Source of the DNA: Bacteroidota bacterium
GTDB taxonomy: Bacteria > Bacteroidota > Bacteroidia > Chitinophagales > Saprospiraceae
DNA: 64,000 nucleotides
Reading direction: 5' to 3'
Assembly (NCBI GenBank): GCA_024642665.1
Contig: JAHEAR010000018.1
Location: 1,242 to 65,241 of the forward strand
Shown here in pieces: positions 1 to 64,000 of this stretch; position 1 is the stretch's first letter; every line of letters begins with the position of its first letter. The notes under the pieces are model-generated. The model did not search any database. It worked only from the letters and a program-made list of their open reading frames with translations, and was not told the DNA's origin. Both the position numbers and the translations under genes were made by a program.

Positions 1-826
1 GCAGTCCATAAGGTTGTCTTGGCTCCAGTGCGGCAAAATCAGTAGCTATAATGACACCCTCCTGCAAAAACGGAACATGACAGGTTTGACATTCTTTGCC
101 TTGCGCCGGATAGATGGAGTTCAGCCATTCGTGATAGGTAGCCTGCTCAACAAAATAATCTCCGGAGGGCGTTCCATCAGGCATTAATGTTTCGGTGATC
201 AGGGTATGACATCCTGCACACACCTCACTTTCGTAAATATGTTCTGAATACACCGGATCAAAATCCACATATATCTGCATGGGTCCCTGAAATGGATTTG
301 GCAGATGTCCAAAGATCAGTCTGTTGGTATCAAGCGTATAGTCACCGGAGAAGAATTTCCCGGGATTTAATGGAGATTGCTGATGACAGGCACTACAAGA
401 TACACCATCCAGGCCCAGACTATCGGAAAGCATGTTTTCAAAGGTATAGGGAAGACTGTTCCGATGAGCTTCAAAGTTGCCCAACGGAGCATGGCATTTC
501 AAACAAGTGGATTCAATGGCCTCCTTAGCCGCAGGGAAGTGATTGACTTCATCGACTACGGTTGCTCGCCAGAAGGGGTCTCTGGCGGCAAATCCCATCA
601 TACTGATCTGCCAGTCGTCATAAATGCTCACATCCATGCCATTTTTATCCACCATGGCCAGGCCTTTTTCGTCTACGCCATGGCATCCACTGCAATGAGA
701 GGAGTGAGCTACCTTTTGCTCCGAAGGCACAGGATCACGGTAGGATCGGAAGAATTCGAATGGGTCGGTTAAACTTAACAGGAGTATGGCGGTAAATAAA
801 CCGGACACAAGCACGTACTTCTTCAT
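1..826 (-). CDS. Multihaem cytochrome c family protein (C-terminus outside window)
   Basis: Reading the minus strand from ATG at 826 gives an open frame that runs off the left edge (275 codons seen). An N-terminal hydrophobic segment (about residues 4-20) looks like a Sec signal or anchor, so the protein should act in the periplasm. Five CxxCH haem c sites are visible: CSGCH (45-49), CLKCH (108-112), CSACH (144-148), CAGCH (203-207) and CQTCH (246-250). This fits a multihaem electron-transfer cytochrome, but the substrate cannot be told. The irregular spacing differs from NapC/NirT-type domains. It is divergent from the stress-protein gene at 985. Haem-protein assignment is firm; specific role is unknown. 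Confidence 0.85.
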   Translation of the reverse strand, partial: MKKYVLVSGLFTAILLLSLTDPFEFFRSYRDPVPSEQKVAHSSHCSGCHGVDEKGLAMVDKNGMDVSIYDDWQISMMGFAARDPFWRATVVDEVNHFPAAKEAIESTCLKCHAPLGNFEAHRNSLPYTFENMLSDSLGLDGVSCSACHQQSPLNPGKFFSGDYTLDTNRLIFGHLPNPFQGPMQIYVDFDPVYSEHIYESEVCAGCHTLITETLMPDGTPSGDYFVEQATYHEWLNSIYPAQGKECQTCHVPFLQEGVIIATDFAALEPRQPYGL

Positions 827-984
827 GGGGCAAAATTACCTTTTTCCCGGATCAAGGGTGCTTCTGCCAACGGTAAATAAGCGACATCGAATTGTTTTAT
901 TTGGTTAATCCTACCATTGTATTATTTTAGCAATTGATAATAGGCCTCATCGAAGGACTTTATTTTCAAAATGATAAACCAATA

Positions 985-1836
985 ATGAAAAAAATTCTCT
1001 ATCCGACGGACTTTTCAGAGACGGCGGAAAATGCATTCATCTTTGCCTTGCAGATAGCTGATCACCTTGGGGCTTCCATTACCACGCTACATGCTTTTAA
1101 CAAACCGGATGTGAGTCAAATCAATCTTCCCGGGATTTTAAGTGAAGTTTATAACTCCATTGATCTGGATGAATTTGAGAGTTACGAGGATGAGGTTCCT
1201 ATCCTGAGGGATATTGCCACTGACAATGGCTTTTATCATGTGCCTATGGTTCATGTATTGGAAGAGGGTGCCCCTGTATCTGCTATTTTACGTACGGCCA
1301 ACAAGGATAAAGTGGATCTGATCGTCATGGGTGCTACGGGTGCAGGTGCCATGGAGGCATTCTTTTTTGGAACGGTATCAGGAAAGGTGCTTGAGAAAGC
1401 GCATTGCCCTGTCATCGTAGTTCCTGGTAGTGCAGAATTCGATGGGGTCATCAACCATATAGGGATTGCCACTAATTTTTCAGACCATGATGCCATGCTG
1501 ATAGAATCAGTCAGACATTTCCAGAAATTTATCGGTGGACATTTACACGTAATCCATATCAATACATCGGATGACCAGGATTCGGAAGAGCGCATGAAAG
1601 CTTTTTTTGCACCCTGGAGCAATCAGAAAAACATGTCCTGCGAATGTATTAAACATGATAATGTGAATGATGGTCTGGAGGAAGCCATGGAAAAACTGAA
1701 TATTGATTTGATGGCCATTCTCTCTCATCGCCGCACCTGGTTTGATGAATTGTTTGAGGTGAACAGAGCGAAAGAATTATCCTATAGCTCATCCATTCCC
1801 TTGCTGGTATATCAACAGGAGAATCTGAGGAGGTAG
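985..1836 (+). CDS. Universal stress protein, tandem UspA domains
   Basis: A 283-residue cytoplasmic protein with two Usp domains (about 1-145 and 150-283). Domain 1 starts with the typical KKILYPTDFSE strand and carries a full ATP-binding motif G-x2-G-x9-G-T (G116, G119, G129, T130). Domain 2 keeps the fold-like pattern but lacks this glycine motif, so it is probably non-binding, as in many Bacteroidota tandem Usp proteins. The start is set at the ATG at 985, because 17 further in-frame upstream codons (from 934) do not match the family. Usp proteins of this type respond to stress or starvation; the client process is unknown here. Monocistronic, divergent from the cytochrome gene. Confidence 0.88.
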   Translation: MKKILYPTDFSETAENAFIFALQIADHLGASITTLHAFNKPDVSQINLPGILSEVYNSIDLDEFESYEDEVPILRDIATDNGFYHVPMVHVLEEGAPVSAILRTANKDKVDLIVMGATGAGAMEAFFFGTVSGKVLEKAHCPVIVVPGSAEFDGVINHIGIATNFSDHDAMLIESVRHFQKFIGGHLHVIHINTSDDQDSEERMKAFFAPWSNQKNMSCECIKHDNVNDGLEEAMEKLNIDLMAILSHRRTWFDELFEVNRAKELSYSSSIPLLVYQQENLRR

Positions 1837-1977
1837 ATTCCAGGCCTAAGAATTTTTATGGGTGATGAGTGATGGGGTGATTTAGTGAAGCGTAATGTGG
1901 TGATGGTTCATTATTTTATTTAGTGATTTTCATTTCTGCGTGTTCTGCTTTCCGCCCTTCCTTCAAGAAACAAACCC

Positions 1978-2043
1978 GCGCTGCAAGTGTGGCATACTCC
2001 CTTCCTTCAAGCTATGCGGCAAGTTTGCCACACTATCCCTTCG
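1978..2043 (+). repeat. Repeat family A, copy 1 (GTGTGGCA inverted arms)
   Basis: A 66-bp intergenic element beginning gcgctgcaag and ending tatcccttcg. Arms GTGTGGCA (1987-1994) and TGCCACAC (2026-2033) are perfect inverted repeats around a 31-base loop. Closely related copies lie at 11525-11590 and 16137-16201. The element is followed by a short CTCCATGCC-type tract. It lies just beyond the stop codon of the minus-strand peptidase gene (2087), where it could act as a mRNA 3' structure. Confidence 0.75.
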
Positions 2044-2086
2044 CCCTATGCTCCATGCCTATCCGCCCTTCCGCCCCATTCAGCTC

Positions 2087-3715
2087 CTATTTCATACTCG
2101 CGTCGCGTGCAGCCTTAAACTCCGATCCATCTCGCCATTTAGGCCAGTCCTGATTGTTGGCTAATTCTTCGGCAATATGCATGTAGAGATTGCAGTCCTG
2201 AACGATACCCCCTAAATCGAAAGTCTCTGAATTGTATTCATCAGATGGGAGGTGATATCGGTTAGTTCGGTAATCAGCAGATTTTTCTTTGGCATATTCA
2301 ATGCCTTTTTCACGATGATCGTAACTACCTTCTGCATACAAAGCAGGAATACCAATCTTAGCAAAATTGAAATGATCTGATCGGAAGAAATAGCCTTTTT
2401 CTGCTTCCTGATCAGGAAGAATATATCTATCCTGCTTTTCCGCATACTTCGCCGCATAATCTTCTAAAGCGTTTTGTCCATAGCCCACAACGCTCAAATC
2501 TTTCATTTGTCCGTAAGTGGCCATACCATCGATATTAAGGTTGGCGACGGTTTTTGCAGGAGAGTAAACAGGATTTGCAGCATAATAAGCTGATCCAAGT
2601 AATCCTTGTTCTTCAGCCGTCACCCAAAGGAAAACTACTGTGCGCTTATAAGGACCTGACTTCATCATACTTTCGGCAATCGCCATCAATGAGGCCGATC
2701 CTGTTGCATTATCCACCGCACCATTATAAATAGAGTCACCATCCACGACGGCGCCAACACCCAGATGATCCCAGTGTGCAGAGAAAATGATGTATTCATC
2801 TTTCTGATCTGTGCCTGGAATGACCGCAATGACATTTTTAGAGACATTCTCTTTAACGGTGTTATGGATACTCACATCAACGGTATAGGGTAATGAAATG
2901 GATTTAAATCCGGGCTTGCGGGCAGCATGCATGGTCGTTTTAAGATCGAGTCCGGCTCCTTCAAAAATGGCTTTTGTCGCATCAAGGGAAACCCATCCCA
3001 CCATCTCGCAATGATCTTCTGCTTTTGATTTCAAGTTGAGCTTGGCACCTTTTCCGGCACCGCCGATGACAGCCCATGGATATCCTGCCATATTGGTTTC
3101 ATGCATGACTAATACACCGGTAGCGCCTTGTCGGGCAGCTTCTTCGTATTTGTAGGTCCAACGACCATAATAGGTCATCGTACTTCCTTTGAAAAAGGTG
3201 GAGTCCTCATTGCCCAAACCTGGATCATTGACGAGGACGATGACAGTTTTTCCTTTTACATCCAGTCCCTCGTAATCATTCCAATTGTATTCCGGAGCGA
3301 CGATGCCATAACCGCAGAAGACCAGTTCAGAACCGGCGATATTGATTTCCTCGACAGGCCTTTCAGTGTAAGCAGAAAAATCTTTGCCAAGCTGCAGGGT
3401 CAGATTTTTATCCCCTTTCAGTTCCATTGTTTCTGATGTATGCCCATTGATTTCAATCAAAGGGACATCCTGTGTATAGGAATCTCCATTGCCCGGTGCG
3501 AGACCGATTTTTTTGACCTCCTGCTGCAGGTACTCCAGTGTTTTTGTTTCGCCTTCGGTGAAAGGTTTTCGTCCCATAAACGCATCGGAGGATAGCATGA
3601 TTATGTTCTGTTTGATAGTTTCCTCTGAAACGAAGCTTTCAACTGTCTTATTAGTGTTTTCTTTGCAGGCGAAAAATAAAAGGCAAAGGAATAGTGGAAT
3701 CAATGTCAATTTCAT
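2087..3715 (-). CDS. M28 family metallopeptidase (lipoprotein, PA domain)
   Basis: A 542-residue secreted zinc aminopeptidase-like protein. The signal peptide ends in a lipobox (LLFFAC, Cys17), so it is probably a lipoprotein. A protease-associated (PA) insert occupies roughly 125-270. The co-catalytic zinc site of family M28 is complete: H317 in AHWDHLG, D335 in GAVDNATG, E368/E369 in TAEEQG, D396 in NLNIDG and H448 in RSDHFN. Full length for the family. It should trim peptides at the cell envelope for nutrient uptake. Divergent from folC with a 65-bp gap; it ends next to repeat family A. Substrate specificity cannot be read from sequence. Confidence 0.93.
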   Translation of the reverse strand: MKLTLIPLFLCLLFFACKENTNKTVESFVSEETIKQNIIMLSSDAFMGRKPFTEGETKTLEYLQQEVKKIGLAPGNGDSYTQDVPLIEINGHTSETMELKGDKNLTLQLGKDFSAYTERPVEEINIAGSELVFCGYGIVAPEYNWNDYEGLDVKGKTVIVLVNDPGLGNEDSTFFKGSTMTYYGRWTYKYEEAARQGATGVLVMHETNMAGYPWAVIGGAGKGAKLNLKSKAEDHCEMVGWVSLDATKAIFEGAGLDLKTTMHAARKPGFKSISLPYTVDVSIHNTVKENVSKNVIAVIPGTDQKDEYIIFSAHWDHLGVGAVVDGDSIYNGAVDNATGSASLMAIAESMMKSGPYKRTVVFLWVTAEEQGLLGSAYYAANPVYSPAKTVANLNIDGMATYGQMKDLSVVGYGQNALEDYAAKYAEKQDRYILPDQEAEKGYFFRSDHFNFAKIGIPALYAEGSYDHREKGIEYAKEKSADYRTNRYHLPSDEYNSETFDLGGIVQDCNLYMHIAEELANNQDWPKWRDGSEFKAARDASMK

Positions 3716-3780
3716 ACGTTCAATATTTCAAACGAAGGTAGTAAAAGCAAATAGTTGAACCGTAACGACTCTACAGAAGT

Positions 3781-5100
3781 ATGCAAATGACCTACAAAAA
3801 GACGCTTGATTATCTGTTTTCGGCACTTCCCATGTACCAGCGGGTAGGGGATGTGGCGATTAAAAAAGATCTGAACAACATCAAGGCACTTTGTGAAATG
3901 CTTGGTGAGCCCCACCTTGACTTTCCTGCCATTCATGTTGCCGGGACGAATGGGAAGGGTAGTACGTCGCATATGCTGGCAGCGGTATTTCAATCAGCCG
4001 GAAAAAAAGTGGGGCTGTACACATCTCCGCATTATGTAGATTTTCGTGAACGCATCAAAGTGAATGGGCAGGAAATTCCCGAACAGGACGTTGTTCGTTT
4101 TGTGAAAAAATATAAAGAACATTTTGAGCGCATTAAGCCATCATTCTTTGAAATCACAGTGGCGCTTGCTTTTGATTATTTCAGGCAGGAAAAGGTGGAC
4201 ATTGCGATCATTGAAACAGGACTTGGCGGAAGGCTGGACTCTACCAATATCATCTCTCCACTCCTGTCGGTGATCACCAATATTGGTTTTGATCATATGC
4301 AGATGTTAGGCCATACCCTACAGGAAATAGCATTTGAAAAAGCCGGCATCATTAAGCACGAAACGCCGGTAGTCATTGGGGAGTGGAAGAGGGAAACGGC
4401 ACCTGTCTTTAAAGCAAAAGCGTTAAAAGAAAATTCACCGATATATTTTGCCTCCAGGCATTTAGTGCTCGAACAAAAAAAATCTGCAGACGTCAGTCAG
4501 AAATTCAGTGTTCGCACAAGATCTTCTGTTTGGTTTGAAGATCTGACATTGGGCCTGTTGGCTCGATATCAGAAATTAAATCTGACTACCGTGCTCGAAG
4601 CACTGTATCAGTGGAACAGGTATTATCCTGATGATCGAATAAGTGATCTATCGATTAAAAAGGGATTGGGAAATGTTAAATCCTTAACCAATATGAAAGG
4701 GCGATGGATGATCATGAATCAACGTCCGCTTGTGATTACGGATAGTGCGCATAATGCGGAGGGGCTGAGAGGGATACTTCCTGAGCTTCTGAAGCAAGTT
4801 GTCAAAAGACGTCATTTTGTCCTTGGTTTTGTGTCTGATAAGGATGTTTCTAAAATTCTGGCGATGTTTCCCAAAAATGGAATTTACTATTGGTGCAGAG
4901 CGGATATCCCGCGGAGCAGGGATGTAGCAGCCCTGCAGGAGGAGGGTATGGCACATGGTTTGAGGGGAAACAGGTTTGAAAATGTCCGGCAGGCATACAG
5001 CGCGGCATTCGCTTCAGCGGGATCCGATGACTTGATTTTTGTGGGGGGAAGCAGCTATGTTGTAGGGGATTTTTTGAAGGATATCGCTGAACATAAATGA
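3781..5100 (+). CDS. folC: Bifunctional folylpolyglutamate / dihydrofolate synthase
   Basis: A 439-residue Mur-ligase-family enzyme that adds glutamate to (dihydro)folate with ATP in the cytoplasm. The P-loop is at AGTNGKGST (54-62). The family motifs SPHYVDFRERI and ETGLGGRLDSTN are present, and so is the C-terminal domain with the ADSAHN-like TDSAHN motif. Length is normal. No Shine-Dalgarno sequence precedes the start, as for nearly all genes here. Single gene between the divergent peptidase and the downstream thioredoxin gene, which has its own promoter. Confidence 0.95.
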   Translation: MQMTYKKTLDYLFSALPMYQRVGDVAIKKDLNNIKALCEMLGEPHLDFPAIHVAGTNGKGSTSHMLAAVFQSAGKKVGLYTSPHYVDFRERIKVNGQEIPEQDVVRFVKKYKEHFERIKPSFFEITVALAFDYFRQEKVDIAIIETGLGGRLDSTNIISPLLSVITNIGFDHMQMLGHTLQEIAFEKAGIIKHETPVVIGEWKRETAPVFKAKALKENSPIYFASRHLVLEQKKSADVSQKFSVRTRSSVWFEDLTLGLLARYQKLNLTTVLEALYQWNRYYPDDRISDLSIKKGLGNVKSLTNMKGRWMIMNQRPLVITDSAHNAEGLRGILPELLKQVVKRRHFVLGFVSDKDVSKILAMFPKNGIYYWCRADIPRSRDVAALQEEGMAHGLRGNRFENVRQAYSAAFASAGSDDLIFVGGSSYVVGDFLKDIAEHK

Positions 5101-5152
5101 TTAATGTTGCGTTAATGTATGCGAAAAAGTCATTATATCACCGCTTAAGGGG

Positions 5153-5160
5153 TAACTTTG
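5153..5160 (+). promoter_or_regulatory. Bacteroidota -7 promoter element (TAACTTTG)
   Basis: Exact match to TAnnTTTG 26 bases before the ATG at 5187. No convincing -33 TTTG is visible at the usual distance, so strength is uncertain. Confidence 0.6.
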
Positions 5161-5186
5161 GACTTAAATAATCAATAAATCAACAT

Positions 5187-5666
5187 ATGAAAGGATTAAA
5201 ATTAGCATTGGCATTCGTATTATTTGCAGGAGTGGCAATGGCCCAGACAGAAGAATATAAGCCTGCCAATGAGGGTTGGATGGTTGATATGGATCTGGCG
5301 TATGAAGCCTCCGCAAAGTCTGGAAAGCCTATTATGGCCAATTTTACCGGCAGTGATTGGTGTGGTTGGTGTAAGCGACTCACCGCATCCGTATTTTCAA
5401 AGCCTGAGTTTAAAGCATGGGCCAAAGAGAATGTCGTTTTGCTCGAACTTGATTTTCCAAGAACATTCAAAATTCCTGAGAAATACCGCAACCAGAATGC
5501 CAGTTTGCAACAGGCGTTTAAAATCACCGGCTATCCGACCGTATGGGTATTCAATTTGAATAAAGACAGCAAGACCGGACAGTATCAGGTGGATGCGTTA
5601 GGTAAAACAGGCTATGCCCCTTCCGTTGCGGAATTCACCGGTGCGGTTGATCAGTTTTTGAAATAG
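5187..5666 (+). CDS. Secreted thioredoxin-fold protein (WCGWCK)
   Basis: A 159-residue protein with a clear signal peptide (cleavage near AMA-Q, residue 19/20) and a thioredoxin-like domain of the thioredoxin_7 / DUF255-like type. The redox motif is W58-C59-G60-W61-C62-K63. The cis-proline region appears as GYPT near residue 119. It probably reduces or repairs disulphides in the periplasm; its partner is unknown. Monocistronic: its own TAnnTTTG promoter lies upstream and a strong terminator downstream (5719-5747). Confidence 0.88.
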   Translation: MKGLKLALAFVLFAGVAMAQTEEYKPANEGWMVDMDLAYEASAKSGKPIMANFTGSDWCGWCKRLTASVFSKPEFKAWAKENVVLLELDFPRTFKIPEKYRNQNASLQQAFKITGYPTVWVFNLNKDSKTGQYQVDALGKTGYAPSVAEFTGAVDQFLK

Positions 5667-5718
5667 AAACAGTTTAAATATATTTTGAGCCGGTTGACCG
5701 GTTTGGAATTAAGATAGA

Positions 5719-5747
5719 AAAGCGCCTCGTGTAGGCGCTTTTTTTTT
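5719..5747 (+). terminator. Rho-independent terminator
   Basis: Stem AAGCGCCT / AGGCGCTT with loop CGTGT, followed by a run of T residues. It ends the thioredoxin gene transcript. Confidence 0.9.
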
Positions 5748-5964
5748 GGGGGTTGGGGATTTTTTGGTTACAACGTATAAAATTTATCACCTGCCCATTT
5801 GATCGGATTGTCAAGAATATATTTCAAAATATTCTGATAAGATTTTTCATTCCATATGATGCGTTCATAATAATTGCGTTGCCACAGTTTTCCCATTGTT
5901 TCTTTATGCGATTTAGGAATATATAGACATTCAATGGGCGCCAGCGATTTATATACCCCCCACA

Positions 5965-6104
5965 ATGCGGTTGCCCTGTATGGACACTGGTTGATCTGTG
6001 ATTGGTATTTGATTTTTTGGAAATTGAATTTGGGTGTTCGATATCGATATGCGGTTGCCCTGTATGGACGTTGGTTGATCCGTGAATGTTATTTGATTTT
6101 TTGA
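5965..6104 (-). repeat. Two-copy direct repeat inside the transposase remnant
   Basis: Two 56-bp units (5965-6020 and 6049-6104), about 89% identical, start ATGCGGTTGCCC and repeat every 84 bp. The period is a multiple of three, so the units stay in frame and encode a repeated VHTGQPH peptide on the minus strand. Confidence 0.85.
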
Positions 6105-6155
6105 TAATAAATTTTCGTTGTCCATCATTTTGGGCAGATTCATCGGTATTGATAA

Positions 6156-6176
6156 GGGCAGGGGCAAGCCCTGCCC
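6156..6176. repeat. GC-rich palindrome in the transposase remnant
   Basis: Perfect 8-bp arms GGGCAGGG / CCCTGCCC around GCAAG. The element lies in the variable spacer of the transposase, after the HUH motif. Confidence 0.75.
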
Positions 6177-6412
6177 CTGCATGATCCCCCGCACCGACGG
6201 ATTTTTCGCGCAACGATATAATACCGTGCATATGATTCGGCATTATTTGGAAAACATCCATTTCAAAATTTGGAAATCGGTCGGGTAAATTCAACCATTC
6301 CTTGTGGGCAATTTGTCCGTATGCATTCAATACCATTTCACCGTTTTAAACAGAAATGCTGGTCAAAACGGCTCAGGCCGTCTTTAAATAAACGAAGGGG
6401 AAGGCGATTGAA

Positions 6413-7876
6413 TTAATGCTTCACGAGTTTCATGATCTGTTGAAAATGATCATGGCTGAATCTTAAAACATACAAGCCGTCGATCAGATTAGTGTTGTCG
6501 ATTTCGTGCAAAAAAAATCCGGCATTGGTTTCGATCATATCCACATACACTAATGCTCCTTGCATATTGAAGAGTTCAATATTTAGTTTCGGATAGAGGG
6601 AGTGTCCTTCTACGGTCCAGGCTTCTGCAGAAGGGTTGGGATAGGCTGTTAAATCATTTATGATGAAATGATCCTGCAGTGCGGAAGGCTTGGCATAGGT
6701 ACCTGATTTGAATTTTATCGTTCCGGCTAGATCATCCTGCCAGAACACATAAATCTTTTCCGGGGTAAGAGCTATGTCGGAATTGGTGACATTGCCTAAA
6801 GTAATGGTATCGTAGGTTGAAGGAAATCCTGTGTGTATATTTTTAGTAAATAACATGGGGAGTGACACCATATTACCATTGACAATTTGTTTCCAGGCGA
6901 TCGCCACAGCATCACCGGAGTTGGCTATGCGTGGAAAATTTTGGAGCCCTACGTTAGGGTTGTTTTCAGTCAGTAGGTTGCCTGCTGATCCTGTCATATC
7001 AGCGAGTGAAGATTTATTGAAGTACACTTTTGTCGAACCACTTGCCCCATTCATGTAGGTGGAGTAGAGTGTGTCTCCGATGATGACGCCATCCGGCCCG
7101 GAAGCAGGGCAGGCTGCCAGCATCCAATTTTGCTGATCTATGTTCATACCCCCGTTAAAAGTATTTCCCTGATCAGTTGAAACGCCTGCCCAGGCGTCGC
7201 GTATATTACTGTTATTATCTCTGTAGAGCATGGCGACCGTATTGCCCGTACTAGTGATAGTCCCAGGGCAGCAATCGCAAACTTCTGAAGTCGAACTACT
7301 CCAACCGCTCGCTAATACATCAGGTGAAAACGAACTTCCGGCATCATCGGATCTTGTCACTACCCATCTGGCATCGCCAAAGGAAGGATTGAATTTCATA
7401 AAGCCGACAATTGGATTTCCTAAAAGATCTGTCGTGACAGTTGGAAAGCGAGAAATGCTGTCGTTAATATAATCTACCTGAACAGGAGGGGAAAACGAGA
7501 TCCCTCCGTCGTCTGAACGAATGCACCAGATATGGCTGGAACTTACATTTTCGGGTGTTTGTTTGAAGACCACAAATATCGTGTCGCCATGTGCTGCTAT
7601 GTCCGGGCCCATCCAGCTGGCTTCCGCGATGGAAATGGTATCAGGATTTAACCTCACGGGGGTTGTAAAATTGGTTCCGTTCCAACGGGTAAACATGACG
7701 TTATTGGATTTGCCCCAGATCACTAAGGGATTGTCGTTGGCATCGGTTACCACTCTTGGGTGATGATTGCCGAAAGAAGAGGGAGCAATTTCTGATGTTT
7801 CCTCCCAGGCAATTTGACTCTCTGCCTGCGTTGTGATAAATAAGCATGCTATTATTATGGCTAAGACTTTTTTCAT
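6413..7876 (-). CDS. T9SS-secreted BNR/sialidase-like repeat protein
   Basis: A 487-residue exported protein. The start is taken at MKKVLAIII (7876), which begins a good signal peptide; 12 more in-frame codons lie upstream. Asp-box (BNR) repeats SDDGGISF, SDDAGSSF and STDQGNTF point to a six-bladed sialidase/neuraminidase-like propeller. The sialidase arginine triad cannot be confirmed, so enzyme activity is not claimed. The last 80 residues form a type A T9SS sorting domain (AYPNPS, then GLYVLRF and a final KLVKH), so the protein should be attached to or released from the outer surface by T9SS. Monocistronic. Confidence 0.82.
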   Translation of the reverse strand: MKKVLAIIIACLFITTQAESQIAWEETSEIAPSSFGNHHPRVVTDANDNPLVIWGKSNNVMFTRWNGTNFTTPVRLNPDTISIAEASWMGPDIAAHGDTIFVVFKQTPENVSSSHIWCIRSDDGGISFSPPVQVDYINDSISRFPTVTTDLLGNPIVGFMKFNPSFGDARWVVTRSDDAGSSFSPDVLASGWSSSTSEVCDCCPGTITSTGNTVAMLYRDNNSNIRDAWAGVSTDQGNTFNGGMNIDQQNWMLAACPASGPDGVIIGDTLYSTYMNGASGSTKVYFNKSSLADMTGSAGNLLTENNPNVGLQNFPRIANSGDAVAIAWKQIVNGNMVSLPMLFTKNIHTGFPSTYDTITLGNVTNSDIALTPEKIYVFWQDDLAGTIKFKSGTYAKPSALQDHFIINDLTAYPNPSAEAWTVEGHSLYPKLNIELFNMQGALVYVDMIETNAGFFLHEIDNTNLIDGLYVLRFSHDHFQQIMKLVKH

Positions 7877-7984
7877 TTGTATACTTTTTAAGTGCAGCTG
7901 ATGGAGTGGCATAAGGTCCTAAATTACACAGTATTCATGGAGTATTAAAGCAAATGATAATTAATAAAATAATTCAAATTATTC

Positions 7985-8000
7985 CTTACCCTTGGGTAAG
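7985..8000. other. Short perfect inverted repeat upstream of the BNR gene
   Basis: CTTACCC-TT-GGGTAAG, 109 bp upstream of the 7876 start and between two minus-strand genes. It could be an operator or a weak terminator stem; no T-tract follows on either strand. Confidence 0.35.
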
Positions 8001-8077
8001 CTGATTCAAATTCATTTTGGATTGAACATTTGGATTAGGGAGTAATTTATCAGGAACAGGTACCTATTCAGGTATTG

Positions 8078-9277
8078 TCAATCTGCAATCCGTCTTTTAG
8101 ATCCAAAACCCATAAGAAAATTTAATGCACTGATGACGTTGCCTTCTTTTGTGATCATTCCGGTAAAGTCTTTTCCAAAGGTCATCGAGAGTTTCATGTT
8201 GGGTGCCACCCTATACTCGGTATTAATAAGAAATTTTACACCTGATTCAATAGTGTCATTATTCGTAACATTTTGTGAAAGAAACTCACTGCTAATAGCG
8301 AATTTGTTTTTTTCATATTGGATCTTCAGGCCACCATTGATCATATTTAAATTTTTGACTTCTACAATATCGAGATCGTTTAAGAATCTTGCATCAGGGT
8401 TGTGCAGGTACCGTACAATTCCCAGAAGGGATAGGCCTGAATTCCATTCGTACCCTCCGGTCAGCCATGCTGCTATTTTATCAGCTTTGCCATTCGAAAA
8501 TATTTGATTTTCGAAATTATAACTAATGGCCGCATTGAAATCCAGTTTAAACTTTGTTCGTGTCAAATCAATTCTGTTAGAAATTTGCTTGAATTCCTCA
8601 TTCCAGTGTTCTAGCTTATCAGCGGCAATTCCATTTATTCGTTCTAACTCCAGTTCTCCTCTTAATTGTAAAATCTTGATTTCAGTTTCGTTCAGGTCGT
8701 CTCTTTGGAGTTCATTTAGGATGTCTTGAAACTCCTGGCTATTTAATTGTAGTTCCTGAGCAATATCTGAAAATTCTCTTCCTCTTTGCTTGGCTAGGTC
8801 AATGGAGGATGCGATGGCTCTATTCGTTTCCTCACTGATGGCTCCTCTGAAAATTGAAAACTTGATTCCTAAACCCAAAGCAATATTTTCGGACACTTGA
8901 TTCGGGGCAGTCATGATGTGATCGTTATTGACGGCCGTGCTGATAACAAATGTTTGAGGGATGCTGTATTTAGGCTTTGCGCTTAAGAAATTTTCTGCTT
9001 TAATATTTTTAGCATTAAAAAGCCAGGCGGGTGCAATGTCAATCGCGTAATTGGAGGGTAGCTCAGAAAAATTATTGGTGGCCTGCCTGATTGAAGCCAT
9101 AAATGCTGTAGGGTCGGATGGTTTCGATATTTCTGTATTTGAAATACCAATTAAATTGGAAGCGGGCGATTGTATTTCTTTTAAAATATCAATATTGACA
9201 ACAAGTGAATCCTGGGCGCTGATGGTCCTTGCCAGGAGAATAAATCCTGATATGAAAATAAGTTTTGCTTGTTTCAT
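8078..9277 (-). CDS. Unrecognised secreted protein, probable outer-membrane beta-barrel
   Basis: I do not recognise this 399-residue protein. It has a signal peptide (cleavage near ISA-Q, residue 21/22). A central, strongly helical, charged segment (about 150-245) may form a coiled coil. The C-terminal half alternates polar and hydrophobic residues in short strands (for example WLTGGYEWNSGLSLLGIVRY), as in outer-membrane barrels. It follows the small gene at 9289 with an 11-bp gap, so the two are likely co-transcribed. Function unknown. Confidence 0.6.
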   Translation of the reverse strand: MKQAKLIFISGFILLARTISAQDSLVVNIDILKEIQSPASNLIGISNTEISKPSDPTAFMASIRQATNNFSELPSNYAIDIAPAWLFNAKNIKAENFLSAKPKYSIPQTFVISTAVNNDHIMTAPNQVSENIALGLGIKFSIFRGAISEETNRAIASSIDLAKQRGREFSDIAQELQLNSQEFQDILNELQRDDLNETEIKILQLRGELELERINGIAADKLEHWNEEFKQISNRIDLTRTKFKLDFNAAISYNFENQIFSNGKADKIAAWLTGGYEWNSGLSLLGIVRYLHNPDARFLNDLDIVEVKNLNMINGGLKIQYEKNKFAISSEFLSQNVTNNDTIESGVKFLINTEYRVAPNMKLSMTFGKDFTGMITKEGNVISALNFLMGFGSKRRIAD

Positions 9278-9288
9278 GATGGGTCGGA

Positions 9289-9648
9289 TTAAATAAAGAC
9301 AATAGTTACTAATGCACTTGCTATTTGGCCATGATCGGAAACCGTGCTGTCAATAATCGTTTGGATATGATCTTTTTTTCCGCCGGCAATTTTTAATCCC
9401 AGAAATATTTTATTGGTTTCAGGTTGAATGTCCTGAATAGTGCAATAGATATTTAGAATTTTTTTGGCAAGCTGCTTATTCCTGCCGAGGATGGTGGAAA
9501 ATGAGTTTTGATATTCACCAATGATTTGAGAATCCAGATTTAATATGCTGGCTCCAATTTGGCCGTATCCAATCGTAAGATCTATTGAGACGTCCTCGTC
9601 TCCCTGGTTGTAAATGTCGTAGATGATAAATGCTGTTTGCTGAATCAT
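9289..9648 (-). CDS. Unrecognised small protein (119 aa)
   Basis: No family recognised. The protein has no signal peptide, one cysteine, and an alternating hydrophobic pattern suggesting a mostly beta fold. It is first in a two-gene operon with the putative barrel protein at 8078-9277. The start at 9648 is the first ATG of the frame; no Shine-Dalgarno sequence is visible. No TAnnTTTG element could be found directly upstream. Confidence 0.55.
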   Translation of the reverse strand: MIQQTAFIIYDIYNQGDEDVSIDLTIGYGQIGASILNLDSQIIGEYQNSFSTILGRNKQLAKKILNIYCTIQDIQPETNKIFLGLKIAGGKKDHIQTIIDSTVSDHGQIASALVTIVFI

Positions 9649-10062
9649 GATATTGTTTTTTCGATGAATAAATAGCGATTTAAATTCAGTACATTTTTAG
9701 TTCATGGTAAGTTTGAATAGATATTTAGTTATGCATTGTGGTGCACGCACAATAAGCAATTACATGTTTGACACTAAGCGATGTGCTAAAAGGTTATGCA
9801 CACGGGCATCAAACAATTGAGTATGAAGTTCTGATTTGGGTCTTTGAAAGCAGCCATCTTTGGAGTCACTGCGCTTGGGTCACAATGCGGCTGTTGGGTC
9901 TGGAGGTCATCGGCGATGCCTGCTTTCATGGACTAAAATAACTAATTGATCCGAAGGAGGGTAGGTTTGAGATCCCAAAAATCAGGAAGTTGGAGTATTG
10001 ATGACCAGGTTATGTATGGGACGGAGTGCTGAATAAGGTGGAATTGGGTTGATTCGGGGCAT
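9649..10062. other. Intergenic stretch without recognised gene
   Basis: About 410 bp between the unrecognised operon and the tRNA-His terminator. I see no convincing open frame, RNA motif or repeat shared with other parts of the window. The only local structure is ATTGTG...CACAAT around 9739-9757. It may hold the promoter of the minus-strand operon and possibly old gene debris. Confidence 0.4.
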
Positions 10063-10099
10063 AAAAAAAGGACCGATCATATCCATGATCAGCCCTTTT
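10063..10099 (-). terminator. Terminator of tRNA-His
   Basis: On the minus strand a stem AAAGGGCTGATCAT / ATGATCGGTCCTTT (with G-U pairs) closes on loop GGAT and is followed by T residues. It begins directly after the tRNA 3' end. Confidence 0.85.
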
Positions 10100-10101
10100 C
10101 G

Positions 10102-10176
10102 GGTGGAAGATCGGTTTCGAACCGACGACCTCTAGAACCACAATCTAGCGCTCTAACCAGCTGAGCTACATCCACC
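10102..10176 (-). tRNA. tRNA-His (anticodon GTG)
   Basis: A 75-nt cloverleaf on the minus strand. Anticodon stem CTAGA/TCTAG encloses loop TTGTGGT with anticodon GTG (bases 10141-10139). The T-arm GTCGG-TTCGAAA-CCGAT is standard. The extra G(-1) opposite C73 that defines tRNA-His is encoded. CCA is not encoded. One T-T mismatch is seen at acceptor pair 6-67. A terminator follows at once. Confidence 0.95.
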
Positions 10177-10233
10177 ATCTACCCGTTTGTACAGCCGGAA
10201 ACCGGCAAAACGGGATGCAAATATATATTTTCT

Positions 10234-11019
10234 TTAATTCGTTACAGGAGTTTTTTCGATTTTAAAGGTGCGGGAGACCGGATTGAGCGGTGCTTCGACC
10301 AGCTTGCCATCCTTGTCCAGCAGGCTTAGTTTAATGGTATTGTCGCCTTCAGGAAGGCCCTCAATATAGTAGGGCTGCCACTTGTCCAGCAGATGCTTCT
10401 CCCCATTGATGTCCGCTTCGACTTTGTTTTCTCCCAAATCCGTATTGACAAGATAAAAGTCCAGCATGACCTTCTTTGTGTCATCACCGGCATATAGCCC
10501 TTTCGGACGACTGTAGAAAAGCATCGGCTGCTCGATATCAACAGAGGCAGTGATACTCTTGTCTGCTACAGTAGCCTTTACTGCTTTATGCGCCTCCGGC
10601 GTCTTGATACTCTCGTGATAAGACCTTGACAAAAAGCAAAGGAGATAATGATCCCCATCCGGGATATCATAGGTAAAGGAAGACTCATACTTCGCCGCAT
10701 ACGGCTCATCATCCACGATCAGGTGGAGATGCTGCCCCTGACCACTATTGGCACAACTCTTAGCCCCCGCATCCGGTGTCTGTTCCCCAAGCTTATAGCT
10801 CGTACCACTGATCACCGTAGCAAATGTACCGTTGGTATAGGACATAGCCCGCAGACTTGCATCATCAAAGGATGCCGATGGTTCGAATGGCGTGACGGTA
10901 TATTTGTTTATCGGGGCTTCTTCCTGCTCCGCAGTGGCTTCCGTTTGATCTGTAGCCGCCTGGTTTTTACAACTGATGATGAGGGTGCCGACCAGGAGGA
11001 GATATAATAATGATTTCAT
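10234..11019 (-). CDS. Hypothetical lipoprotein
   Basis: A 261-residue protein with a lipobox (LIISC, Cys17) and a Glu/Ala/Thr-rich linker to about residue 37. The body has the motif GQGQHLHLIVDDEPY (about 105-119), followed by a second beta-rich domain. Similar Bacteroidota proteins are sometimes labelled phosphopeptide-binding, but nothing in the sequence proves that function. It stands alone downstream of repeat family B copy 1 and upstream of tRNA-His. Confidence 0.65.
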   Translation of the reverse strand: MKSLLYLLLVGTLIISCKNQAATDQTEATAEQEEAPINKYTVTPFEPSASFDDASLRAMSYTNGTFATVISGTSYKLGEQTPDAGAKSCANSGQGQHLHLIVDDEPYAAKYESSFTYDIPDGDHYLLCFLSRSYHESIKTPEAHKAVKATVADKSITASVDIEQPMLFYSRPKGLYAGDDTKKVMLDFYLVNTDLGENKVEADINGEKHLLDKWQPYYIEGLPEGDNTIKLSLLDKDGKLVEAPLNPVSRTFKIEKTPVTN

Positions 11020-11117
11020 AATGAATAGTTTTATTTATAAATGTATTGGTGAAATTAATGTTTATCCATTTAACAAATGGGTTATCCTTTTTTTTCAGTG
11101 ATACTGCTAAATCACGT

Positions 11118-11362
11118 GTTTGTTACTTTTTTCACTTGTCGTGTAGTTGCAAATGCTACATGATCGCCAAAAAAGTAACCAAAAAGTCTAGTCACGCAAA
11201 AAACTCGCCTTCGCTTCCAATCTTGTTTTAGCAGCCTAGCTTCTTTTACTGTCAATTTCATTCTTCCTTCTATTTCCGCTTTCGAACCCTGTAGCATTAT
11301 CAGCTTCAGGGCGAACGGAAATAGAAGCGGATCAGGGTGCTCAAACAATTTTGCGCGACGGG
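11118..11362 (-). repeat. Repeat family B, copy 1 (bipartite double hairpin)
   Basis: A 245-bp element, inverted relative to copy 2 at 16432-16676. It has two strongly conserved blocks of about 90-100 bp and an unrelated middle of about 55 bp. The first block forms a long hairpin: outer arms CTTCTATTTCCG (11267-11278) and CGGAAATAGAAG (11316-11327), with inner arms CCCTG/CAGGG. The second block forms another: GTTACTTTTTT (11122-11132) and AAAAAAGTAAC (11169-11179), with inner TGTAG/CTACA. It carries small open frames on both strands, but no gene is claimed. Confidence 0.85.
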
Positions 11363-11491
11363 ACTATCTTATCGAAATGACTTTTCTATGATTCTTGTCC
11401 TATTCTTTCTGTCTTCAAATTTCCAATTTAGCATGAATGAATTGTGCTGCTGAAATTGATTTTCTCTTGTTGGTTATATTTGAAACAGGTA

Positions 11492-11505
11492 CCCCCTTTA
11501 GGGGG
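11492..11505. repeat. CCCCC-TTTA-GGGGG palindrome
   Basis: Short perfect hairpin between repeats B1 and A2. A similar pair (GGGG-TAAA-CCCC at 16277-16288 and GCCC-TTTTA-GGGC at 16303-16315) lies at the matching place in the 16-kb island. Confidence 0.55.
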
Positions 11506-11524
11506 CAAAGTGGGACACAGTGCC

Positions 11525-11590
11525 GCGCTGCAAGTATGGCATACTCGCATCTCTCAACCCAATCGGCAAGTTTGCCACACTATCCCTTCG
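11525..11590 (+). repeat. Repeat family A, copy 2
   Basis: Same ends and length as copy 1 (gcgctgcaag to tatcccttcg). The left arm is GTATGGCA, one mismatch from the right arm TGCCACAC (11573-11580). The loop sequence differs from copy 1 while the arms and outer flanks are conserved. Confidence 0.75.
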
Positions 11591-11657
11591 CTCCATGCTC
11601 CATGCCCTATGCTCCATGCCCTATGCTCCATGCCCTGCGCTCTTCGCTCCATGCCCC
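11589..11657 (+). repeat. CTCCATGCCCTATG tandem tract
   Basis: About four imperfect copies of a 14-bp unit (CTCCATGCCCTATG) directly abut repeat A2. The same word appears after repeat A1 (2044-2060) and, in other forms, at 18571-18660 and 18751-18847. Confidence 0.75.
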
Positions 11658-11758
11658 TAATCGTGCTATTGTCTGATATTTTACTTCCCCACACATGAAT
11701 ATCGGAATATAAATTGCGACTTTTACCTATCGGCAACACTGAAGACCCTCTATAGCCA

Positions 11759-12268
11759 ATGGATTCAATTGAACAACTGTTCAAACAATACTATCCCTTT
11801 GTCTGCAATGTCATACGCTCGTATGTCAAAGACAAAGCCATCACAGAGGATATCGCCCAGGAATTATTTACCGAACTGTGGGTCAAAAGAGAACAACTGA
11901 CCATCCACACCTCTGTGCCGGCCTACCTCCGACGCATGGCTGTCAGCAGATCCCTTAATTATATCAGAGATTCCAAAAAGCATGACTGGGATGAGCTGGA
12001 TGCCACCACAGAGATCGCTCCGAGCCTGTCAGGACCCTCAGCTAATGTGATACAACAAATGGAGGAGGAAGAACTCAGAAAACGAATTGATGCAGCGATA
12101 CTGGACCTGCCGGAGAAGTGCAGAATCGTTTTCCTTCTGAGCCGTCAGGAAGAGATGTCGTACGCCGAGATCGCACAACACATGAATATATCTATCAAAA
12201 CTGTCGAAAACCAAATAGGAAAAGCCCTGAAACTTCTGCGAATTGCTGTAGCAGACCATAGGGGATGA
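11759..12268 (+). CDS. ECF RNA polymerase sigma factor
   Basis: A 169-residue sigma-70 family protein with region 2 (FVCNVIRSYVKDKAITEDIAQELF, about 14-37) and region 4 (helix-turn-helix MSYAEIAQHMNISIKTVENQI, about 131-151). It groups by pattern with the FecI-like sigma factors of Bacteroidota. It is followed after 30 bp by its presumed FecR-type regulator (12299), with which it should form an operon. No TonB receptor or SusC/D pair follows, so the regulon is not evident. Confidence 0.9.
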   Translation: MDSIEQLFKQYYPFVCNVIRSYVKDKAITEDIAQELFTELWVKREQLTIHTSVPAYLRRMAVSRSLNYIRDSKKHDWDELDATTEIAPSLSGPSANVIQQMEEEELRKRIDAAILDLPEKCRIVFLLSRQEEMSYAEIAQHMNISIKTVENQIGKALKLLRIAVADHRG

Positions 12269-12298
12269 AGTAAAAAATCGTGTCTAAAGGAACAGAAC

Positions 12299-13270
12299 AT
12301 GGAGATAACAAATGATATTCGAATTGGCCTTTATCTCTCGGGTGAGATGAAAGGTTCTGATCGTGAGCAATTTGAGCAGGATTTAGCTGCGAATACTGAG
12401 CTGAATGCTGCTTTTGCCGCTGCCAGACGTATCTGGGATACCACCCCCACGGAAGCCAATGAATCCTGGGATGTTGAAGCCGCCTGGTCGCGATTTGCCA
12501 CGAATGCCCCCACCTTACAAAAGAAAGCCCGCAATATCCGAAGAACCCTTTATTGGGCTGTAGCCGCCAGTTTCGCACTGACCGCCGGGATATATTCCAT
12601 TTTCTTCGCCGGCCAAAGTCCGGTAACCTATGCCTATGAGGCAGGTATGACCTCTCCCATTGAACTAAAAGATGGATCTAAAGTGTTTTTAAATAAGGAT
12701 TCAGAGGTTAAAGTGTATCCATTTACTGCCAAAAAAAGACATATAGCCCTTTCCGGAGAGGCATTTGTAGAGGTGGAACCGGATGCCAATCGCCCATTTA
12801 CCGTAGCCTCCTCAGGTACCCTGACAGAAGTCGTCGGTACCTCTTTTAATATCACCCAGGTAGGGGAAAAGACCCGAATTTTTGTCAATAGCGGAAAAGT
12901 GATCTTCTCCGCCATAGAAGATACTGACAATGCCGTAGCCCTCGGTAAGGGAGAAGCCGCCATTTTCGGTGACCAGAAGATGGAACTGATTCCAAATCCA
13001 TCCCCCAATATTATCTCCTGGAAGACCCAAAAGCTTCATTTTGCAAAGCAAATGTCCGTGACTGATATCGTCGCTGATATCTCCGAATACTTTGATGCCA
13101 AGGTAGTAGTGGAAAATGAAGCATCCAAAAACTGCAAAATTACCGCGCCACTTTCCTTCGAGAATCCGGAGATTAAGACCCTGCTCAAAATCGTAGCCAA
13201 GACCATCAGTGCTGAACTGGTGGAAGAGGGCGATACGTATATCATCCGGGGCGGTAAAACCTGCTTGTAA
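12299..13270 (+). CDS. FecR-type anti-sigma regulator
   Basis: A 323-residue inner-membrane protein with a cytoplasmic N-terminus (1-80), one transmembrane helix (about 84-104) and a periplasmic FecR domain. The FecR core motif appears as LKDGSKVFLNKDSEVKV, followed by GEAFVEV and VVGTSFNI. The C-terminal 80 residues form a DUF4974/STN-like module (TAPLSF to DTYIIRG). It should hold the upstream sigma factor until an outer-membrane signal arrives. The usual TonB-dependent transducer gene is absent next door. Confidence 0.9.
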   Translation: MEITNDIRIGLYLSGEMKGSDREQFEQDLAANTELNAAFAAARRIWDTTPTEANESWDVEAAWSRFATNAPTLQKKARNIRRTLYWAVAASFALTAGIYSIFFAGQSPVTYAYEAGMTSPIELKDGSKVFLNKDSEVKVYPFTAKKRHIALSGEAFVEVEPDANRPFTVASSGTLTEVVGTSFNITQVGEKTRIFVNSGKVIFSAIEDTDNAVALGKGEAAIFGDQKMELIPNPSPNIISWKTQKLHFAKQMSVTDIVADISEYFDAKVVVENEASKNCKITAPLSFENPEIKTLLKIVAKTISAELVEEGDTYIIRGGKTCL

Positions 13271-13316
13271 TTATTTATAAGCAAAACCCTGTAAGTCATA
13301 TAATATTAGTTTGTTA

Positions 13317-13333
13317 TGCCAAATAATTTGGCA
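13317..13333. other. 17-bp palindrome after fecR
   Basis: TGCCAAAT-A-ATTTGGCA lies 47 bp past the fecR-like gene and is followed by a second hairpin (AGAAAGG-TTC-CCTTTCT, 13352-13368). No long T-tract follows. Together they may end the sigma/FecR transcript or serve as an operator for the reductase gene at 13419. Confidence 0.45.
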
Positions 13334-13393
13334 CTCATCCTGCTTGTTTTGAGAAAGGTTCCCTTTCTGCATCACATTTAGCCCTGTCTCCTT

Positions 13394-13401
13394 TACCTTT
13401 G
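13394..13401 (+). promoter_or_regulatory. -7 promoter element (TACCTTTG)
   Basis: Exact TAnnTTTG, 17 bases upstream of ATG 13419, giving a very short leader. This suggests the reductase gene is transcribed on its own. Confidence 0.6.
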
Positions 13402-13418
13402 TCCGCTCAAATCGAGTT

Positions 13419-14432
13419 ATGTCAACGATAAAAACGGATATCTTAATCATTGGTGCCGGTCCGGTAGGATTGTTTACCGTCTTCGAAGCAGGCCTTCTGA
13501 AGATGAAATGCCATCTGATGGACGTGCTCCCTCAGATCGGCGGACAACTGACCGAGATTTATCCCAAGAAACCCATTTACGATATCCCCGGCTACCCAAT
13601 GGTGCTAGCGTCAGATTTAGTTAAAAGTTTGGAAGAGCAGATCGCCCCATTCAGGCCAACTTTTACTTTAGGTGAGCGTGTGGATACCGTTGAAAAACAG
13701 GTAGATGGATTGTTTAAAGTAACGACACAGGACGGCACGGTTTGTGAAACGAAAGTGATCGCCATAGCCGCAGGCCTTGGATGCTTCGAGCCCCGTAAAC
13801 CACCTATAGATCATCTCGACCAATACGAAGGAAAGGGCGTAGATTATTTTGTAAAATCACCGGCCAGATATGTGGATAAGAAGGTTATTATCTCCGGAGG
13901 AGGCGATTCAGCCCTGGACTGGACGATTGAGCTGGCCGCTATGGGTGCCCATATTACATTAGTACATCGGAGATCAAGTTTCAGAGGCGCGCCGGATTCC
14001 GTGGATAAGGTCATGGAGCTCGTTGAAAAAGGCAAGGTGAGATTATACACAGATGCCAGCGTGGAAGCAATTGAAGGAGAGAATCATCTGACGGCAGCCA
14101 CCCTCAAAACACCAGGAGGTGATGTGAAACTGGACACCGATTTCTTCCTGCCCTTATTTGGGCTGACACCGAAACTCGGACCAATCGCAGAATGGGGGCT
14201 TGGGCTGGATAAAAACGCGATTACCGTTGATCCAATCGACTGCAGTACGAATGTCGAAGGTATCTATGCGATAGGGGATATCAATACCTATCCCGGTAAG
14301 TTGAAATTGATTCTGTGTGGATTCCACGAGGCAACGATGATGTGCCAAGGCGCGTTTAGATATGTCTATCCGGATCAGAAGTTGTCCTTCAAATACACAA
14401 CGGTGACGGGGATTGATGGCTTTTCAGAATAG
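13419..14432 (+). CDS. Ferredoxin--NADP reductase (thioredoxin-reductase-like)
   Basis: A 337-residue flavoprotein of the YumC/bacterial TrxR-like FNR type, moving electrons between NADPH and ferredoxin in the cytoplasm. FAD site GAGPVG (12-17) is followed by the family motif PQIGGQLTEIYPKKPIYDIPG-like region near 39-58. The NADP site is GGGDSALDW, then VHRR. The CxxC redox pair of true thioredoxin reductases is absent, which supports the FNR call. The C-terminal GIYAIGDINTYPGK motif is complete. It ends 5 bp before the convergent START-like gene. Confidence 0.9.
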   Translation: MSTIKTDILIIGAGPVGLFTVFEAGLLKMKCHLMDVLPQIGGQLTEIYPKKPIYDIPGYPMVLASDLVKSLEEQIAPFRPTFTLGERVDTVEKQVDGLFKVTTQDGTVCETKVIAIAAGLGCFEPRKPPIDHLDQYEGKGVDYFVKSPARYVDKKVIISGGGDSALDWTIELAAMGAHITLVHRRSSFRGAPDSVDKVMELVEKGKVRLYTDASVEAIEGENHLTAATLKTPGGDVKLDTDFFLPLFGLTPKLGPIAEWGLGLDKNAITVDPIDCSTNVEGIYAIGDINTYPGKLKLILCGFHEATMMCQGAFRYVYPDQKLSFKYTTVTGIDGFSE

Positions 14433-14437
14433 GCTGA

Positions 14438-14815
14438 TTATCCGCCTGTTTCCTGCCGGAGATTTTTGATCTGGCTATCCCACAATCTTCGGAGATCATC
14501 GACTTCTCTTTCTTCCGTAAAGTCAGTGATTTCCAGCACAGTTTCTTCCGTTACCGGAGATTTGTACATTCTGAATTCAAGGTATTCGCCTTCATCGGCA
14601 TTCTCCCATACGAAGCGAATTTTTTCTTCCTCAATATCATCGACGACTTCTGCATCTTCATCACTGCCGTTCCAGGTGAAGGTATAGATGTCTCCATTGA
14701 TATCTACGCCATCACAAAACCAACGGACCAGGCAGGCCGGTGTCGTAAGAAAGGTATAGAGTATAGCCGGAGAGGCTTTAAAGATATATTCTAAATCTAC
14801 GGGTATTCGCTTCAT
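14438..14815 (-). CDS. START-like (SRPBCC) domain protein
   Basis: A 125-residue cytoplasmic protein of the Bacteroidota START-like family, related to AHSA1. It opens with KRIPVDLEYIFKASPAILY and includes the conserved CLVRWFCDGV segment. The acidic middle and C-terminal helix (DDLRRLWDSQIKNL) match the family. The helix-grip fold usually binds a hydrophobic ligand or partner, which is unknown here. Convergent with the reductase gene. Confidence 0.85.
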   Translation of the reverse strand: MKRIPVDLEYIFKASPAILYTFLTTPACLVRWFCDGVDINGDIYTFTWNGSDEDAEVVDDIEEEKIRFVWENADEGEYLEFRMYKSPVTEETVLEITDFTEEREVDDLRRLWDSQIKNLRQETGG

Positions 14816-15049
14816 AATTTTTAACTGATGATAAGCCCCAACAGGAGGACGATTTCATCCAGCAGGGCGTAAATAAAACAGAATTCCTGAATATTACAAA
14901 CTATTGAACTTATTTTCCTGTTCTGACATTATGTTTTTATGTGCTGAACGTTGCTTTTCAGGGTCTGATTTCTTTTGAAATCGGGCTGCAAGTAAAGTAA
15001 AATGAGGCATTTAAAAAGAAAATAAATGGCGAGGACGTTATAAATTCCT

Positions 15050-15057
15050 TACTTTTG
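15050..15057 (+). promoter_or_regulatory. -7 promoter element of rpoD (TACTTTTG + CGCC)
   Basis: Exact TAnnTTTG followed by CGCC, about 80 bases before the rpoD ATG at 15140. The 324-bp gap upstream (14816-15139) holds nothing else I can name. Confidence 0.6.
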
Positions 15058-15139
15058 CGCCTCTTATAGGGGTAGGAAAAGATTTAGGAACGTTTTTTGC
15101 CTATCGAATTGTCCATCATAATCTAATGCATTTATTGCC

Positions 15140-16009
15140 ATGAGGCAGCTGAAAATTACCAAATCCATTACCAACAGGGAGAGTCAGTCCCTTGAGAAAT
15201 ACCTACAGGAAATAGGAAAAGTGGACCTGTTGACTCCTGAAAAGGAAGTGGATCTTGCCAAGCGAATTAAACAAGGGGATCAAATCGCCCTGGAGACGTT
15301 GACCAAGGCCAACCTTAGATTCGTTGTTTCTGTGGCGAAGCAATACCAGAATCAGGGGCTTTCCCTGAGTGACCTTATCAATGAAGGTAATCTGGGATTG
15401 ATTAAAGCCGCTCAGCGTTTTGATGAGACCAGAGGATTTAAGTTTATCTCGTATGCCGTATGGTGGATTCGTCAATCAATCCTGCAGGCATTAGCAGAGC
15501 AATCAAGAATAGTTCGTCTGCCATTGAATAAGGTAGGCTCTCTAAATAAAATCAATCGTGCTTTTTCTCAGTTAGAGCAGGAATTCGAGCGTGAACCTTC
15601 TTCTGAGGAGTTGGCGACGATTCTCGAGATTTCTTCTGACGAAGTAGAAACAACATTAGGTGTTGCCGCGCGACATGTATCTATGGATGCGCCTTTTGTC
15701 GATGGTGAGGACAATTCATTGTTAGATGTTTTGGAAAATCCAAATACACCAGGCACCGATGCCGGACTGGAGTATCTTGAATCACTTAGAAGAGAGATCG
15801 ACCGTTCATTGGGTACGTTGACTGATCGTCAGGCTGATGTGATTAAACTGTATTTTGGTATTGGGGTAGAGCATCCGCTTTCGCTCGAAGATATCGGCGA
15901 TCGTTTTGGATTAACACGTGAGCGTGTACGTCAGATCAAGGACAAAGCGATCAATAAGTTACGTTCTGCCAGCCGAAGTAAGTTGTTGAAAAACTACCTC
16001 GGCTCTTAA
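15140..16009 (+). CDS. rpoD: Primary RNA polymerase sigma factor
   Basis: A 289-residue sigma-70 of the short Bacteroidota SigA type. Region 1.2 ([16 protein letters not shown]) and region 2 with the promoter-melting stretch ([17 protein letters not shown]) are present. So are region 3 and region 4.2 ([23 protein letters not shown]). It lacks the long acidic 1.1 domain, as is normal in this phylum. This sigma recognises the TTTG/TAnnTTTG promoters seen throughout the window. Strong bidirectional-type terminator at 16051-16092. Confidence 0.95.
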
Positions 16010-16050
16010 ACAGATTTTCCAGGGGTTTACTTTTAAACTTCTTTCAAATA

Positions 16051-16092
16051 AAAAAAAAGCCATTCCGGTGTTGCATCGGAATGGCTTTTTTC
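16051..16092 (+). terminator. Terminator after rpoD
   Basis: Stem GCCATTCCG (16059-16067) and CGGAATGGC (16077-16085), with A residues before and T residues after. A near-copy of this hairpin occurs at 16797-16834. Confidence 0.9.
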
Positions 16093-16136
16093 TTTGTCAT
16101 AATATTAAAGAAAGGAGCAGGGGTTGGCGATCAAAG

Positions 16137-16201
16137 GAAGGGATAGTGTGGCAAACTTTCCGTATAGATTGAGTGGCGCGAGTCTGCCACACTTGCAGTG
16201 C
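16137..16201 (-). repeat. Repeat family A, copy 3
   Basis: Inverted copy with perfect arms GTGTGGCA (16146-16153) and TGCCACAC (16185-16192). Read on the minus strand it matches copies 1 and 2 at both ends and in the arms; the loop again differs. Confidence 0.75.
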
Positions 16202-16431
16202 GGTTCGCTTCATAGTGAAAAGTAAATGGCGAAGATCGAAGTAAGATGGAATTAGTCAATAATCCTCCTTTGCTTAGGGGTAAACCCCAACGCTACCAGA
16301 GCGCCCTTTTAGGGCTTTTAACAACTACGTTAAGTGATTTTTTCAGAGGAAAGGCAGAAAGCATGGAGAAAGGAGCAAAGGGCATGTAGTGAAGTGCATC
16401 AGGAAAGAGGAAGTCAATACATGAGATGACC

Positions 16432-16676
16432 CTGTCGCGCAAAATTGTTTGAGCACCCGGACCTGCTTCTATTTCCGTTCGCCCTGAAGCTGATAATGCT
16501 ACAGGGTTCGAAAGGGGAAATAGAAGGAAGCGTGAAATGCTATTGTATAGTAAACAATGAAGGTAAAAAAATGAACTGATGCAAACGCGAGTTTTTAGCG
16601 TGACTAGACTTTTTGGTTACTTTTTTGGCGATCATGTAGCATTTGCAGCTACACGACAAGTGAAAAAAGTGACAAA
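16432..16676 (+). repeat. Repeat family B, copy 2 (bipartite double hairpin)
   Basis: Exactly 245 bp like copy 1 but on the opposite strand. Hairpin 1 arms are CTTCTATTTCC (16466-16476) and GGAAATAGAAG (16516-16526), with inner CCCTGAAGC/GCTACAGGG. Hairpin 2 arms are GTTACTTTTTT (16616-16626) and AAAAAAGTGAC (16663-16673), with inner GTAGC/GCTAC. The middle (about 16527-16590) is unrelated to that of copy 1. Confidence 0.85.
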
Positions 16677-16742
16677 TCATTTCGGAAAGCATGATCATTT
16701 TCTCTTTTAAAACAGGAAGGAAAAAAGAACAAATCAAAACCA

Positions 16743-16800
16743 GTCTTTTTGGTTATCGTGTTGCATTAGCAGCAACACGATAGGTGAAATAAGTAACAAA
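16743..16800 (+). repeat. Repeat family B, partial third copy
   Basis: A shortened version of hairpin 2 only. Perfect arms ATCGTGTTGC (16755-16764) and GCAACACGAT (16772-16781) sit inside outer GTTA/TAAC. The stem base pair that is A-T in copies 1 and 2 is T-A here, a compensatory change. Confidence 0.7.
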
Positions 16801-16834
16801 AAAGCCATTCCAGCGTTACACCGGAATGGCTTTT
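16797..16834 (-). terminator. Terminator for the DUF4252 operon (near-copy of the rpoD terminator)
   Basis: Stem GCCATTCC (16804-16811) and GGAATGGC (16823-16830), flanked by A and T runs so it can work on both strands. On the minus strand it lies about 65 bp past the stop of the gene at 16897. A second stem, CTTCAGGC/GCCTGAAG (16844-16877), lies nearer the stop. Confidence 0.8.
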
Positions 16835-16896
16835 ACTTCAAGGCTTCAGGCATCATGAAAGGAACTTTAGCCTGAAGGGATCCACCCTAAATATGA

Positions 16897-17433
16897 TTAT
16901 TTCGTGCCGGAACCTTCTTTCTTCCCTTTGTCCAGGTTTTCGAGATATTGCATGTTATCAATATCGAGGGCTTTGGCCAGTTTGCCGATCTTTTTGAGAT
17001 CGATATTTCCGATAAAGCTCATCATGGCAAAGTTGTCACCACCACCGACGATCATCAGGAGTTCTTCAACGATGTTCCCATTGTCTTTCACCATGAAGCG
17101 GATATTTTCACCATCTCCACGGGCGGTCATGAGCAACTCATATTCGCTGGTATTGATTTTTTTCAGGGCTTCGTTATAGTACTTGACGGCATCGACGTCT
17201 GTATGAAGGATACGCAGTCCTTTCATGCTGGCGATGACTTCCTGCACTTCCGGTTCCATGTCATCGATCTCGATTTTGGAAACCATGTTAAACATTTTAG
17301 GACTGATGTAGACAACATCAAAATTGACATCGTCCTGGTACTGATTAAAGTACTTGGTGATCGCATCTTGCTGCGCAAATGCTGAGACAGCTGTAAAGAG
17401 TAAAGCTAAAATTGAAAGGCTTAAATTTTTCAT
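16897..17433 (-). CDS. DUF4252 family secreted protein
   Basis: A 178-residue exported protein with a clean signal peptide (cleavage near AFA-Q, about residue 20). The pattern FDVVYISPKMFNMV and the GMKGLRIL-like ASMKGLRIL segment match Bacteroidota DUF4252 proteins, which commonly sit beside sigma/anti-sigma genes. The C-terminus is charged (EGSGTK). It is last in a three-gene minus-strand operon (sigma 18463, membrane protein 17930). Function unknown. Confidence 0.85.
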   Translation of the reverse strand: MKNLSLSILALLFTAVSAFAQQDAITKYFNQYQDDVNFDVVYISPKMFNMVSKIEIDDMEPEVQEVIASMKGLRILHTDVDAVKYYNEALKKINTSEYELLMTARGDGENIRFMVKDNGNIVEELLMIVGGGDNFAMMSFIGNIDLKKIGKLAKALDIDNMQYLENLDKGKKEGSGTK

Positions 17434-17465
17434 GATCGTATGAATTGTATGAAAGTGATAAAATA

Positions 17466-17930
17466 TTATTTAAACATATCGGCATAGACGCTGGCCTTTT
17501 TGATATTACCAAAGGCTTCGTCCTGTGTCTTATTAAACTTGGTAGACATAAAGGCCAGTGCTTCGCGCAACTCCTGATAGGCTTCCTGCGGATCTTCAAA
17601 AGTTTCGGCCATTTGTGTTTGCTGAGTGGTTTGTTGACTATAATTCCATAAACCAACAGCGGATACTACAAAAACAAGTATCGCAGCGGCACTGGCGACC
17701 CACCGATAGAGTGGTAACACTAAGGTGCCTGTGCTGGCAGTTTCATGCTTTTTATTGTACGCTTTGATATCTGCTATGGTCAACTTACTGCGTTGTTGGC
17801 GCGTAGTGTGGATCGTCTTAAAGTATTCTGCTTCGGAACTATCCTTACCCATCCATTCATTCATCAGTTGCTGTTCTTCTTGCAGTGATGTTTCAGCTTC
17901 CCAGTATTTATTTAAAGAATTGTCATTCAT
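17466..17930 (-). CDS. Putative anti-sigma factor (single-pass membrane protein)
   Basis: A 154-residue protein with a cytoplasmic acidic N-terminus (1-72), one transmembrane helix (about 76-95, WVASAAAILVFVVSAVGLW) and a short periplasmic tail with the ALAFMSTKFNK helix. No zinc (ZAS) motif is visible. The call rests on topology and on its place 8 bp after the ECF sigma gene and just before the DUF4252 gene. Probably restrains that sigma factor. Confidence 0.65.
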   Translation of the reverse strand: MNDNSLNKYWEAETSLQEEQQLMNEWMGKDSSEAEYFKTIHTTRQQRSKLTIADIKAYNKKHETASTGTLVLPLYRWVASAAAILVFVVSAVGLWNYSQQTTQQTQMAETFEDPQEAYQELREALAFMSTKFNKTQDEAFGNIKKASVYADMFK

Positions 17931-17938
17931 GATGATTG

Positions 17939-18463
17939 TTATATTTGATAGAGGCCAAAAGTGTTCATTTTACTTAGCATGCGTTGCATATGTTTTCGTG
18001 CTCTGAAGAGACTTACTTTAACATCATCGAGGTTAAAGCCGGTCTGTTGAGCGATTTCTTCATAAGACATCTGTTCGATTTCGCGCAGATGAAATACGCT
18101 TCGTTGTTTTTCCTGTAACTGTCCCAGGCAGGTTTGTACCATGTCCATGATGTCCGCGGATTCCATCACCTTGTCGGGAATGGGTTCGCTGTCACTGATG
18201 GAATAGGCTTCATCTACATTCACCTGGTTCAGTGAGTTTTTCGCTTTCCGGAGAACGTCCAGTGATCGGTTTCTTGTCAAAACCATCAGCCACGCTTCCA
18301 GATTTTCAATGTCATCGGCGTCTTTTCGCTTTTGCCATAATTTAAACATGACATCCTGAACTACATCCTCGGCAGCATCCGAATCCTTCACAAACCGCAG
18401 TGCATAACGAAAGAGTTTATCTTTCATCTTGTAGAATATTGCCTCGTATTGTTCGGTATCCAT
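17939..18463 (-). CDS. ECF RNA polymerase sigma factor
   Basis: A 174-residue sigma-70 family protein. Region 2 holds LRFVKDSDAAEDVVQDVMFKLW (about 18-39) and region 4 holds MSYEEIAQQTGFNLDDVKVSLFRARK (about 135-160). First gene of a minus-strand operon with a membrane-bound putative anti-sigma and a DUF4252 protein. The signal is unknown. Upstream lies a CATGGGGC-type repeat tract (18571-18660). Confidence 0.92.
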   Translation of the reverse strand: MDTEQYEAIFYKMKDKLFRYALRFVKDSDAAEDVVQDVMFKLWQKRKDADDIENLEAWLMVLTRNRSLDVLRKAKNSLNQVNVDEAYSISDSEPIPDKVMESADIMDMVQTCLGQLQEKQRSVFHLREIEQMSYEEIAQQTGFNLDDVKVSLFRARKHMQRMLSKMNTFGLYQI

Positions 18464-18570
18464 TTCGCTATTGTTGACGCTATTCTGCCCGATTTGTTAC
18501 AGATTTCAGGCATTTTCCTCGTTGTTTGATAATAATAGTGTGAAAATGAGGATTTTAGATCTTCGACAAA

Positions 18571-18660
18571 AGGCATGGGGCATGGGGCATGGAGCATGGT
18601 TCAGGGAGCGAAGTGCGCAGGGTAAAGTACGGAGGGCGTGGAGCAAAGAGCGCAGAGCTT
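18571..18660 (+). repeat. GCATGGGGCATGGAGC tandem tract
   Basis: Purine-rich imperfect repeats (GCATGGG, GCATGGA, then GGAGCGAAG-like words), the strand complement of the CTCCATGCC words at 11589-11657. It lies in the 383-bp gap between the sigma operon and the dynamin gene. Confidence 0.65.
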
Positions 18661-18750
18661 ACAATTTTTTCAACCTTAAACACTAAACATTATAACAAAT
18701 AAGCTGCGGCTTTCATACCCCAATAACCTTATTACTAAATCACCCCATCA

Positions 18751-18847
18751 CTCCATACTTCCTGCCCCATGCTTCCTGCCCCATGCTTCCTGCTTCCTGC
18801 TCCCTGCCCCATGCTTCCTGCTTCCTGCTTCCTGCCCCATGCTCCAT
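18751..18847 (+). repeat. CTTCCTGCCCCATG tandem tract
   Basis: Seven or so 7-bp words (CTTCCTG, CCCCATG) alternate irregularly up to the stop codon of the dynamin-like gene. It is the same class of low-complexity tract as at 11589-11657. The irregular unit order and lack of spacers exclude a CRISPR array. Confidence 0.75.
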
Positions 18848-20574
18848 CAAATGGCCTTCTCCACAGATTTTCTGATCTTCTCCAGATCATTCTTCATCGC
18901 GGTCAGATCCTGCTGCAAGGTGGTTAATTCACCGGTTTCTAATTGGATGAGGCTGTCGAAGTTCAGAAACTGATTATTCATTTTTGTTTTGATAGAATCG
19001 ATATACGCATAGAGCTCATCCGTGAGTTCTTTCTCCAGACGAACACGTCCTTTTTCCATTTCCGAGCGATACTGACGCATCACTTTACCTCTTTGCAATC
19101 CCAAGGTAATACCGGCCACCAAAAATCCTAACGCTGTCAGAACACCTCCTGTGATATCGAAAACCATACCTTGCGTTACGGCTGCCAGAATGATACCAAC
19201 CACCGCGACACCACTACCGGCAGCGACATTCGTACCCACTTGTGTATCTGTATTTACCAGATCTTTTGTAGTAAAATTTTCTGTGCGCCTCAAAAACTGA
19301 TCAAAGGCCTCTCTGAGATCTTTCAATACATTCTGTCTTCGTTGAGCAATTTCTGAAAATATTTCATGATCATTGGCAAGGATAGTTTTGCTATTCCTGA
19401 TCTGAAGATCTATGGTATGCGCCATTTGCTGAATACTTTCTGCGAGATCAAGCACACGATCATTGATTTTCTCCTGCATACCGGTTCCGAAATCAGCCTG
19501 CAGACGGAGTGTGAATGTTTCAAACCACGATTTCAGAGATTGTGATTTTGAAAAGATGGAACCGATGGAGCGCTTTAGCACGGTGAAAAAAGAAAGAGCA
19601 CCGCTGAGCTCCTGATCATATTTATTGGCGACCCGATCATAAGCCGCCATGAGATTTTCAATCAGCACATCACATTGTTGTTTTGATTTTTTACTGTGAT
19701 CTGCCAGTGATTTTTTTATTTCTTCTCTAAAGGTGATATCGGCCTCCAATTGAAGACGACGGTCATCAAGGCCTGTTTGAAGCCTCGACCCTATTTGCAA
19801 GAGGGTATCGGAGGTGCTGATTAATTTGTGTTGCTGTGCCTTGCCTCCGGTGATTTGATCGAGGATAAATTGTTTTAATGGACCAAACCCACTTTGATCG
19901 AATCTTCCTTCCAATTCATCTTTTGCGGATACAGCAAAAACCACCGGTTTTTTGATTCCCTTTTTCTTCGCATTATCCATGACACCCTGCATGTTGATTT
20001 CAAGGTCAGCAGATTCCATGAGATCTTTCTGCTGAAGGACGAATACAATTTTTTTATGCCATTCCTCATGCATGAAATCAAAGAAATCCCATGCGGACTG
20101 ACGGTACGGGTTTTTTGATTCAAAGACAAAAACGATGAGATCAGCACCAGGTATGAATCGCTCCGTTATTTCCTGATGATGGGCAATGATCGTATTGGTA
20201 CCGGGTGTGTCGACGATTGCAATTTCCTTTAGAATTTCATTCGGCTGGTAGACTCGTTTTAAATAAGGACTTAGCTCTTCCACTTTTGCTTCCTCTCCAT
20301 AGATGATCTGCTGTATGGTATCCGTCATCGGAGAAGGAGCTACAGCGCATAAGCCTGGTTCTCCAAGCAGCGCATTGATAAAGGAACTTTTTCCGGCTTT
20401 CACTTCGCCCACGATGACAAACATATAAGGGTCATCAATGCGGTCCTTCAGATCATGAATGACACGTATGGAATCATCATGACCGATTCTGTCTGTAAAT
20501 ACCCGAAGCTGGTTTAAAACTTCCTTTAAAGCGTCTTTATATTCTTTTAGTTTCTGATCGATGACCTGCATCAT
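18847..20574 (-). CDS. Dynamin-like GTPase
   Basis: A 575-residue bacterial dynamin-family protein. GTPase motifs: P-loop GEVKAGKSS (56-64), switch threonine in PMTDTI (about 82-87), DTPG (122-125) and QQKD in the G4 position. A long helical stalk follows (about 240-440). Two adjacent hydrophobic segments (about 445-490) should dip into the membrane as a paddle. Such proteins bind and remodel membranes with GTP. It overlaps the upstream wbqC-like gene by 4 bp, so the two are translationally coupled. Only one dynamin is present, not the two-gene pair often seen in bacteria. Confidence 0.88.
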   Translation of the reverse strand: MMQVIDQKLKEYKDALKEVLNQLRVFTDRIGHDDSIRVIHDLKDRIDDPYMFVIVGEVKAGKSSFINALLGEPGLCAVAPSPMTDTIQQIIYGEEAKVEELSPYLKRVYQPNEILKEIAIVDTPGTNTIIAHHQEITERFIPGADLIVFVFESKNPYRQSAWDFFDFMHEEWHKKIVFVLQQKDLMESADLEINMQGVMDNAKKKGIKKPVVFAVSAKDELEGRFDQSGFGPLKQFILDQITGGKAQQHKLISTSDTLLQIGSRLQTGLDDRRLQLEADITFREEIKKSLADHSKKSKQQCDVLIENLMAAYDRVANKYDQELSGALSFFTVLKRSIGSIFSKSQSLKSWFETFTLRLQADFGTGMQEKINDRVLDLAESIQQMAHTIDLQIRNSKTILANDHEIFSEIAQRRQNVLKDLREAFDQFLRRTENFTTKDLVNTDTQVGTNVAAGSGVAVVGIILAAVTQGMVFDITGGVLTALGFLVAGITLGLQRGKVMRQYRSEMEKGRVRLEKELTDELYAYIDSIKTKMNNQFLNFDSLIQLETGELTTLQQDLTAMKNDLEKIRKSVEKAI

Positions 20575-21209
20575 GATTTGTCGTAGAGTTTAATAGCATA
20601 GCGGGCAAGATAATCATAAGTGCCCGGCCCGAGATGGCATAATGGATCCAAGATACTGAGGTTTGGCTGATGAGACTTATGGATACGAAGGACCTGCCCA
20701 TATTCAGGAAATGGTCCGAGTGCCGATGTTTTACCACATGGAATGCCTGGTCTCAAATCAATAATGTTCGTTTCAGGTTTTGCATAGTACACCTCAGAAA
20801 GTGTATAAAGCCATGGACCTTTGATCAACATAGTAACATATTCGAGGCAAGCGAAGTTCAGGGCCCATAGGGTATCATGCGGTTTGGTTACTATCGGTTC
20901 GAGTCCGGAAAGGACTTCTTCGGCAAAACCAGTTTTTCCATACGCTGTTTTTATACTTCGCAGATGCTGGGAAGGCCAGTCTTCATCATAGGCAATGGAA
21001 ACATCTTGAATATTCATCTGCTGGTGCTTTCCTTTTTGCAGTGGAACCGTCAGGGAATGGGGCTTTTCGGTGCCGAGGATACATGTTTTATTTCGCCAGC
21101 TTCGCTTCTGAAAGTGTTCGTGCGCTTCGAGGATGATATGATCATGATATAACCAATGGGCAAAATATTCAATAGAAGGTATATATTGGCTACCAAGGAT
21201 GCAGGCCAT
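20571..21209 (-). CDS. WbqC family protein
   Basis: A 212-residue protein matching the WbqC-like family (GSQYIPSIEYFAHWLYHD near the start, then LTVPLQKG and the conserved WPSQHLRSIKTAYGK). Family members occur in surface-polysaccharide loci and probably modify nucleotide sugars or lipids, but the reaction is not established. The start is taken at MACILGS (21209) because upstream codons run into the divergent glycosyltransferase gene. The 3' end overlaps the dynamin gene by 4 bp. Divergent from the glycosyltransferase, separated by about 35 bp. Confidence 0.85.
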   Translation of the reverse strand: MACILGSQYIPSIEYFAHWLYHDHIILEAHEHFQKRSWRNKTCILGTEKPHSLTVPLQKGKHQQMNIQDVSIAYDEDWPSQHLRSIKTAYGKTGFAEEVLSGLEPIVTKPHDTLWALNFACLEYVTMLIKGPWLYTLSEVYYAKPETNIIDLRPGIPCGKTSALGPFPEYGQVLRIHKSHQPNLSILDPLCHLGPGTYDYLARYAIKLYDKS

Positions 21210-21244
21210 TGATTTATTTGTTTTGAAACCTAAAGTTACACTTG

Positions 21245-22543
21245 ATGCATGAAGATATCTACTGGCAGAAATATGCCGGCCGATATAAGTCGTTTCCGGC
21301 GCTCTTAAAAGGGGACCATCCAAAGGCGGATATAGCTGTTTGCATACCGGTGTATGCCGAGCCGGATTTGCTTTTAACCCTTGAATCTCTATGGCATTGT
21401 GATGCTCCGGAAGGTCTGGTGGAGGTATTGGTTTGTTTTAATAAAAATGGAGACATGACGCCTAATGAGTTTTCTGTACACCAGAACATGTGGCAAGCGT
21501 GTCTGACCTGGGTGGATGCACACAAGAGAGATAGCTTTCGATTCCATCCGACTTATATAGAAAACCTGCCTGACCCGAAAGGAGGCGTAGGTTGGGCGCG
21601 CAAGATGGTGATGGATGAAGCCGCCAGGCGACTGGATCAGGATGGTGTCATTATTTGTCTTGATGGTGATTGCACGGTGGAAAGCAATTATCTGAATGAA
21701 ATTTTTAAGCACTTTGTATCCCATCCGTCATGTGAGGCAGCCTCTATTTATTACGAGCATCGTTTCGACGCATTGGATGGTAAAGTCAAAGCATCTATTA
21801 TTGACTATGAACTTCATCTCAGATATTTGGTCCATGCGCTTCGATGGACGGGGCACCCTTTTGCCTATCAAACAGTTGGATCATCGATGGCAGTTCGACG
21901 GAGAGGGTACCTGGCGCATGGTGGAATGAATACCAGAAAAGCAGGGGAGGACTTCTATTTTCTGCAAAAATTTATCGAGGTAGGGACTTTACAGGAAATC
22001 AAAACAACGGTAGTATATCCTTCAGCCCGTATTTCCTATCGCGTGCCTTTTGGTACCGGTCGTGCAATGAATTACTTATTGTCAAGTCAGGAGAGTTGGG
22101 AGACGACATCCTTTGAAGTTTACAGGCAACTTCGGACCCTGCTGAGTAAAATAAATCGTATAGGTCAAATATGCCTCGGCGATAAGGTTGACAAAGAAGA
22201 TTTGATTAGTAAGGAATTTTTGACCCATCCGGTTTTGTCTGCTTATCTCGAGCAAATTAATTTTTCAGAAGAATGTATCAGAATAGGCAAGCAGACTGCG
22301 TCACCTTCTTCCTTTAGAAAAAGATTTTTCAGATACTTCAATGCCTTCAGAGTGATACGATTCTCACATGATCTTAGGGACGCATATTTTCCTGATGTGC
22401 CGGTCAGCAAGGCTGTCCATGCGTACCTCGAGGAGACAGAGGATAACGCCCATGACATGCATTCTGTGGAAGACTACCTGCATTATTTCAGATCCATCGA
22501 CCGAGGCAACGTGGCAGCCATCGACGATCCGATGCGGAGATAA
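21245..22543 (+). CDS. Glycosyltransferase family 2-like protein
   Basis: A 432-residue protein with a GT-A fold N-terminus. The early VCIPVYAEPDLLLTLESL region binds the nucleotide sugar, and IICLDGDC (about 138-145) gives the acidic metal motif. GEDFYFLQK later matches the acceptor-side ED motif. No transmembrane helix is seen, so it acts in the cytoplasm. A TTG three bases upstream (21242) is an alternative start. Divergent from wbqC, which fits a shared surface-glycan role; acceptor and donor are unknown. Confidence 0.82.
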   Translation: MHEDIYWQKYAGRYKSFPALLKGDHPKADIAVCIPVYAEPDLLLTLESLWHCDAPEGLVEVLVCFNKNGDMTPNEFSVHQNMWQACLTWVDAHKRDSFRFHPTYIENLPDPKGGVGWARKMVMDEAARRLDQDGVIICLDGDCTVESNYLNEIFKHFVSHPSCEAASIYYEHRFDALDGKVKASIIDYELHLRYLVHALRWTGHPFAYQTVGSSMAVRRRGYLAHGGMNTRKAGEDFYFLQKFIEVGTLQEIKTTVVYPSARISYRVPFGTGRAMNYLLSSQESWETTSFEVYRQLRTLLSKINRIGQICLGDKVDKEDLISKEFLTHPVLSAYLEQINFSEECIRIGKQTASPSSFRKRFFRYFNAFRVIRFSHDLRDAYFPDVPVSKAVHAYLEETEDNAHDMHSVEDYLHYFRSIDRGNVAAIDDPMRR

Positions 22544-22589
22544 TCCTTCGGTTCTGCAAAATCAGTTGTATCGAAATGTGAAATCGTGC

Positions 22590-23012
22590 CTATCGGAACA
22601 TTTCCACTCCTGAAAAGTGGAAAGCTGCCTCGATCAGGGCATTTTCATCGGAATCTGAGCCATGTACAGCGTTCTCTCCGATATTCTTTGCATATAAGGC
22701 ACGAATAGTTCCAGCTTCAGCTTCAGCCGGATTTGTAGCACCAATTAAGGTACGGAAATCAGCTACGGCATTATCCTTTTCGAGTACAGCAGCTACGATA
22801 GGGCCGGAAGACATGAACTCCACCAACTCTCCAAAAAATGGTCTTGCGCGGTGGATATCATAGAATTCGCCTGCTTTTTCCTCAGACAGTTTGGTGTATT
22901 TCATGGCTACAATTTTGAAACCGGCCTTGTTGATTTGAGCCAGAATTGCGCCAATATGTCCTGCTGCCACTGCGTCAGGCTTTATCATTGTAAAAGTCAG
23001 ATTGCTTGCCAT
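22590..23012 (-). CDS. ndk: Nucleoside diphosphate kinase
   Basis: A 140-residue enzyme that passes phosphate from ATP to nucleoside diphosphates through a phosphohistidine. The N-terminal [10 protein letters not shown], the central [15 protein letters not shown] and the catalytic motif NAVHGSDS are all intact. Normal length. Two promoter-like elements lie upstream. Convergent with the glycosyltransferase gene. Confidence 0.97.
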
Positions 23013-23054
23013 TTGTATTTCTTAAAGTTTGTTTAGAATAGTCAGATAAGGGCG

Positions 23055-23114
23055 CAAATGTCAGGATGGTGCTCAGAGTGTAACCATCCGATCGATTAGC
23101 GGGGCGCAAATCTA
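23055..23114 (-). promoter_or_regulatory. Promoter elements upstream of ndk
   Basis: On the minus strand TAGATTTG (23114-23107), an exact TAnnTTTG, is followed by CGCCCC. A second near match GACATTTG (23062-23055), followed by CGCCC, lies closer to the gene. Either could start the ndk transcript. Confidence 0.5.
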
Positions 23115-23266
23115 ATAAAAATGCATTCAAAAACAGAAATACCCGGAAATTGAGCGGCAGGGCTGCATTTTAAGTATTTTGGAAATTCAATCTGCGGAGA
23201 AAAAAACTTTCTCCCGGTGTAGCGTTTTTATCCTGATTGGGATTATACCCCTGAAACATCTTTATA

Positions 23267-24958
23267 ATGAACTATCAATTCTTATTTATTCTCACGGTCA
23301 CCTTGTTTATTTCCTGTCATAAGGATTCCGACACGATGATCAGCGTCACAGATACCAAAGATCCCCCTGAGACACTCATCACGACACAGCTTGCCAGTGT
23401 CACAGATACGATCTCACCGGATGCCGGGAATACCTTGCAATTTTTTGCAGGAAAAGACAATGCCTTTGCCCTTAGTCCTTATGCCATTACAGAAGGGCAT
23501 CTGATCCGAAGGGATAGAGAGCTTGTCCAGCTGAATACTTCGGACCATGTATTCTACAAGGTCATATCCCTGATCGAAAACACAGTGAATTACACCGATT
23601 GGGCTGTACCCACTTTAAATATTTTTTCAGGACAGGGGGCAGTAGATGCAAATTATGATTTATCAGGCGATGGAAAATTATTTATACCTGCGAATTCCCT
23701 TATCACATCGGATGGAAATCCTTATGTAGGATCATATACCTTGCACTGGGCTCTTTTCAATCCTTCAAATGAAGAATCACGTTTTATTCCTTCCTATTCC
23801 GCTATTAGCAAAGAAAATCAAATTGTGCAGGTGCTCCCACAATTTTGTTTGTATGTAACTGTCAAGGCAGATGATGGCAGTACACTTAAATTTTCCTCAG
23901 GTGCTTACATTGCATCTAACATATCAAATGAAGCATCATGGTTTTTCGATGATGAAGCAGCTGCCTGGTTACCACAAGGCACAGAGAGTAGAATTGATTT
24001 AGTGGATAACGGCTATTATATGGTAGGTCAAAGTGTGAACCAAACGCGCGTGACAGGTACCCTCCAGATAAATGGATTGCCGGCACCGCATTATGCCATC
24101 CGTATCAATTATGAAGGATTTCAGCGCAATCTGTTCACTACGAATAATGGTACTTGGTCAATAGTATTACCTTCCGGTGAATCATGCGTTGCCTCGGTGT
24201 CGCTGCCTTGTGGTAGTGATCAGCAAATCCCGTTTGATGTTTCCGATGGGCCTTCTTCAACACTCCCAATTGCTATTCAGGAATCGGGTGTCATCAATGC
24301 CTTTATTAAAGGAACAGTGCGAGGATGTGAAGCAGAGGTCATAGCAGATCCCATGTTGATCGTGCGTGGAGCTGCTGCTCAGTTTTATTATCCTTCCAAT
24401 GATGGAATCTCATTGTATTATCCGTCATGTGTTGGAAGTGTTTTGGAGGTGCAGGCGATTCATCAGGATAGTCAGGAATCAGGTCCTGTGATTTCCTGGA
24501 AATCTGCAGATACGGTTGATATCCGTTCAGCTTTTGCTTGTAATGCTGCAAGAAATGAGTATCTGTTTTTAAATGTTGCCGGAGATCAAAAGATGTACTG
24601 GGATATGAACAGTGCTTATACCACTCAGGATAGAGTATTGATAGAAACCGGAGGGAATGAACCTGATGTTGAATTTAAAATTTACATCAGCGGGGATATG
24701 GAGGGGGATTATGAAGATACGGACTTGAATATTCTGTTTGAAGACATGCAGCTGGGGACACGGGGATTTTCCTTAAACTGTCCCAGTGCGACATCCGGTT
24801 GTGGCTTCACGGATTTTTCGATTACTCATTTTCCCAATCAATCCGGGCAATGGATCCGCGGTTATTTTCAAGGGAAATTTTGGATAAAAACGTTTTATCC
24901 ACTGACCGCCGGATACAGAGATGTCTCCGGAGAATTTCAGGTATACCGCGAATTTTAA
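23267..24958 (+). CDS. Large lipoprotein of unknown function
   Basis: A 563-residue protein with a lipobox (LFISC, Cys17). It is beta-rich throughout. The segment FIPANSLITSDGNPYVG resembles the IPANA-type strand seen in Bacteroidota cell-surface beta-sandwich proteins, and VTGTLQINGLPAPHYAIRI resembles a carboxypeptidase-regulatory-like domain. No enzyme motif seen. It ends 14 bp before the ECF sigma start at 24973, so it heads an apparent operon of lipoprotein, sigma, membrane/barrel protein and T9SS protein. Confidence 0.65.
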   Translation: MNYQFLFILTVTLFISCHKDSDTMISVTDTKDPPETLITTQLASVTDTISPDAGNTLQFFAGKDNAFALSPYAITEGHLIRRDRELVQLNTSDHVFYKVISLIENTVNYTDWAVPTLNIFSGQGAVDANYDLSGDGKLFIPANSLITSDGNPYVGSYTLHWALFNPSNEESRFIPSYSAISKENQIVQVLPQFCLYVTVKADDGSTLKFSSGAYIASNISNEASWFFDDEAAAWLPQGTESRIDLVDNGYYMVGQSVNQTRVTGTLQINGLPAPHYAIRINYEGFQRNLFTTNNGTWSIVLPSGESCVASVSLPCGSDQQIPFDVSDGPSSTLPIAIQESGVINAFIKGTVRGCEAEVIADPMLIVRGAAAQFYYPSNDGISLYYPSCVGSVLEVQAIHQDSQESGPVISWKSADTVDIRSAFACNAARNEYLFLNVAGDQKMYWDMNSAYTTQDRVLIETGGNEPDVEFKIYISGDMEGDYEDTDLNILFEDMQLGTRGFSLNCPSATSGCGFTDFSITHFPNQSGQWIRGYFQGKFWIKTFYPLTAGYRDVSGEFQVYREF

Positions 24959-24972
24959 ACAAGGTCCCTCCC

Positions 24973-25512
24973 TTGACACAAAACGAAATCATACAAGGTT
25001 GTAAAGCCGGGCAGGAAAGCGCTTACCGGCAGCTGATGGATACCTATGCCGGTAAATTGATGGGTCTCTGTGTGCGGTATCTGCGTGATCGTCAAAAAGC
25101 TGAAGATGCAGTACAGGAGACGTTTATTCAAGTGTTCAGGTCCGTTCACCAATTCGACGCATCCGGAAACCTGATCGCATGGATGTCACGGATCGCCATT
25201 AATAATTGTCTAAAGGAAATAAAGAAAAGTAAACGAATGGTTTTTACAGAACAAACGCTTCATATGGAAAACTTACCGGTCATGCCGGAGATCGACCGAA
25301 AAATGAGAACAGAAGAGCTGCTGGCTGTATTGGACCAATTGCCTCCGGCTTATCGAATTGTTTTTAACCTTCATCTTATAGAAGGGTACAGTCATAAAGA
25401 GATCAGTACCATGCTGGATATTCAGGAATCCACTTCCAGAACGAAATTAACGAGAGCACGAAAGATGTTGCAGGATTATCTATTTATTCCCACTAAAAAA
25501 TCTATCGTATGA
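24973..25512 (+). CDS. ECF RNA polymerase sigma factor (probable TTG start)
   Basis: A roughly 179-residue sigma-70 protein. Region 2 holds MGLCVRYLRDRQKAEDAVQETF and region 4 holds YSHKEISTMLDIQESTSRTKLTRARKML. The start is taken at TTG 24973 (then ACACAAAACG), since upstream codons of the frame lie inside the preceding lipoprotein gene. The stop overlaps the next ATG by four bases (ATGA), indicating translational coupling to the presumed anti-sigma. Confidence 0.88.
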   Translation: MTQNEIIQGCKAGQESAYRQLMDTYAGKLMGLCVRYLRDRQKAEDAVQETFIQVFRSVHQFDASGNLIAWMSRIAINNCLKEIKKSKRMVFTEQTLHMENLPVMPEIDRKMRTEELLAVLDQLPPAYRIVFNLHLIEGYSHKEISTMLDIQESTSRTKLTRARKMLQDYLFIPTKKSIV

Positions 25513-26936
25513 AAATCTACGATCCATTTAAAAAACAATTACAGCAATATGAAGCTGCTCTGGATAAGGAAAAGCTCTGGGCTAATACAGCGCATGCTAT
25601 TCCGCGAAAGCGTAGGCGAATCGGAATTGTCTGGCTATGGATGGCCGGTGGCCTTCTGGTTGGCGCAGGACTATTTATGTTGCCATCGGATCGAAAAGGT
25701 ACTAGCTCCGGATCCATAGTTGAATCAATTAGTACACCGAAAACAAATAAACCAGAACCTTCAAATGAAATAAATCTTTCGCAAGACCTGCAGCAAAATG
25801 AAAATAAAACAGCTTTGACGGATGAGTCGTCATTGGCAACAAGCAATATCAAAAATTCGCCATCAACTTTAAATACTGAATTGCACCAAGCTAACATGAA
25901 GGTAAGTGCCCGAATCAAAACTGCTGAATCTGAAAACAGTAATACCTCTGACGATAGTGGGATTATACCTCAGGCGATGTCTACGGGAATAACAACAGCT
26001 GCATTGCATACGACCATAGTGGAGGCGATTCAGGATGAAGATATAGTCATGAGCTTCCTTAATGGGGAAGCAATGGATGTCACAGGATTCGGAACAGCTG
26101 AACAACAACGCGTTTATATACCGGGTATCGGGGTAATACCTCTAGGACAGATTGAAGTAAATCAATCAAACCCACGTGCGAATTCATTGCAGAATAATCA
26201 GATAGTTTCAGCAAAACACAGCATGCCGATTGAATTGTTTATGACACAATCATACGGTATTTCATCCTTGATGGTTCATGCAGCCAGTGAAGAGTTGCAG
26301 CATAGAGAGCAGCTATTAAACAACCAAATAGAAAGTCTTGAAAACTTAAGTACCAGCGTTGGTGCTCGATTTTATTTGTCAGACCGATGGATCGTCGGAA
26401 GTGGCCTGCAATGGAATCAACTCACAACAAAAACTAATTTTTCCTGGATAGAGGAGGAACGTTTGACAGGAGAGGGTATTGCAGAGGTCGTGATTGATCC
26501 TGACGGAACGCAAAATTTTCAGACAGGAGAGGTAGGAATTACCAGGCAAACACAGTGGCAAGCTCAACGATATTCAACACATACCACGTTTAATGTGGAA
26601 GCGCAGATAGCCTATCAGCTAGTGCGACATGTGCGATTAGGTATCATGGCGGGTGTCCATGGTACATATAATCTGTTTTACGAAGCACAGGGTAGTGCAT
26701 TTGATGCCCATGATCAACCGATCAGATTTGTACCGGAAGATCTACGATATAAGTTAACATCCCCATTGAATTTTGGATTATTCATAACAGGAACGTATCA
26801 GTTTAATCGTCATTGGGGTATGCTGCTTGAACTACAGGCAGACCGTCTTCATTATCGTGAATATTTAAATCAAACACCAATCACTTACAAGCATAATGTT
26901 TTTGCGTTGGGGATTGGCTTGCGATATGTATTATAA
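25509..26936 (+). CDS. Inner-membrane helix plus beta-barrel-like protein (putative anti-sigma)
   Basis: A 475-residue protein with a short basic cytoplasmic N-terminus (1-40), one transmembrane helix (about 41-58) and a long low-complexity Ser/Thr/Asn linker (about 60-160). The C-terminal half (about 270-475) has outer-membrane barrel-like strands (GARFYLSDRWIVGSGLQW, final FALGIGLRYVL ending in an aromatic/aliphatic strand). Gene order and the 4-bp overlap with the ECF sigma suggest the N-terminus acts as anti-sigma. One chain spanning both membranes is unusual; the barrel-like part might instead stay periplasmic. Confidence 0.65.
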   Translation: MKIYDPFKKQLQQYEAALDKEKLWANTAHAIPRKRRRIGIVWLWMAGGLLVGAGLFMLPSDRKGTSSGSIVESISTPKTNKPEPSNEINLSQDLQQNENKTALTDESSLATSNIKNSPSTLNTELHQANMKVSARIKTAESENSNTSDDSGIIPQAMSTGITTAALHTTIVEAIQDEDIVMSFLNGEAMDVTGFGTAEQQRVYIPGIGVIPLGQIEVNQSNPRANSLQNNQIVSAKHSMPIELFMTQSYGISSLMVHAASEELQHREQLLNNQIESLENLSTSVGARFYLSDRWIVGSGLQWNQLTTKTNFSWIEEERLTGEGIAEVVIDPDGTQNFQTGEVGITRQTQWQAQRYSTHTTFNVEAQIAYQLVRHVRLGIMAGVHGTYNLFYEAQGSAFDAHDQPIRFVPEDLRYKLTSPLNFGLFITGTYQFNRHWGMLLELQADRLHYREYLNQTPITYKHNVFALGIGLRYVL

Positions 26937-27028
26937 TTTCTAATAAAATCATCATTGAAAATCGATGCGCGCAGATCTGAGATGATGGTTCATTAACCCT
27001 TTAACCATTTTTATTAAATAAAAAACGC

Positions 27029-29680
27029 ATGAAAAAAATTAATACAATTCAATTATTTGCCCTGCTGGTATTGTCTCTGATGACATCAGTGATTTCTGCG
27101 CAATTCACTTGTTACGTTGATCTAAACGTTTCACTGGATCCTGCCGGAGAATACATTTTGTTTCCTGAAGATATCCTTGCGGATGGAGATTTGAGCGGGC
27201 TTGACGCTACGGTTTCTCCTTCGTTTTTCACCTGTCAGGACCTTGGTGTCAACGAGGTTGTGCTGGATATTTATGATGGAGCAGAGCTGATATTTTCCTG
27301 CACCACTAATATCCTCGTAGACGATCAAATAGCTCCAACAGCCATTTGCCAAAGCAGTCCTGAATTCACTCTGGATGCCAGTGGTATGCATCTATTCAGT
27401 TTTGAAGATTTAGACAATGGCTCATGGGATGAATGTGGTATCGCACAGTTCCAGATTATTCCTGCGATGATCCAATGTGGAGATGCAAATCCACTGCCTG
27501 TTACATTTATTGTGATGGATGAGGCCGGGAATGCTTCTTCCTGTATCACAAACGTTACCTGGTCTGATTATCCTGATCCTACACCAAATTTAGCTTGCAA
27601 TGCGGATGTTTCAGTTTTTCTTGTAGATGCGGAAGAACTTGAAATTACAGCTGATATGATCCTTGAAGGAGGACCTTATGCATGCCCTGATCATTATCTG
27701 GTCGAGATTTCAGAGAATATGGTTCCACGGGCAGAACCTAAGGTGACATTGGCGGATACGAACAAAATGCTCGTAACAAAAATCACTGATCTGTCCGGTG
27801 GAGGCATGTGCTGGGGTGAATTGCATGTCTACCCGGATGGAAATTGCGGAGAGCCATTTGTCGCTTGTGATACAGCGTGCAGAAACAGTCCTTTTGGTGA
27901 TTGTGCCTCAGGTCATACTGCGGATGATAATGTCGAGTGGCCATGCGATCTTGTGTTTAATGATAATTGCGATCTGTTTATGGAACAACCAACGCCGGAA
28001 TTTTTACTGGAAAATAATCTTGCAGATTCATTGGAGGTTTTTCCTGAAATCATTAATCAGGAATGCTTTATTACGAATATGGCCTTTGAGGACATGGTAT
28101 TTTTGCTTGGAAACGAAAAGCGCATAGAAAGGAAATGGAGTATCATTGACTGGCAAACTGCAATGGTCTATACCTACATCCAGACTATTTATATTTACTT
28201 TCCGGGTATAACTATTTGTGATACGCTTCCATGGAATGCACCTGTAGGAGATTGTGATTCGGGACATACGTTGGATGATGCCATCGAATGGCCGGCAGAT
28301 ATCACAGTCCATACCATATTCGTTTCACCGCAGGATCTCGCGCAGAACCCTGAAGTAGCTTCTGAGGACGTAGAACCACAACTCACAGTTGCATGCAGTG
28401 GTACCTTGGTTAACTATACCGATGTTTATTTTACGATGGATGACACCACTGTAGTGATTGAACGTACCTGGGGTGTCTTCGAAGTTAATTCCGGTACTAT
28501 CTGGTCTTATGCACAGCACATTACGATTGAGAATATCAGTGGTGCAAGTGTTGTATGCGTCACCCGTGAAAATGGTGAACCAATTCCCGGTGTTACTTTA
28601 TCTCCCGGGGTTGTAACAGATGAATCAGGATGTTATTCGTTTGATGAACCAATGGGTGTGATCGTGACTCCTGTCAAGGATAGTCCGTTACAGGAAGGGG
28701 TAAATCTTCTGGATAAGATATTAGCCCATGAAGGCGTATTGGGTCTTCAGACTCTTTCCTTTTACCAGAATAAAGCTGCGGATTTAAGCCAAACGAATGG
28801 TGTCACCACGTTAGATCTTGTCTATTTTGACAAAATAATCGATGGCACTTTCACACCGACCTTTGATCATAACTGGATGTTCTATGATCAATCCAGTCAC
28901 CTGCAAAGTGTGGATATCTCAAACCCACTGCTCCCGTATCATTTTATCGGGGTCAAAATGGGTGATATTGACAATAGCTTTGTGTTACCCTTAACGTCAG
29001 AAATGGATCCCATCGGATTGCAGGCCAACGATGAGATTCTGAACAAGAAAGAACAATATGAGATTCCATTTATTCTTAATGAAAATGTTCGTGTACTAGG
29101 CTTTTCAATCACCTTAGAAAACCCGGGTAATAATCTCAATTTCACAAACCTACTCGCACCTGAGTTGCCGGGTTTCAATCTGGCAGATCATGTTGTTTTT
29201 GAACCGGGGGCTGTACTTATAAACTATATTGTTCCGGAAGAATACCTAGAAAGTGGAATCGCACTCACGGTCGGAACACCATTGTTTTCGATAGCGTTTT
29301 CGCCTTCTGAAAATACCTTTCTAAGTCAGGAATTACAGCTGGGATCAAACCAGGATAATGTACTCCGATCTTCACGAAATACATCAGGACTTGAATTTAC
29401 CCTGGACTGGGAAAATGTGATCGTGAGTTCCGTGATTGGCGCCGGAGCCGGATTAAGCATGGAGTTTTTCCCAAATCCGGTAACGAATGAGATTCATTTG
29501 AAAGGAATTCCATCGAATCAGCAAGGTCTGATCTCCGTGATAGACCCGTTAGGAAGATTGCAATTTCAAAGTGTGCTGACAGAAAATGCAGACCTCAGTA
29601 TCCTGGCACCTGGAATGTATTATCTCCAGGTCAGATTGCAGAATGGACAAACCTATAGTGCCCCATTGTCCAAAATGTAA
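27029..29680 (+). CDS. T9SS-secreted multidomain surface protein with dockerin-like region
   Basis: An 883-residue exported protein. Signal peptide cleaves near ISA-Q (residue 24/25). The N-terminal half has cysteine-rich beta modules, and a duplicated unit carries GDCASGHTADDNVEWP and GDCDSGHTLDDAIEWP. A dockerin-like calcium segment (NGVTTLDLVYFDKII, then FIGVKMGDIDNSF) follows near 590-655. The last 80 residues form a type A T9SS sorting domain (FFPNPV to APLSKM). Likely a structural or adhesive surface protein. It follows the sigma/barrel genes by 92 bp and may be regulated by them. Terminator at 29712. Confidence 0.82.
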   Translation: MKKINTIQLFALLVLSLMTSVISAQFTCYVDLNVSLDPAGEYILFPEDILADGDLSGLDATVSPSFFTCQDLGVNEVVLDIYDGAELIFSCTTNILVDDQIAPTAICQSSPEFTLDASGMHLFSFEDLDNGSWDECGIAQFQIIPAMIQCGDANPLPVTFIVMDEAGNASSCITNVTWSDYPDPTPNLACNADVSVFLVDAEELEITADMILEGGPYACPDHYLVEISENMVPRAEPKVTLADTNKMLVTKITDLSGGGMCWGELHVYPDGNCGEPFVACDTACRNSPFGDCASGHTADDNVEWPCDLVFNDNCDLFMEQPTPEFLLENNLADSLEVFPEIINQECFITNMAFEDMVFLLGNEKRIERKWSIIDWQTAMVYTYIQTIYIYFPGITICDTLPWNAPVGDCDSGHTLDDAIEWPADITVHTIFVSPQDLAQNPEVASEDVEPQLTVACSGTLVNYTDVYFTMDDTTVVIERTWGVFEVNSGTIWSYAQHITIENISGASVVCVTRENGEPIPGVTLSPGVVTDESGCYSFDEPMGVIVTPVKDSPLQEGVNLLDKILAHEGVLGLQTLSFYQNKAADLSQTNGVTTLDLVYFDKIIDGTFTPTFDHNWMFYDQSSHLQSVDISNPLLPYHFIGVKMGDIDNSFVLPLTSEMDPIGLQANDEILNKKEQYEIPFILNENVRVLGFSITLENPGNNLNFTNLLAPELPGFNLADHVVFEPGAVLINYIVPEEYLESGIALTVGTPLFSIAFSPSENTFLSQELQLGSNQDNVLRSSRNTSGLEFTLDWENVIVSSVIGAGAGLSMEFFPNPVTNEIHLKGIPSNQQGLISVIDPLGRLQFQSVLTENADLSILAPGMYYLQVRLQNGQTYSAPLSKM

Positions 29681-29711
29681 CCTTTTATTACCCGGAAAAA
29701 CCCCAAAAAAA

Positions 29712-29745
29712 CAGGTCGGATATCACATCCGGCCTGCTTTTTTTC
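29712..29745 (+). terminator. Rho-independent terminator
   Basis: CAGGTCGGAT-ATCAC-ATCCGGCCTG (one G-T pair) followed by a T run. It ends the T9SS protein transcript. Confidence 0.88.
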
Positions 29746-29828
29746 AAAAAGGGCATAATATCATGATCGTCAAAGAGTAATGGCTATGGGGTAGAAGTGC
29801 AAATGGATGAAATGATCCAATAAGCATA

Positions 29829-29860
29829 TTTGTTAGTATCACAATAAAATAAGACCTTTG
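29829..29860 (+). promoter_or_regulatory. Promoter of nrnA
   Basis: A -33 TTTG (29829-29832) is spaced 20 bases from GACCTTTG (29853-29860), one mismatch from TAnnTTTG and followed by CGCCC. The start codon lies 26 bases downstream. Confidence 0.6.
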
Positions 29861-29886
29861 CGCCCTGAAAAATCAAAGAATACACT

Positions 29887-30897
29887 TTGGATTCATTATA
29901 TCAGTTAGTACGGCAGCCCTCAAACGTGGTCATTGTGACGCACAAGAACCCCGACGGGGATGCGCTGGGGTCTTCTCTGGCCTTGGCAGCTGTACTTTCT
30001 AAGCTAAGGCACACCGTCAAAGTAGTGCTTCCAAATGATTTTCCACCGCTGTTTAATTTCCTCCCGGGCATTGACAATGCCATCATTGGAGAGATGAATC
30101 CGGCGGAAGCCGTCGAAGCCTTCGAAAAAGCCGATATTATTTTCTGCCTGGATTTTAATTCACTGGACAGAATAGACCGATTTGGGCTTGATGTCGCCTC
30201 AGCCGATAGAGCTACTAAAATCCTGATTGATCACCATATCGATCCGGAACCGTTCGCCGACCATATTATCTCAAATACCTCCGCCAGCTCCACCGCAGAA
30301 CTAGTTTATGACTTTCTCGTGGATATGAAACTGGAGACGTATATCGATATACCCATTGCAGAAGCGATTTATACCGGCATCCTGATGGACACAGGCTCCT
30401 TCAGGTATGGAACCAATGAGCGTGTATTTGAGGTTGCTGCCGCCCTGAAGCGACTGGGTATGGACGATTACTTGTTGCAAATACGATTGTTCAACAGTAT
30501 GACGGAAAAGCAACTTAAATTGCTTGGTCATTGTTTGGCTAACCGTATGGAACTTATATCGGAATATCAGACAGGGATTATTTGGCTGGATCGCGTGGAT
30601 TATAAGAACTGGGCTATTGGCCGCGGAGATACTGAAGGGATCGTCAATTACGTTCTGATGGTTCGCAATATGAAAATGGCAGTTTTTATTTCGGAACAGC
30701 AGAATGTGACGAAGCTGTCTTTCAGATCAAAAGGAAATATCAATGTGCAGGAAATCTGCAGTCAATATTTTAATGGTGGTGGTCACCGCAATGCTTCCGG
30801 AGGAATGATGAAAGCCTCTGTAAAGGATACCCTCGCCAAAGTCAAAGAGATTATACCGTTAACAATGAACTCATATCAATTACAACATGATCAATAA
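29887..30897 (+). CDS. nrnA: DHH phosphoesterase, NrnA-like (TTG start)
   Basis: A 336-residue DHH/DHHA1 protein of the bifunctional oligoribonuclease / pAp phosphatase family. Metal-binding motifs THKNPDGDALGS (18-29), FCLDFNS and the DHH motif IDHHIDP are present, as is the C-terminal GGGHRNASGG substrate motif. It should degrade nano-RNA and 3'-phosphoadenosine 5'-phosphate in the cytoplasm. Translation begins at TTG 29887, as no ATG fits the conserved N-terminus. It overlaps the FKBP gene by 11 bp. Confidence 0.92.
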   Translation: MDSLYQLVRQPSNVVIVTHKNPDGDALGSSLALAAVLSKLRHTVKVVLPNDFPPLFNFLPGIDNAIIGEMNPAEAVEAFEKADIIFCLDFNSLDRIDRFGLDVASADRATKILIDHHIDPEPFADHIISNTSASSTAELVYDFLVDMKLETYIDIPIAEAIYTGILMDTGSFRYGTNERVFEVAAALKRLGMDDYLLQIRLFNSMTEKQLKLLGHCLANRMELISEYQTGIIWLDRVDYKNWAIGRGDTEGIVNYVLMVRNMKMAVFISEQQNVTKLSFRSKGNINVQEICSQYFNGGGHRNASGGMMKASVKDTLAKVKEIIPLTMNSYQLQHDQ

Positions 30898-31777
30898 AAT
30901 TTTCTTTTTGCTGCTGAGCATTAGCTTCATGGCAGCATGCAATTCAGGCAATGGCCGTGTAATGGCCGATTCCGGTTACGAATACGAGGTTATTCGAAAA
31001 GGCAACAAGGAGCCTATCCCAATGGATAGCTATGTGTTCTTTCACATGTCATTAACACAAAAAGACTCCGTCATCCAGACGACAACTGCGACGGGACAGC
31101 CTTCTGTATTAAAACTGACCGCTGATAACTCAGGCTATGGCCAACTGGCAGCTCTGGTGGATATCATGGCTACACTTTCTGTAGGAGACAGTCTGTTGTT
31201 TTATTTTCCGGTGGACTCTTTTGAGCAGGTACCTCCGGGATTTGATGCCTTTACGGAAGACATGGTCTATCGCGTAGGGATTGTCGAAGTTAAAAACGAA
31301 GAACAATTCTCAGCTTTCAGAGATTCCGTGAAAATGGAACAGGAAAAAGAAATGCAGGTTGTGTCAGCCCGCCTTCCCGAAGTAGAAGCTATGGCTAAAG
31401 CGAATTGGGATAAATACAAAAGCGGTGGTTTCGATGGACAGATTCAACGCACTGAATCAGGTTTGGGATATATCATCCACGAAGAAGGAGATGGACCGAA
31501 ACCTCTCAGAGAAGAGCCGGTCTCTGTACATTATTATGGTATGCTTGATGCAGATGCCAAAATGTTTGATACCTCGTTTAAAAGAGGACAGGCGTACAAA
31601 TTCCCACTCGGTGTAGGACAGGTAATTCAAGGATGGGATGAAGGTTTGTTGTTGTTGCCAAAAGGTACCAAGGCAACGCTGCTTATTCCGGCGGCCCTGG
31701 GATATGGTGCTGCGGGATCACCTCCGATGATTCCGGAGAATGCAGATTTGATATTTTACGTTGAGTTAGAAAAATAA
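30887..31777 (+). CDS. FKBP-type peptidyl-prolyl isomerase lipoprotein
   Basis: A 296-residue lipoprotein (lipobox MAAC, Cys18). The C-terminal FKBP domain (about 190-296) shows VSVHYYGML, FDTSFKRG, GVGQVIQGWDEGL and LGYGAAGSPPMIPENADLIF, so the isomerase core is complete. An N-terminal half of similar size may be a degenerate second FKBP-like domain (YVFFHMSL, SVGDSLLFYFP). It should help fold envelope proteins. Co-transcribed with nrnA. Confidence 0.92.
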   Translation: MINKIFFLLLSISFMAACNSGNGRVMADSGYEYEVIRKGNKEPIPMDSYVFFHMSLTQKDSVIQTTTATGQPSVLKLTADNSGYGQLAALVDIMATLSVGDSLLFYFPVDSFEQVPPGFDAFTEDMVYRVGIVEVKNEEQFSAFRDSVKMEQEKEMQVVSARLPEVEAMAKANWDKYKSGGFDGQIQRTESGLGYIIHEEGDGPKPLREEPVSVHYYGMLDADAKMFDTSFKRGQAYKFPLGVGQVIQGWDEGLLLLPKGTKATLLIPAALGYGAAGSPPMIPENADLIFYVELEK

Positions 31778-31787
31778 AAAAATACAG

Positions 31788-31803
31788 AGGGGCTTCGGCC
31801 CCT
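31788..31803 (+). terminator. UUCG-loop hairpin between FKBP gene and prfB
   Basis: AGGGGC-TTCG-GCCCCT followed by TTCTGTTT. A stable tetraloop hairpin with a weak T-tract; possible partial terminator before prfB. Confidence 0.65.
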
Positions 31804-31824
31804 TTCTGTTTCAATTACATCATT

Positions 31825-32917
31825 ATGACACCAGATCAGTTTGCAGAACTGAAAACCCGCATGGGTGTTTTAGGGAGGTATCTTTGACGTCGATCGACGA
31901 AGATTACAATTAGAAGAAAGTGAACAACTCACCCTGGATCCTGATTTTTGGAATGACGGTTCCAAATCAGGCGTTGTGCTGAAAGAGATTAAGGCGCATA
32001 AACACTGGATTTCCAACTTTGAATCTATTCAGGCAGTGGTTGACGACCTCGGTGTTCTCCTCGAATTTTATGACGCTGGTGAAGCTTCCGAGGAAGAACT
32101 TGATATTGCTTATGAGAAAGCAGTAAAAGTACTTGACGATGTAGAGTTTCGAAGTACGCTCGATCATGCGGAGGATGTACTGTCCTGTGTATTGGAAATC
32201 AATGCCGGTGCCGGTGGAACTGAAAGTTGTGACTGGTCAGAAATGCTCTTACGGATGTATGTCATGTGGGCTGAGAAAAATGGATACAAAGTATCTGAGT
32301 TAAATCGCCAGCAAGGCGATGTAGCCGGTATTAAGAGTGCAGAAATTGAGATTAGCGGTGATTATGCTTATGGCCTTTTGAAAGGAGAGAATGGCGTGCA
32401 TCGATTGGTGCGCGTGAGTCCGTTTAATGCGCAAGGAAAGCGAATGACTTCATTCTCTTCCGTTTTTGTCCATCCCATGATTGATGACAGCATAGAGATT
32501 GAAATTAAACCGGATGATATAGAATGGGATACGTTTCGATCGAGCGGTGCAGGAGGACAGCATGTAAATAAAACTGAATCTGCCGTGCGTGTTCGACACC
32601 TTCCTTCAGGGATTGTCGTCGAATGTCAGCAAGAAAGATCTCAGCACAAAAACCGCGACAAAGCGCTCAAGATGCTAAAGTCACGCTTGTACGAACGCGA
32701 GATCGAAAGACAGAATGCGGAACGCGATAAAGTCGAAGCCGGGAAAACAAAGAATGAGTGGGGGAGTCAGATCAGAAGTTATGTGCTTGATGATCGAAGA
32801 GTAAAAGATCATCGTAGTCAACACACGGTGTACAATCCCGATTTGGTCCTCGATGGCGATCTCAATGATTTTATCAAAGCTTATCTCATGTGGAGTAAGC
32901 AGGGCAGCCTCAATTAA
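31825..32917 (+). CDS. prfB: Peptide chain release factor 2 with programmed +1 frameshift
   Basis: RF2 terminates translation at UAA and UGA. ATG 31825 reads 20 codons to an in-frame TGA at 31885. The slippery site CTT-TGA-C and an upstream GGGAGG (31873-31878) match the classic RF2 autoregulatory frameshift. Skipping T31885 joins the second frame, giving a 363-residue protein. The stop-codon-recognising SPF tripeptide is at 198-200 and the peptidyl-hydrolysis GGQ motif at 243-245. When RF2 is scarce the UGA is read slowly and frameshifting rises, so the gene senses its own product. Confidence 0.97.
31873..31888 (+). promoter_or_regulatory. Programmed frameshift site of prfB
   Basis: Contains GGGAGG, TAT and CTTTGAC. 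The Shine-Dalgarno-like GGGAGG lies three bases before CTT, as in the enterobacterial RF2 site. Confidence 0.93.
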
Positions 32918-32965
32918 TGCAGTAAAGGCGACAGACTTTTCTCTGTTTTTCGCAGAGATGATGTT

Positions 32966-33274
32966 TCAAATGGTTGATTCAATCACCCACTGACCATACG
33001 TCTCATTGACCTCAACCTCCCAACTTAAAATAGCAGGTGTACCATAGCTATGCTTTTCTTCAAGAAATGTTCGCAACAAAACTGTTTTTGTTTCGGTAGT
33101 TTTTAGCAGTAGGACAACTTCTCCCTCTTGTTGTAATTCACCTTGCCATAAATAAGTCGATTGAATTGGAAAGGTATTGGCACATGCAGCCAGTCTAAGC
33201 GCCACGACTTGCTTACCTAAACTTTCTGCCTCTGTCGCATCACGAACCGGCGTATAGAATAGCGTAATTTTCAT
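32966..33274 (-). CDS. cutA: CutA-like divalent-ion tolerance protein
   Basis: A 102-residue trimeric, ferredoxin-like-fold protein of the CutA1 family. The conserved LAACANTFPIQSTYLWQG and LLKTTE segments are present, with the C-terminal WEVEVNETYGQWV. No signal peptide. The physiological role of the family is not settled despite its metal-tolerance name. Five bp downstream of pfkA, so probably co-transcribed with it. Confidence 0.92.
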   Translation of the reverse strand: MKITLFYTPVRDATEAESLGKQVVALRLAACANTFPIQSTYLWQGELQQEGEVVLLLKTTETKTVLLRTFLEEKHSYGTPAILSWEVEVNETYGQWVIESTI

Positions 33275-33279
33275 AGTGA

Positions 33280-34269
33280 TTACAATGAAAGGATACCGGC
33301 CATTTTCAACTGAAGCATATCTATTTCTTTGCTTTTGTTGATGGCGTCATCAAAGGAGACAAGATTGATTTGATTATTCTGTATACCGACCATCTTGCTG
33401 GAATGTCCTTGCAGGATAGATTCCACAGCTGCATAACCCATGCGGCTGGCGATCAGTCGATCCATTGCTGATGGAGATCCCCCTCGCTGAAGGTGTCCAA
33501 TGATCGTCACTTTTGTATCATAGTCCGGAAAACGTTTTTTGATTTCATTGGCGAGTTGTTGCGCATTACCATTTTCATTTCCTTCTGCAACGACAATCAA
33601 GGAAAAAAGCTTTTTATGCTTTCCTGATTTTTCCAAATGCTGCATCAGTACATCCAAATCAATAGTGGATTCAGGGATGAGAATGGCACCTGCTCCACTA
33701 GCTATCCCCGTGTTTAAAGCAATATATCCAGTATCTCTGCCCATGACTTCGACCAGAAAAAGCCTATTGTGCGATTCAGCTGTGTCGCGGATTCTATCCA
33801 GAGCTTCAACCGCTGTATTAACCGCAGTATCAAATCCTATCGTATAGTCAGTGCCATACAAATCATTGTCTATAGTGCCCGGAACCCCGATAATTGGCAT
33901 CCCATATTCTTCATGAAATATTTTTCCACCGGTAAATGATCCGTCGCCACCAATGACCACCAATCCATCAATTTTATGTCTTTGTAAAGCTTCGTATGCA
34001 GTTTTTCGTCCTTCCGACGTTTTAAACCGTTCGCTTCTTGCAGTCTTCAGCACGGTTCCTCCGCGATGAATAATATTGCCGACATCCCGCTTACTCATGG
34101 GCACGATGTCTCCTTCGATCATGCCCTCATATCCCCGGTAGATACCGAATACGTCAAGGCCATGGTAAACACCGGTTCTGACTACCGCTCTGATCGCTGC
34201 ATTCATTCCGGGTGCATCTCCTCCGGAGGAGAAAACACCAATTCTGCGGATTTCTTTGTTCTTATCCAT
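33280..34269 (-). CDS. pfkA: ATP-dependent 6-phosphofructokinase
   Basis: A 329-residue glycolytic enzyme phosphorylating fructose 6-phosphate. GVFSSGGDAPGMNAAIR binds ATP, GGDGSFTG gives the metal/nucleotide site, and GTIDND carries the catalytic Asp. MGRDTGYIAL and the RGGSPSA motif bind sugar phosphate. The start is taken at MDKNKEIRRIGV (34269); another ATG at 34287 is possible. It overlaps the end of the upstream kinase-like gene by 8 bp, forming an operon with it and cutA. Confidence 0.95.
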   Translation of the reverse strand: MDKNKEIRRIGVFSSGGDAPGMNAAIRAVVRTGVYHGLDVFGIYRGYEGMIEGDIVPMSKRDVGNIIHRGGTVLKTARSERFKTSEGRKTAYEALQRHKIDGLVVIGGDGSFTGGKIFHEEYGMPIIGVPGTIDNDLYGTDYTIGFDTAVNTAVEALDRIRDTAESHNRLFLVEVMGRDTGYIALNTGIASGAGAILIPESTIDLDVLMQHLEKSGKHKKLFSLIVVAEGNENGNAQQLANEIKKRFPDYDTKVTIIGHLQRGGSPSAMDRLIASRMGYAAVESILQGHSSKMVGIQNNQINLVSFDDAINKSKEIDMLQLKMAGILSL

Positions 34270-35101
34270 TTGATATATGTGATTCAAAAAGTTGACGGGA
34301 AGGGTTTTGAATAAAAGTACCGGCGGTTAATCCGGTCTGTTTGAGTTCTTCGGTCAATAGATCTTCAAAGATAAAGCCTATCGTACCAATCACATGCACG
34401 GCACCTTCCGGATTAAGCGATAAAAGGTGTCTTTTAACAAAAAGTTTAAATCGATTGGAAATCAGTCCTTTAATCCACGGATCTTCTTTAAAACGACCGG
34501 CTATACTTGCAAAGGAAGCAAGATATTGATTCGGTGAACCGGCTGAATTCAGGTGCTCAAAAAAACCAACTCTTCCCTCGGGTAAACGATTGTTCATTTC
34601 AATCCGGATAGGCTCGGGAAGTTCGTTATAGAAATAAGCCTGAATAATGGATTTGCCAATATCGCATCCGCTACCTTCATCTCCCAGGATATAGCCTAAA
34701 GAAGTCGCTTGCCGGGTGATTTTGGATCCATCCCATACCGCGGCATGGCTTCCGGTGCCAAGAATTGCAATAGTGCCGGCAGATCGTCCATTGGCAGCAA
34801 TCGCCGCACCTATGAGATCAGAATGTATATGGAGTTGACTATCCGGAAATACTTTTGACAATTCTCGGCTGATCTCAAGTTCAATTTTTTCACTGATGAC
34901 ACCTGTTCCATAATACCAAATGGCGGAGACTGAAATGCTCTTGGTTTGCTCTCTAAGTGATGAAAAGAGCTCTTGTCCATTCAACTTGCTATGGGCTGTG
35001 GGATTATACCCCTGGAGATGAATTTCATGGTCATCCGTGGTCCGATACCACCAGGTGGACTTTGTGGATCCGATATCCCCTACAAGTATTGTTGACTGCA
35101 T
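34262..35101 (-). CDS. BadF/BadG/BcrA-type kinase (N-acetylglucosamine kinase-like)
   Basis: A 279-residue ASKHA-fold protein. The N-terminal phosphate-1 motif LVGDIGSTKSTWW and the TIAILGTGSHAAVW adenosine/phosphate-2 region are clear, followed by GYILGDEGSGCDIGK. In Bacteroidota this family includes GlcNAc/ketosugar kinases. Together with pfkA it points to sugar phosphorylation, but the substrate is inferred only from family. Confidence 0.82.
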   Translation of the reverse strand: MQSTILVGDIGSTKSTWWYRTTDDHEIHLQGYNPTAHSKLNGQELFSSLREQTKSISVSAIWYYGTGVISEKIELEISRELSKVFPDSQLHIHSDLIGAAIAANGRSAGTIAILGTGSHAAVWDGSKITRQATSLGYILGDEGSGCDIGKSIIQAYFYNELPEPIRIEMNNRLPEGRVGFFEHLNSAGSPNQYLASFASIAGRFKEDPWIKGLISNRFKLFVKRHLLSLNPEGAVHVIGTIGFIFEDLLTEELKQTGLTAGTFIQNPSRQLFESHISNG

Positions 35102-35248
35102 GTAAGGGTAAAATTACTTAATAATGAAGCCAAAGGAATCATATTTGCTCAAAATGTGTTTGAGATACCGAAGATTAGTAAACAAATAGAATTTCACAGG
35201 GGAATCATCGAAAATTTAACTAGATTGGTCGTGTCTTCTGTCGGATTC

Positions 35249-35280
35249 TTGCAAAGTTACCCGAGTCAGCAGTACATTTG
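35249..35280 (+). promoter_or_regulatory. Promoter of the lemA operon
   Basis: -33 TTG (35249-35251), 21-base spacer and exact -7 TACATTTG (35273-35280). One of the best full promoter matches in the window; the ATG is 25 bases downstream. Confidence 0.75.
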
Positions 35281-35305
35281 AATTGAACCTGAATACCAAA
35301 ATACT

Positions 35306-35854
35306 ATGTCCAGATTAATTATCATTTTATTGATTGTTGTGGTCGTTGGCTTATACCTTATGAGCACCTACAACAAGTTAGTTCGCCTTCGCAATGGCGC
35401 AGAAGAAGCCTTTAAATCCATTAATGTCTTCCTGAAGCAGCGCTATGACCTGATTCCTAACCTGATCAATACGATTAAAGGGTACACGCAATATGAAAGC
35501 AGTACACTTGAGAAAATCGTGGCGCTCAGAAGTAAGGCCATGTCTGCAGGAGGAGCAGATGGTGGGGCTGCAGAACTTCAACTTTCCAGCGCATTGAAAA
35601 GTGTCTTTGCCTTATCAGAAAATTATCCTGACCTCAAAGCCAATCAGGAGTTTCTACAATTGCAGCAGACATTATCAGCACTTGAAGAAAGTATCCAGCG
35701 TTCCCGCCGATACTACAATGCTTCAGCGCGCGATATGAATAATGCTGTTGAAATGTTCCCAAGCAATCTGATTGCCGGACCATTTGGTTTCCATCGCATG
35801 GAATACTTTGAAGTGGAAGAAGCAGAGACTAAGAATGTAAAAGTGGAGTTCTAA
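35306..35854 (+). CDS. lemA: LemA family protein
   Basis: A 182-residue LemA protein: N-terminal transmembrane helix (about 3-20), then the four-helix domain with YNKLVRLRNGAEEAFKSI and QRYDLIPNLINTIKGY. The C-terminus contains RRYYNASARDMN and a final FEVEEAE. Function of the family is unsettled; it is often paired with TPM/DUF2207 proteins, as here (4 bp downstream). Good promoter at 35249. Confidence 0.95.
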   Translation: MSRLIIILLIVVVVGLYLMSTYNKLVRLRNGAEEAFKSINVFLKQRYDLIPNLINTIKGYTQYESSTLEKIVALRSKAMSAGGADGGAAELQLSSALKSVFALSENYPDLKANQEFLQLQQTLSALEESIQRSRRYYNASARDMNNAVEMFPSNLIAGPFGFHRMEYFEVEEAETKNVKVEF

Positions 35855-35858
35855 TTCT

Positions 35859-37523
35859 ATGATGAAGCATCTCCTGCTGAGTATATTGTTTTTGTTGGGC
35901 TTCGCGGTTCAATCTAAAGCAGAGTATTTCACCATCACCAATTATGATATTGTTGTCAACTTTAATGACGATGGCTCTGCTGATTTTGAAGAAGTCATTG
36001 AAGTTAAATTTTCAGAACCTCGACACGGGATCTTTCGGTTTATCCCGATGCGCAGTATCGTTAATGGGAAAAAGATGGATCGACTGCTCGAAAACAAAAA
36101 CGTCGATGGTTATAAGTTTACAACATCTCGGGAGGGGGATAATATTGTCTTTAAAATTGGGGATGCGAACAGCTATGTCGATGGTCTTCAAATTTACAGG
36201 ATAAGTTACCATGTGGTCAACCCGCTCAATTTTTTTGATGATCAGCACAGTGAATTTTATTGGGACCTGCTGGGCATTTCATGGCCGGTGGACATTGAAA
36301 ATGCCTCTTTTCAAATTAATTTTCCCGAAAAGGTAAATCTGCGTAAGGAGGATGTTCTAAGCTATTCAGGTGCTTCAGGGTCTACATCCAACGATGTTGA
36401 AATGCAAGTCCGGGCCAGATCAATTAGTGGAAAAACCACACGTAAGTTAGGCATGGGGGAAGGACTGACCGTAGCGGTTAACTTCCCGGAGAATACATTT
36501 ACCGAGATAAGTTCATGGACGCTTTTTTTAAAACAACACTGGTTATTGTTTGCACCGATTATACTTTTGTTTGGAGGTATTTGGGTAAAGATTAAAGCAC
36601 GGAATAAGAAGCAAACCATCATGACCGAATACTTTCCACCGGAAGGCGTTTCTCCGGCGGTGGCAGGAGGATTTGTGGATCATAGTGTGGACAACAATGA
36701 TGTCTTGTGTCTGATACCCCATTTAGCGAATATGGGATATTTAAGACTGGAAGTAAAAGAGGGTGGATTCCTAAGAAAAGATGATATCACATTCTTTAAG
36801 TTAAAGGAAGCCGGTTCAGAGTTATTTGTTTTTGAATCATCTTTTTTTAATTCTTTGTTTGCCAGTGGTGATGTCGTCCAGTTGAAATATTTAAAAGATA
36901 AGTTTCATACACAATTAGCCAGTGTGAAAGGATCTGTGAAAGCCTGGATCAATGACCAGGGCTGGTATGAGGCTGATCAGAAAAAATTGGGTTGTGGTAT
37001 TGGAATTGCAGGCTTTGTATCCATTGCATGTGGTATTTTGGCCATTGCAATTTTTCAGAATACGGATGGCATTGCACTTATAATTGCCGGCGTTTTATTA
37101 TTCATACTGGCCACACAGTTCAACAAACGATCGCCGGAAGGAAACGAAACCTATCGCAAACTTGAAGGTTTCCGCCAATTTGTCAAAAAAGCGGAGCGTC
37201 CGGTCATCGAGCGCTTGATGAAGGATGATCCAACTTATTATGATAAGACAATGCCCTTTGCGCTTGCTTTCGGTTATTTAAAACAATGGAATAATCAATT
37301 CAGTGGTCTGCTCACACAACCGCCATCATGGTACGGAGCACCCGGCATGCACGGGGCAAATCTGGGGCAGTCATGGGATAATTTCTCAACCAGTTTCCCT
37401 TCGGAAATCAATAGTATAGGATCAGTATTTAACAGTGCTCCCAGCAGTAGTGGCTCCGGTGGAGGAGGAGGGGGAGGATTCAGTGGCGGCGGCAGTGGCG
37501 GCGGCGGCGGTGGAAGCTGGTAA
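35859..37523 (+). CDS. DUF2207 membrane protein with glycine-rich tail
   Basis: A 554-residue protein with a signal peptide (1-21) and a large extracytoplasmic DUF2207 domain (about 22-220, with EPRHGIFRFIPMR). A transmembrane helix lies near 224-242, followed by a cytoplasmic part and a pair of helices near 384-425. The tail (531-554) is nearly all Gly and Ser, ending GGSW, a common feature of LemA partners. Co-transcribed with lemA. The role is unknown; the pair is thought to act in envelope homeostasis. Confidence 0.88.
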   Translation: MMKHLLLSILFLLGFAVQSKAEYFTITNYDIVVNFNDDGSADFEEVIEVKFSEPRHGIFRFIPMRSIVNGKKMDRLLENKNVDGYKFTTSREGDNIVFKIGDANSYVDGLQIYRISYHVVNPLNFFDDQHSEFYWDLLGISWPVDIENASFQINFPEKVNLRKEDVLSYSGASGSTSNDVEMQVRARSISGKTTRKLGMGEGLTVAVNFPENTFTEISSWTLFLKQHWLLFAPIILLFGGIWVKIKARNKKQTIMTEYFPPEGVSPAVAGGFVDHSVDNNDVLCLIPHLANMGYLRLEVKEGGFLRKDDITFFKLKEAGSELFVFESSFFNSLFASGDVVQLKYLKDKFHTQLASVKGSVKAWINDQGWYEADQKKLGCGIGIAGFVSIACGILAIAIFQNTDGIALIIAGVLLFILATQFNKRSPEGNETYRKLEGFRQFVKKAERPVIERLMKDDPTYYDKTMPFALAFGYLKQWNNQFSGLLTQPPSWYGAPGMHGANLGQSWDNFSTSFPSEINSIGSVFNSAPSSSGSGGGGGGGFSGGGSGGGGGGSW

Positions 37524-37612
37524 TAAATTTCCCGTAATATTACATCCTTAATCATTTTCTTTTGAACTATTAAAGGCTGGTAGGTTACCGGTTTTTATGT
37601 AATTAAAATAGT

Positions 37613-38518
37613 ATGTCAGTTTCCATTCAAGAACAAAACATTGCAGTTATCGGTGCAGGCACGATGGGCAATGGTATCGCCCATGTGTTTGCTCAATTCG
37701 GTTATTCGGTGACGATGATCGATATCTCTCCTGATGCATTAAACAAAGGCCTTTCCACGATTACCAAAAATTTGGATCGAATGGTGTCAAAGGAGAGAAT
37801 CACGATCACTGAAAAAGAAGATACATTGAGTAGAATTCAAATATCTTCCGATTTACCTTCAGCTGTAAAAAATGCCACTATTGTTATTGAAGCTGCTACT
37901 GAAAATGTCGACCTGAAGTTGAAGATTTTTAAAGCATTAAATGAGTCTTGTAGTGCGGATGCAATTCTCGCCACTAATACAAGTTCAATTTCCATAACAA
38001 AAATTGCCTCGGTAGTAGATAATCCCGAACGCGTCATTGGGATGCATTTTATGAATCCGGTTCCGGTGATGAAACTTGTTGAAATTATTCGTGGATATAG
38101 TACTTCTGATGCTGTTACAGAAACAGTTACAACGTTATCCCAAAGCCTAAGTAAAATTCCGGTGACCGTCAATGATTATCCCGGATTTGTCGCTAACAGA
38201 ATACTCATTCCGATGATTAATGAAGCCATTATTGCTTTATGGGAAGGAGTTGCCGGGGTTGAAGAAATAGACAGCGTGATGAAGCTTGGTATGGCGCATC
38301 CAATGGGTCCGCTGCAGTTGGCTGATTTTATTGGACTGGATGTAGTCCTCGCTATTACAAGGGTATTACAGGATGGCTACGGGCAGCCAAAATATGCTCC
38401 GTGTCCATTGTTAGTAAATATGGTGCAGGCGGGCAAGCTAGGTGTGAAATCAGGAGAGGGATTTTATTTATACACGCCGGGTGTGAAGGAACTGGTGGTT
38501 AGTCCCGGCTTAACATAA
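37613..38518 (+). CDS. hbd: 3-hydroxybutyryl-CoA dehydrogenase
   Basis: A 301-residue enzyme of the 3-hydroxyacyl-CoA dehydrogenase family (NAD-dependent, cytoplasmic). The Rossmann motif is GAGTMGNGIAHVFAQFGY (15-32). The catalytic His-Glu pair is represented by MHFMNPVPVMKLVEI, with the NDYPGFVANRI segment following. Single-domain size fits the HbdA/PaaH type rather than multifunctional FadB. A strong shared terminator follows. Confidence 0.94.
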   Translation: MSVSIQEQNIAVIGAGTMGNGIAHVFAQFGYSVTMIDISPDALNKGLSTITKNLDRMVSKERITITEKEDTLSRIQISSDLPSAVKNATIVIEAATENVDLKLKIFKALNESCSADAILATNTSSISITKIASVVDNPERVIGMHFMNPVPVMKLVEIIRGYSTSDAVTETVTTLSQSLSKIPVTVNDYPGFVANRILIPMINEAIIALWEGVAGVEEIDSVMKLGMAHPMGPLQLADFIGLDVVLAITRVLQDGYGQPKYAPCPLLVNMVQAGKLGVKSGEGFYLYTPGVKELVVSPGLT

Positions 38519-38537
38519 TCATATATTACATCGAGAA

Positions 38538-38582
38538 AAGAAAGAAGCCTTTGCTACGTGCAGCAAAGGCTTCTTTCTTTTT
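38538..38582 (+). terminator. Bidirectional terminator
   Basis: GAAAGAAGCCTTTGCT / AGCAAAGGCTTCTTTC with a six-base loop, A-rich on the left and T-rich on the right. It ends both hbd (plus) and the subtilisin gene (minus). Confidence 0.93.
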
Positions 38583-38613
38583 AGATAACAATTCAAAAGT
38601 AGTTTATGAAAAG

Positions 38614-41547
38614 TTACATTTTGATGATTTTTTTGGTAGCGGATTGTCCATCTTTTCGAACCACAATAAAGTAAAGTCCGGGTGGATAAGCATTCAATTG
38701 TTCGAAGTTCACTTCCAACGTTGAATGTGTATCAGCATATACCACCTTTTGTTGTAAAGCCTGTCCCTGGATGGAGTAGATCGTTAAGGTATGGTCACCG
38801 GAAGTGCCGGGTCGTAATCTAACGGAAACTTTATCGGTCACCGGATTTGGAAAGACATCAAAAGAAGCCAGGAAAGGATCCAGTTCTTTTACGGCAACAT
38901 CACAATCTGTTTTCAGCAAGTAATTTGGTCCATAGCTGGTCGTGTCAGAAACACATACCGTTCGCACTTGTACTTCATATGTTTTGCACTTGTTTAAATC
39001 GTTTAATAGAGCAGTGGTATCAACAGTAGCCAGTTCAGTATAATCCTGTGTTCCTACCTCTCGGTATCGATAAGTATACGCAATAGCACCGAAGGCTTTT
39101 GGCCAATACATGAAGGCACTGGTGAAATTAATTCCGTCAAACAAAACAGTATCCACCGGAGGGCAACCATCCGGCATGCTGGTGATGGAGATACAATAAT
39201 CTTCAATTTCGCCGAATGCGATGGAGCCACAGGAAGCCTGATCCACCGGATTGAAAGGACTCGAGAATGCCATGCTGACACGCATTCGGGTTGAACCGTT
39301 AAGCGCTGTTTCGGGGATCATGATTTGGGAGCTGACAGCTACATCCTGGGCGGATAGAAGTGAATCCAGCAGGAGTTCATCCTCATCAAATAATCCATCC
39401 TGATTCATGTCTATCCAAACTTTAAAGCGTTCTTCGAAATTACCACTAAAACCAAAACCGGGGCGGATCCAAAGGTTATAGCTTTCACCGGTTCGGTAGA
39501 GCGGATTGAAATCCTCAAATAAAGCATAACCGTTATCATTACCGGAATGATTAACCAATGGACCAATCTTCAGCGAATCAATGTATTCATCCGACGAATC
39601 ATCTGAAACGTTTTCGCAATAAGTCAGATCAATACAGTTACCGCATCCTTTTGTTCTGACAATGATCGATTCGGAAAATCCGGAAGAGGACGTATCGCAA
39701 TCCGTTTGAAGTCTTACCTCGTAATAGGTACAAGGTTCTAAATTGTCTAATATAATTGTAGCCTCGGGCGTGACCACCTCTTCCCATATTGAAGTATTTT
39801 CAGGTCGCCATTCAACAATATAAAATTCAGCAGCCAATACTTCATTCCAGAAGACACTTAAAGAGCTTTCATTGCCAAATGCAAAAATGTTACCAGGGAT
39901 CTCACAGCATCCGAGTGTTTCAAATGACACGCTGGAAATAAAACCATCTGAAGTATCTGCACAGATAGATTCAAACTCAATATCATAGGTACTGCAACCC
40001 AGAAGATCAGTCAGGGACAATGGTTGGGAAACATTAAAAAGTGTATCCCAGTCAGCTGAGGTATTACGCTTATATCTGACATTGATGGAATCAGGTTCTT
40101 CAAGTGTGTTCCATGTGATAGAGGCCTCTGTATCAGATAAAACATCGACACCAATATTGAATGCGATTGGACAGTCAGAACATATGGTCATCATCAGTTC
40201 CATGCTGTTGCCTGCATTGAGGTTTCCGGCATACACCATTTGTCCATCAAGGGTTGGAACAGGTTCAACACCCTGAAACATCAGATCACGGATATACAAA
40301 GCCGCAGCGGATGGATTGGTGTGAATCAATTCAGCAAACCCGGCACATGGAGCAGAGTAGAGTAGTCCAACTACTCCTGCCGCGATAGGGGATGCAAAAG
40401 AAGTGCCGCTGGTGGTACCGTAGCCATTATTTCTTCGGGTAGTCAACACATCTTCACCGGGAGCACCAAAATCCACTTGCGTCTGACCATAGGCCGAAAA
40501 AGTCCTGTCGTTATTATGATTAAGTGCTGTAACACTTAACAAGTACTCACTTGGACACGCCGTAGGAAGATCCCCTACAGCATCAATATCAATATTAAGG
40601 TTGGCAGTTGCCCCGGCACTTAAGATGCCATGCATGCCGAGTGAATCATAGAATGAACACCAGAGTGGGGCATCAGCCGGTTGACCGAAATCAATTCCCC
40701 ATGAACTATTGGTAGCAACTACGAAAGCACCCTTTTCGCCATTTGATTCTTCATATAGTATTCGTTGATCCAGCGCATAGGCATAGGATGCAATGGCTGA
40801 TGATTCAGGGCTGCCCCCACGGATGATCATAATTTTAACATTCCAGTTGATACCCGTCACACCAACCCCATTGTTGCCAACGGCACCGATCATTCCTGCG
40901 ACTTGTAATCCATGACTCTGTCCCCATACATCAGGGGTGTTATTATAGGCGTTCCAGCCATAAATGTCATCTATATACCCATTATTATCATCGTCAATTC
41001 CGTTACCGTCAATTTCATTATAGTTCCGCCATGCATTGGCGGCAATGTCTTCATGATTGTAATCCATGCCATCATCTACAACGGCCACAACGATGGTGTC
41101 TCCCAGCGCGGTTACACCACCTGTTGAGATATCCCATGCGCGGGTAGCCCCTATATCTGCATTTATGATACCACCGGTTTGTCCAAGGTTCAACCACTGC
41201 CATTGGTTCATAAAGTTTGGATCATCAGGTTCGGCACGCAGAGTAGGGATGTGGTCGTTTTGAGCGACGCTTACACCATCCGCATAGCGCAATTGATTAA
41301 GCAATTCATTCTGATTGATTCTGGCATGGTCAAATTGAATCGTATAAATTTCTAACCGTTTCGAGATCACTCTTTCAAGCTTTAGGCTCCCGTTTATTCT
41401 TGAAGAATTTTGTTCCAGCACCTGGTCAATTTTTGCGGTCTTATCAAGCTGGATAATTAAATAGCCCAGTCGATGATCCAGTTTTTGAGCATTGACCAAG
41501 GTTAAACCAGTCAGGAAGCAAAGTACTAGAGGAAGAATGATTCGCAT
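38614..41547 (-). CDS. T9SS-secreted subtilisin-family (S8) peptidase
   Basis: A 977-residue secreted serine protease. A signal peptide and an inhibitor-like propeptide (about 20-110) precede the catalytic domain. Catalytic Asp is in VAVVDDGMD, His in SHGLQVAGMIG and Ser in GTSFASPIAAG, so the triad is complete. Two or more fibronectin III domains follow, with a GEVED domain (FKVWIDMNQDGLFDEDE, then GEIEDYCI). A type A T9SS sorting domain ends the chain (FPNPVTDKVSV to KKIIKM). It should digest proteins at the cell surface or outside. Confidence 0.93.
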   Translation of the reverse strand: MRIILPLVLCFLTGLTLVNAQKLDHRLGYLIIQLDKTAKIDQVLEQNSSRINGSLKLERVISKRLEIYTIQFDHARINQNELLNQLRYADGVSVAQNDHIPTLRAEPDDPNFMNQWQWLNLGQTGGIINADIGATRAWDISTGGVTALGDTIVVAVVDDGMDYNHEDIAANAWRNYNEIDGNGIDDDNNGYIDDIYGWNAYNNTPDVWGQSHGLQVAGMIGAVGNNGVGVTGINWNVKIMIIRGGSPESSAIASYAYALDQRILYEESNGEKGAFVVATNSSWGIDFGQPADAPLWCSFYDSLGMHGILSAGATANLNIDIDAVGDLPTACPSEYLLSVTALNHNNDRTFSAYGQTQVDFGAPGEDVLTTRRNNGYGTTSGTSFASPIAAGVVGLLYSAPCAGFAELIHTNPSAAALYIRDLMFQGVEPVPTLDGQMVYAGNLNAGNSMELMMTICSDCPIAFNIGVDVLSDTEASITWNTLEEPDSINVRYKRNTSADWDTLFNVSQPLSLTDLLGCSTYDIEFESICADTSDGFISSVSFETLGCCEIPGNIFAFGNESSLSVFWNEVLAAEFYIVEWRPENTSIWEEVVTPEATIILDNLEPCTYYEVRLQTDCDTSSSGFSESIIVRTKGCGNCIDLTYCENVSDDSSDEYIDSLKIGPLVNHSGNDNGYALFEDFNPLYRTGESYNLWIRPGFGFSGNFEERFKVWIDMNQDGLFDEDELLLDSLLSAQDVAVSSQIMIPETALNGSTRMRVSMAFSSPFNPVDQASCGSIAFGEIEDYCISITSMPDGCPPVDTVLFDGINFTSAFMYWPKAFGAIAYTYRYREVGTQDYTELATVDTTALLNDLNKCKTYEVQVRTVCVSDTTSYGPNYLLKTDCDVAVKELDPFLASFDVFPNPVTDKVSVRLRPGTSGDHTLTIYSIQGQALQQKVVYADTHSTLEVNFEQLNAYPPGLYFIVVRKDGQSATKKIIKM

Positions 41548-41804
41548 AAGTGTAGTTCTGATGTTGTAGTGAATGATAGTCGATAAGGAGTAAAAATAGA
41601 AACTATCGGATACTATAAAGCAGTTTTCTTTCCGATTGTCCTATTCTTCTCAAAACTAGTTTTTTTCATAAAACCATGATTTTGGGGTTGATGAGAGGGG
41701 AAAAATGGCCTAAAAATGCACGATTTATATATTATTTATTATTTTAATGTATAATTAACTGTAAAGTATCTATATTTACATGGTAAAATATCGTAATATA
41801 ATTG
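41548..41804. other. AT-rich divergent intergenic region
   Basis: 257 bp between the divergent subtilisin and SPOR genes. The right half is very AT-rich. TATATTTA (about 41771-41778), one mismatch from TAnnTTTG, may be the SPOR gene promoter. No other structure seen. Confidence 0.4.
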
Positions 41805-42905
41805 ATGATGAAGAAAATTTCCTTATTGTTGACACTATTCCTTGTTTCAGGATATTATACCATCGGACACAATCAGCCGGGTACCAAGAAGACCGAAACG
41901 GAAACTTTTCGTGAAGCCAGATTTGTAATCATGAACCAGGCTACGAAAAAGCCATTACCCAATACAAGTATTTATGACGCGAAAGGCACTGAACTCGGCA
42001 AAAGTGATATCGCAGGCAACGCGGTCATCGCTGTACCTTCTTCAGCTAAAGAACCCTATACCATTATAGTCAATGGATTTGACCCGGTGGATCTTAATCT
42101 CCGGTATGCTACAAAAAAATCGTCCCGTTATGAAGTAATGTTTTCAGCGAGTACTGTGGTCGAAAAAAGTATGGTCGAGGAGGAAAAAATGCCCAAAGAA
42201 GAAATGATAAAGGTTTATGTCAAACAGGATCCCGCGACTTATGTCAAACAAACAAAACCGATAGGAGAAGATCTTGAACTGGTTTTTGCCGTTCAGCTAT
42301 CTGCATCCTCCAGACCCATAGCAGATATGAAGTCCCTCAGCGCATGGGAGCAACTTGGACCTATCTATGTCTACACTGAAAATAATCTGTACAAAGTCAG
42401 GATAGGGCCATATGATACACAGGATAAAGCCAAGCAGGTTTTATTGCAAGCCAAAGAGAAAGGTAAGAAGGACGCCTTTATTGTCATTCAGAAGGGCCTT
42501 GAGGGATATGAGCCGGAAGGTTATGTTAAGTATGAAGAACCGATGGTCATCGATGAAAAGTTTATCGTGTCAGGCAAAGTACCGCAGACCACTAAACCAC
42601 AAGTTGAAAAATCAGTGGAAGTGGTGAAAGTCGTTACCCCTGAACCGATCATAGAGGACAGTGATATAATAGAATATAAAGTCAGGTTGGCCTCTTATCT
42701 AAAGCCCGGAGGATTTAATACAAAAGAAATCGATCAATACGGCCCATTAGAATCTTACAGAAAAGGGGAATGGACCATTATGCTGATTGGTGGATTTAAG
42801 ACGCTGGCTGACGCAAAGCGCGTACGCGAAGAGGTCATCGCTAAAGGGTATAAAGACGCTATGGTGGTTGCGGATAAAGGAGGCATACTGGAAGACGTAA
42901 AATAA
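41805..42905 (+). CDS. SPOR-domain protein (two repeats)
   Basis: A 366-residue exported protein (signal peptide 1-21). Two SPOR-like repeats are visible. The first has VFAVQLSASSRP, YKVRIGPYDTQDKAKQ and KGKKDAFIV (about 165-230). The second has YKVRLASYLKPGGF, WTIMLIGGFKTLADAKR and KGYKDAMVV (about 295-358). SPOR domains bind denuded peptidoglycan at division sites. An N-terminal segment (about 35-110) resembles a carboxypeptidase-regulatory/OmpA-associated beta domain. Starts at ATG 41805 or 41808; TTG at 41802 is less likely. Confidence 0.82.
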   Translation: MMKKISLLLTLFLVSGYYTIGHNQPGTKKTETETFREARFVIMNQATKKPLPNTSIYDAKGTELGKSDIAGNAVIAVPSSAKEPYTIIVNGFDPVDLNLRYATKKSSRYEVMFSASTVVEKSMVEEEKMPKEEMIKVYVKQDPATYVKQTKPIGEDLELVFAVQLSASSRPIADMKSLSAWEQLGPIYVYTENNLYKVRIGPYDTQDKAKQVLLQAKEKGKKDAFIVIQKGLEGYEPEGYVKYEEPMVIDEKFIVSGKVPQTTKPQVEKSVEVVKVVTPEPIIEDSDIIEYKVRLASYLKPGGFNTKEIDQYGPLESYRKGEWTIMLIGGFKTLADAKRVREEVIAKGYKDAMVVADKGGILEDVK

Positions 42906-42972
42906 AAATTAACCGATTTGAGTAAGAATCGGATTCTGGTTTTTTAAGCATTTTTTATAATGCCATGAAATG

Positions 42973-42998
42973 GATTTGCCGGTACGCTCCGGCAAATC
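42973..42998 (+). terminator. Perfect 10-bp stem hairpin before the ABC gene
   Basis: GATTTGCCGG-TACGCT-CCGGCAAATC followed by TATTTTT. Probably the terminator of the SPOR gene; it ends only 12 bases before the next ATG. A promoter-like TATTTTTA (42999-43006) overlaps its T-tract. Confidence 0.8.
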
Positions 42999-43010
42999 TA
43001 TTTTTACATA

Positions 43011-44537
43011 ATGGCAAAGCCTGTTTTACATATTGATCATTTGACCCTGGCGACTGATACAGGGACCATTGTTTCTAATCTGTCATTCCATATTGATCAG
43101 GGAGAGATAGTAGCCCTGACCGGTAAATCCGGAAGTGGGAAAACAAGTATTGCTGCTGCGATCCTGGATTTATTACCCCCTGAAATAAAGCTTGTCTCCG
43201 GTCAAATCAAATGGGACGGAAGGACTCCCATGCTGTTACCCGATGATCATCAGCAATGGTCTATCTTAAGAGGAAGGGAAATCGGTTTTACCCAACAAGA
43301 TGTCTTTGGGGCCTTTAATCCTGTATTGAAAATGGGTCACCAAATGATCGCTATCATTCAGGAAAGAATTTTAAGAGAGCAACCGAATATTGCACTTGAG
43401 CTTCATGTAAAAATGGAGGAGGTTGGGCTTCATGATATCGACAGGCTATTAGATTCTTATCCGCATGAATTATCCGGTGGCCAACTTCAACGCTGCCAGT
43501 TGGCCATGGTGATTGTTATCAGGCCGGAACTGCTGATCGTGGACGAGCCTACTTCTGCTGTCGATAAGATCAACCAGGCAGAACTCCTTTATGTTTTTAG
43601 GATGATCAGGGAGAAATATAACTTGTCCATCTTATGCATTACCCATGAAGAAGATGTAGTCAGGCAGATAGCCTCCAGAGAGATCCAACTCACTCCGTTA
43701 AATGTGGAAACCATTAAAGAGCTGATTGAACCTGCAGTAAAAATTGAGAATGTCACTGACCATCCGGTAGTCTTGGAAATAAAAGGGGTCAAGTATTCCC
43801 ATGCTTTTGGCGGGATCATGTATAAAAAGGGAGCAACGATAGGAGAGATTTTTTTAAATATCCATCGCGGGAGTAGTGTTGGTGTCGTTGGAGAGTCCGG
43901 TAGTGGAAAATCAACCCTGGCCTATTTGTTGGTTGGGCTCTATCCTCCTCTGTCAGGGCAGGTCGTGCTGGATGGGCATGCCATTGATTTTCAAAAATCC
44001 AAAGACATCCAATTACTCAGATCGAAAGTTCAATTAGTTATGCAGGATGGGCGCGGCTCGCTGCACCCTCATCTGACTATAAAAGAGATTTTGTTAGAAG
44101 TTGGTCCATGGCGGCGGAATCCAAAAGCAGCTATTCATGCAAGGTTAAAGGAAAGCATGACAGAAGTTGGATTGTCAGAAGACTTGCTTGAACGCACCCC
44201 TGGTCAGCTTTCCGGTGGCGAATGTCTCCGGGTAAGTATCGCAAGAGCGCTTTTGGTCAACCCTATAGTATTAATTTGTGATGAGTCAACGGCTTCCTTA
44301 GATTCCGTCACTACTGCGGGTATCTTGAAGCTTTTAAGTCAATTAAAGACAAACAAGCAATTGGCATTAATATTTATCTCTCATGATCAAAAGGTTATTC
44401 GTCAAATGGCGGAATATATTGTCGTGTTAGCCGAAGGGAAGGTGATCGAAAAAGGAATGGCTGTGGATATCCTGAAAAGACCTACGCATCAGGTCACCAA
44501 AAGAATATTTGCACCTGATGCAACCCTTTATGAGTAA
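43011..44537 (+). CDS. Fused dual-ATPase ABC transporter protein (Dpp/Opp type)
   Basis: A 508-residue protein with two complete ABC ATPase domains. Domain 1 (1-245): Walker A GKSGSGKTS, Q-loop FTQQDVFGAF, signature LSGGQLQRCQ, Walker B LLIVDEP. Domain 2 (about 255-508): Walker A GESGSGKSTL, signature LSGGECLRVS, Walker B LICDES. The Q-loop wording and domain pairing resemble a DppD-DppF fusion for peptide or nickel import. No permease or binding-protein gene is adjacent, so the membrane partner is elsewhere. It might instead be part of another dipeptide-like exporter. Confidence 0.88.
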   Translation: MAKPVLHIDHLTLATDTGTIVSNLSFHIDQGEIVALTGKSGSGKTSIAAAILDLLPPEIKLVSGQIKWDGRTPMLLPDDHQQWSILRGREIGFTQQDVFGAFNPVLKMGHQMIAIIQERILREQPNIALELHVKMEEVGLHDIDRLLDSYPHELSGGQLQRCQLAMVIVIRPELLIVDEPTSAVDKINQAELLYVFRMIREKYNLSILCITHEEDVVRQIASREIQLTPLNVETIKELIEPAVKIENVTDHPVVLEIKGVKYSHAFGGIMYKKGATIGEIFLNIHRGSSVGVVGESGSGKSTLAYLLVGLYPPLSGQVVLDGHAIDFQKSKDIQLLRSKVQLVMQDGRGSLHPHLTIKEILLEVGPWRRNPKAAIHARLKESMTEVGLSEDLLERTPGQLSGGECLRVSIARALLVNPIVLICDESTASLDSVTTAGILKLLSQLKTNKQLALIFISHDQKVIRQMAEYIVVLAEGKVIEKGMAVDILKRPTHQVTKRIFAPDATLYE

Positions 44538-44723
44538 TCAGGGTCTTTTGATCAAGGTTTACGCTTCAAAACACCATTATCAGTGGTAAGGACTTGAAAG
44601 CGAATACGTTAAAGTATTATTAATATTATATATAATTCAGTGAAAAGGATATATTTGTTAAGAGGTTAAAAGTTTTAAGGCATGCTGTAACTTTTTAAGC
44701 CTCCTAAACGTTTTATTAACATT

Positions 44724-44963
44724 ATGGCAAAAATCAAGGGAAATACGGTCAGGATATCAGCGTTTGTAGCGCTTTTCTGCCTTAGTTTGGCTTGTTTTAC
44801 CTATATTAATTCCATTGAATTTCCAAGTGACAGTGCGCTTCCTCCGAGTTCTTATGTGGAAGAAATTGAACCTCAGAATCCTGAAATTTTGCCTGATGTG
44901 GAGTTAGTCAGACGCCTCGTGCGTAAGGCATTTGAGTTTATGTCAAAGTCCACGTTTTTATAG
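44724..44963 (+). CDS. Small single-pass hypothetical protein
   Basis: A 79-residue frame with an N-terminal hydrophobic helix (about 10-27) that could be a signal or anchor, then an acidic/proline middle and a basic tail. Not recognised. The last 26 bp overlap the end of the convergent fmt gene. ATG 44724 has a preceding AT-rich stretch and no Shine-Dalgarno sequence. It may be real, as the hydrophobic start and codon pattern are sensible. Confidence 0.5.
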   Translation: MAKIKGNTVRISAFVALFCLSLACFTYINSIEFPSDSALPPSSYVEEIEPQNPEILPDVELVRRLVRKAFEFMSKSTFL

Positions 44964-45876
44964 TATAGCCATTTAAAAACGCAGCAATATTCATTCTTCT
45001 TTTTCCCGCCATTTGTAATTCAAGAATTTCTATTTCACCATCCTTTGCCTGCACCATAAGCGACTTATCTTTTTGAAATAAGATGCCGGCTTTTTGGCTC
45101 GTATTATGGGAGAAGATTCTAGCTTTTAAAATTTTACATTCCTTTCCATCCAGCATAGTCCAGGCACCGGGAAAAGGTGACAGGCCACGAATCAAATTAT
45201 ACACCTCCTTGACGGAAACATCCCATGTAATACGACCATCCTGATGGTGTATTTTAGGCGCATGACTAATACTCGATTCGTCCTGTTTTTGGAAAACAAC
45301 CGTTTCCCCAGCCAGCATGTCTACGGACGCAACAACTATTCCTGCACCAATGTACATCATGCGATCATGCAGAGAGCCTGCATCATCCTCATCAAGAATA
45401 GGGATTTCTCGCTGCAAAAGCACATCTCCTGTGTCGATCGCATGCTGTAATTTGAACGTAGTAATACCTGTTTTCTTTTCGCCACGAATAATGGCCCATT
45501 GTATTGGCGCCGCACCGCGATAAGCTGGAAGCAATGAGCCATGAAGATTCATGGTGCCAAGTGCAGGCATCTGCCATACAACTTCCGGAAGCATCCGAAA
45601 AGCCACGACAATTTGTAAATCAGCGTGAAGTTTTTTCAACTCATCAAGAAATGAAGCAGATTTCAAATTTACCGGTTGTAAGATGGGGAGTTGTTTTTGT
45701 AAAGCAAATTGTTTGACCGGTGAGGTGATAATTTGATTCATACCTCGACCTCCTATCCTGTCAGGGGCTGTGATCACGCCCACAATAGCATATCCTGCCT
45801 CAAGCAGATATTGCAGAGAAGGCACTGCAAAATCCGGGGTGCCCATAAATACAATCCGTAAATTTCGATTTATCAC
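44938..45876 (-). CDS. fmt: Methionyl-tRNA formyltransferase
   Basis: A 312-residue enzyme that formylates initiator Met-tRNA using 10-formyl-THF. The family motifs MGTPDFAVPSL, NLHGSLLPAYRGAAPIQWAI and TGITTF are intact, and the C-terminal OB-like domain (SPFPGAWTML) is present. The catalytic Asn-His-Asp set is represented by the NLHGS histidine and HAIDTGD aspartate. Normal length. Its 3' end overlaps the small convergent gene. Confidence 0.95.
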   Translation of the reverse strand: MINRNLRIVFMGTPDFAVPSLQYLLEAGYAIVGVITAPDRIGGRGMNQIITSPVKQFALQKQLPILQPVNLKSASFLDELKKLHADLQIVVAFRMLPEVVWQMPALGTMNLHGSLLPAYRGAAPIQWAIIRGEKKTGITTFKLQHAIDTGDVLLQREIPILDEDDAGSLHDRMMYIGAGIVVASVDMLAGETVVFQKQDESSISHAPKIHHQDGRITWDVSVKEVYNLIRGLSPFPGAWTMLDGKECKILKARIFSHNTSQKAGILFQKDKSLMVQAKDGEIEILELQMAGKRRMNIAAFLNGYTIKTWTLT

Positions 45877-46012
45877 AGATCAAAAGTAATCACCTATTTA
45901 CTCTTTATTGCAGGAAATACATTTTAGCTTTGAGCGAGACAAACAATTCATGACTTAATTCTGTATTGTTAGCACATATTCAATACAATGAACACATAAA
46001 CCACTGAATACG

Positions 46013-46330
46013 ATGACATCAAAAGAATTTATTTACGGTTTGCCTGCAAAGGTACCGGCAAAAGCAATAGAAGGATTGGAAACAACCTTTCATTTTGATC
46101 TGGATGGGGAGAATGGCGGGCAATATACCATTGCCATTGCAGATCAGAAAATAGAAGTGACGGATGGATTAAATGGTGCGCCCAGTTGCGTAGTCAAAAC
46201 CTCCGCTGAGAATTTTGTTAATCTGGCGAAAGGAGATCTCAATCCGATGATGGCAATGCTAACCGGCAAATTAAAAATTTCCAATCAGGGAGAAATGCTG
46301 AAATACGCCAAACTCTTTGGATTGATGTAA
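46013..46330 (+). CDS. SCP2 sterol-transfer-like domain protein
   Basis: A 105-residue single-domain SCP2-fold protein (FHFDLDGENGGQYTIAI, CVVKTSAENFVNLAKGDLNPMMAMLTGKLKI). The fold makes a hydrophobic tunnel for lipids or acyl-CoA; the ligand is unknown. First of three tightly packed plus-strand genes (2 bp to YjbR, then an 8-bp overlap to the oxidoreductase). Confidence 0.9.
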   Translation: MTSKEFIYGLPAKVPAKAIEGLETTFHFDLDGENGGQYTIAIADQKIEVTDGLNGAPSCVVKTSAENFVNLAKGDLNPMMAMLTGKLKISNQGEMLKYAKLFGLM

Positions 46331-46332
46331 GC

Positions 46333-46698
46333 ATGAATATCGAATCTTTCAGAGACAATTGCCTGCAACGACCGGGTGTTGAAGAAACGCTTCCCTTTGG
46401 ACCGGAGACCCTCGTGTATAAAGTGATGGGCAAAGCATTTGCTTTGACTAGTCTGGATGAAGATATCTTCAGGGTCAACCTGAAATGTGATCCTGAAAAA
46501 GCGATAGAGCTTCGTGATGCGTATCCCGGTCTTATTATACCCGGATGGCACATGAATAAAAAGCATTGGAATACGGTTTACTTTGAAGAGGGGTTGCCTG
46601 AAAAAATACTGCATGAATTAATGGATCATTCCTACCGGTTAGTAGTGGATGGTTTGCCTAAGAAATTAAAGCAAGCGTTAGAACAACTGAATGGATAA
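46333..46698 (+). CDS. MmcQ/YjbR family protein
   Basis: A 121-residue small DNA-binding-like protein of the YjbR fold. Family signatures ETLPFGPETLVYKVMGKAFAL, VNLKCDPEKA and HMNKKHWNTV are clear. The family's role is not established. Operon with the SCP2 and DAO-type genes. Confidence 0.92.
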   Translation: MNIESFRDNCLQRPGVEETLPFGPETLVYKVMGKAFALTSLDEDIFRVNLKCDPEKAIELRDAYPGLIIPGWHMNKKHWNTVYFEEGLPEKILHELMDHSYRLVVDGLPKKLKQALEQLNG

Positions 46699-47719
46699 AG
46701 AAATTTTAATTGTGGGGCATGGATTGGCCGGGTGTACCATAGCGCTTACCTGTTTCAGACGAAATATACCATTTAAATTAGTCGGATATGCTTTTTCGGG
46801 AGAAGCTTCAATGGCTTCCTCTGGGCTGATTGCTCCAATCACCGGAAGACGATATGTCAAAGCGTGGCGAATAGATGAGTATATTCCAAAAGCGCTTGAT
46901 TTTTACAGGTGGACAGAAGAGTTGTTTGGCATGCAGTATTTTGAATCGATTGAAATTGTACGTTTCTTATCTCATCCTGAATCATTGAAAGCGTGGCATA
47001 AACGCCTGGATGATCCGGAATATGACGCATACATCTCGGATAAGCAATATCCGGAGTTGCAACAATTAAATAAGCCATACGGAATATTGACCGGTGGGTA
47101 CAGGTTGGATACGCCAAATTGGATTAAAGCGGCTCGAAAATTTCTTTTGGAAAAGGGCAAGTTGGAGATATTAAACCAACCATTTGTTTCCCTGGAAAAT
47201 TCAAACCAAATGATCATTTATGCCACAGGCGCGATTGATCGTACAGCGACTGAAAAGATCATTCCTAATAAAGGGGAGTCATTGATGGTGTACATGCCTG
47301 AATGGCCCTTCCGGCAAGTCGTTAAGGAAGAAGTTTTTATTGTGCCGCAAGCAGAAGAAGGTTTGTTTTGGATCGGTAGTTATTATAGTCCATGGCCGGA
47401 AAATCCAAACCCTTCCAGGGAAGGAATGGACAAATTGATTAATTCGTTAGAAAAAATTTCCAAAGGACCTATAGAGGTCAGACAACACATGGCAGGCATT
47501 CGCCCCACAGTAAATGACCGTCGGCCATTAATTGGTAAAATACCGGGCAAAACGAATGCGTTTATTTTTAATGGTATGGGAACAAAAGGAACAAGTCTTG
47601 CTCCTTTTTGGGCGGATGAATTGATCTCTCAGCTAGTGGACCGGAAGGATCTACCTGAAGACGTTTCTCCTGACCGTTATATTCCAAGACCGGATTTTGG
47701 AAAGCCGGAACAGGAGTAG
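46691..47719 (+). CDS. FAD-dependent oxidoreductase (DAO family)
   Basis: A 342-residue flavoprotein of the D-amino-acid oxidase/glycine oxidase superfamily. FAD site IVGHGLAGCTIAL (5-17) and the C-terminal GIRPTVNDRRPLIG plus FNGMGTKGTSLAP segments are characteristic. Substrate unclear; amine oxidation or an MnmC-like step are candidates. The start overlaps YjbR by 8 bp, so coupling is likely. Confidence 0.88.
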   Translation: MDKEILIVGHGLAGCTIALTCFRRNIPFKLVGYAFSGEASMASSGLIAPITGRRYVKAWRIDEYIPKALDFYRWTEELFGMQYFESIEIVRFLSHPESLKAWHKRLDDPEYDAYISDKQYPELQQLNKPYGILTGGYRLDTPNWIKAARKFLLEKGKLEILNQPFVSLENSNQMIIYATGAIDRTATEKIIPNKGESLMVYMPEWPFRQVVKEEVFIVPQAEEGLFWIGSYYSPWPENPNPSREGMDKLINSLEKISKGPIEVRQHMAGIRPTVNDRRPLIGKIPGKTNAFIFNGMGTKGTSLAPFWADELISQLVDRKDLPEDVSPDRYIPRPDFGKPEQE

Positions 47720-47810
47720 CCTTTTGGTTAATATTTCGTTAAGTAAGGCCGGGCTTTCTGTATTTTTAGGCTTCATCCCATCTTATAGTTGAATTTTCAC
47801 ATGAATCGTT

Positions 47811-50800
47811 ATGAAACACTTCCCGATATTATTATGCACAGCAGTAGTGCTGGCAATTGCATGCAAGACAAAATCCAATCAGCCAACGGTGACAGCACCA
47901 ATTGATCCCTTAGTGATAGTGGATATGTGGAAAAAAATAGACTCTCTCGAAAATAAAGGATTGTTCTCCTCTGCCTTGGAACAGGTAAGAGAGATCAAGC
48001 GGTCTGCGTTGGCAAATCATTTCTCAGAGGATATAATAAAAGCTGTACTCTATGAAAACAGATTTTTAATTCAACTGGAAGAAGATTCAGCTATAAAAGC
48101 TTTAGCAAGGGCTGAATCCGAAATGGAATCTTTTCCGGAACCTGCCAAATCAGTCATGCACTCTTTGGCAGCCCAATGGTATACTAATTATTTGCAATTA
48201 CATCTTTGGGAATTAAGAAACCGAACTGAATTTGCAGGTGAACCTGGTCAGGACATCCATACCTGGGGAATTCGACATTTCATTGATAAAATTGAGATGC
48301 ATTACAGTGCATCCGTGATATGGGAGGGCTTAAAGACTTCGGCGGTGCAGGACTATTTGATTTTGCTTACTTCAGGAAATGAAACAGATCAACTTCGACC
48401 CACTTTATATGATATTCTGATGCATCGGGCATTGGATTATTTTTCAGGAGCAGAATCATTTCTGGTAAAATCACCTTATGATTTTATATTGACAGATCCG
48501 GTAGCCTTAGGGCCTGTCAAAACATTTGTAGACTATTCCTTTGCTACAGAAGATAGTACCTCCACGACATGGCACGCCATACAATGGTTTCAACAACTAC
48601 TGGATACCCGATTAAAGGATGAAACACATGACGCGGCACTCCTCGATGCTGATTTAAAACGACTGCGCTTTGTGTATGACCATATCACAGCAGAGCATAA
48701 GGATTCTCTGTATGAGAAGGCTTTGGATCATCTTTCTGAAAAATTTCTTCAGAATGATGAATCAACCATTGTAGATTTTTATAAAGCTCAATTATACTTC
48801 ACGCAGGCAGGTCAATGGCAACCGGGTACTGATACACCGGACCGATTTGGGTATAAAAAAGCAAAAGAAATATGTCAACGCGCCATTGAAATGTTTCCTG
48901 GTGCCTATGGGACCCAGTTATGTAAATCCCTTATTCTTCAGATTGATCATAAGTCAGTATCTGCGTCCATGGAGTCTATAAGTCTTCCTGACGAAGAGCT
49001 CCTGCTTAATCTGGAATACAGAAATATTTCTGACATCCATTTGAAGCTGGTCAAATTGCCTGAGGCACCACGGAGTTGGCGTACCGCAGCGCAGGATGTT
49101 GATCAGATGATTCGAAAGCTTAATCAAATGCCATCCGTTAAAAAGTGGAAAGCAAGTTTTGATGCCGGAGGAGACTACCAGGTGCACCATACGGAACTTC
49201 CAATACCTGCATTGCCTTTGGGTCACTATGCGTTAGTGATTTCGGATAGTGAGGATTTCAGTAGTGGTAAATCGACTTCAGGAGTGGTGATGTTGACGAT
49301 CTCAAAATTGGCGTATTGGTATTTCGCGGATCGAAAAGATGAAAACAAAATTGCGGTTATTCATCGCCAGACGGGGCAACCAGTTTCCGACGTGAAAGTA
49401 GAACTCATCTCCTATGAGTATAATTCCGGCATGCGCCAGCAGGAAGAAATAAAATTGAGTGAGGGGATATCTGATCATAACGGTTGGGTGCCTGTTCCGA
49501 ATTATACAAATAAAAATATTTTGTTGCGTTTGACAAAAGGGGAAGATGAGCTTTTTGTAGATGAATCATATTACACTTACAGAGGCAATATGCCCACGAA
49601 CACAAGACCCACTACTTTATTTTTTGCCGACAGAGCGATCTATCGACCCGGGCAGAAATTATTTTTCAAGGGGTATGCCTTGAATTTTGATACTGAACAG
49701 ATGCCATCTATCGCCCCTAATCAGCCGGTGACGGTAACCTGCTATGATGCCAATGGACAGGAAGTAAGTAAGTCATCTTTTACATCGAATGCCTATGGAA
49801 CATTCTTTGGTCATTTTGATATTCCGACAGGCGGTTTGACCGGGCGCATGTCTTTGTCTTCAAGTCATGGCGGCAACAGGCTTTTTTTCCAGGTAGAAGA
49901 ATACAAGCGTCCTAAGTTTGAAGTGACTTTTGACACTTTGAAACAAATAGTTCGATTAGGAGAAGAAGTAAAGATTACCGGTAGAGCCGAAAATTATTCC
50001 GGCAATCCTGTCTCCGGCGCAGCAGTAGGGTATCGAGTTGAACGCGTTGAATATAGACCATGGTGGTTTAGTTATGCGCGAAGATATTGGGGAGGACAAA
50101 GTGACCGACAGGTATTAGTGACCGGTAAGACCATTTCAATGGAGGATGGCCGTATTGAGATCACCTTTCCCGCAAATCCAAAATCAGGTGGTGATCCGGA
50201 TATGATGTATCGATTTGAAATCACCTTATCGGTGACAGATATTACCGGTGAAAGTCATGAAGCATCCAAATCAATTGCAATAAATCGTCAGGGGTATGAA
50301 GTTCAGATTGATCTTGGAGATCGAATATCTATTGAGGCTTTAGCTACAGTTGGAATCCAGGCAAGTAATGCGGATGAAGCTGAGGTCAACGTAAGCGGCG
50401 ATGTCACCGTTTCCACCCTAAAAGGCCCGGGTGAAAATAAACGGGATCGTATTTGGTCATCGCCGGATATTATTTCCATCGATCAAAGTACCTATGAGAA
50501 GTCGTTTTCTAATTATATGCTGCCGGATAGAGAAAATATGTCTACCTGGCCGGTGGAGGAAGTTATTGGCAAATTACAAACATCTGTTATTGGCAATGCT
50601 TCTGTTGATCTTTCTGCATTAATTAAAACGGCTGGTTATTATAAAGTGGAATGGAACTGGAAAGATGAAACCGGGAAATCAATGATCATCACACAATATA
50701 TAATGGTCTATGCTAAAAATCAATTGTTGCCCGGTCATGAAGTAGTGCAAGTGCAAGTTGATGGCAAAAGTTATCAACCACAGGAGGAAGTTAGATTTAA

Positions 50801-53800
50801 TATAAATACTGGCCTAATCGCTCCTCCAAAAACCATCCGCCTGGTCGAAAAAAGATTGGATAAAACAGAAACAAATTTGCTCAGCTTACCTGTTTTTCAA
50901 AATCATGCGATCAAACTAACTGAACGTGATCGAGGAGGTCTTTACGTGCATCATCTGACGATTTACAATAATCGATTCTTTGAGAATAGAACACAGGTGA
51001 ATGTTCCCTGGTCAAATAAGGAGCTTGATATCCATTTGAAAACCTGGCGCGATAAAATTGAACCAGGTGATTATGAGACATGGACCATCACTGTAGAGGG
51101 ACAGAAAAAAGAGAAAGTAGAGGCAGAGATGGTGTTGAGTATGTATGATGCTTCGCTCGATGCATTTGTGCCGCATCAATGGCGAATGAGCTTATATCCT
51201 GTGACCATTTCATCCACACAAATCTACAGCGCTTCGCCAAAGATTTCTGCTTATCGCGGTTTGTCCTATAATTGGCGACAGCATTATCAGGATGTCAAAG
51301 CAAGACAATACCGCGACATCAACACCTATGGCTATTATCCTGAAGGAGGATATTATCCACAAGTTCGTGGTACCAGAGCGGGCGCTGCTGATCTGAGTCT
51401 GGATGGAGAGGCGGTGATGGAGTCCAGGCCATCGTCTGCCCCCACAGCAGAGGCCAATGAATTAGGTAGTGAAAAAAAGTTGGCTAACGAATCTGCATTG
51501 GATCAACAGGCCGATATAACACCATCCACGCCGGTGCTAAGGTCCTCACTGGATGAAACCGTTTTCTTTTATCCACAGGTCAATACTGATAGCAGCGGTA
51601 GTCTGACTTTTAATTTTAAAATGAAGGAAGGGCTGACGAAATGGAAATTTCAGGCACTGGGCCATACAAAGGATCTTGCCTTTGGACTGACTGAAGCAGA
51701 GGTCGTCACTCAAAAGCAATTGATGGTTTTTCCAAATCCACCAAGGTTTTTTAGAGAAGGGGATACGATTGCTTTTCAAATCAAAGTGGTAAATATGATA
51801 AGTCAGCCACTGACAGGAATTACACAATTAAAAATCATCGATGCGTTTTCGAATGAAGATGTTTCAAAAAAGTGGGGCATAAAAAATGGCGAACAATCAC
51901 TGAGTATAGCTGCTTCCGGTACCTCACCGGTGAATTGGGAATTGTTTGTACCCAAAGGATGGGTGCGACCCGTGAAGTATCAGGTGTTTGCTTCTGCCGG
52001 TGAATTTACGGATGGGGAAGAAGCGTTTCTGCCTGTCGTCACCAATCGCATTTTAGTGACTGAGACTTTACCATTGCCCATGAAGGCTAATGAAAACCGT
52101 ACGTTTATTTTTAAGTCAATGTTGGACAATACATCTGCCACTTCGGTGGATCACCTCTTCTCTGTAGAGATGACGACGTCTCCTGCGTGGTATGCTGTTC
52201 AGGCACTGCCCTATCTGATGGAGTATCCACATGAGTGTGCAGAACAAACCTTCAGTCGTTTGTATGCAAATGCACTGGCAGCGCATATTGTAGAAGAAAA
52301 ACCTTCTATCCGACAAGTGTATGATGCCTGGCGAGCCTCTGAATCTGATGCCCTGATGAGTAATCTGGCAAAAAACACAGATTTGAAATCAGCTATGCTG
52401 GAGGAAACACCATGGGTCAGAGATGCCATGGGGGAAACACAACAGAAGAAAGATATTGCCTTGCTTTTTGATGAGAACAGAATGAAAAATGAAGGTAACC
52501 TGGCAGTCGATAAGTTGCGCCAAATGCAAATGTCTTCAGGTGGATTTCCCTGGTTTCCGGGCGGCAGAGATAGCTGGTATATTACGCAGTACATCGTGGA
52601 GGGTTTTGGGCATCTGAAAAAACTGGGCGTAACTATACCTTCCGGAAATCGAAATGATATTGTCCAAAATGCAATCCCTTACCTGGATGCCAGAATGATG
52701 GAATGGTACAATGAATTGAAGGATCTGGAAACCAAAGGCAAAATAAAAATGGAAGATCATCAGATCGGTGTTATGCAAATTCACTATCTGTATGTGTGCT
52801 CATTTTTCCCCGAAATCAAACATCGCCAGGAACTGGAAGAGATCAAAAGTTATTGTAAATCACAAATCGAAAAATACTGGTTGAAACATGGTCTCTATGA
52901 TCAGGGATTAATGGCGTTAACCGGTTTCAGACTTTGGCCACAAAGTCAAACGGCTAATGAAATTTTGGCCTCCTTGCGCGAGCGTACGATCCTTCAGGAA
53001 GAGTTAGGTCGGTATTGGAAAACAAATGCAGGATATCGCTGGAATGAAGCTCCTGTTGAATTGCAATCACTCATGATAGAGGTCTATCAGGAAATGAAAG
53101 TAGGTCAGGCAGAAACAGATGAGTTGCGCGTCTGGTTATTGAAAAACAAACAAACTACGCAATGGAAGACCACAAAAGCGACCGCTTCTGCAATCTATGC
53201 TTTGTTAATCCATCCCGATAGCTGGCTCGAATCAGTGGGCGTCGTCAGTGTAAAACTTGGTGATAAACAAGTCATCGGTGATCCGCTGGAAGGTGAGCCG
53301 GGTACCGGTTATATCCGGAAATCCTGGGATGGCGATGAGATTGATACAAAATGGTCAACCATTACAGTATCTAATCCCAATCATCATATCGCCTGGGGAA
53401 GTGCTTACTGGCAGTATTGGGAAGATTTAGATAAAGTGAAATCAGGTGTTGAGGACAATCCTTTGAAGGTTTCCCGAATACTTCTGAAAGTAAATAATAC
53501 CGATCGTGGAGAGGAATCCGCCATAGCTATAAACAGAGGGCTGAAAGTTGGGGATAAACTATTGGTACGATTGATCATTGAGACGGACAGGGCGATGGAA
53601 TTTGTGCATTTGAAAGATTTGCGTGCTGCAGGTTTTGAGCCTACAGATGTTTTGAGTGGTTACCGCTGGGGTGCCGGATTAGGCTATTACCAAAGCACAA
53701 AAGATCTGGCGACGCATTTCTTCATAGATTATCTTCCCCGGGGAAAATATGTGATTGAATATCCTGTCACGGTAGCGCAGGCCGGGGCTTACAGTGAGGG

Positions 53801-53879
53801 GTTGGCCACTTTGCAATGCATGTATGCACCGGAATATGGAAGTCATACAGCAGGGACCAGAGTAGCGGCGACTTGGTAG
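47811..53879 (+). CDS. Giant alpha-2-macroglobulin lipoprotein with thioester motif
   Basis: A 2022-residue lipoprotein (lipobox LAIAC, Cys18). It holds an N-terminal helical region (about 25-400), MG1-MG domains with the MG2 signature FFADRAIYRPGQKLFFKGYALN (about 600-622) and a bait-like linker near 1200-1250 rich in Ser/Ala/Glu. The complement-like part follows with ETVFFYPQVNTD, then C1476-A-E-Q1479, which fits the CxEQ thioester. The A2M all-helical barrel follows and a beta domain ends the chain. Bacterial A2M proteins trap proteases at the envelope. Longer than the common E. coli form (about 1650). No penicillin-binding protein 1C gene is adjacent. Confidence 0.92.
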   Translation: MKHFPILLCTAVVLAIACKTKSNQPTVTAPIDPLVIVDMWKKIDSLENKGLFSSALEQVREIKRSALANHFSEDIIKAVLYENRFLIQLEEDSAIKALARAESEMESFPEPAKSVMHSLAAQWYTNYLQLHLWELRNRTEFAGEPGQDIHTWGIRHFIDKIEMHYSASVIWEGLKTSAVQDYLILLTSGNETDQLRPTLYDILMHRALDYFSGAESFLVKSPYDFILTDPVALGPVKTFVDYSFATEDSTSTTWHAIQWFQQLLDTRLKDETHDAALLDADLKRLRFVYDHITAEHKDSLYEKALDHLSEKFLQNDESTIVDFYKAQLYFTQAGQWQPGTDTPDRFGYKKAKEICQRAIEMFPGAYGTQLCKSLILQIDHKSVSASMESISLPDEELLLNLEYRNISDIHLKLVKLPEAPRSWRTAAQDVDQMIRKLNQMPSVKKWKASFDAGGDYQVHHTELPIPALPLGHYALVISDSEDFSSGKSTSGVVMLTISKLAYWYFADRKDENKIAVIHRQTGQPVSDVKVELISYEYNSGMRQQEEIKLSEGISDHNGWVPVPNYTNKNILLRLTKGEDELFVDESYYTYRGNMPTNTRPTTLFFADRAIYRPGQKLFFKGYALNFDTEQMPSIAPNQPVTVTCYDANGQEVSKSSFTSNAYGTFFGHFDIPTGGLTGRMSLSSSHGGNRLFFQVEEYKRPKFEVTFDTLKQIVRLGEEVKITGRAENYSGNPVSGAAVGYRVERVEYRPWWFSYARRYWGGQSDRQVLVTGKTISMEDGRIEITFPANPKSGGDPDMMYRFEITLSVTDITGESHEASKSIAINRQGYEVQIDLGDRISIEALATVGIQASNADEAEVNVSGDVTVSTLKGPGENKRDRIWSSPDIISIDQSTYEKSFSNYMLPDRENMSTWPVEEVIGKLQTSVIGNASVDLSALIKTAGYYKVEWNWKDETGKSMIITQYIMVYAKNQLLPGHEVVQVQVDGKSYQPQEEVRFNINTGLIAPPKTIRLVEKRLDKTETNLLSLPVFQNHAIKLTERDRGGLYVHHLTIYNNRFFENRTQVNVPWSNKELDIHLKTWRDKIEPGDYETWTITVEGQKKEKVEAEMVLSMYDASLDAFVPHQWRMSLYPVTISSTQIYSASPKISAYRGLSYNWRQHYQDVKARQYRDINTYGYYPEGGYYPQVRGTRAGAADLSLDGEAVMESRPSSAPTAEANELGSEKKLANESALDQQADITPSTPVLRSSLDETVFFYPQVNTDSSGSLTFNFKMKEGLTKWKFQALGHTKDLAFGLTEAEVVTQKQLMVFPNPPRFFREGDTIAFQIKVVNMISQPLTGITQLKIIDAFSNEDVSKKWGIKNGEQSLSIAASGTSPVNWELFVPKGWVRPVKYQVFASAGEFTDGEEAFLPVVTNRILVTETLPLPMKANENRTFIFKSMLDNTSATSVDHLFSVEMTTSPAWYAVQALPYLMEYPHECAEQTFSRLYANALAAHIVEEKPSIRQVYDAWRASESDALMSNLAKNTDLKSAMLEETPWVRDAMGETQQKKDIALLFDENRMKNEGNLAVDKLRQMQMSSGGFPWFPGGRDSWYITQYIVEGFGHLKKLGVTIPSGNRNDIVQNAIPYLDARMMEWYNELKDLETKGKIKMEDHQIGVMQIHYLYVCSFFPEIKHRQELEEIKSYCKSQIEKYWLKHGLYDQGLMALTGFRLWPQSQTANEILASLRERTILQEELGRYWKTNAGYRWNEAPVELQSLMIEVYQEMKVGQAETDELRVWLLKNKQTTQWKTTKATASAIYALLIHPDSWLESVGVVSVKLGDKQVIGDPLEGEPGTGYIRKSWDGDEIDTKWSTITVSNPNHHIAWGSAYWQYWEDLDKVKSGVEDNPLKVSRILLKVNNTDRGEESAIAINRGLKVGDKLLVRLIIETDRAMEFVHLKDLRAAGFEPTDVLSGYRWGAGLGYYQSTKDLATHFFIDYLPRGKYVIEYPVTVAQAGAYSEGLATLQCMYAPEYGSHTAGTRVAATW

Positions 53880-54000
53880 GATTTGAATGAATTGATCGCT
53901 TTCATCAGGGGAATAGTCGAATTTTACTAGCTAGGAATGATCAAAATCCCGGATATTACGGGAACAAACAAAATACTAATCAAGTTAAACTACGAATACT

Positions 54001-54612
54001 ATGTCTGAAAGAACAGAAAGGGATAAACACGCAGATACGATTATTAAAAATCATATCGTATGGTCCATGGGGGCCGGATTGATACCGGTGCCGGTTCTGG
54101 ATTTTTTTGCAGTCAGTGGTATCCAGCTGGATATGATTCGACAACTCTGTAAGTTGTATGATCAGGATTTTAAAGAATCTCAGGGTAAAGCGATTATTAC
54201 CAGCCTGACCGGTTCCGGTTTGGCCAGAATGGGTGCTAAAGCCATGATTAAATTTATTCCGGGTATAGGATCCGTCATTGGGGGTGTCACTATGGCTGTT
54301 TTATCGGGGGCTTCTTCCTATGCATTAGGAGAGGTGTTCAAAAAGCATTTTGATACCGGTGGGACATTTCTTGATTTTGATCCTGAGCGATTGAAGAAAA
54401 TGTATGATGAAAAGTTTGAGAAAGGAAAGAAAGTCGCAGAACAGATTAAGAAGGAGAATGATAAAATCCGTGAGACCGCTAAGCAGGCGGAAGAATCCAG
54501 GACTTCCGGAGAAGCAGTCGAAAGAATAAAGGAACTTGCCGAATTGATGCGCGAGGGTCTTATTTCAGAGGAAGAGTATAAGGCCATGAAGAAAAAACTA
54601 ATTGGCTCCTAA
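54001..54612 (+). CDS. DUF697-type membrane protein with SHOCT domain
   Basis: A 203-residue protein. An amphipathic/hydrophobic DUF697 (YcjF-like) module spans about 18-120, with two short membrane-associated segments (GLIPVPVLDFFAV and FIPGIGSVIGGVTMAVLSG). A charged coiled coil follows (about 135-175). A SHOCT domain ends the chain (IKELAELMREGLISEEEYKAMKKKL). DUF697 proteins are often linked to GTPases and SHOCT to oligomerisation. It stands alone here; function unknown. Confidence 0.82.
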   Translation: MSERTERDKHADTIIKNHIVWSMGAGLIPVPVLDFFAVSGIQLDMIRQLCKLYDQDFKESQGKAIITSLTGSGLARMGAKAMIKFIPGIGSVIGGVTMAVLSGASSYALGEVFKKHFDTGGTFLDFDPERLKKMYDEKFEKGKKVAEQIKKENDKIRETAKQAEESRTSGEAVERIKELAELMREGLISEEEYKAMKKKLIGS

Positions 54613-54688
54613 CCGCTGTATTTCCCAATAATTGCCTCTATCAACACCAGAAGCCGAATGTTTTAACGTTCTGTTGTGATTTGCTTTT

Positions 54689-54705
54689 CCTTCCGCACAG
54701 GAAGG
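54689..54705 (+). terminator. Hairpin after the DUF697 gene
   Basis: CCTTCC-GCACA-GGAAGG followed by TTTTCATTT, about 75 bp past the stop codon. Confidence 0.6.
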
Positions 54706-54721
54706 TTTTCATTTGAGTGCC

Positions 54722-54729
54722 TAACTTTG
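54722..54729 (+). promoter_or_regulatory. -7 promoter element (TAACTTTG)
   Basis: Exact TAnnTTTG, about 45 bases before ATG 54775. No good -33 TTTG at the usual spacing. Confidence 0.55.
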
Positions 54730-54774
54730 GGACTTGACTTTTTATGGTATTGAATTTTATTAAGAACAGTTGAA

Positions 54775-56190
54775 ATGCGGTTATTTTTTTGTCTTTTTAT
54801 TTTTGTTTGTAGTTCGCTGACGCAGACATTTGCACAGAAGGTGGGGTATCATATTGAGGTGGATGTCAAAAACTTTGCAGGGGATACTTTAAAGTTTGGA
54901 TATTATTTTGGAAAATCCCAGTATCTGAAGGATACGGCCTTTATTAAAGACGGAAAGTTTTTATTTGAAGGAGAGGAGGCACTGTCCCCTGGTTTGTATC
55001 TGCTGGTTTTTCCACCGGACAATAATTTTGTTCACATCCTCATTTCCGAAGGGCAGCAAAATTTTTCCCTGAAATTCGATTTAGATGATATTATTGCTTC
55101 TGCCCAGTTTAAGGGGAGTACGGAGAATGATATTTACTATAAGTATCTGCGGGAGCTTGATATTCGAAGACCAAAGGCAGATGAGTTGAGAAAATCGATG
55201 GCTTCCGATACAGCCCATCAGGAAGTATACAAAGATAAACTTGCAGCGGTTGATCAGGAGGTCAAGCAAGTGCAAAAAGATGTCATTAAAAAGTATCCTA
55301 ACTCCTATACAGCTTTTATGATCAAGGCAAGTCAGGAAATTGAAACCCCTGATTTTAAAGAGATCGCTGATGATCTTCAACGCAAGCAAAAGCAGTATGA
55401 ATACTACAGGGCTCATTATTTTGACAACTTTGAATTAAATGATCCTAGAGCCATTCGGTCAGGATTAATGCAACAGAAAATCGATTTTTTCCTGCAAAAG
55501 CTTACGTATCAGTTGCCCGATAGTCAAAGTGTAGCGATGGATTACTTATTGAAAAGCATGGATAAAAACCCGGATGCATTTCAATATTACCTGGTTGAAT
55601 TTCTCAATGAATCTGCCCGCTCCAAGCGTATGGGGATGGATGCTGTGTATGTCTATCTGATCGATAACTATTACAAAAAAGGTCTGGCTACCTGGATGGA
55701 TGAGGAGCAATTAGATAAGTTGATTAAGCAGGCAGAAACCTTGCGCCCCCTTCTCATTGGCAAGACGGCACCTGATCTTGAATTGTATAAACAATCCGGT
55801 GAATCGGTAAAAATTTCTGACATCGATGCTGATTATACCGTGTTATTTTTCTGGGCTCCTGATTGCGGGCATTGCAAAAAAGCCATACCATCGATCATTG
55901 ATTTTTACAATACCTATAAAAATCGTGGTGTAGAGATACTTGCAATCTGCACGAAGACCGGTTCTGATATGGCTCCTTGTTGGGATGCCATTGAAGAACG
56001 TGGCATGGGAATTTGGATGAATGTAGCCGATCAGTATCTACAGAGCAGATACAAAATGATCTATGATGTAAAAACTACGCCGCAAATATATATTCTGGAT
56101 AAAGACAAAAAGATTATTGTCAAAAAGATTGCAGGTGAAGATCTGGCGCCGGTGATGGAAGATGTATTAAACCTTGGAAAAGAAAAATAG
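54775..56190 (+). CDS. TlpA/ResA-like thiol-disulphide protein
   Basis: A 471-residue exported protein (signal peptide 1-21). The N-terminal beta domain (about 22-120) resembles DUF4369, common in Bacteroidota thioredoxin proteins. A helical middle follows (about 120-320), then a C-terminal AhpC/TlpA domain (330-471). The redox motif is WAPDCGHCKKAIP and the cis-proline VKTTPQIYILD. It likely reduces disulphides in the periplasm. Single gene with its own TAnnTTTG promoter. Confidence 0.9.
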   Translation: MRLFFCLFIFVCSSLTQTFAQKVGYHIEVDVKNFAGDTLKFGYYFGKSQYLKDTAFIKDGKFLFEGEEALSPGLYLLVFPPDNNFVHILISEGQQNFSLKFDLDDIIASAQFKGSTENDIYYKYLRELDIRRPKADELRKSMASDTAHQEVYKDKLAAVDQEVKQVQKDVIKKYPNSYTAFMIKASQEIETPDFKEIADDLQRKQKQYEYYRAHYFDNFELNDPRAIRSGLMQQKIDFFLQKLTYQLPDSQSVAMDYLLKSMDKNPDAFQYYLVEFLNESARSKRMGMDAVYVYLIDNYYKKGLATWMDEEQLDKLIKQAETLRPLLIGKTAPDLELYKQSGESVKISDIDADYTVLFFWAPDCGHCKKAIPSIIDFYNTYKNRGVEILAICTKTGSDMAPCWDAIEERGMGIWMNVADQYLQSRYKMIYDVKTTPQIYILDKDKKIIVKKIAGEDLAPVMEDVLNLGKEK

Positions 56191-56204
56191 CCGGATGACC
56201 GGGA

Positions 56205-57071
56205 TTAAATAAAATCGCGTGCGTCGGTGGATTCAAGATATCGCTGAATAGCAGCCCATGCCGCCGAAAAGGAAAGCAGGAGACCGAGCGCAATAATAAA
56301 GACCATTCCTACTGCTGCCATGTCAAGATTCGTGGCAAACAGCGATTCTCCGGCAAGATTTCCAATCCATAGCAAAGTCAGGAGATAAGCGATTCCGGCA
56401 ACCAGAATTGAAAAGCTGCTCATTTTCAGGACTTCTCCGATAAAAGGCTTACGGATATATTTTCGCGTAGCACCGACCAATGTCATCGTGCGAATATGGT
56501 ATCGGTGTTGCATGATGTACATTCTGATTTGATGGTGTATCATGATCAGAATGAGTAACACCAGAATACCGGCTACCGCTCCCGTAATCAAAGAAAAGCT
56601 CCGCAATCGGCTGCGAATACTGCTGTACAAGTCCTCGGGATAGTAAAAGGCGCTTACGCCATCAAGCTGAACCAATTCATCATTTAATGCTCGGGCATAC
56701 GAAGTATCCACTTTGGCAGGATCCAGGGTGAATCTAAAGGAAGATTGAAACGGATTGGCCATCCCTTCCGGTAACGCCAAATCACCAAGTTCCTTTTGCA
56801 TCAGTTCCATGGCTTGTTCAGGAGAGACAAACCTTAGATTTTGAATGCCTTCAATTTGATTGAGTCTTCCTTCAAGTACATTTAACTGATCCTGCTTGAC
56901 ACCCTTATCACACTCCACAAGGAATTCAATATTTTCTTTAAATAAGTCTTCCCAACGATCTGAAAACCAAAAGCTACTGCATAACAATCCGCCCAGAAAC
57001 AGGAGCGCGGCAAGACTAGTGACGGTCAGCCAATAGTAGGGGGTATAGGCAAATGCAAATGTCCTCATCAA
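56205..57071 (-). CDS. ftsX: Cell division protein FtsX
   Basis: A 288-residue permease-like protein with four transmembrane helices (about 15-35, 165-185, 210-235, 255-275) and a large periplasmic loop between the first two. The FtsX core (TMTLVGATRKYIRKPFIGEVL) is present. FtsX with FtsE controls peptidoglycan hydrolases at the septum; ftsE is not next to it here. Minus strand, convergent with the TlpA-like gene. Confidence 0.9.
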   Translation of the reverse strand: MMRTFAFAYTPYYWLTVTSLAALLFLGGLLCSSFWFSDRWEDLFKENIEFLVECDKGVKQDQLNVLEGRLNQIEGIQNLRFVSPEQAMELMQKELGDLALPEGMANPFQSSFRFTLDPAKVDTSYARALNDELVQLDGVSAFYYPEDLYSSIRSRLRSFSLITGAVAGILVLLILIMIHHQIRMYIMQHRYHIRTMTLVGATRKYIRKPFIGEVLKMSSFSILVAGIAYLLTLLWIGNLAGESLFATNLDMAAVGMVFIIALGLLLSFSAAWAAIQRYLESTDARDFI

Positions 57072-57151
57072 GATGTAAAGTTAATAATATGAATGAAAAA
57101 TTTAATATGTTTTATTCGGGGATGTAAAGGACCTCGCTTGTCAGGATTTAT

Positions 57152-57159
57152 TAGTTTTG
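57152..57159 (+). promoter_or_regulatory. -7 promoter element (TAGTTTTG)
   Basis: Exact TAnnTTTG with the pdhB ATG 26 bases downstream. Confidence 0.6.
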
Positions 57160-57184
57160 TCGGCTCAACTTGTAAACCTAATTC

Positions 57185-58165
57185 ATGTCCAGACAAATCA
57201 CCTTAAGAGACGCCATAAATGAAGCGATGGTAGAGGAAATGCGCCTTGATGATTCCATTTTTATCATGGGAGAGGAGGTCGCAGAATATAACGGTGCCTA
57301 TAAGGTGAGTAAGGGGATGCTCGATGAGTTTGGGCCGAATCGTGTGATTGATACGCCTATTGCTGAATTGGGATTTGCCGGTATTGGGGTAGGGGCTGCG
57401 ATGAATGGCTTGAGGCCCATCATTGAGTTTATGACCTGGAACTTCGCCGTTCTTGCTTTTGATCAGATCGTAAACAATGCAGCAAAGACCCTTTCCCAAT
57501 CTTCCGGTGATTTCTCTTGTCCGATTGTTTTTCGCGGGCCAAGTGGTTCTGCAGGACAGTTAGCACAGCAACATAGTCAGACGTTCGAATCGTGGTTAGC
57601 CAATTGTCCTGGTTTAAAAGTGATCAGTTGTATTGATCCGGCAGACACCAAAGGTCTGATGAAAGCAGCCATTCGGGACAACGATCCGGTTTGCTTTATG
57701 GAAAGCGAGAGCTATTATGGTTTTAAAGGGGAGGTACCGGAAGGAGAGTATCTGGTACCCATAGGCAAAGCCGCGATTCGAAGAGAAGGGACGGATGTCA
57801 CCATTGTTTCCTTTAATAAAATGATGGAAGTGGTGAAAGCAGCGGCCATTGAATTAGAAAAGGAAGGCATTTCTGCTGAGGTCATCGATTTGCGAACCAT
57901 TCGACCAATGGATTATGAAACGATTATTAAATCAGTGCGCAAAACCAACAGAATAGTAGTAGTGGATGAATCCTGGCCGTTTGCAGGTATTTCTTCTGAA
58001 GTGACCTATGCGGTGCAGAAACATGCCTTTGACTATCTGGATGCTCCGGTGACAAGAGTCAATAGCGCAGATACATCATTGCCTTACGCAGCCGTATTCG
58101 TGGAAGAGTTTTTACCCAACCCTGCTAAAGTAATCGCAGCAGTGAAAGCTGTAATGTATCGCTAA
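57185..58165 (+). CDS. pdhB: Pyruvate dehydrogenase E1 component, beta subunit
   Basis: A 326-residue thiamine-diphosphate transketolase-like subunit. Family motifs MGEEVAEYNGAYKVSKG, TPIAELGFAGIGVGAAMNG (with the ThDP-activating Glu), FRGPSGSAGQLAQQHSQ and the C-terminal VDESWPFAGI are intact. It forms an alpha2beta2 E1 with a separately encoded alpha subunit, which is not in this window. Converts pyruvate and lipoyl-E2 to acetyl groups and CO2. Could serve another 2-oxoacid, but the sequence is closest to PdhB. Confidence 0.93.
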   Translation: MSRQITLRDAINEAMVEEMRLDDSIFIMGEEVAEYNGAYKVSKGMLDEFGPNRVIDTPIAELGFAGIGVGAAMNGLRPIIEFMTWNFAVLAFDQIVNNAAKTLSQSSGDFSCPIVFRGPSGSAGQLAQQHSQTFESWLANCPGLKVISCIDPADTKGLMKAAIRDNDPVCFMESESYYGFKGEVPEGEYLVPIGKAAIRREGTDVTIVSFNKMMEVVKAAAIELEKEGISAEVIDLRTIRPMDYETIIKSVRKTNRIVVVDESWPFAGISSEVTYAVQKHAFDYLDAPVTRVNSADTSLPYAAVFVEEFLPNPAKVIAAVKAVMYR

Positions 58166-58185
58166 ACAATAAGGAGGGTTGAACC

Positions 58186-59283
58186 TTAAACGTTGAATCG
58201 GAAATGCATCACATCGCCATCCTGAACAACGTATTCTTTGCCTTCCACCCCTAGTTTTCCGGCTTCTTTAACAGCTGCTTCTGAACCGTACTGGATAAAA
58301 TCTTTGTATCGGATGACTTCAGCTCGGATAAATCCTTTTTCAAAATCTGTATGAATGACACCTGCAGCCTGCGGTGCTTTACTTCCTTTATGTACGGTCC
58401 AGGCTCGTACCTCTTTTTCTCCTGCAGTAAAGTAGGTGATCAGTTCAAGCAAACTGTAAGCCGCAAAAATAACTCGATTGACACCTGGTTCTTCAAGGCC
58501 AAGATCAGTGACAAACTCCATTCGCTCTTCCATGGTATCCAGCGCTGCAATATCCGATTCGATGGCTGCGCTGATGCAGAGTAATCCTGCGCCTTCATCG
58601 GCTACAGCGGCCTGCAATTTAGCAGAGTAGGCATTCCCGTTGACGGACGAAGCTTCGTCAACATTACAGACATAAAGTACTGGTTTGGCCGTGAGCAGCA
58701 TCATCTCCCGCATGACCTGAATATGTGCTTCTGGAACCTCAAAACTTCTGGCTGGTTTCCCGGAAAGAAGATGTGCATGAAGATCTTTCAACCAGGTCAG
58801 GACTTCGACCTCTTCTTTTTTACCTGTTTTAGCCGCTTTGGCAGCACGATCAATTCTTTTTTCAACAGACTCAAGATCTTTAAGTCCCAATTCAATATCA
58901 ATAATTTCTTTATCGCGAACGGGATCGATTGCGCCATCCACGTGGACGACATTGTCATCATCAAAACATCTTACGACGTGCAGGATAGCATCTACTTCCC
59001 TGATGTTGGCAAGAAACTGATTGCCTAATCCTTCGCCTTTGGAAGCGCCTTTGATCAGACCGGCGATATCAACGATGTCTACCGTAGTGGGAAGCGTCCT
59101 TTGCGGATTAACTAATCGGGCCAATTCATCCAATCGGGTATCCGGTACGGTGATCACCCCTATATTAGGTTCTTTCGTGGCAAAAGGATAATTGGCCGCC
59201 AGGGCTCCGGCGGAGGTAAGTGCATTAAACAAAGTTGATTTTCCTACGTTAGGTAATCCAACAATTCCACATTTCAATCCCAT
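58186..59283 (-). CDS. ychF: Redox-regulated ATPase YchF (OLA1 family)
   Basis: A 365-residue Obg-family P-loop protein. G1 GLPNVGKSTLFNAL (7-20), G3 DIAGLIKGAS and the YchF-specific NVDE in the G4 place (NxxE specificity for ATP rather than GTP) are seen. A coiled-coil insert and the C-terminal TGS domain (FTAGEKEVRAWTVHKGSKAPQAAG) complete it. It binds ribosomes and acts in stress translation. Own promoter at 59325-59332. Confidence 0.96.
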   Translation of the reverse strand: MGLKCGIVGLPNVGKSTLFNALTSAGALAANYPFATKEPNIGVITVPDTRLDELARLVNPQRTLPTTVDIVDIAGLIKGASKGEGLGNQFLANIREVDAILHVVRCFDDDNVVHVDGAIDPVRDKEIIDIELGLKDLESVEKRIDRAAKAAKTGKKEEVEVLTWLKDLHAHLLSGKPARSFEVPEAHIQVMREMMLLTAKPVLYVCNVDEASSVNGNAYSAKLQAAVADEGAGLLCISAAIESDIAALDTMEERMEFVTDLGLEEPGVNRVIFAAYSLLELITYFTAGEKEVRAWTVHKGSKAPQAAGVIHTDFEKGFIRAEVIRYKDFIQYGSEAAVKEAGKLGVEGKEYVVQDGDVMHFRFNV

Positions 59284-59324
59284 ATAATTGTATGATTCGT
59301 TATGAACGGATTAATTTAAGGGCG

Positions 59325-59332
59325 CAAAGATA
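59325..59332 (-). promoter_or_regulatory. -7 promoter element of ychF (TATCTTTG + CGCCC)
   Basis: Exact TAnnTTTG on the minus strand, about 42 bases before the start codon, followed by CGCCC as at other sites here. Confidence 0.65.
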
Positions 59333-59364
59333 CTATTATCCGACTCCCTGATCAGCCTATTCTT

Positions 59365-59946
59365 ATGAATTACTTAGCTCATGCACTGCTTTCACCTGAA
59401 GATCCAATTGTTTTGATGGGCAATCTTTGGGGAGATCTGTTGAAGCCCAGGGATTATTCGGATTTATCACCAAAGCTGCTGACAGGAATTTCAAGGCATA
59501 AGGCCATTGACCTGTTTACCGACCAGCATCCGGCAGTAGATACGATGGTGCGCTTGCTGAGACCATCACAAGGAAAATATACGCCTGTAGTTGCAGATGT
59601 GTTGATGGATTTTATTTTGTCCAAACGATGGCATCAATATCGCGATGAGCCCATCGAAAATTTCTGTCTCACAATTTATCATACTGTTTACGAAAATCTT
59701 GAATTGATTCCTGAAAGATTGCATCCAAGAATCAATCGTATGCTGAGCCATCATTGGCTGGAATCCTGTAAAAGTAAAGATCGAATGGAACAGACCTTGC
59801 TTATGTTAAGTAAGCGGGTTTCGTTTGAAAATAATATTCCAAATGCCATGGAGCCTTATGAGCGTCATGAGGAAGAGATGGACAGATTGTTTGTTGCTTT
59901 TTTTGAAGATATACAGAAACACATCACCCTTCAAAATGAAGACTGA
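59365..59946 (+). CDS. acpH: ACP phosphodiesterase-like protein
   Basis: A 193-residue HD-domain-like protein of the AcpH (DUF479) family, which removes phosphopantetheine from acyl carrier protein. N-terminal NYLAHALLSPEDP, GNLWGDLLKP and HKAIDLFTDQHP carry the family's His/Asp metal residues. Length is normal. Its last 23 bases overlap the end of the convergent porT gene. Confidence 0.85.
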   Translation: MNYLAHALLSPEDPIVLMGNLWGDLLKPRDYSDLSPKLLTGISRHKAIDLFTDQHPAVDTMVRLLRPSQGKYTPVVADVLMDFILSKRWHQYRDEPIENFCLTIYHTVYENLELIPERLHPRINRMLSHHWLESCKSKDRMEQTLLMLSKRVSFENNIPNAMEPYERHEEEMDRLFVAFFEDIQKHITLQNED

Positions 59947-60643
59947 TTGTAAACGTTCGGGACAATAATTTTTCTACCAGATGGGTGGTCGTTTGTTTCC
60001 CGTTATAGATTAGAATATTCCCAAAGCCCTGAGAGTATTTGATCTCAGGAGAAAAAATGAAGAAGGGGAAGAAAAACTGAAATCCCCCACCAACTTCTAT
60101 TGAAAAGTCATGTGGGGATATGAGGATCAGACGACTGGCTTGTTCTTTTCGAATACGGGCATTTGTGGCCACATCATAAGAATATTTAACGCCACCCATG
60201 ACATAGACACGCATATCATGGAACGGGTCTGATTTAAATCTTATTTGAAATGGGATCTGGACCAGCACACTTTCAATATCCTTTATTTGTGTGCGCGTGC
60301 TGTTGACTTCAAGCGTTTCAAATTTTCGATTTACAAATGAGAAGCCGGGGAGAAACCGAAAATCAAAATTATCCCCAAGTTTCATGTTCGCCAACATTGA
60401 AACATTTAAGCCTGATCCTGCGATTCCCTGGAGGATATTAAAGCTATCGTTAAGAATAAAGTCTTTGGATTGAGCAATTTGAAAATTAGAACGATTATAA
60501 CCAAATGTCAGCCCGAAGTAATAGGCTTTACTTTGGAACGCCCTGTAATTGTTGTTACCCTTACTGTATTGTGCCGAACCTGCCAGAGGCATGAGGAACA
60601 ACCCAATGAGAATGATTATTTGAATGCTATATAAATGGCGCAT
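59924..60643 (-). CDS. porT: Type IX secretion system outer-membrane protein PorT
   Basis: A 239-residue outer-membrane barrel (signal peptide 1-24). The pattern FQSKAYYFGLTFGYNRSNF, LGDNFDFRFLPGFSFV and FFIFSPEIKYSQGFGNIL matches PorT, an essential T9SS component. It fits the three T9SS substrates in this window. It lies directly downstream of menG/ubiE with a 28-bp overlap, an order common in Bacteroidota. Ends convergent with acpH. Confidence 0.9.
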   Translation of the reverse strand: MRHLYSIQIIILIGLFLMPLAGSAQYSKGNNNYRAFQSKAYYFGLTFGYNRSNFQIAQSKDFILNDSFNILQGIAGSGLNVSMLANMKLGDNFDFRFLPGFSFVNRKFETLEVNSTRTQIKDIESVLVQIPFQIRFKSDPFHDMRVYVMGGVKYSYDVATNARIRKEQASRLILISPHDFSIEVGGGFQFFFPFFIFSPEIKYSQGFGNILIYNGKQTTTHLVEKLLSRTFTISLHFEG

Positions 60644-61350
60644 ATGCCTAATGATAGGGGGGTGAATGTTGGACGCTGGAAACCAGCATTGGTTAGTTCT
60701 TGATTAAAGGCTTCAAAATCCGGAAATACCTGGACGGATTCATATAAGTATTTATAGGCTCTTCCATCTCCGGAGGTCCATGCCCCTATTAACGGAAGAA
60801 TGTGTTTAAAATATATGTCAAAAAGCTGTCTGAATGGAAAAATTCTTGGTTTTGTAAACTCCAGAACGACAATTGGGGCTCCGGGTTGCAAAACGCGGTG
60901 CATTTCCTTCAGCCCTTTGTTTAAATCGCCAAAATTGCGCACCCCAAAAGTAACCGTCGCTGCATTGAATGAATTGTCGGGAAACGGCAGGTTTTCTGCA
61001 TCGCCTTTTAGGAACTCAATCGTAGTATTGGCGGTAGGTTTAAAGGATTGATTGCGCTTTTGCGCTACTTCCAGCATTCCAGCTGACAGATCTATGCCGG
61101 TAATGGATTCCGGAGAGAGGATTTCGGAAGCCATAAAGGCCATATCACCGGTGCCTGTAGCAACATCTAAGAGTTTTGCCGGTCTGAAAGGCAGGAGTAA
61201 TCTTAACGCTCGTTTTCGCCAGCGTCTGTCAATCCCAAGAGATAGTATTTTATTTAATACATCATACTTACCGGAAATCCGGTCAAACATGAGTTCAACC
61301 TCCTGTTTTTTATCCTTATCGGCTGTTTTATATGGCTTGATCGTTGACAA
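60616..61350 (-). CDS. menG: Demethylmenaquinone methyltransferase (probable TTG start)
   Basis: About 244 residues; the menaquinone-biosynthesis methyltransferase (UbiE/MenG) using SAM. Motif I LLDVATGTGDMAF, VTFGVRNF and the C-terminal LSLGICAIYIAFK are clear. The frame is open to ATG 61449, but those 33 residues do not resemble the family, while homologues begin near IKPYK. The TTG at 61350 fits best, and the -7 element TATTTTTG (61364-61357) lies only six bases upstream, so the mRNA would be leaderless or nearly so. The next ATG (61290) would cut conserved sequence. Confidence 0.88.
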   Translation of the reverse strand: MSTIKPYKTADKDKKQEVELMFDRISGKYDVLNKILSLGIDRRWRKRALRLLLPFRPAKLLDVATGTGDMAFMASEILSPESITGIDLSAGMLEVAQKRNQSFKPTANTTIEFLKGDAENLPFPDNSFNAATVTFGVRNFGDLNKGLKEMHRVLQPGAPIVVLEFTKPRIFPFRQLFDIYFKHILPLIGAWTSGDGRAYKYLYESVQVFPDFEAFNQELTNAGFQRPTFTPLSLGICAIYIAFK

Positions 61351-61356
61351 TGGGCG

Positions 61357-61364
61357 CAAAAATA
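61357..61364 (-). promoter_or_regulatory. -7 promoter element of menG (TATTTTTG + CGCCC)
   Basis: Exact TAnnTTTG ending six bases before the proposed TTG start; it lies inside the longer ATG-initiated frame and so argues against that start. Confidence 0.6.
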
Positions 61365-61605
61365 AGTATAAACTAAGGTTTGCATTTATTTCATTCGATG
61401 ATGGAGACCATTCGACCCACTCCTCCAAATATATAGTGTTGATAAACAATTGATTGTGTATAATGAAAAGGTTATATTTATTTTTTTCTCATAAATCTCA
61501 CTTTTTACTCAAAAAGTAGTGAATTAGAGGGTGTTTTCCTGCCCAAAAAAGGGGATAAATGCGTATCATTGCACCATTCAATTTGAATTCATTTCATAAT
61601 TATAT

Positions 61606-64000
61606 ATGTCTGATAATCTAAGAGTTATACCAATAAATATCGAAGAAGAGTTAAAGTCGGCGTATATCGACTATTCGATGTCGGTGATTGTCTCCAGAGC
61701 CCTTCCTGATGTACGTGACGGACTCAAACCCGTACACCGTCGGGTTTTATACGGTATGCATGAATTGGGACTTGGCCACAATAAGACTTATAAGAAGTCT
61801 GCCAGAATTGTTGGAGAGGTACTGGGAAAGTATCATCCACATGGTGATACGGCAGTTTATGACTCCATGGTTCGAATGGCACAGGACTGGTCATTGCGAT
61901 ATCCGCTGGTCAATCCTCAGGGGAACTTTGGTAGTATGGACGGTGATAGTCCCGCTGCTATGCGATATACGGAAGCTAAGCTTCAGCGTATTTCAGATGA
62001 ACTACTTGATGATATTGAAAAGGATACAGTAGATTTTCGATTGAATTTTGATGATTCACTCGAAGAACCTACGGTTTTACCGGCAAAGATTCCAACGCTT
62101 TTAATCAATGGAACGAGTGGTATTGCCGTGGGAATGGCTACCAATATGCTTCCTCACAATCTTACAGAAGTAGCGGATGGTATTATTGCTGCTATTGATA
62201 ATCCGGATATTACGATACCTGAGTTAATGCAATACATTAAGGCTCCTGATTTCCCGACCGGTGGAATTATATATGGAGTGGATGGTATAAAAGAAGCGTA
62301 CGAAACCGGCAGAGGGCGCGTAGTGCTCAGGGGAGTAGCCGAAATTCAGGAAGGTCCGCATGGCAATGATGTCATTATCATTAAGGAAATTCCCTATCAG
62401 GTCAATAAAGCCAATTTGGTCAAAGCCATTGATGACTTAAGATCCGATGAAAAGATCAAAGGCATTTCTCACGTGCAGGATGAATCAAGCAGAGAAGGTA
62501 TTCGAATTGTGGTGGAATTGAAGCGGGATGCCATCGCCAATGTGGTGTTGAGCCAGCTTTATAAGTATTCACAGTTGCAAACTTCTTTTGGGATCAACAG
62601 CATAGCCCTGGTCCATGGCAGACCCCAAATGCTAACCCTTCGACAAATCATCGATGAGTTTATCACTTTCCGTCTGGAGGTGATCGTTCGTCGGACTAAT
62701 TTCCTGCTTAAAAAAGCGGAAGACAGAGCGCATATCCTCGAAGGATTGCTGATCGCGCTTGACCACCTGGATGAAGTGATCAAATTGATCCGGGATTCTA
62801 AAACAGTGGAGGAAGCGCATAGTGAATTGGTTGCCAGATTTCAATTGTCCGATCTGCAAACAAAGGCGATTCTTGAAATGAGACTCTCACGTCTTGTCGG
62901 ACTTGAGCGTTTAAAAATTCAGGAAGAATATGATGCGCTTTTAATTACGATTGCGGATTTGAAAGATATTTTGGCCAATGAACCCAGAAGACGTGGGATC
63001 ATTCAAACAGAACTGACTGAGATAAAGGAGAAATACGGTGATGATCGTCGTACAGAAATTACTTATGCGGATGGTGAGATCAGTATCGAGGATCTCATTC
63101 CTAATGAGGAAATGGTGGTGACTATTTCACATCTTGGTTATGTCAAGCGCACGAACATCACAGAATACAGAACACAGTCCCGAGGGGGGCGTGGATCACA
63201 AAGCAGCAAAACGCGGGATGCGGATTTCATAGAGCATTTGTTTATTGCCAATGCACATAATCACTTATTCCTTTTAAGTGAGCAAGGGATCTTCTATAAA
63301 ATCAGGGTTTATGAGATTCCGGAAGCTTCGAAAACATCGCAGGGCAGAGTGATTCAAAACCTGATTGAATTACCGAAAGAAGATAAAATTAAAGCCTATA
63401 TTATCATTAAGGATATTGATGATAAGGATTTTACCAATAGCCACTACATTTTATTCTGCACGAAGAAGGGAACAGTCAAAAAGACGCTGGTCGAAGAATA
63501 TGCACGATCCAATATCAGTAAGATCAGAGCGATTACGATCAATGAAGGGGATATGCTCATTGATGCCCGCCTGACGGATGGACGTAGTGAAGTCGTGCTG
63601 GCCAATAAAAGTGGTTATGCCGTTCGATTCAATGAAGACCAGGTACGTAGTATGGGGAGAACAGCGGCCGGGGTGCGTGGAATGACCTTGCAGGATGAGA
63701 AAGATGAAGTGATCGGGATGCTCACTTTTTATGAAGATGATAATAATTCAACACTACTGGTCATCTCTGAAAATGGGTATGGAAAGCGTTCGGAACTTGA
63801 AGAATACCGAAAGACAAAAAGAGGTGCAAAGGGCGTTGGTACGTTGAAAGTAACAGACAAAACAGGCCAGTTACTATCCATAAAATCAGTAGAAGATACT
63901 GATGATCTGATGATCATCAATATTTCCGGAGTCACTATCCGAATGGCAGTTAATGAAATCCGTGTTATGGGAAGAAAGACACAAGGGGTGAAGCTTATTA
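61606..64000 (+). CDS. gyrA: DNA gyrase subunit A (3' end outside window)
   Basis: Open frame of 798 codons from ATG 61606, cut by the right edge. The 5Y-CAP core is complete: [10 protein letters not shown], the quinolone region [11 protein letters not shown] and the catalytic Tyr in [10 protein letters not shown]. The tower/coiled-coil region and six-bladed C-terminal domain follow. The GyrA box appears as QSRGGRG (near codon 525), which separates it from ParC. With GyrB it introduces negative supercoils. Thr at the usual Ser83 place is a natural variant in many bacteria, so resistance is not implied. Confidence 0.96.

Follow-up and report, generated by a model that had tools for sequence, protein, structure and literature searches.

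Trans-envelope anti-sigma factors of the Dma family are the closest described relatives of the system reported here, and their architecture has already been set out for Bacteroides thetaiotaomicron in PMC13088901, which cites earlier work (PNAS 2024, PMC10927553, doi 10.1073/pnas.2321910121). Dma1 and Dma2, paired with the ECF21 sigma factors das1 and das2, consist of an anti-sigma head, one transmembrane helix, a long disordered tether and a C-terminal barrel, and their genes directly follow that of the ECF sigma factor. Deletion of dma2 causes a strong rise of its own operon and of das2, and dma2 regulates mainly its own operon (PMC13088901). An ECF sigma factor followed by an anti-sigma factor with a predicted outer-membrane barrel is also encoded by M0N98_03760/03761 of Phocaeicola vulgatus (PMC9308784), and the same arrangement is given for EcfO and its anti-sigma factor of B. 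fragilis (PMC9308784; J Bacteriol 2013). Such pairs are induced by the toxin BcpT or by oxidative stress and have a regulon affecting O-antigen length; no T9SS partner is described for them.

Two other systems are related in part. FecI-FecR-FecA likewise signals from the outer membrane to an ECF sigma factor, but there the TonB-dependent transducer is a protein of its own and the anti-sigma factor is of the FecR type. In PorA-PorXY-SigP of Porphyromonas gingivalis, a T9SS C-terminal-domain surface protein stands upstream of an ECF sigma factor; there a two-component system carries the signal, and no trans-envelope anti-sigma factor takes part (PMC7712824).

The four-gene operon and its relation to known systems

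The window analysed here is a stretch of 64,000 nucleotides. Within it, four genes on the forward strand (23267–29680) encode a lipoprotein, an ECF sigma factor, a 475-residue fusion protein and a T9SS surface protein. They are separated by 14 bp, −4 bp (an ATGA overlap between the sigma factor gene and the next) and 92 bp. The open reading frames agree in coordinates, direction and spacing with the preliminary description, and its gene identities are borne out by the Sigma70_r2/r4_2 and TIGR04183 matches and by the lipobox cysteine (Table 1).

Table 1. Coordinates of the operon features within the window
Feature	Position	Strand	Basis or detail
Predicted ECF-type promoter	23218..23247	+	TGTAGCG (23218–23224), 18 bp, TTATA (23243–23247)
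Lipoprotein, 563 aa, beta-rich, first gene of the operon	23267..24958	+	Lipobox FISC, Cys17
ECF sigma factor, 179 aa, TTG start	24973..25512	+	Pfam Sigma70_r2 2.8e-16, r4_2 9.8e-17
Dma-type trans-envelope anti-sigma candidate, 475 aa	25509..26936	+	Homology, position, AlphaFold2
Cytoplasmic head (predicted), residues 1–37	25509..25619	+	Alignment and AlphaFold2
Single transmembrane helix, residues 38–56, sole membrane helix	25620..25676	+	AlphaFold2 and sequence
Disordered periplasmic tether (predicted), residues 57–240	25677..26228	+	pLDDT < 50 for 57–236
C-terminal outer-membrane beta-barrel (predicted), residues 241–475	26229..26933	+	AlphaFold2, read as 8 strands
Putative T9SS type A cargo, 883 aa	27029..29680	+	TIGR04183 32.4 bits, above cut-off 23
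T9SS C-terminal sorting domain, residues 814–875	29468..29653	+	Profile matches
Intrinsic terminator	29712..29743	+	After the fourth gene; 10-bp stem, then T-run

The 475-residue protein resembles Bacteroides Dma in its head, single helix, tether and barrel and in its position directly after an ECF sigma gene, a likeness judged from the published description. It differs in sequence, with approximately 11–17% identity to Bacteroidales relatives. The operon partners differ as well, being DUF4943/DUF4858 proteins there and a lipoprotein and a T9SS cargo here, and the present host probably belongs to another order of Bacteroidota. The preliminary description saw in this arrangement what would be a distinct form of cell-surface signalling. 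Its account of the protein's anatomy, of the barrel and of the operon is supported, but the claim of a distinct form is not, the architecture having been described as the Dma family in B. thetaiotaomicron (PMC13088901) and also in P. vulgatus (PMC9308784). What looks new is the combination of a Dma-type protein with lipoprotein and exported surface-protein genes and with a conserved, putatively self-activating promoter.

FecIRA-type signalling was considered and rejected for this locus. A Pfam search found no FecR match in the 475-residue protein, and neither a FecR-type anti-sigma factor nor a TonB-dependent transducer adjoins the operon; the neighbours are the lipoprotein, the T9SS protein and unrelated genes.

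Architecture of the 475-residue protein

The proposed head, single helix and disordered linker were all seen in an AlphaFold2 model built from 26 sequences. The head forms two short helices (residues 4–13 and 20–30); it is conserved and basic, with Trp24 invariant in the alignment of relatives. Because an RKRRR stretch immediately precedes the membrane helix, the N-terminus is placed inside the cell. The tether comprises about 180 S/T/N-rich residues. A barrel-like C-terminal domain had been suggested, with residues 200–475 as the region to be modelled, and the same model shows a confident barrel at about 241–474 (pLDDT mostly 80–94). Strands 3 and 4 (294–370) of this barrel have about 36 residues each and form a long hairpin predicted to protrude.

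An ordinary single-membrane anti-sigma factor, with the C-terminal beta domain remaining in the periplasm, would fit several relatives of 190–300 residues that have only the head and helix and adjoin the same kind of sigma factor. It would also fit the weak Pfam OMP_b-brl_2 match of our protein (E=3.8e-5, below cut-off). The confident closed-barrel model argues against it, as do the Foldseek matches listed for the barrel: outer-membrane barrels at the top (FadL, OmpT, OpcA, Ail and OmpA among those listed), besides a single designed barrel. Moreover, a profile of host-family relatives matches barrel-bearing proteins beside sigma genes in Bacteroidales records labelled Bacteroides sp. (6.6e-21), Parabacteroides (6e-16) and Tannerella (1e-15), and the C-termini of these matches pass the Pfam barrel cut-off. 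We regard the single-membrane arrangement as very unlikely.

Binding of the sigma factor by the head is suggested by gene position and homology. No anti-sigma Pfam model matched the 37-residue head. In a distance-matrix test over 117 pairs, the head–sigma correlation was 0.12 (null sd 0.046, max 0.17), giving no clear support for co-evolution, and the barrel–sigma correlation was 0.35; this test probably requires a longer head. The sigma factor itself finds its generic best matches in ECF/sigma-70 families, and an ATG start is absent from 15 of 17 cassette sigma genes.

Conservation of the cassette and its promoter-like element

Co-occurrence of the fusion with ECF sigma genes, proposed earlier as a check, proved widespread: 118 sigma–Dma pairs were collected, and in related genomes an ECF sigma gene lies directly upstream of nearly every homologue. 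The 4-bp overlap is the commonest arrangement (32/118). Dma-like anti-sigma candidates extend well beyond Bacteroidales: of the 296 Bacteroidota genomes sampled, 103 gave profile matches. As a separate observation, nine relatives share the same head and helix but carry a T9SS type B sorting domain at the C-terminal end.

Within the host's family, 35 loci carry the lipoprotein gene; 30 of them show the order lipoprotein–sigma–Dma, and in 15 a T9SS protein comes next. The full four-gene cassette occurs in 15 genomes of several genera. Lipoprotein-family members outside the host's family had no sigma/Dma pair beside them (0/11 loci), as would be expected if the lipoprotein and T9SS genes were chance neighbours unrelated to the pair. 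We reject this explanation as highly improbable, because the genes stand in this order also in a congeneric genome, at 42% identity, and in a total of 15 genomes; a conserved promoter element before the lipoprotein gene and a terminator after the T9SS gene also speak against it. Conserved order, promoter-like element and terminator likewise support the operon proposed in the preliminary description. Because a 92-bp gap precedes the T9SS gene and no conserved sigma element was seen directly before it, we infer its co-transcription with the other genes.

The element before the lipoprotein gene has the bipartite consensus TGYARCG-N18-TTNNA, and the predicted promoter of this locus precedes the ATG of the lipoprotein gene by 49 bp. 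When the upstream regions of 19 cassettes were scanned, TGYARCG turned up in 16 and never on the reverse strand; shuffled controls of the 19 regions gave a mean of 0.28 and a maximum of 3. Among 16 held-out loci, which are distant cassettes of the host's family, the exact motif is present in six, five of them with identical spacing, and absent from ten. Relatives of this sigma factor across the phylum are preceded by a related element, TGCAACC-N18-TCTT. The element of the lipoprotein upstream regions was not found before the host genome's other Dma-type pairs. This conserved promoter-like element is consistent with autoregulation.

The host genome contains 12 occurrences of the strict pattern, against 9 of the reversed control. 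A single one of the 12, that of the operon itself, is both outside any long open reading frame and close before a gene start. We therefore claim no further regulon targets, and a wider regulon was dropped. The published Bacteroides Dma accounts examined give no DNA element for Dma-paired sigma factors, and the element described here offers directly testable target sites for them.

Proposed mechanism and the exported partners

The computed architecture and homology, the adjacency of the genes and the conservation of operon and element make it probable that the locus encodes a sigma/anti-sigma switch of the Dma type, with an operon of surface proteins under autoregulation. The 475-residue chain would place its head in the cytoplasm, cross the inner membrane once, span the periplasm with its tether and end as a barrel in the outer membrane. 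At rest, the head would hold the product of the sigma gene that immediately precedes its own. A change at the outer membrane or cell surface that affects barrel or tether may free the sigma factor, perhaps via proteolysis of the tether; any specific trigger would be tentative, at less than an even chance. Once free, the sigma factor would drive transcription of the operon that encodes it from the 23218–23247 element. The lipoprotein, sigma factor, anti-sigma factor and T9SS protein are therefore predicted to rise together, as promoter conservation, the order of the genes and the terminator suggest.

What the barrel reports may be envisaged in two ways. Failure of BAM might leave the barrel stuck in the periplasm, whereupon the chain would be degraded and the sigma factor freed, so that the switch reports assembly stress. 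In P. vulgatus, BcpT, a toxin that damages the envelope, induces the Dma-type pair, and the response to this toxin overlaps with the one to the BamA inhibitor bacteroidetocin A (PMC9308784). The present operon, however, codes for surface proteins and not for assembly factors; we hold this reading possible, though on the unlikely side. Alternatively, the barrel may bind one or both of its operon partners, the lipoprotein and the T9SS protein, and report whether they have arrived at the surface. The four-gene linkage and the lipoprotein adjacency described above favour such feedback, as do the nine anti-sigma relatives ending in a T9SS sorting domain and the precedent of PorA-PorXY-SigP. Yet co-regulation alone explains the gene order, and many Dma pairs have neither neighbour, so we find surface feedback rather doubtful. 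The fuller proposal is unlikely: it joins a closed surface-homeostasis loop, in which the barrel would monitor delivery or loss of both proteins and free the sigma factor to make more, with a phylum-wide class of one-chain reporters, in which the same anti-sigma head and helix would be joined to a barrel or a T9SS sorting domain.

For the Dma-type switch, the conserved cassette supplies the lipoprotein and the T9SS cargo as concrete candidate ligands or outputs, bearing on the question of the Dma signal. The sorting domain of the 27029–29680 product, together with a host T9SS translocon (SprA is encoded in the same genome), marks this protein as a putative type A cargo. The lipobox Cys17 of the lipoprotein is invariant in 20 homologues. 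An AlphaFold2 model of the lipoprotein, from four sequences only, had a mean pLDDT of 47, too low for interpretation; CarboxypepD_reg-like domains are present in its relatives. Cassette homologues of the T9SS protein contain dockerin domains and, in one case, cohesin.

The 475-residue protein and its predicted place in the envelope

Four open reading frames lie on one strand, encoding a lipoprotein, an ECF sigma factor, a 475-residue protein and a T9SS surface protein, and the spacing first described (14 bp, a 4-bp overlap and 92 bp) was confirmed. The evidence throughout is computational. The lipoprotein has a lipobox whose cysteine is invariant among homologues. The fourth protein (27029-29680) scores over the curated cut-off for the T9SS type A sorting domain.

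The 475-residue protein barely matches the Pfam barrel models. The AlphaFold2 model, built with 26 sequences, contains everything the preliminary description had claimed: a head, a single membrane helix, a disordered linker (the tether) and a C-terminal barrel, the last in the part for which it had proposed a structure prediction. We read the modeled barrel as eight strands, of which strands 3 and 4, each about 36 residues long in the model, should protrude from the membrane. The Foldseek matches listed against the PDB are the outer-membrane barrels FadL, OmpT, OpcA, Ail and OmpA and one designed barrel; their TM-scores are low because the tether was included in the query. An RKRRR run ahead of the helix places the head in the cytoplasm, and the contour length of the tether (about 180 residues) would be ample to cross a periplasm.

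The same four-part order with adjacent sigma genes was described by Pardue and colleagues for the Dma family of anti-sigma factors, in which dma2 chiefly regulates its own operon (PMC13088901); our protein shares both the order and the adjacency. In a P. vulgatus pair, the anti-sigma is described as periplasm-spanning with a C-terminal barrel, and the inducer is an envelope-damaging toxin (PMC9308784). Thus, the idea of one chain reaching from sigma factor to outer membrane is correct, but it is not a new form of signalling, since the Dma and P. vulgatus pairs are already described.

Most likely, the head sequesters the sigma factor. An event at the outer membrane would act through barrel and tether to free it, and the freed sigma would drive its own operon, including the two surface proteins. 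Candidate triggers are a ligand at the barrel, stress in outer-membrane assembly, or the surface proteins that the operon itself encodes.

Features of the operon and of the CHU_C-type candidates (L-numbers denote collected loci)
Feature	Position	Strand	Remark
Promoter element, predicted	23218-23224 and 23243-23247		49 bp before lipoprotein ATG
ECF sigma, TTG start	24973	+	matches sigma-70 regions 2 and 4
Terminator, strong	29712-29743
475-aa protein, short helices	residues 4-13 and 20-30		AlphaFold2
475-aa protein, membrane helix	residues 38-56		AlphaFold2
475-aa protein, disordered tether	residues 57-236		AlphaFold2
475-aa protein, antiparallel barrel	residues 241-474		AlphaFold2, well supported, pLDDT mostly 80-94
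CHU_C-type anti-sigma candidates	L105:3819-4634, L119:7538-8857, L125:7512-8447		directly downstream of ECF sigma
CHU_C-type anti-sigma candidates	L131:7534-8511, L132:7554-8915, L140:7590-8921		directly downstream of ECF sigma
CHU_C-type anti-sigma candidates	L146:7560-8699, L148:7527-8387, L166:7537-8655		directly downstream of ECF sigma

The cassette and its promoter-like element

Lipoprotein homologues were searched independently. In the family of the host genome, one lies directly upstream of sigma and Dma in 18 of the 20 first loci, and upstream of them in 12 of 15 further loci (a small ORF intervening in one of the 12). Outside this family, sigma and Dma are absent beside all 11 sampled homologues, which makes the association a trait of the family. 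All three named records with the lipoprotein-sigma-Dma order (L109, L115, L152) bear the name Saprospiraceae, which is therefore probably the family in question. In 15 genomes, the gene after Dma encodes a T9SS protein; 14 of these proteins, the window's included, are homologous to the window's protein, and one is known by its C-terminal motif only. All eight tested contain Por_Secre_tail, with dockerin in five and cohesin in one, some below cut-off.

An ATG near the aligned sigma start is absent in 15 of 17 cassettes (the cassette sigma genes concerned are those at 24973 and in L031 and L204-L219). Dma genes start with ATG in 109 of 118 cases, and the commonest sigma-Dma junction among the 118 pairs is a 4-bp overlap. 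A non-ATG sigma start together with this overlap would hold sigma abundance at or below that of the anti-sigma.

Reading the lipoprotein upstream regions, we noticed a common TGYARCG, which occurs on the coding strand in 16 of 19 and on the other strand in none (shuffles: mean 0.28, maximum 3). An unbiased degenerate 7-mer search ranked the same word first (16 sequences); the best words in shuffled sets reached 10-14 sequences and were mostly AT-rich. In 12 of these 16, TT begins 25 bases downstream of the element's first base. Among held-out loci, the element is present in 6 of 16, five of them with TT at the same place. L223:3347-5110, a lipoprotein paralogue with neither sigma nor Dma beside it, keeps both element and spacing and so may be controlled in trans by the sigma that this genome encodes at L214.

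When the regions before 103 related sigma genes from across the phylum were searched separately, (A)TGCAACC emerged, with a T at position 25 and a C at position 26. It seems to be the class of promoter that this sigma group uses, and TGYARCG the variant belonging to the cassette. TGCAACC-N18-TCTT precedes ECF sigma genes in, among others, L089, L092, L096, L097, L107, L112-L114, L119, L120, L125, L131, L132, L140, L145, L146, L148, L156-L159, L166 and L169, and not in L147.

Sigma neighbourhoods and a second architecture

The preliminary description had also proposed checking the co-occurrence of the fusion with ECF sigma genes. In 149 related genomes, homologues of 430-550 aa lie nearly all directly behind one. 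A profile of these homologues has matches, many partial, in 103 of 296 genomes across Bacteroidota, and recognises barrel-bearing proteins in records labelled Bacteroides sp., Parabacteroides and Tannerella. Searching by sigma similarity alone gave 79 named loci in which a gene lies immediately downstream; in 51 that gene encodes at least 380 aa, and of the 49 of these that were scanned, 28 have OMP_b-brl_2 and 16 OMP_b-brl, counts that may overlap.

In nine proteins beside the same kind of sigma, the head is Dma-like and a single membrane helix follows, but the end is a T9SS type B domain (CHU_C / Bac_Flav_CTERM). Their heads match a profile from which they were left out (E=3e-14 to 1e-4), seven pass the Pfam CHU_C cut-off, and a PKD domain precedes the end in six. 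We found no description of this architecture in the open-licence literature. These proteins are possibly T9SS-linked trans-envelope anti-sigma factors; if the terminal domain is exported by T9SS, they would provide a second anti-sigma route to the surface, or sensors of T9SS export. Another possibility is that the domain serves as an Ig-like sensor in the periplasm. The TGCAACC element lies upstream of eight of the nine sigma genes (L119, L125, L131, L132, L140, L146, L148, L166).

The gene at L096:918-3224, directly after a sigma gene, encodes 769 aa with the Dma-type head and helix; a Pfam scan at E 0.01 gave no match. Within the window, two further ECF sigma genes, in 11759-13270 (+) and 17466-18463 (-), each precede an anti-sigma candidate that has one helix but no C-terminus of barrel length. 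Of the 13 ECF sigma genes of the host genome above the Pfam cut-off, five are followed by a Dma-like protein; for the one at C41, only the helix and a weak match to a Pfam barrel model support this assignment. Apart from the operon's own pair, this genome has sigma and Dma-like pairs at L058:2847-5856, L059:2382-5510, L063:3897-6397 and L054:2719-4888. Three of these four adjoin lipoprotein-like genes, and the L054 protein has its membrane helix only at residue 117, giving a longer head.
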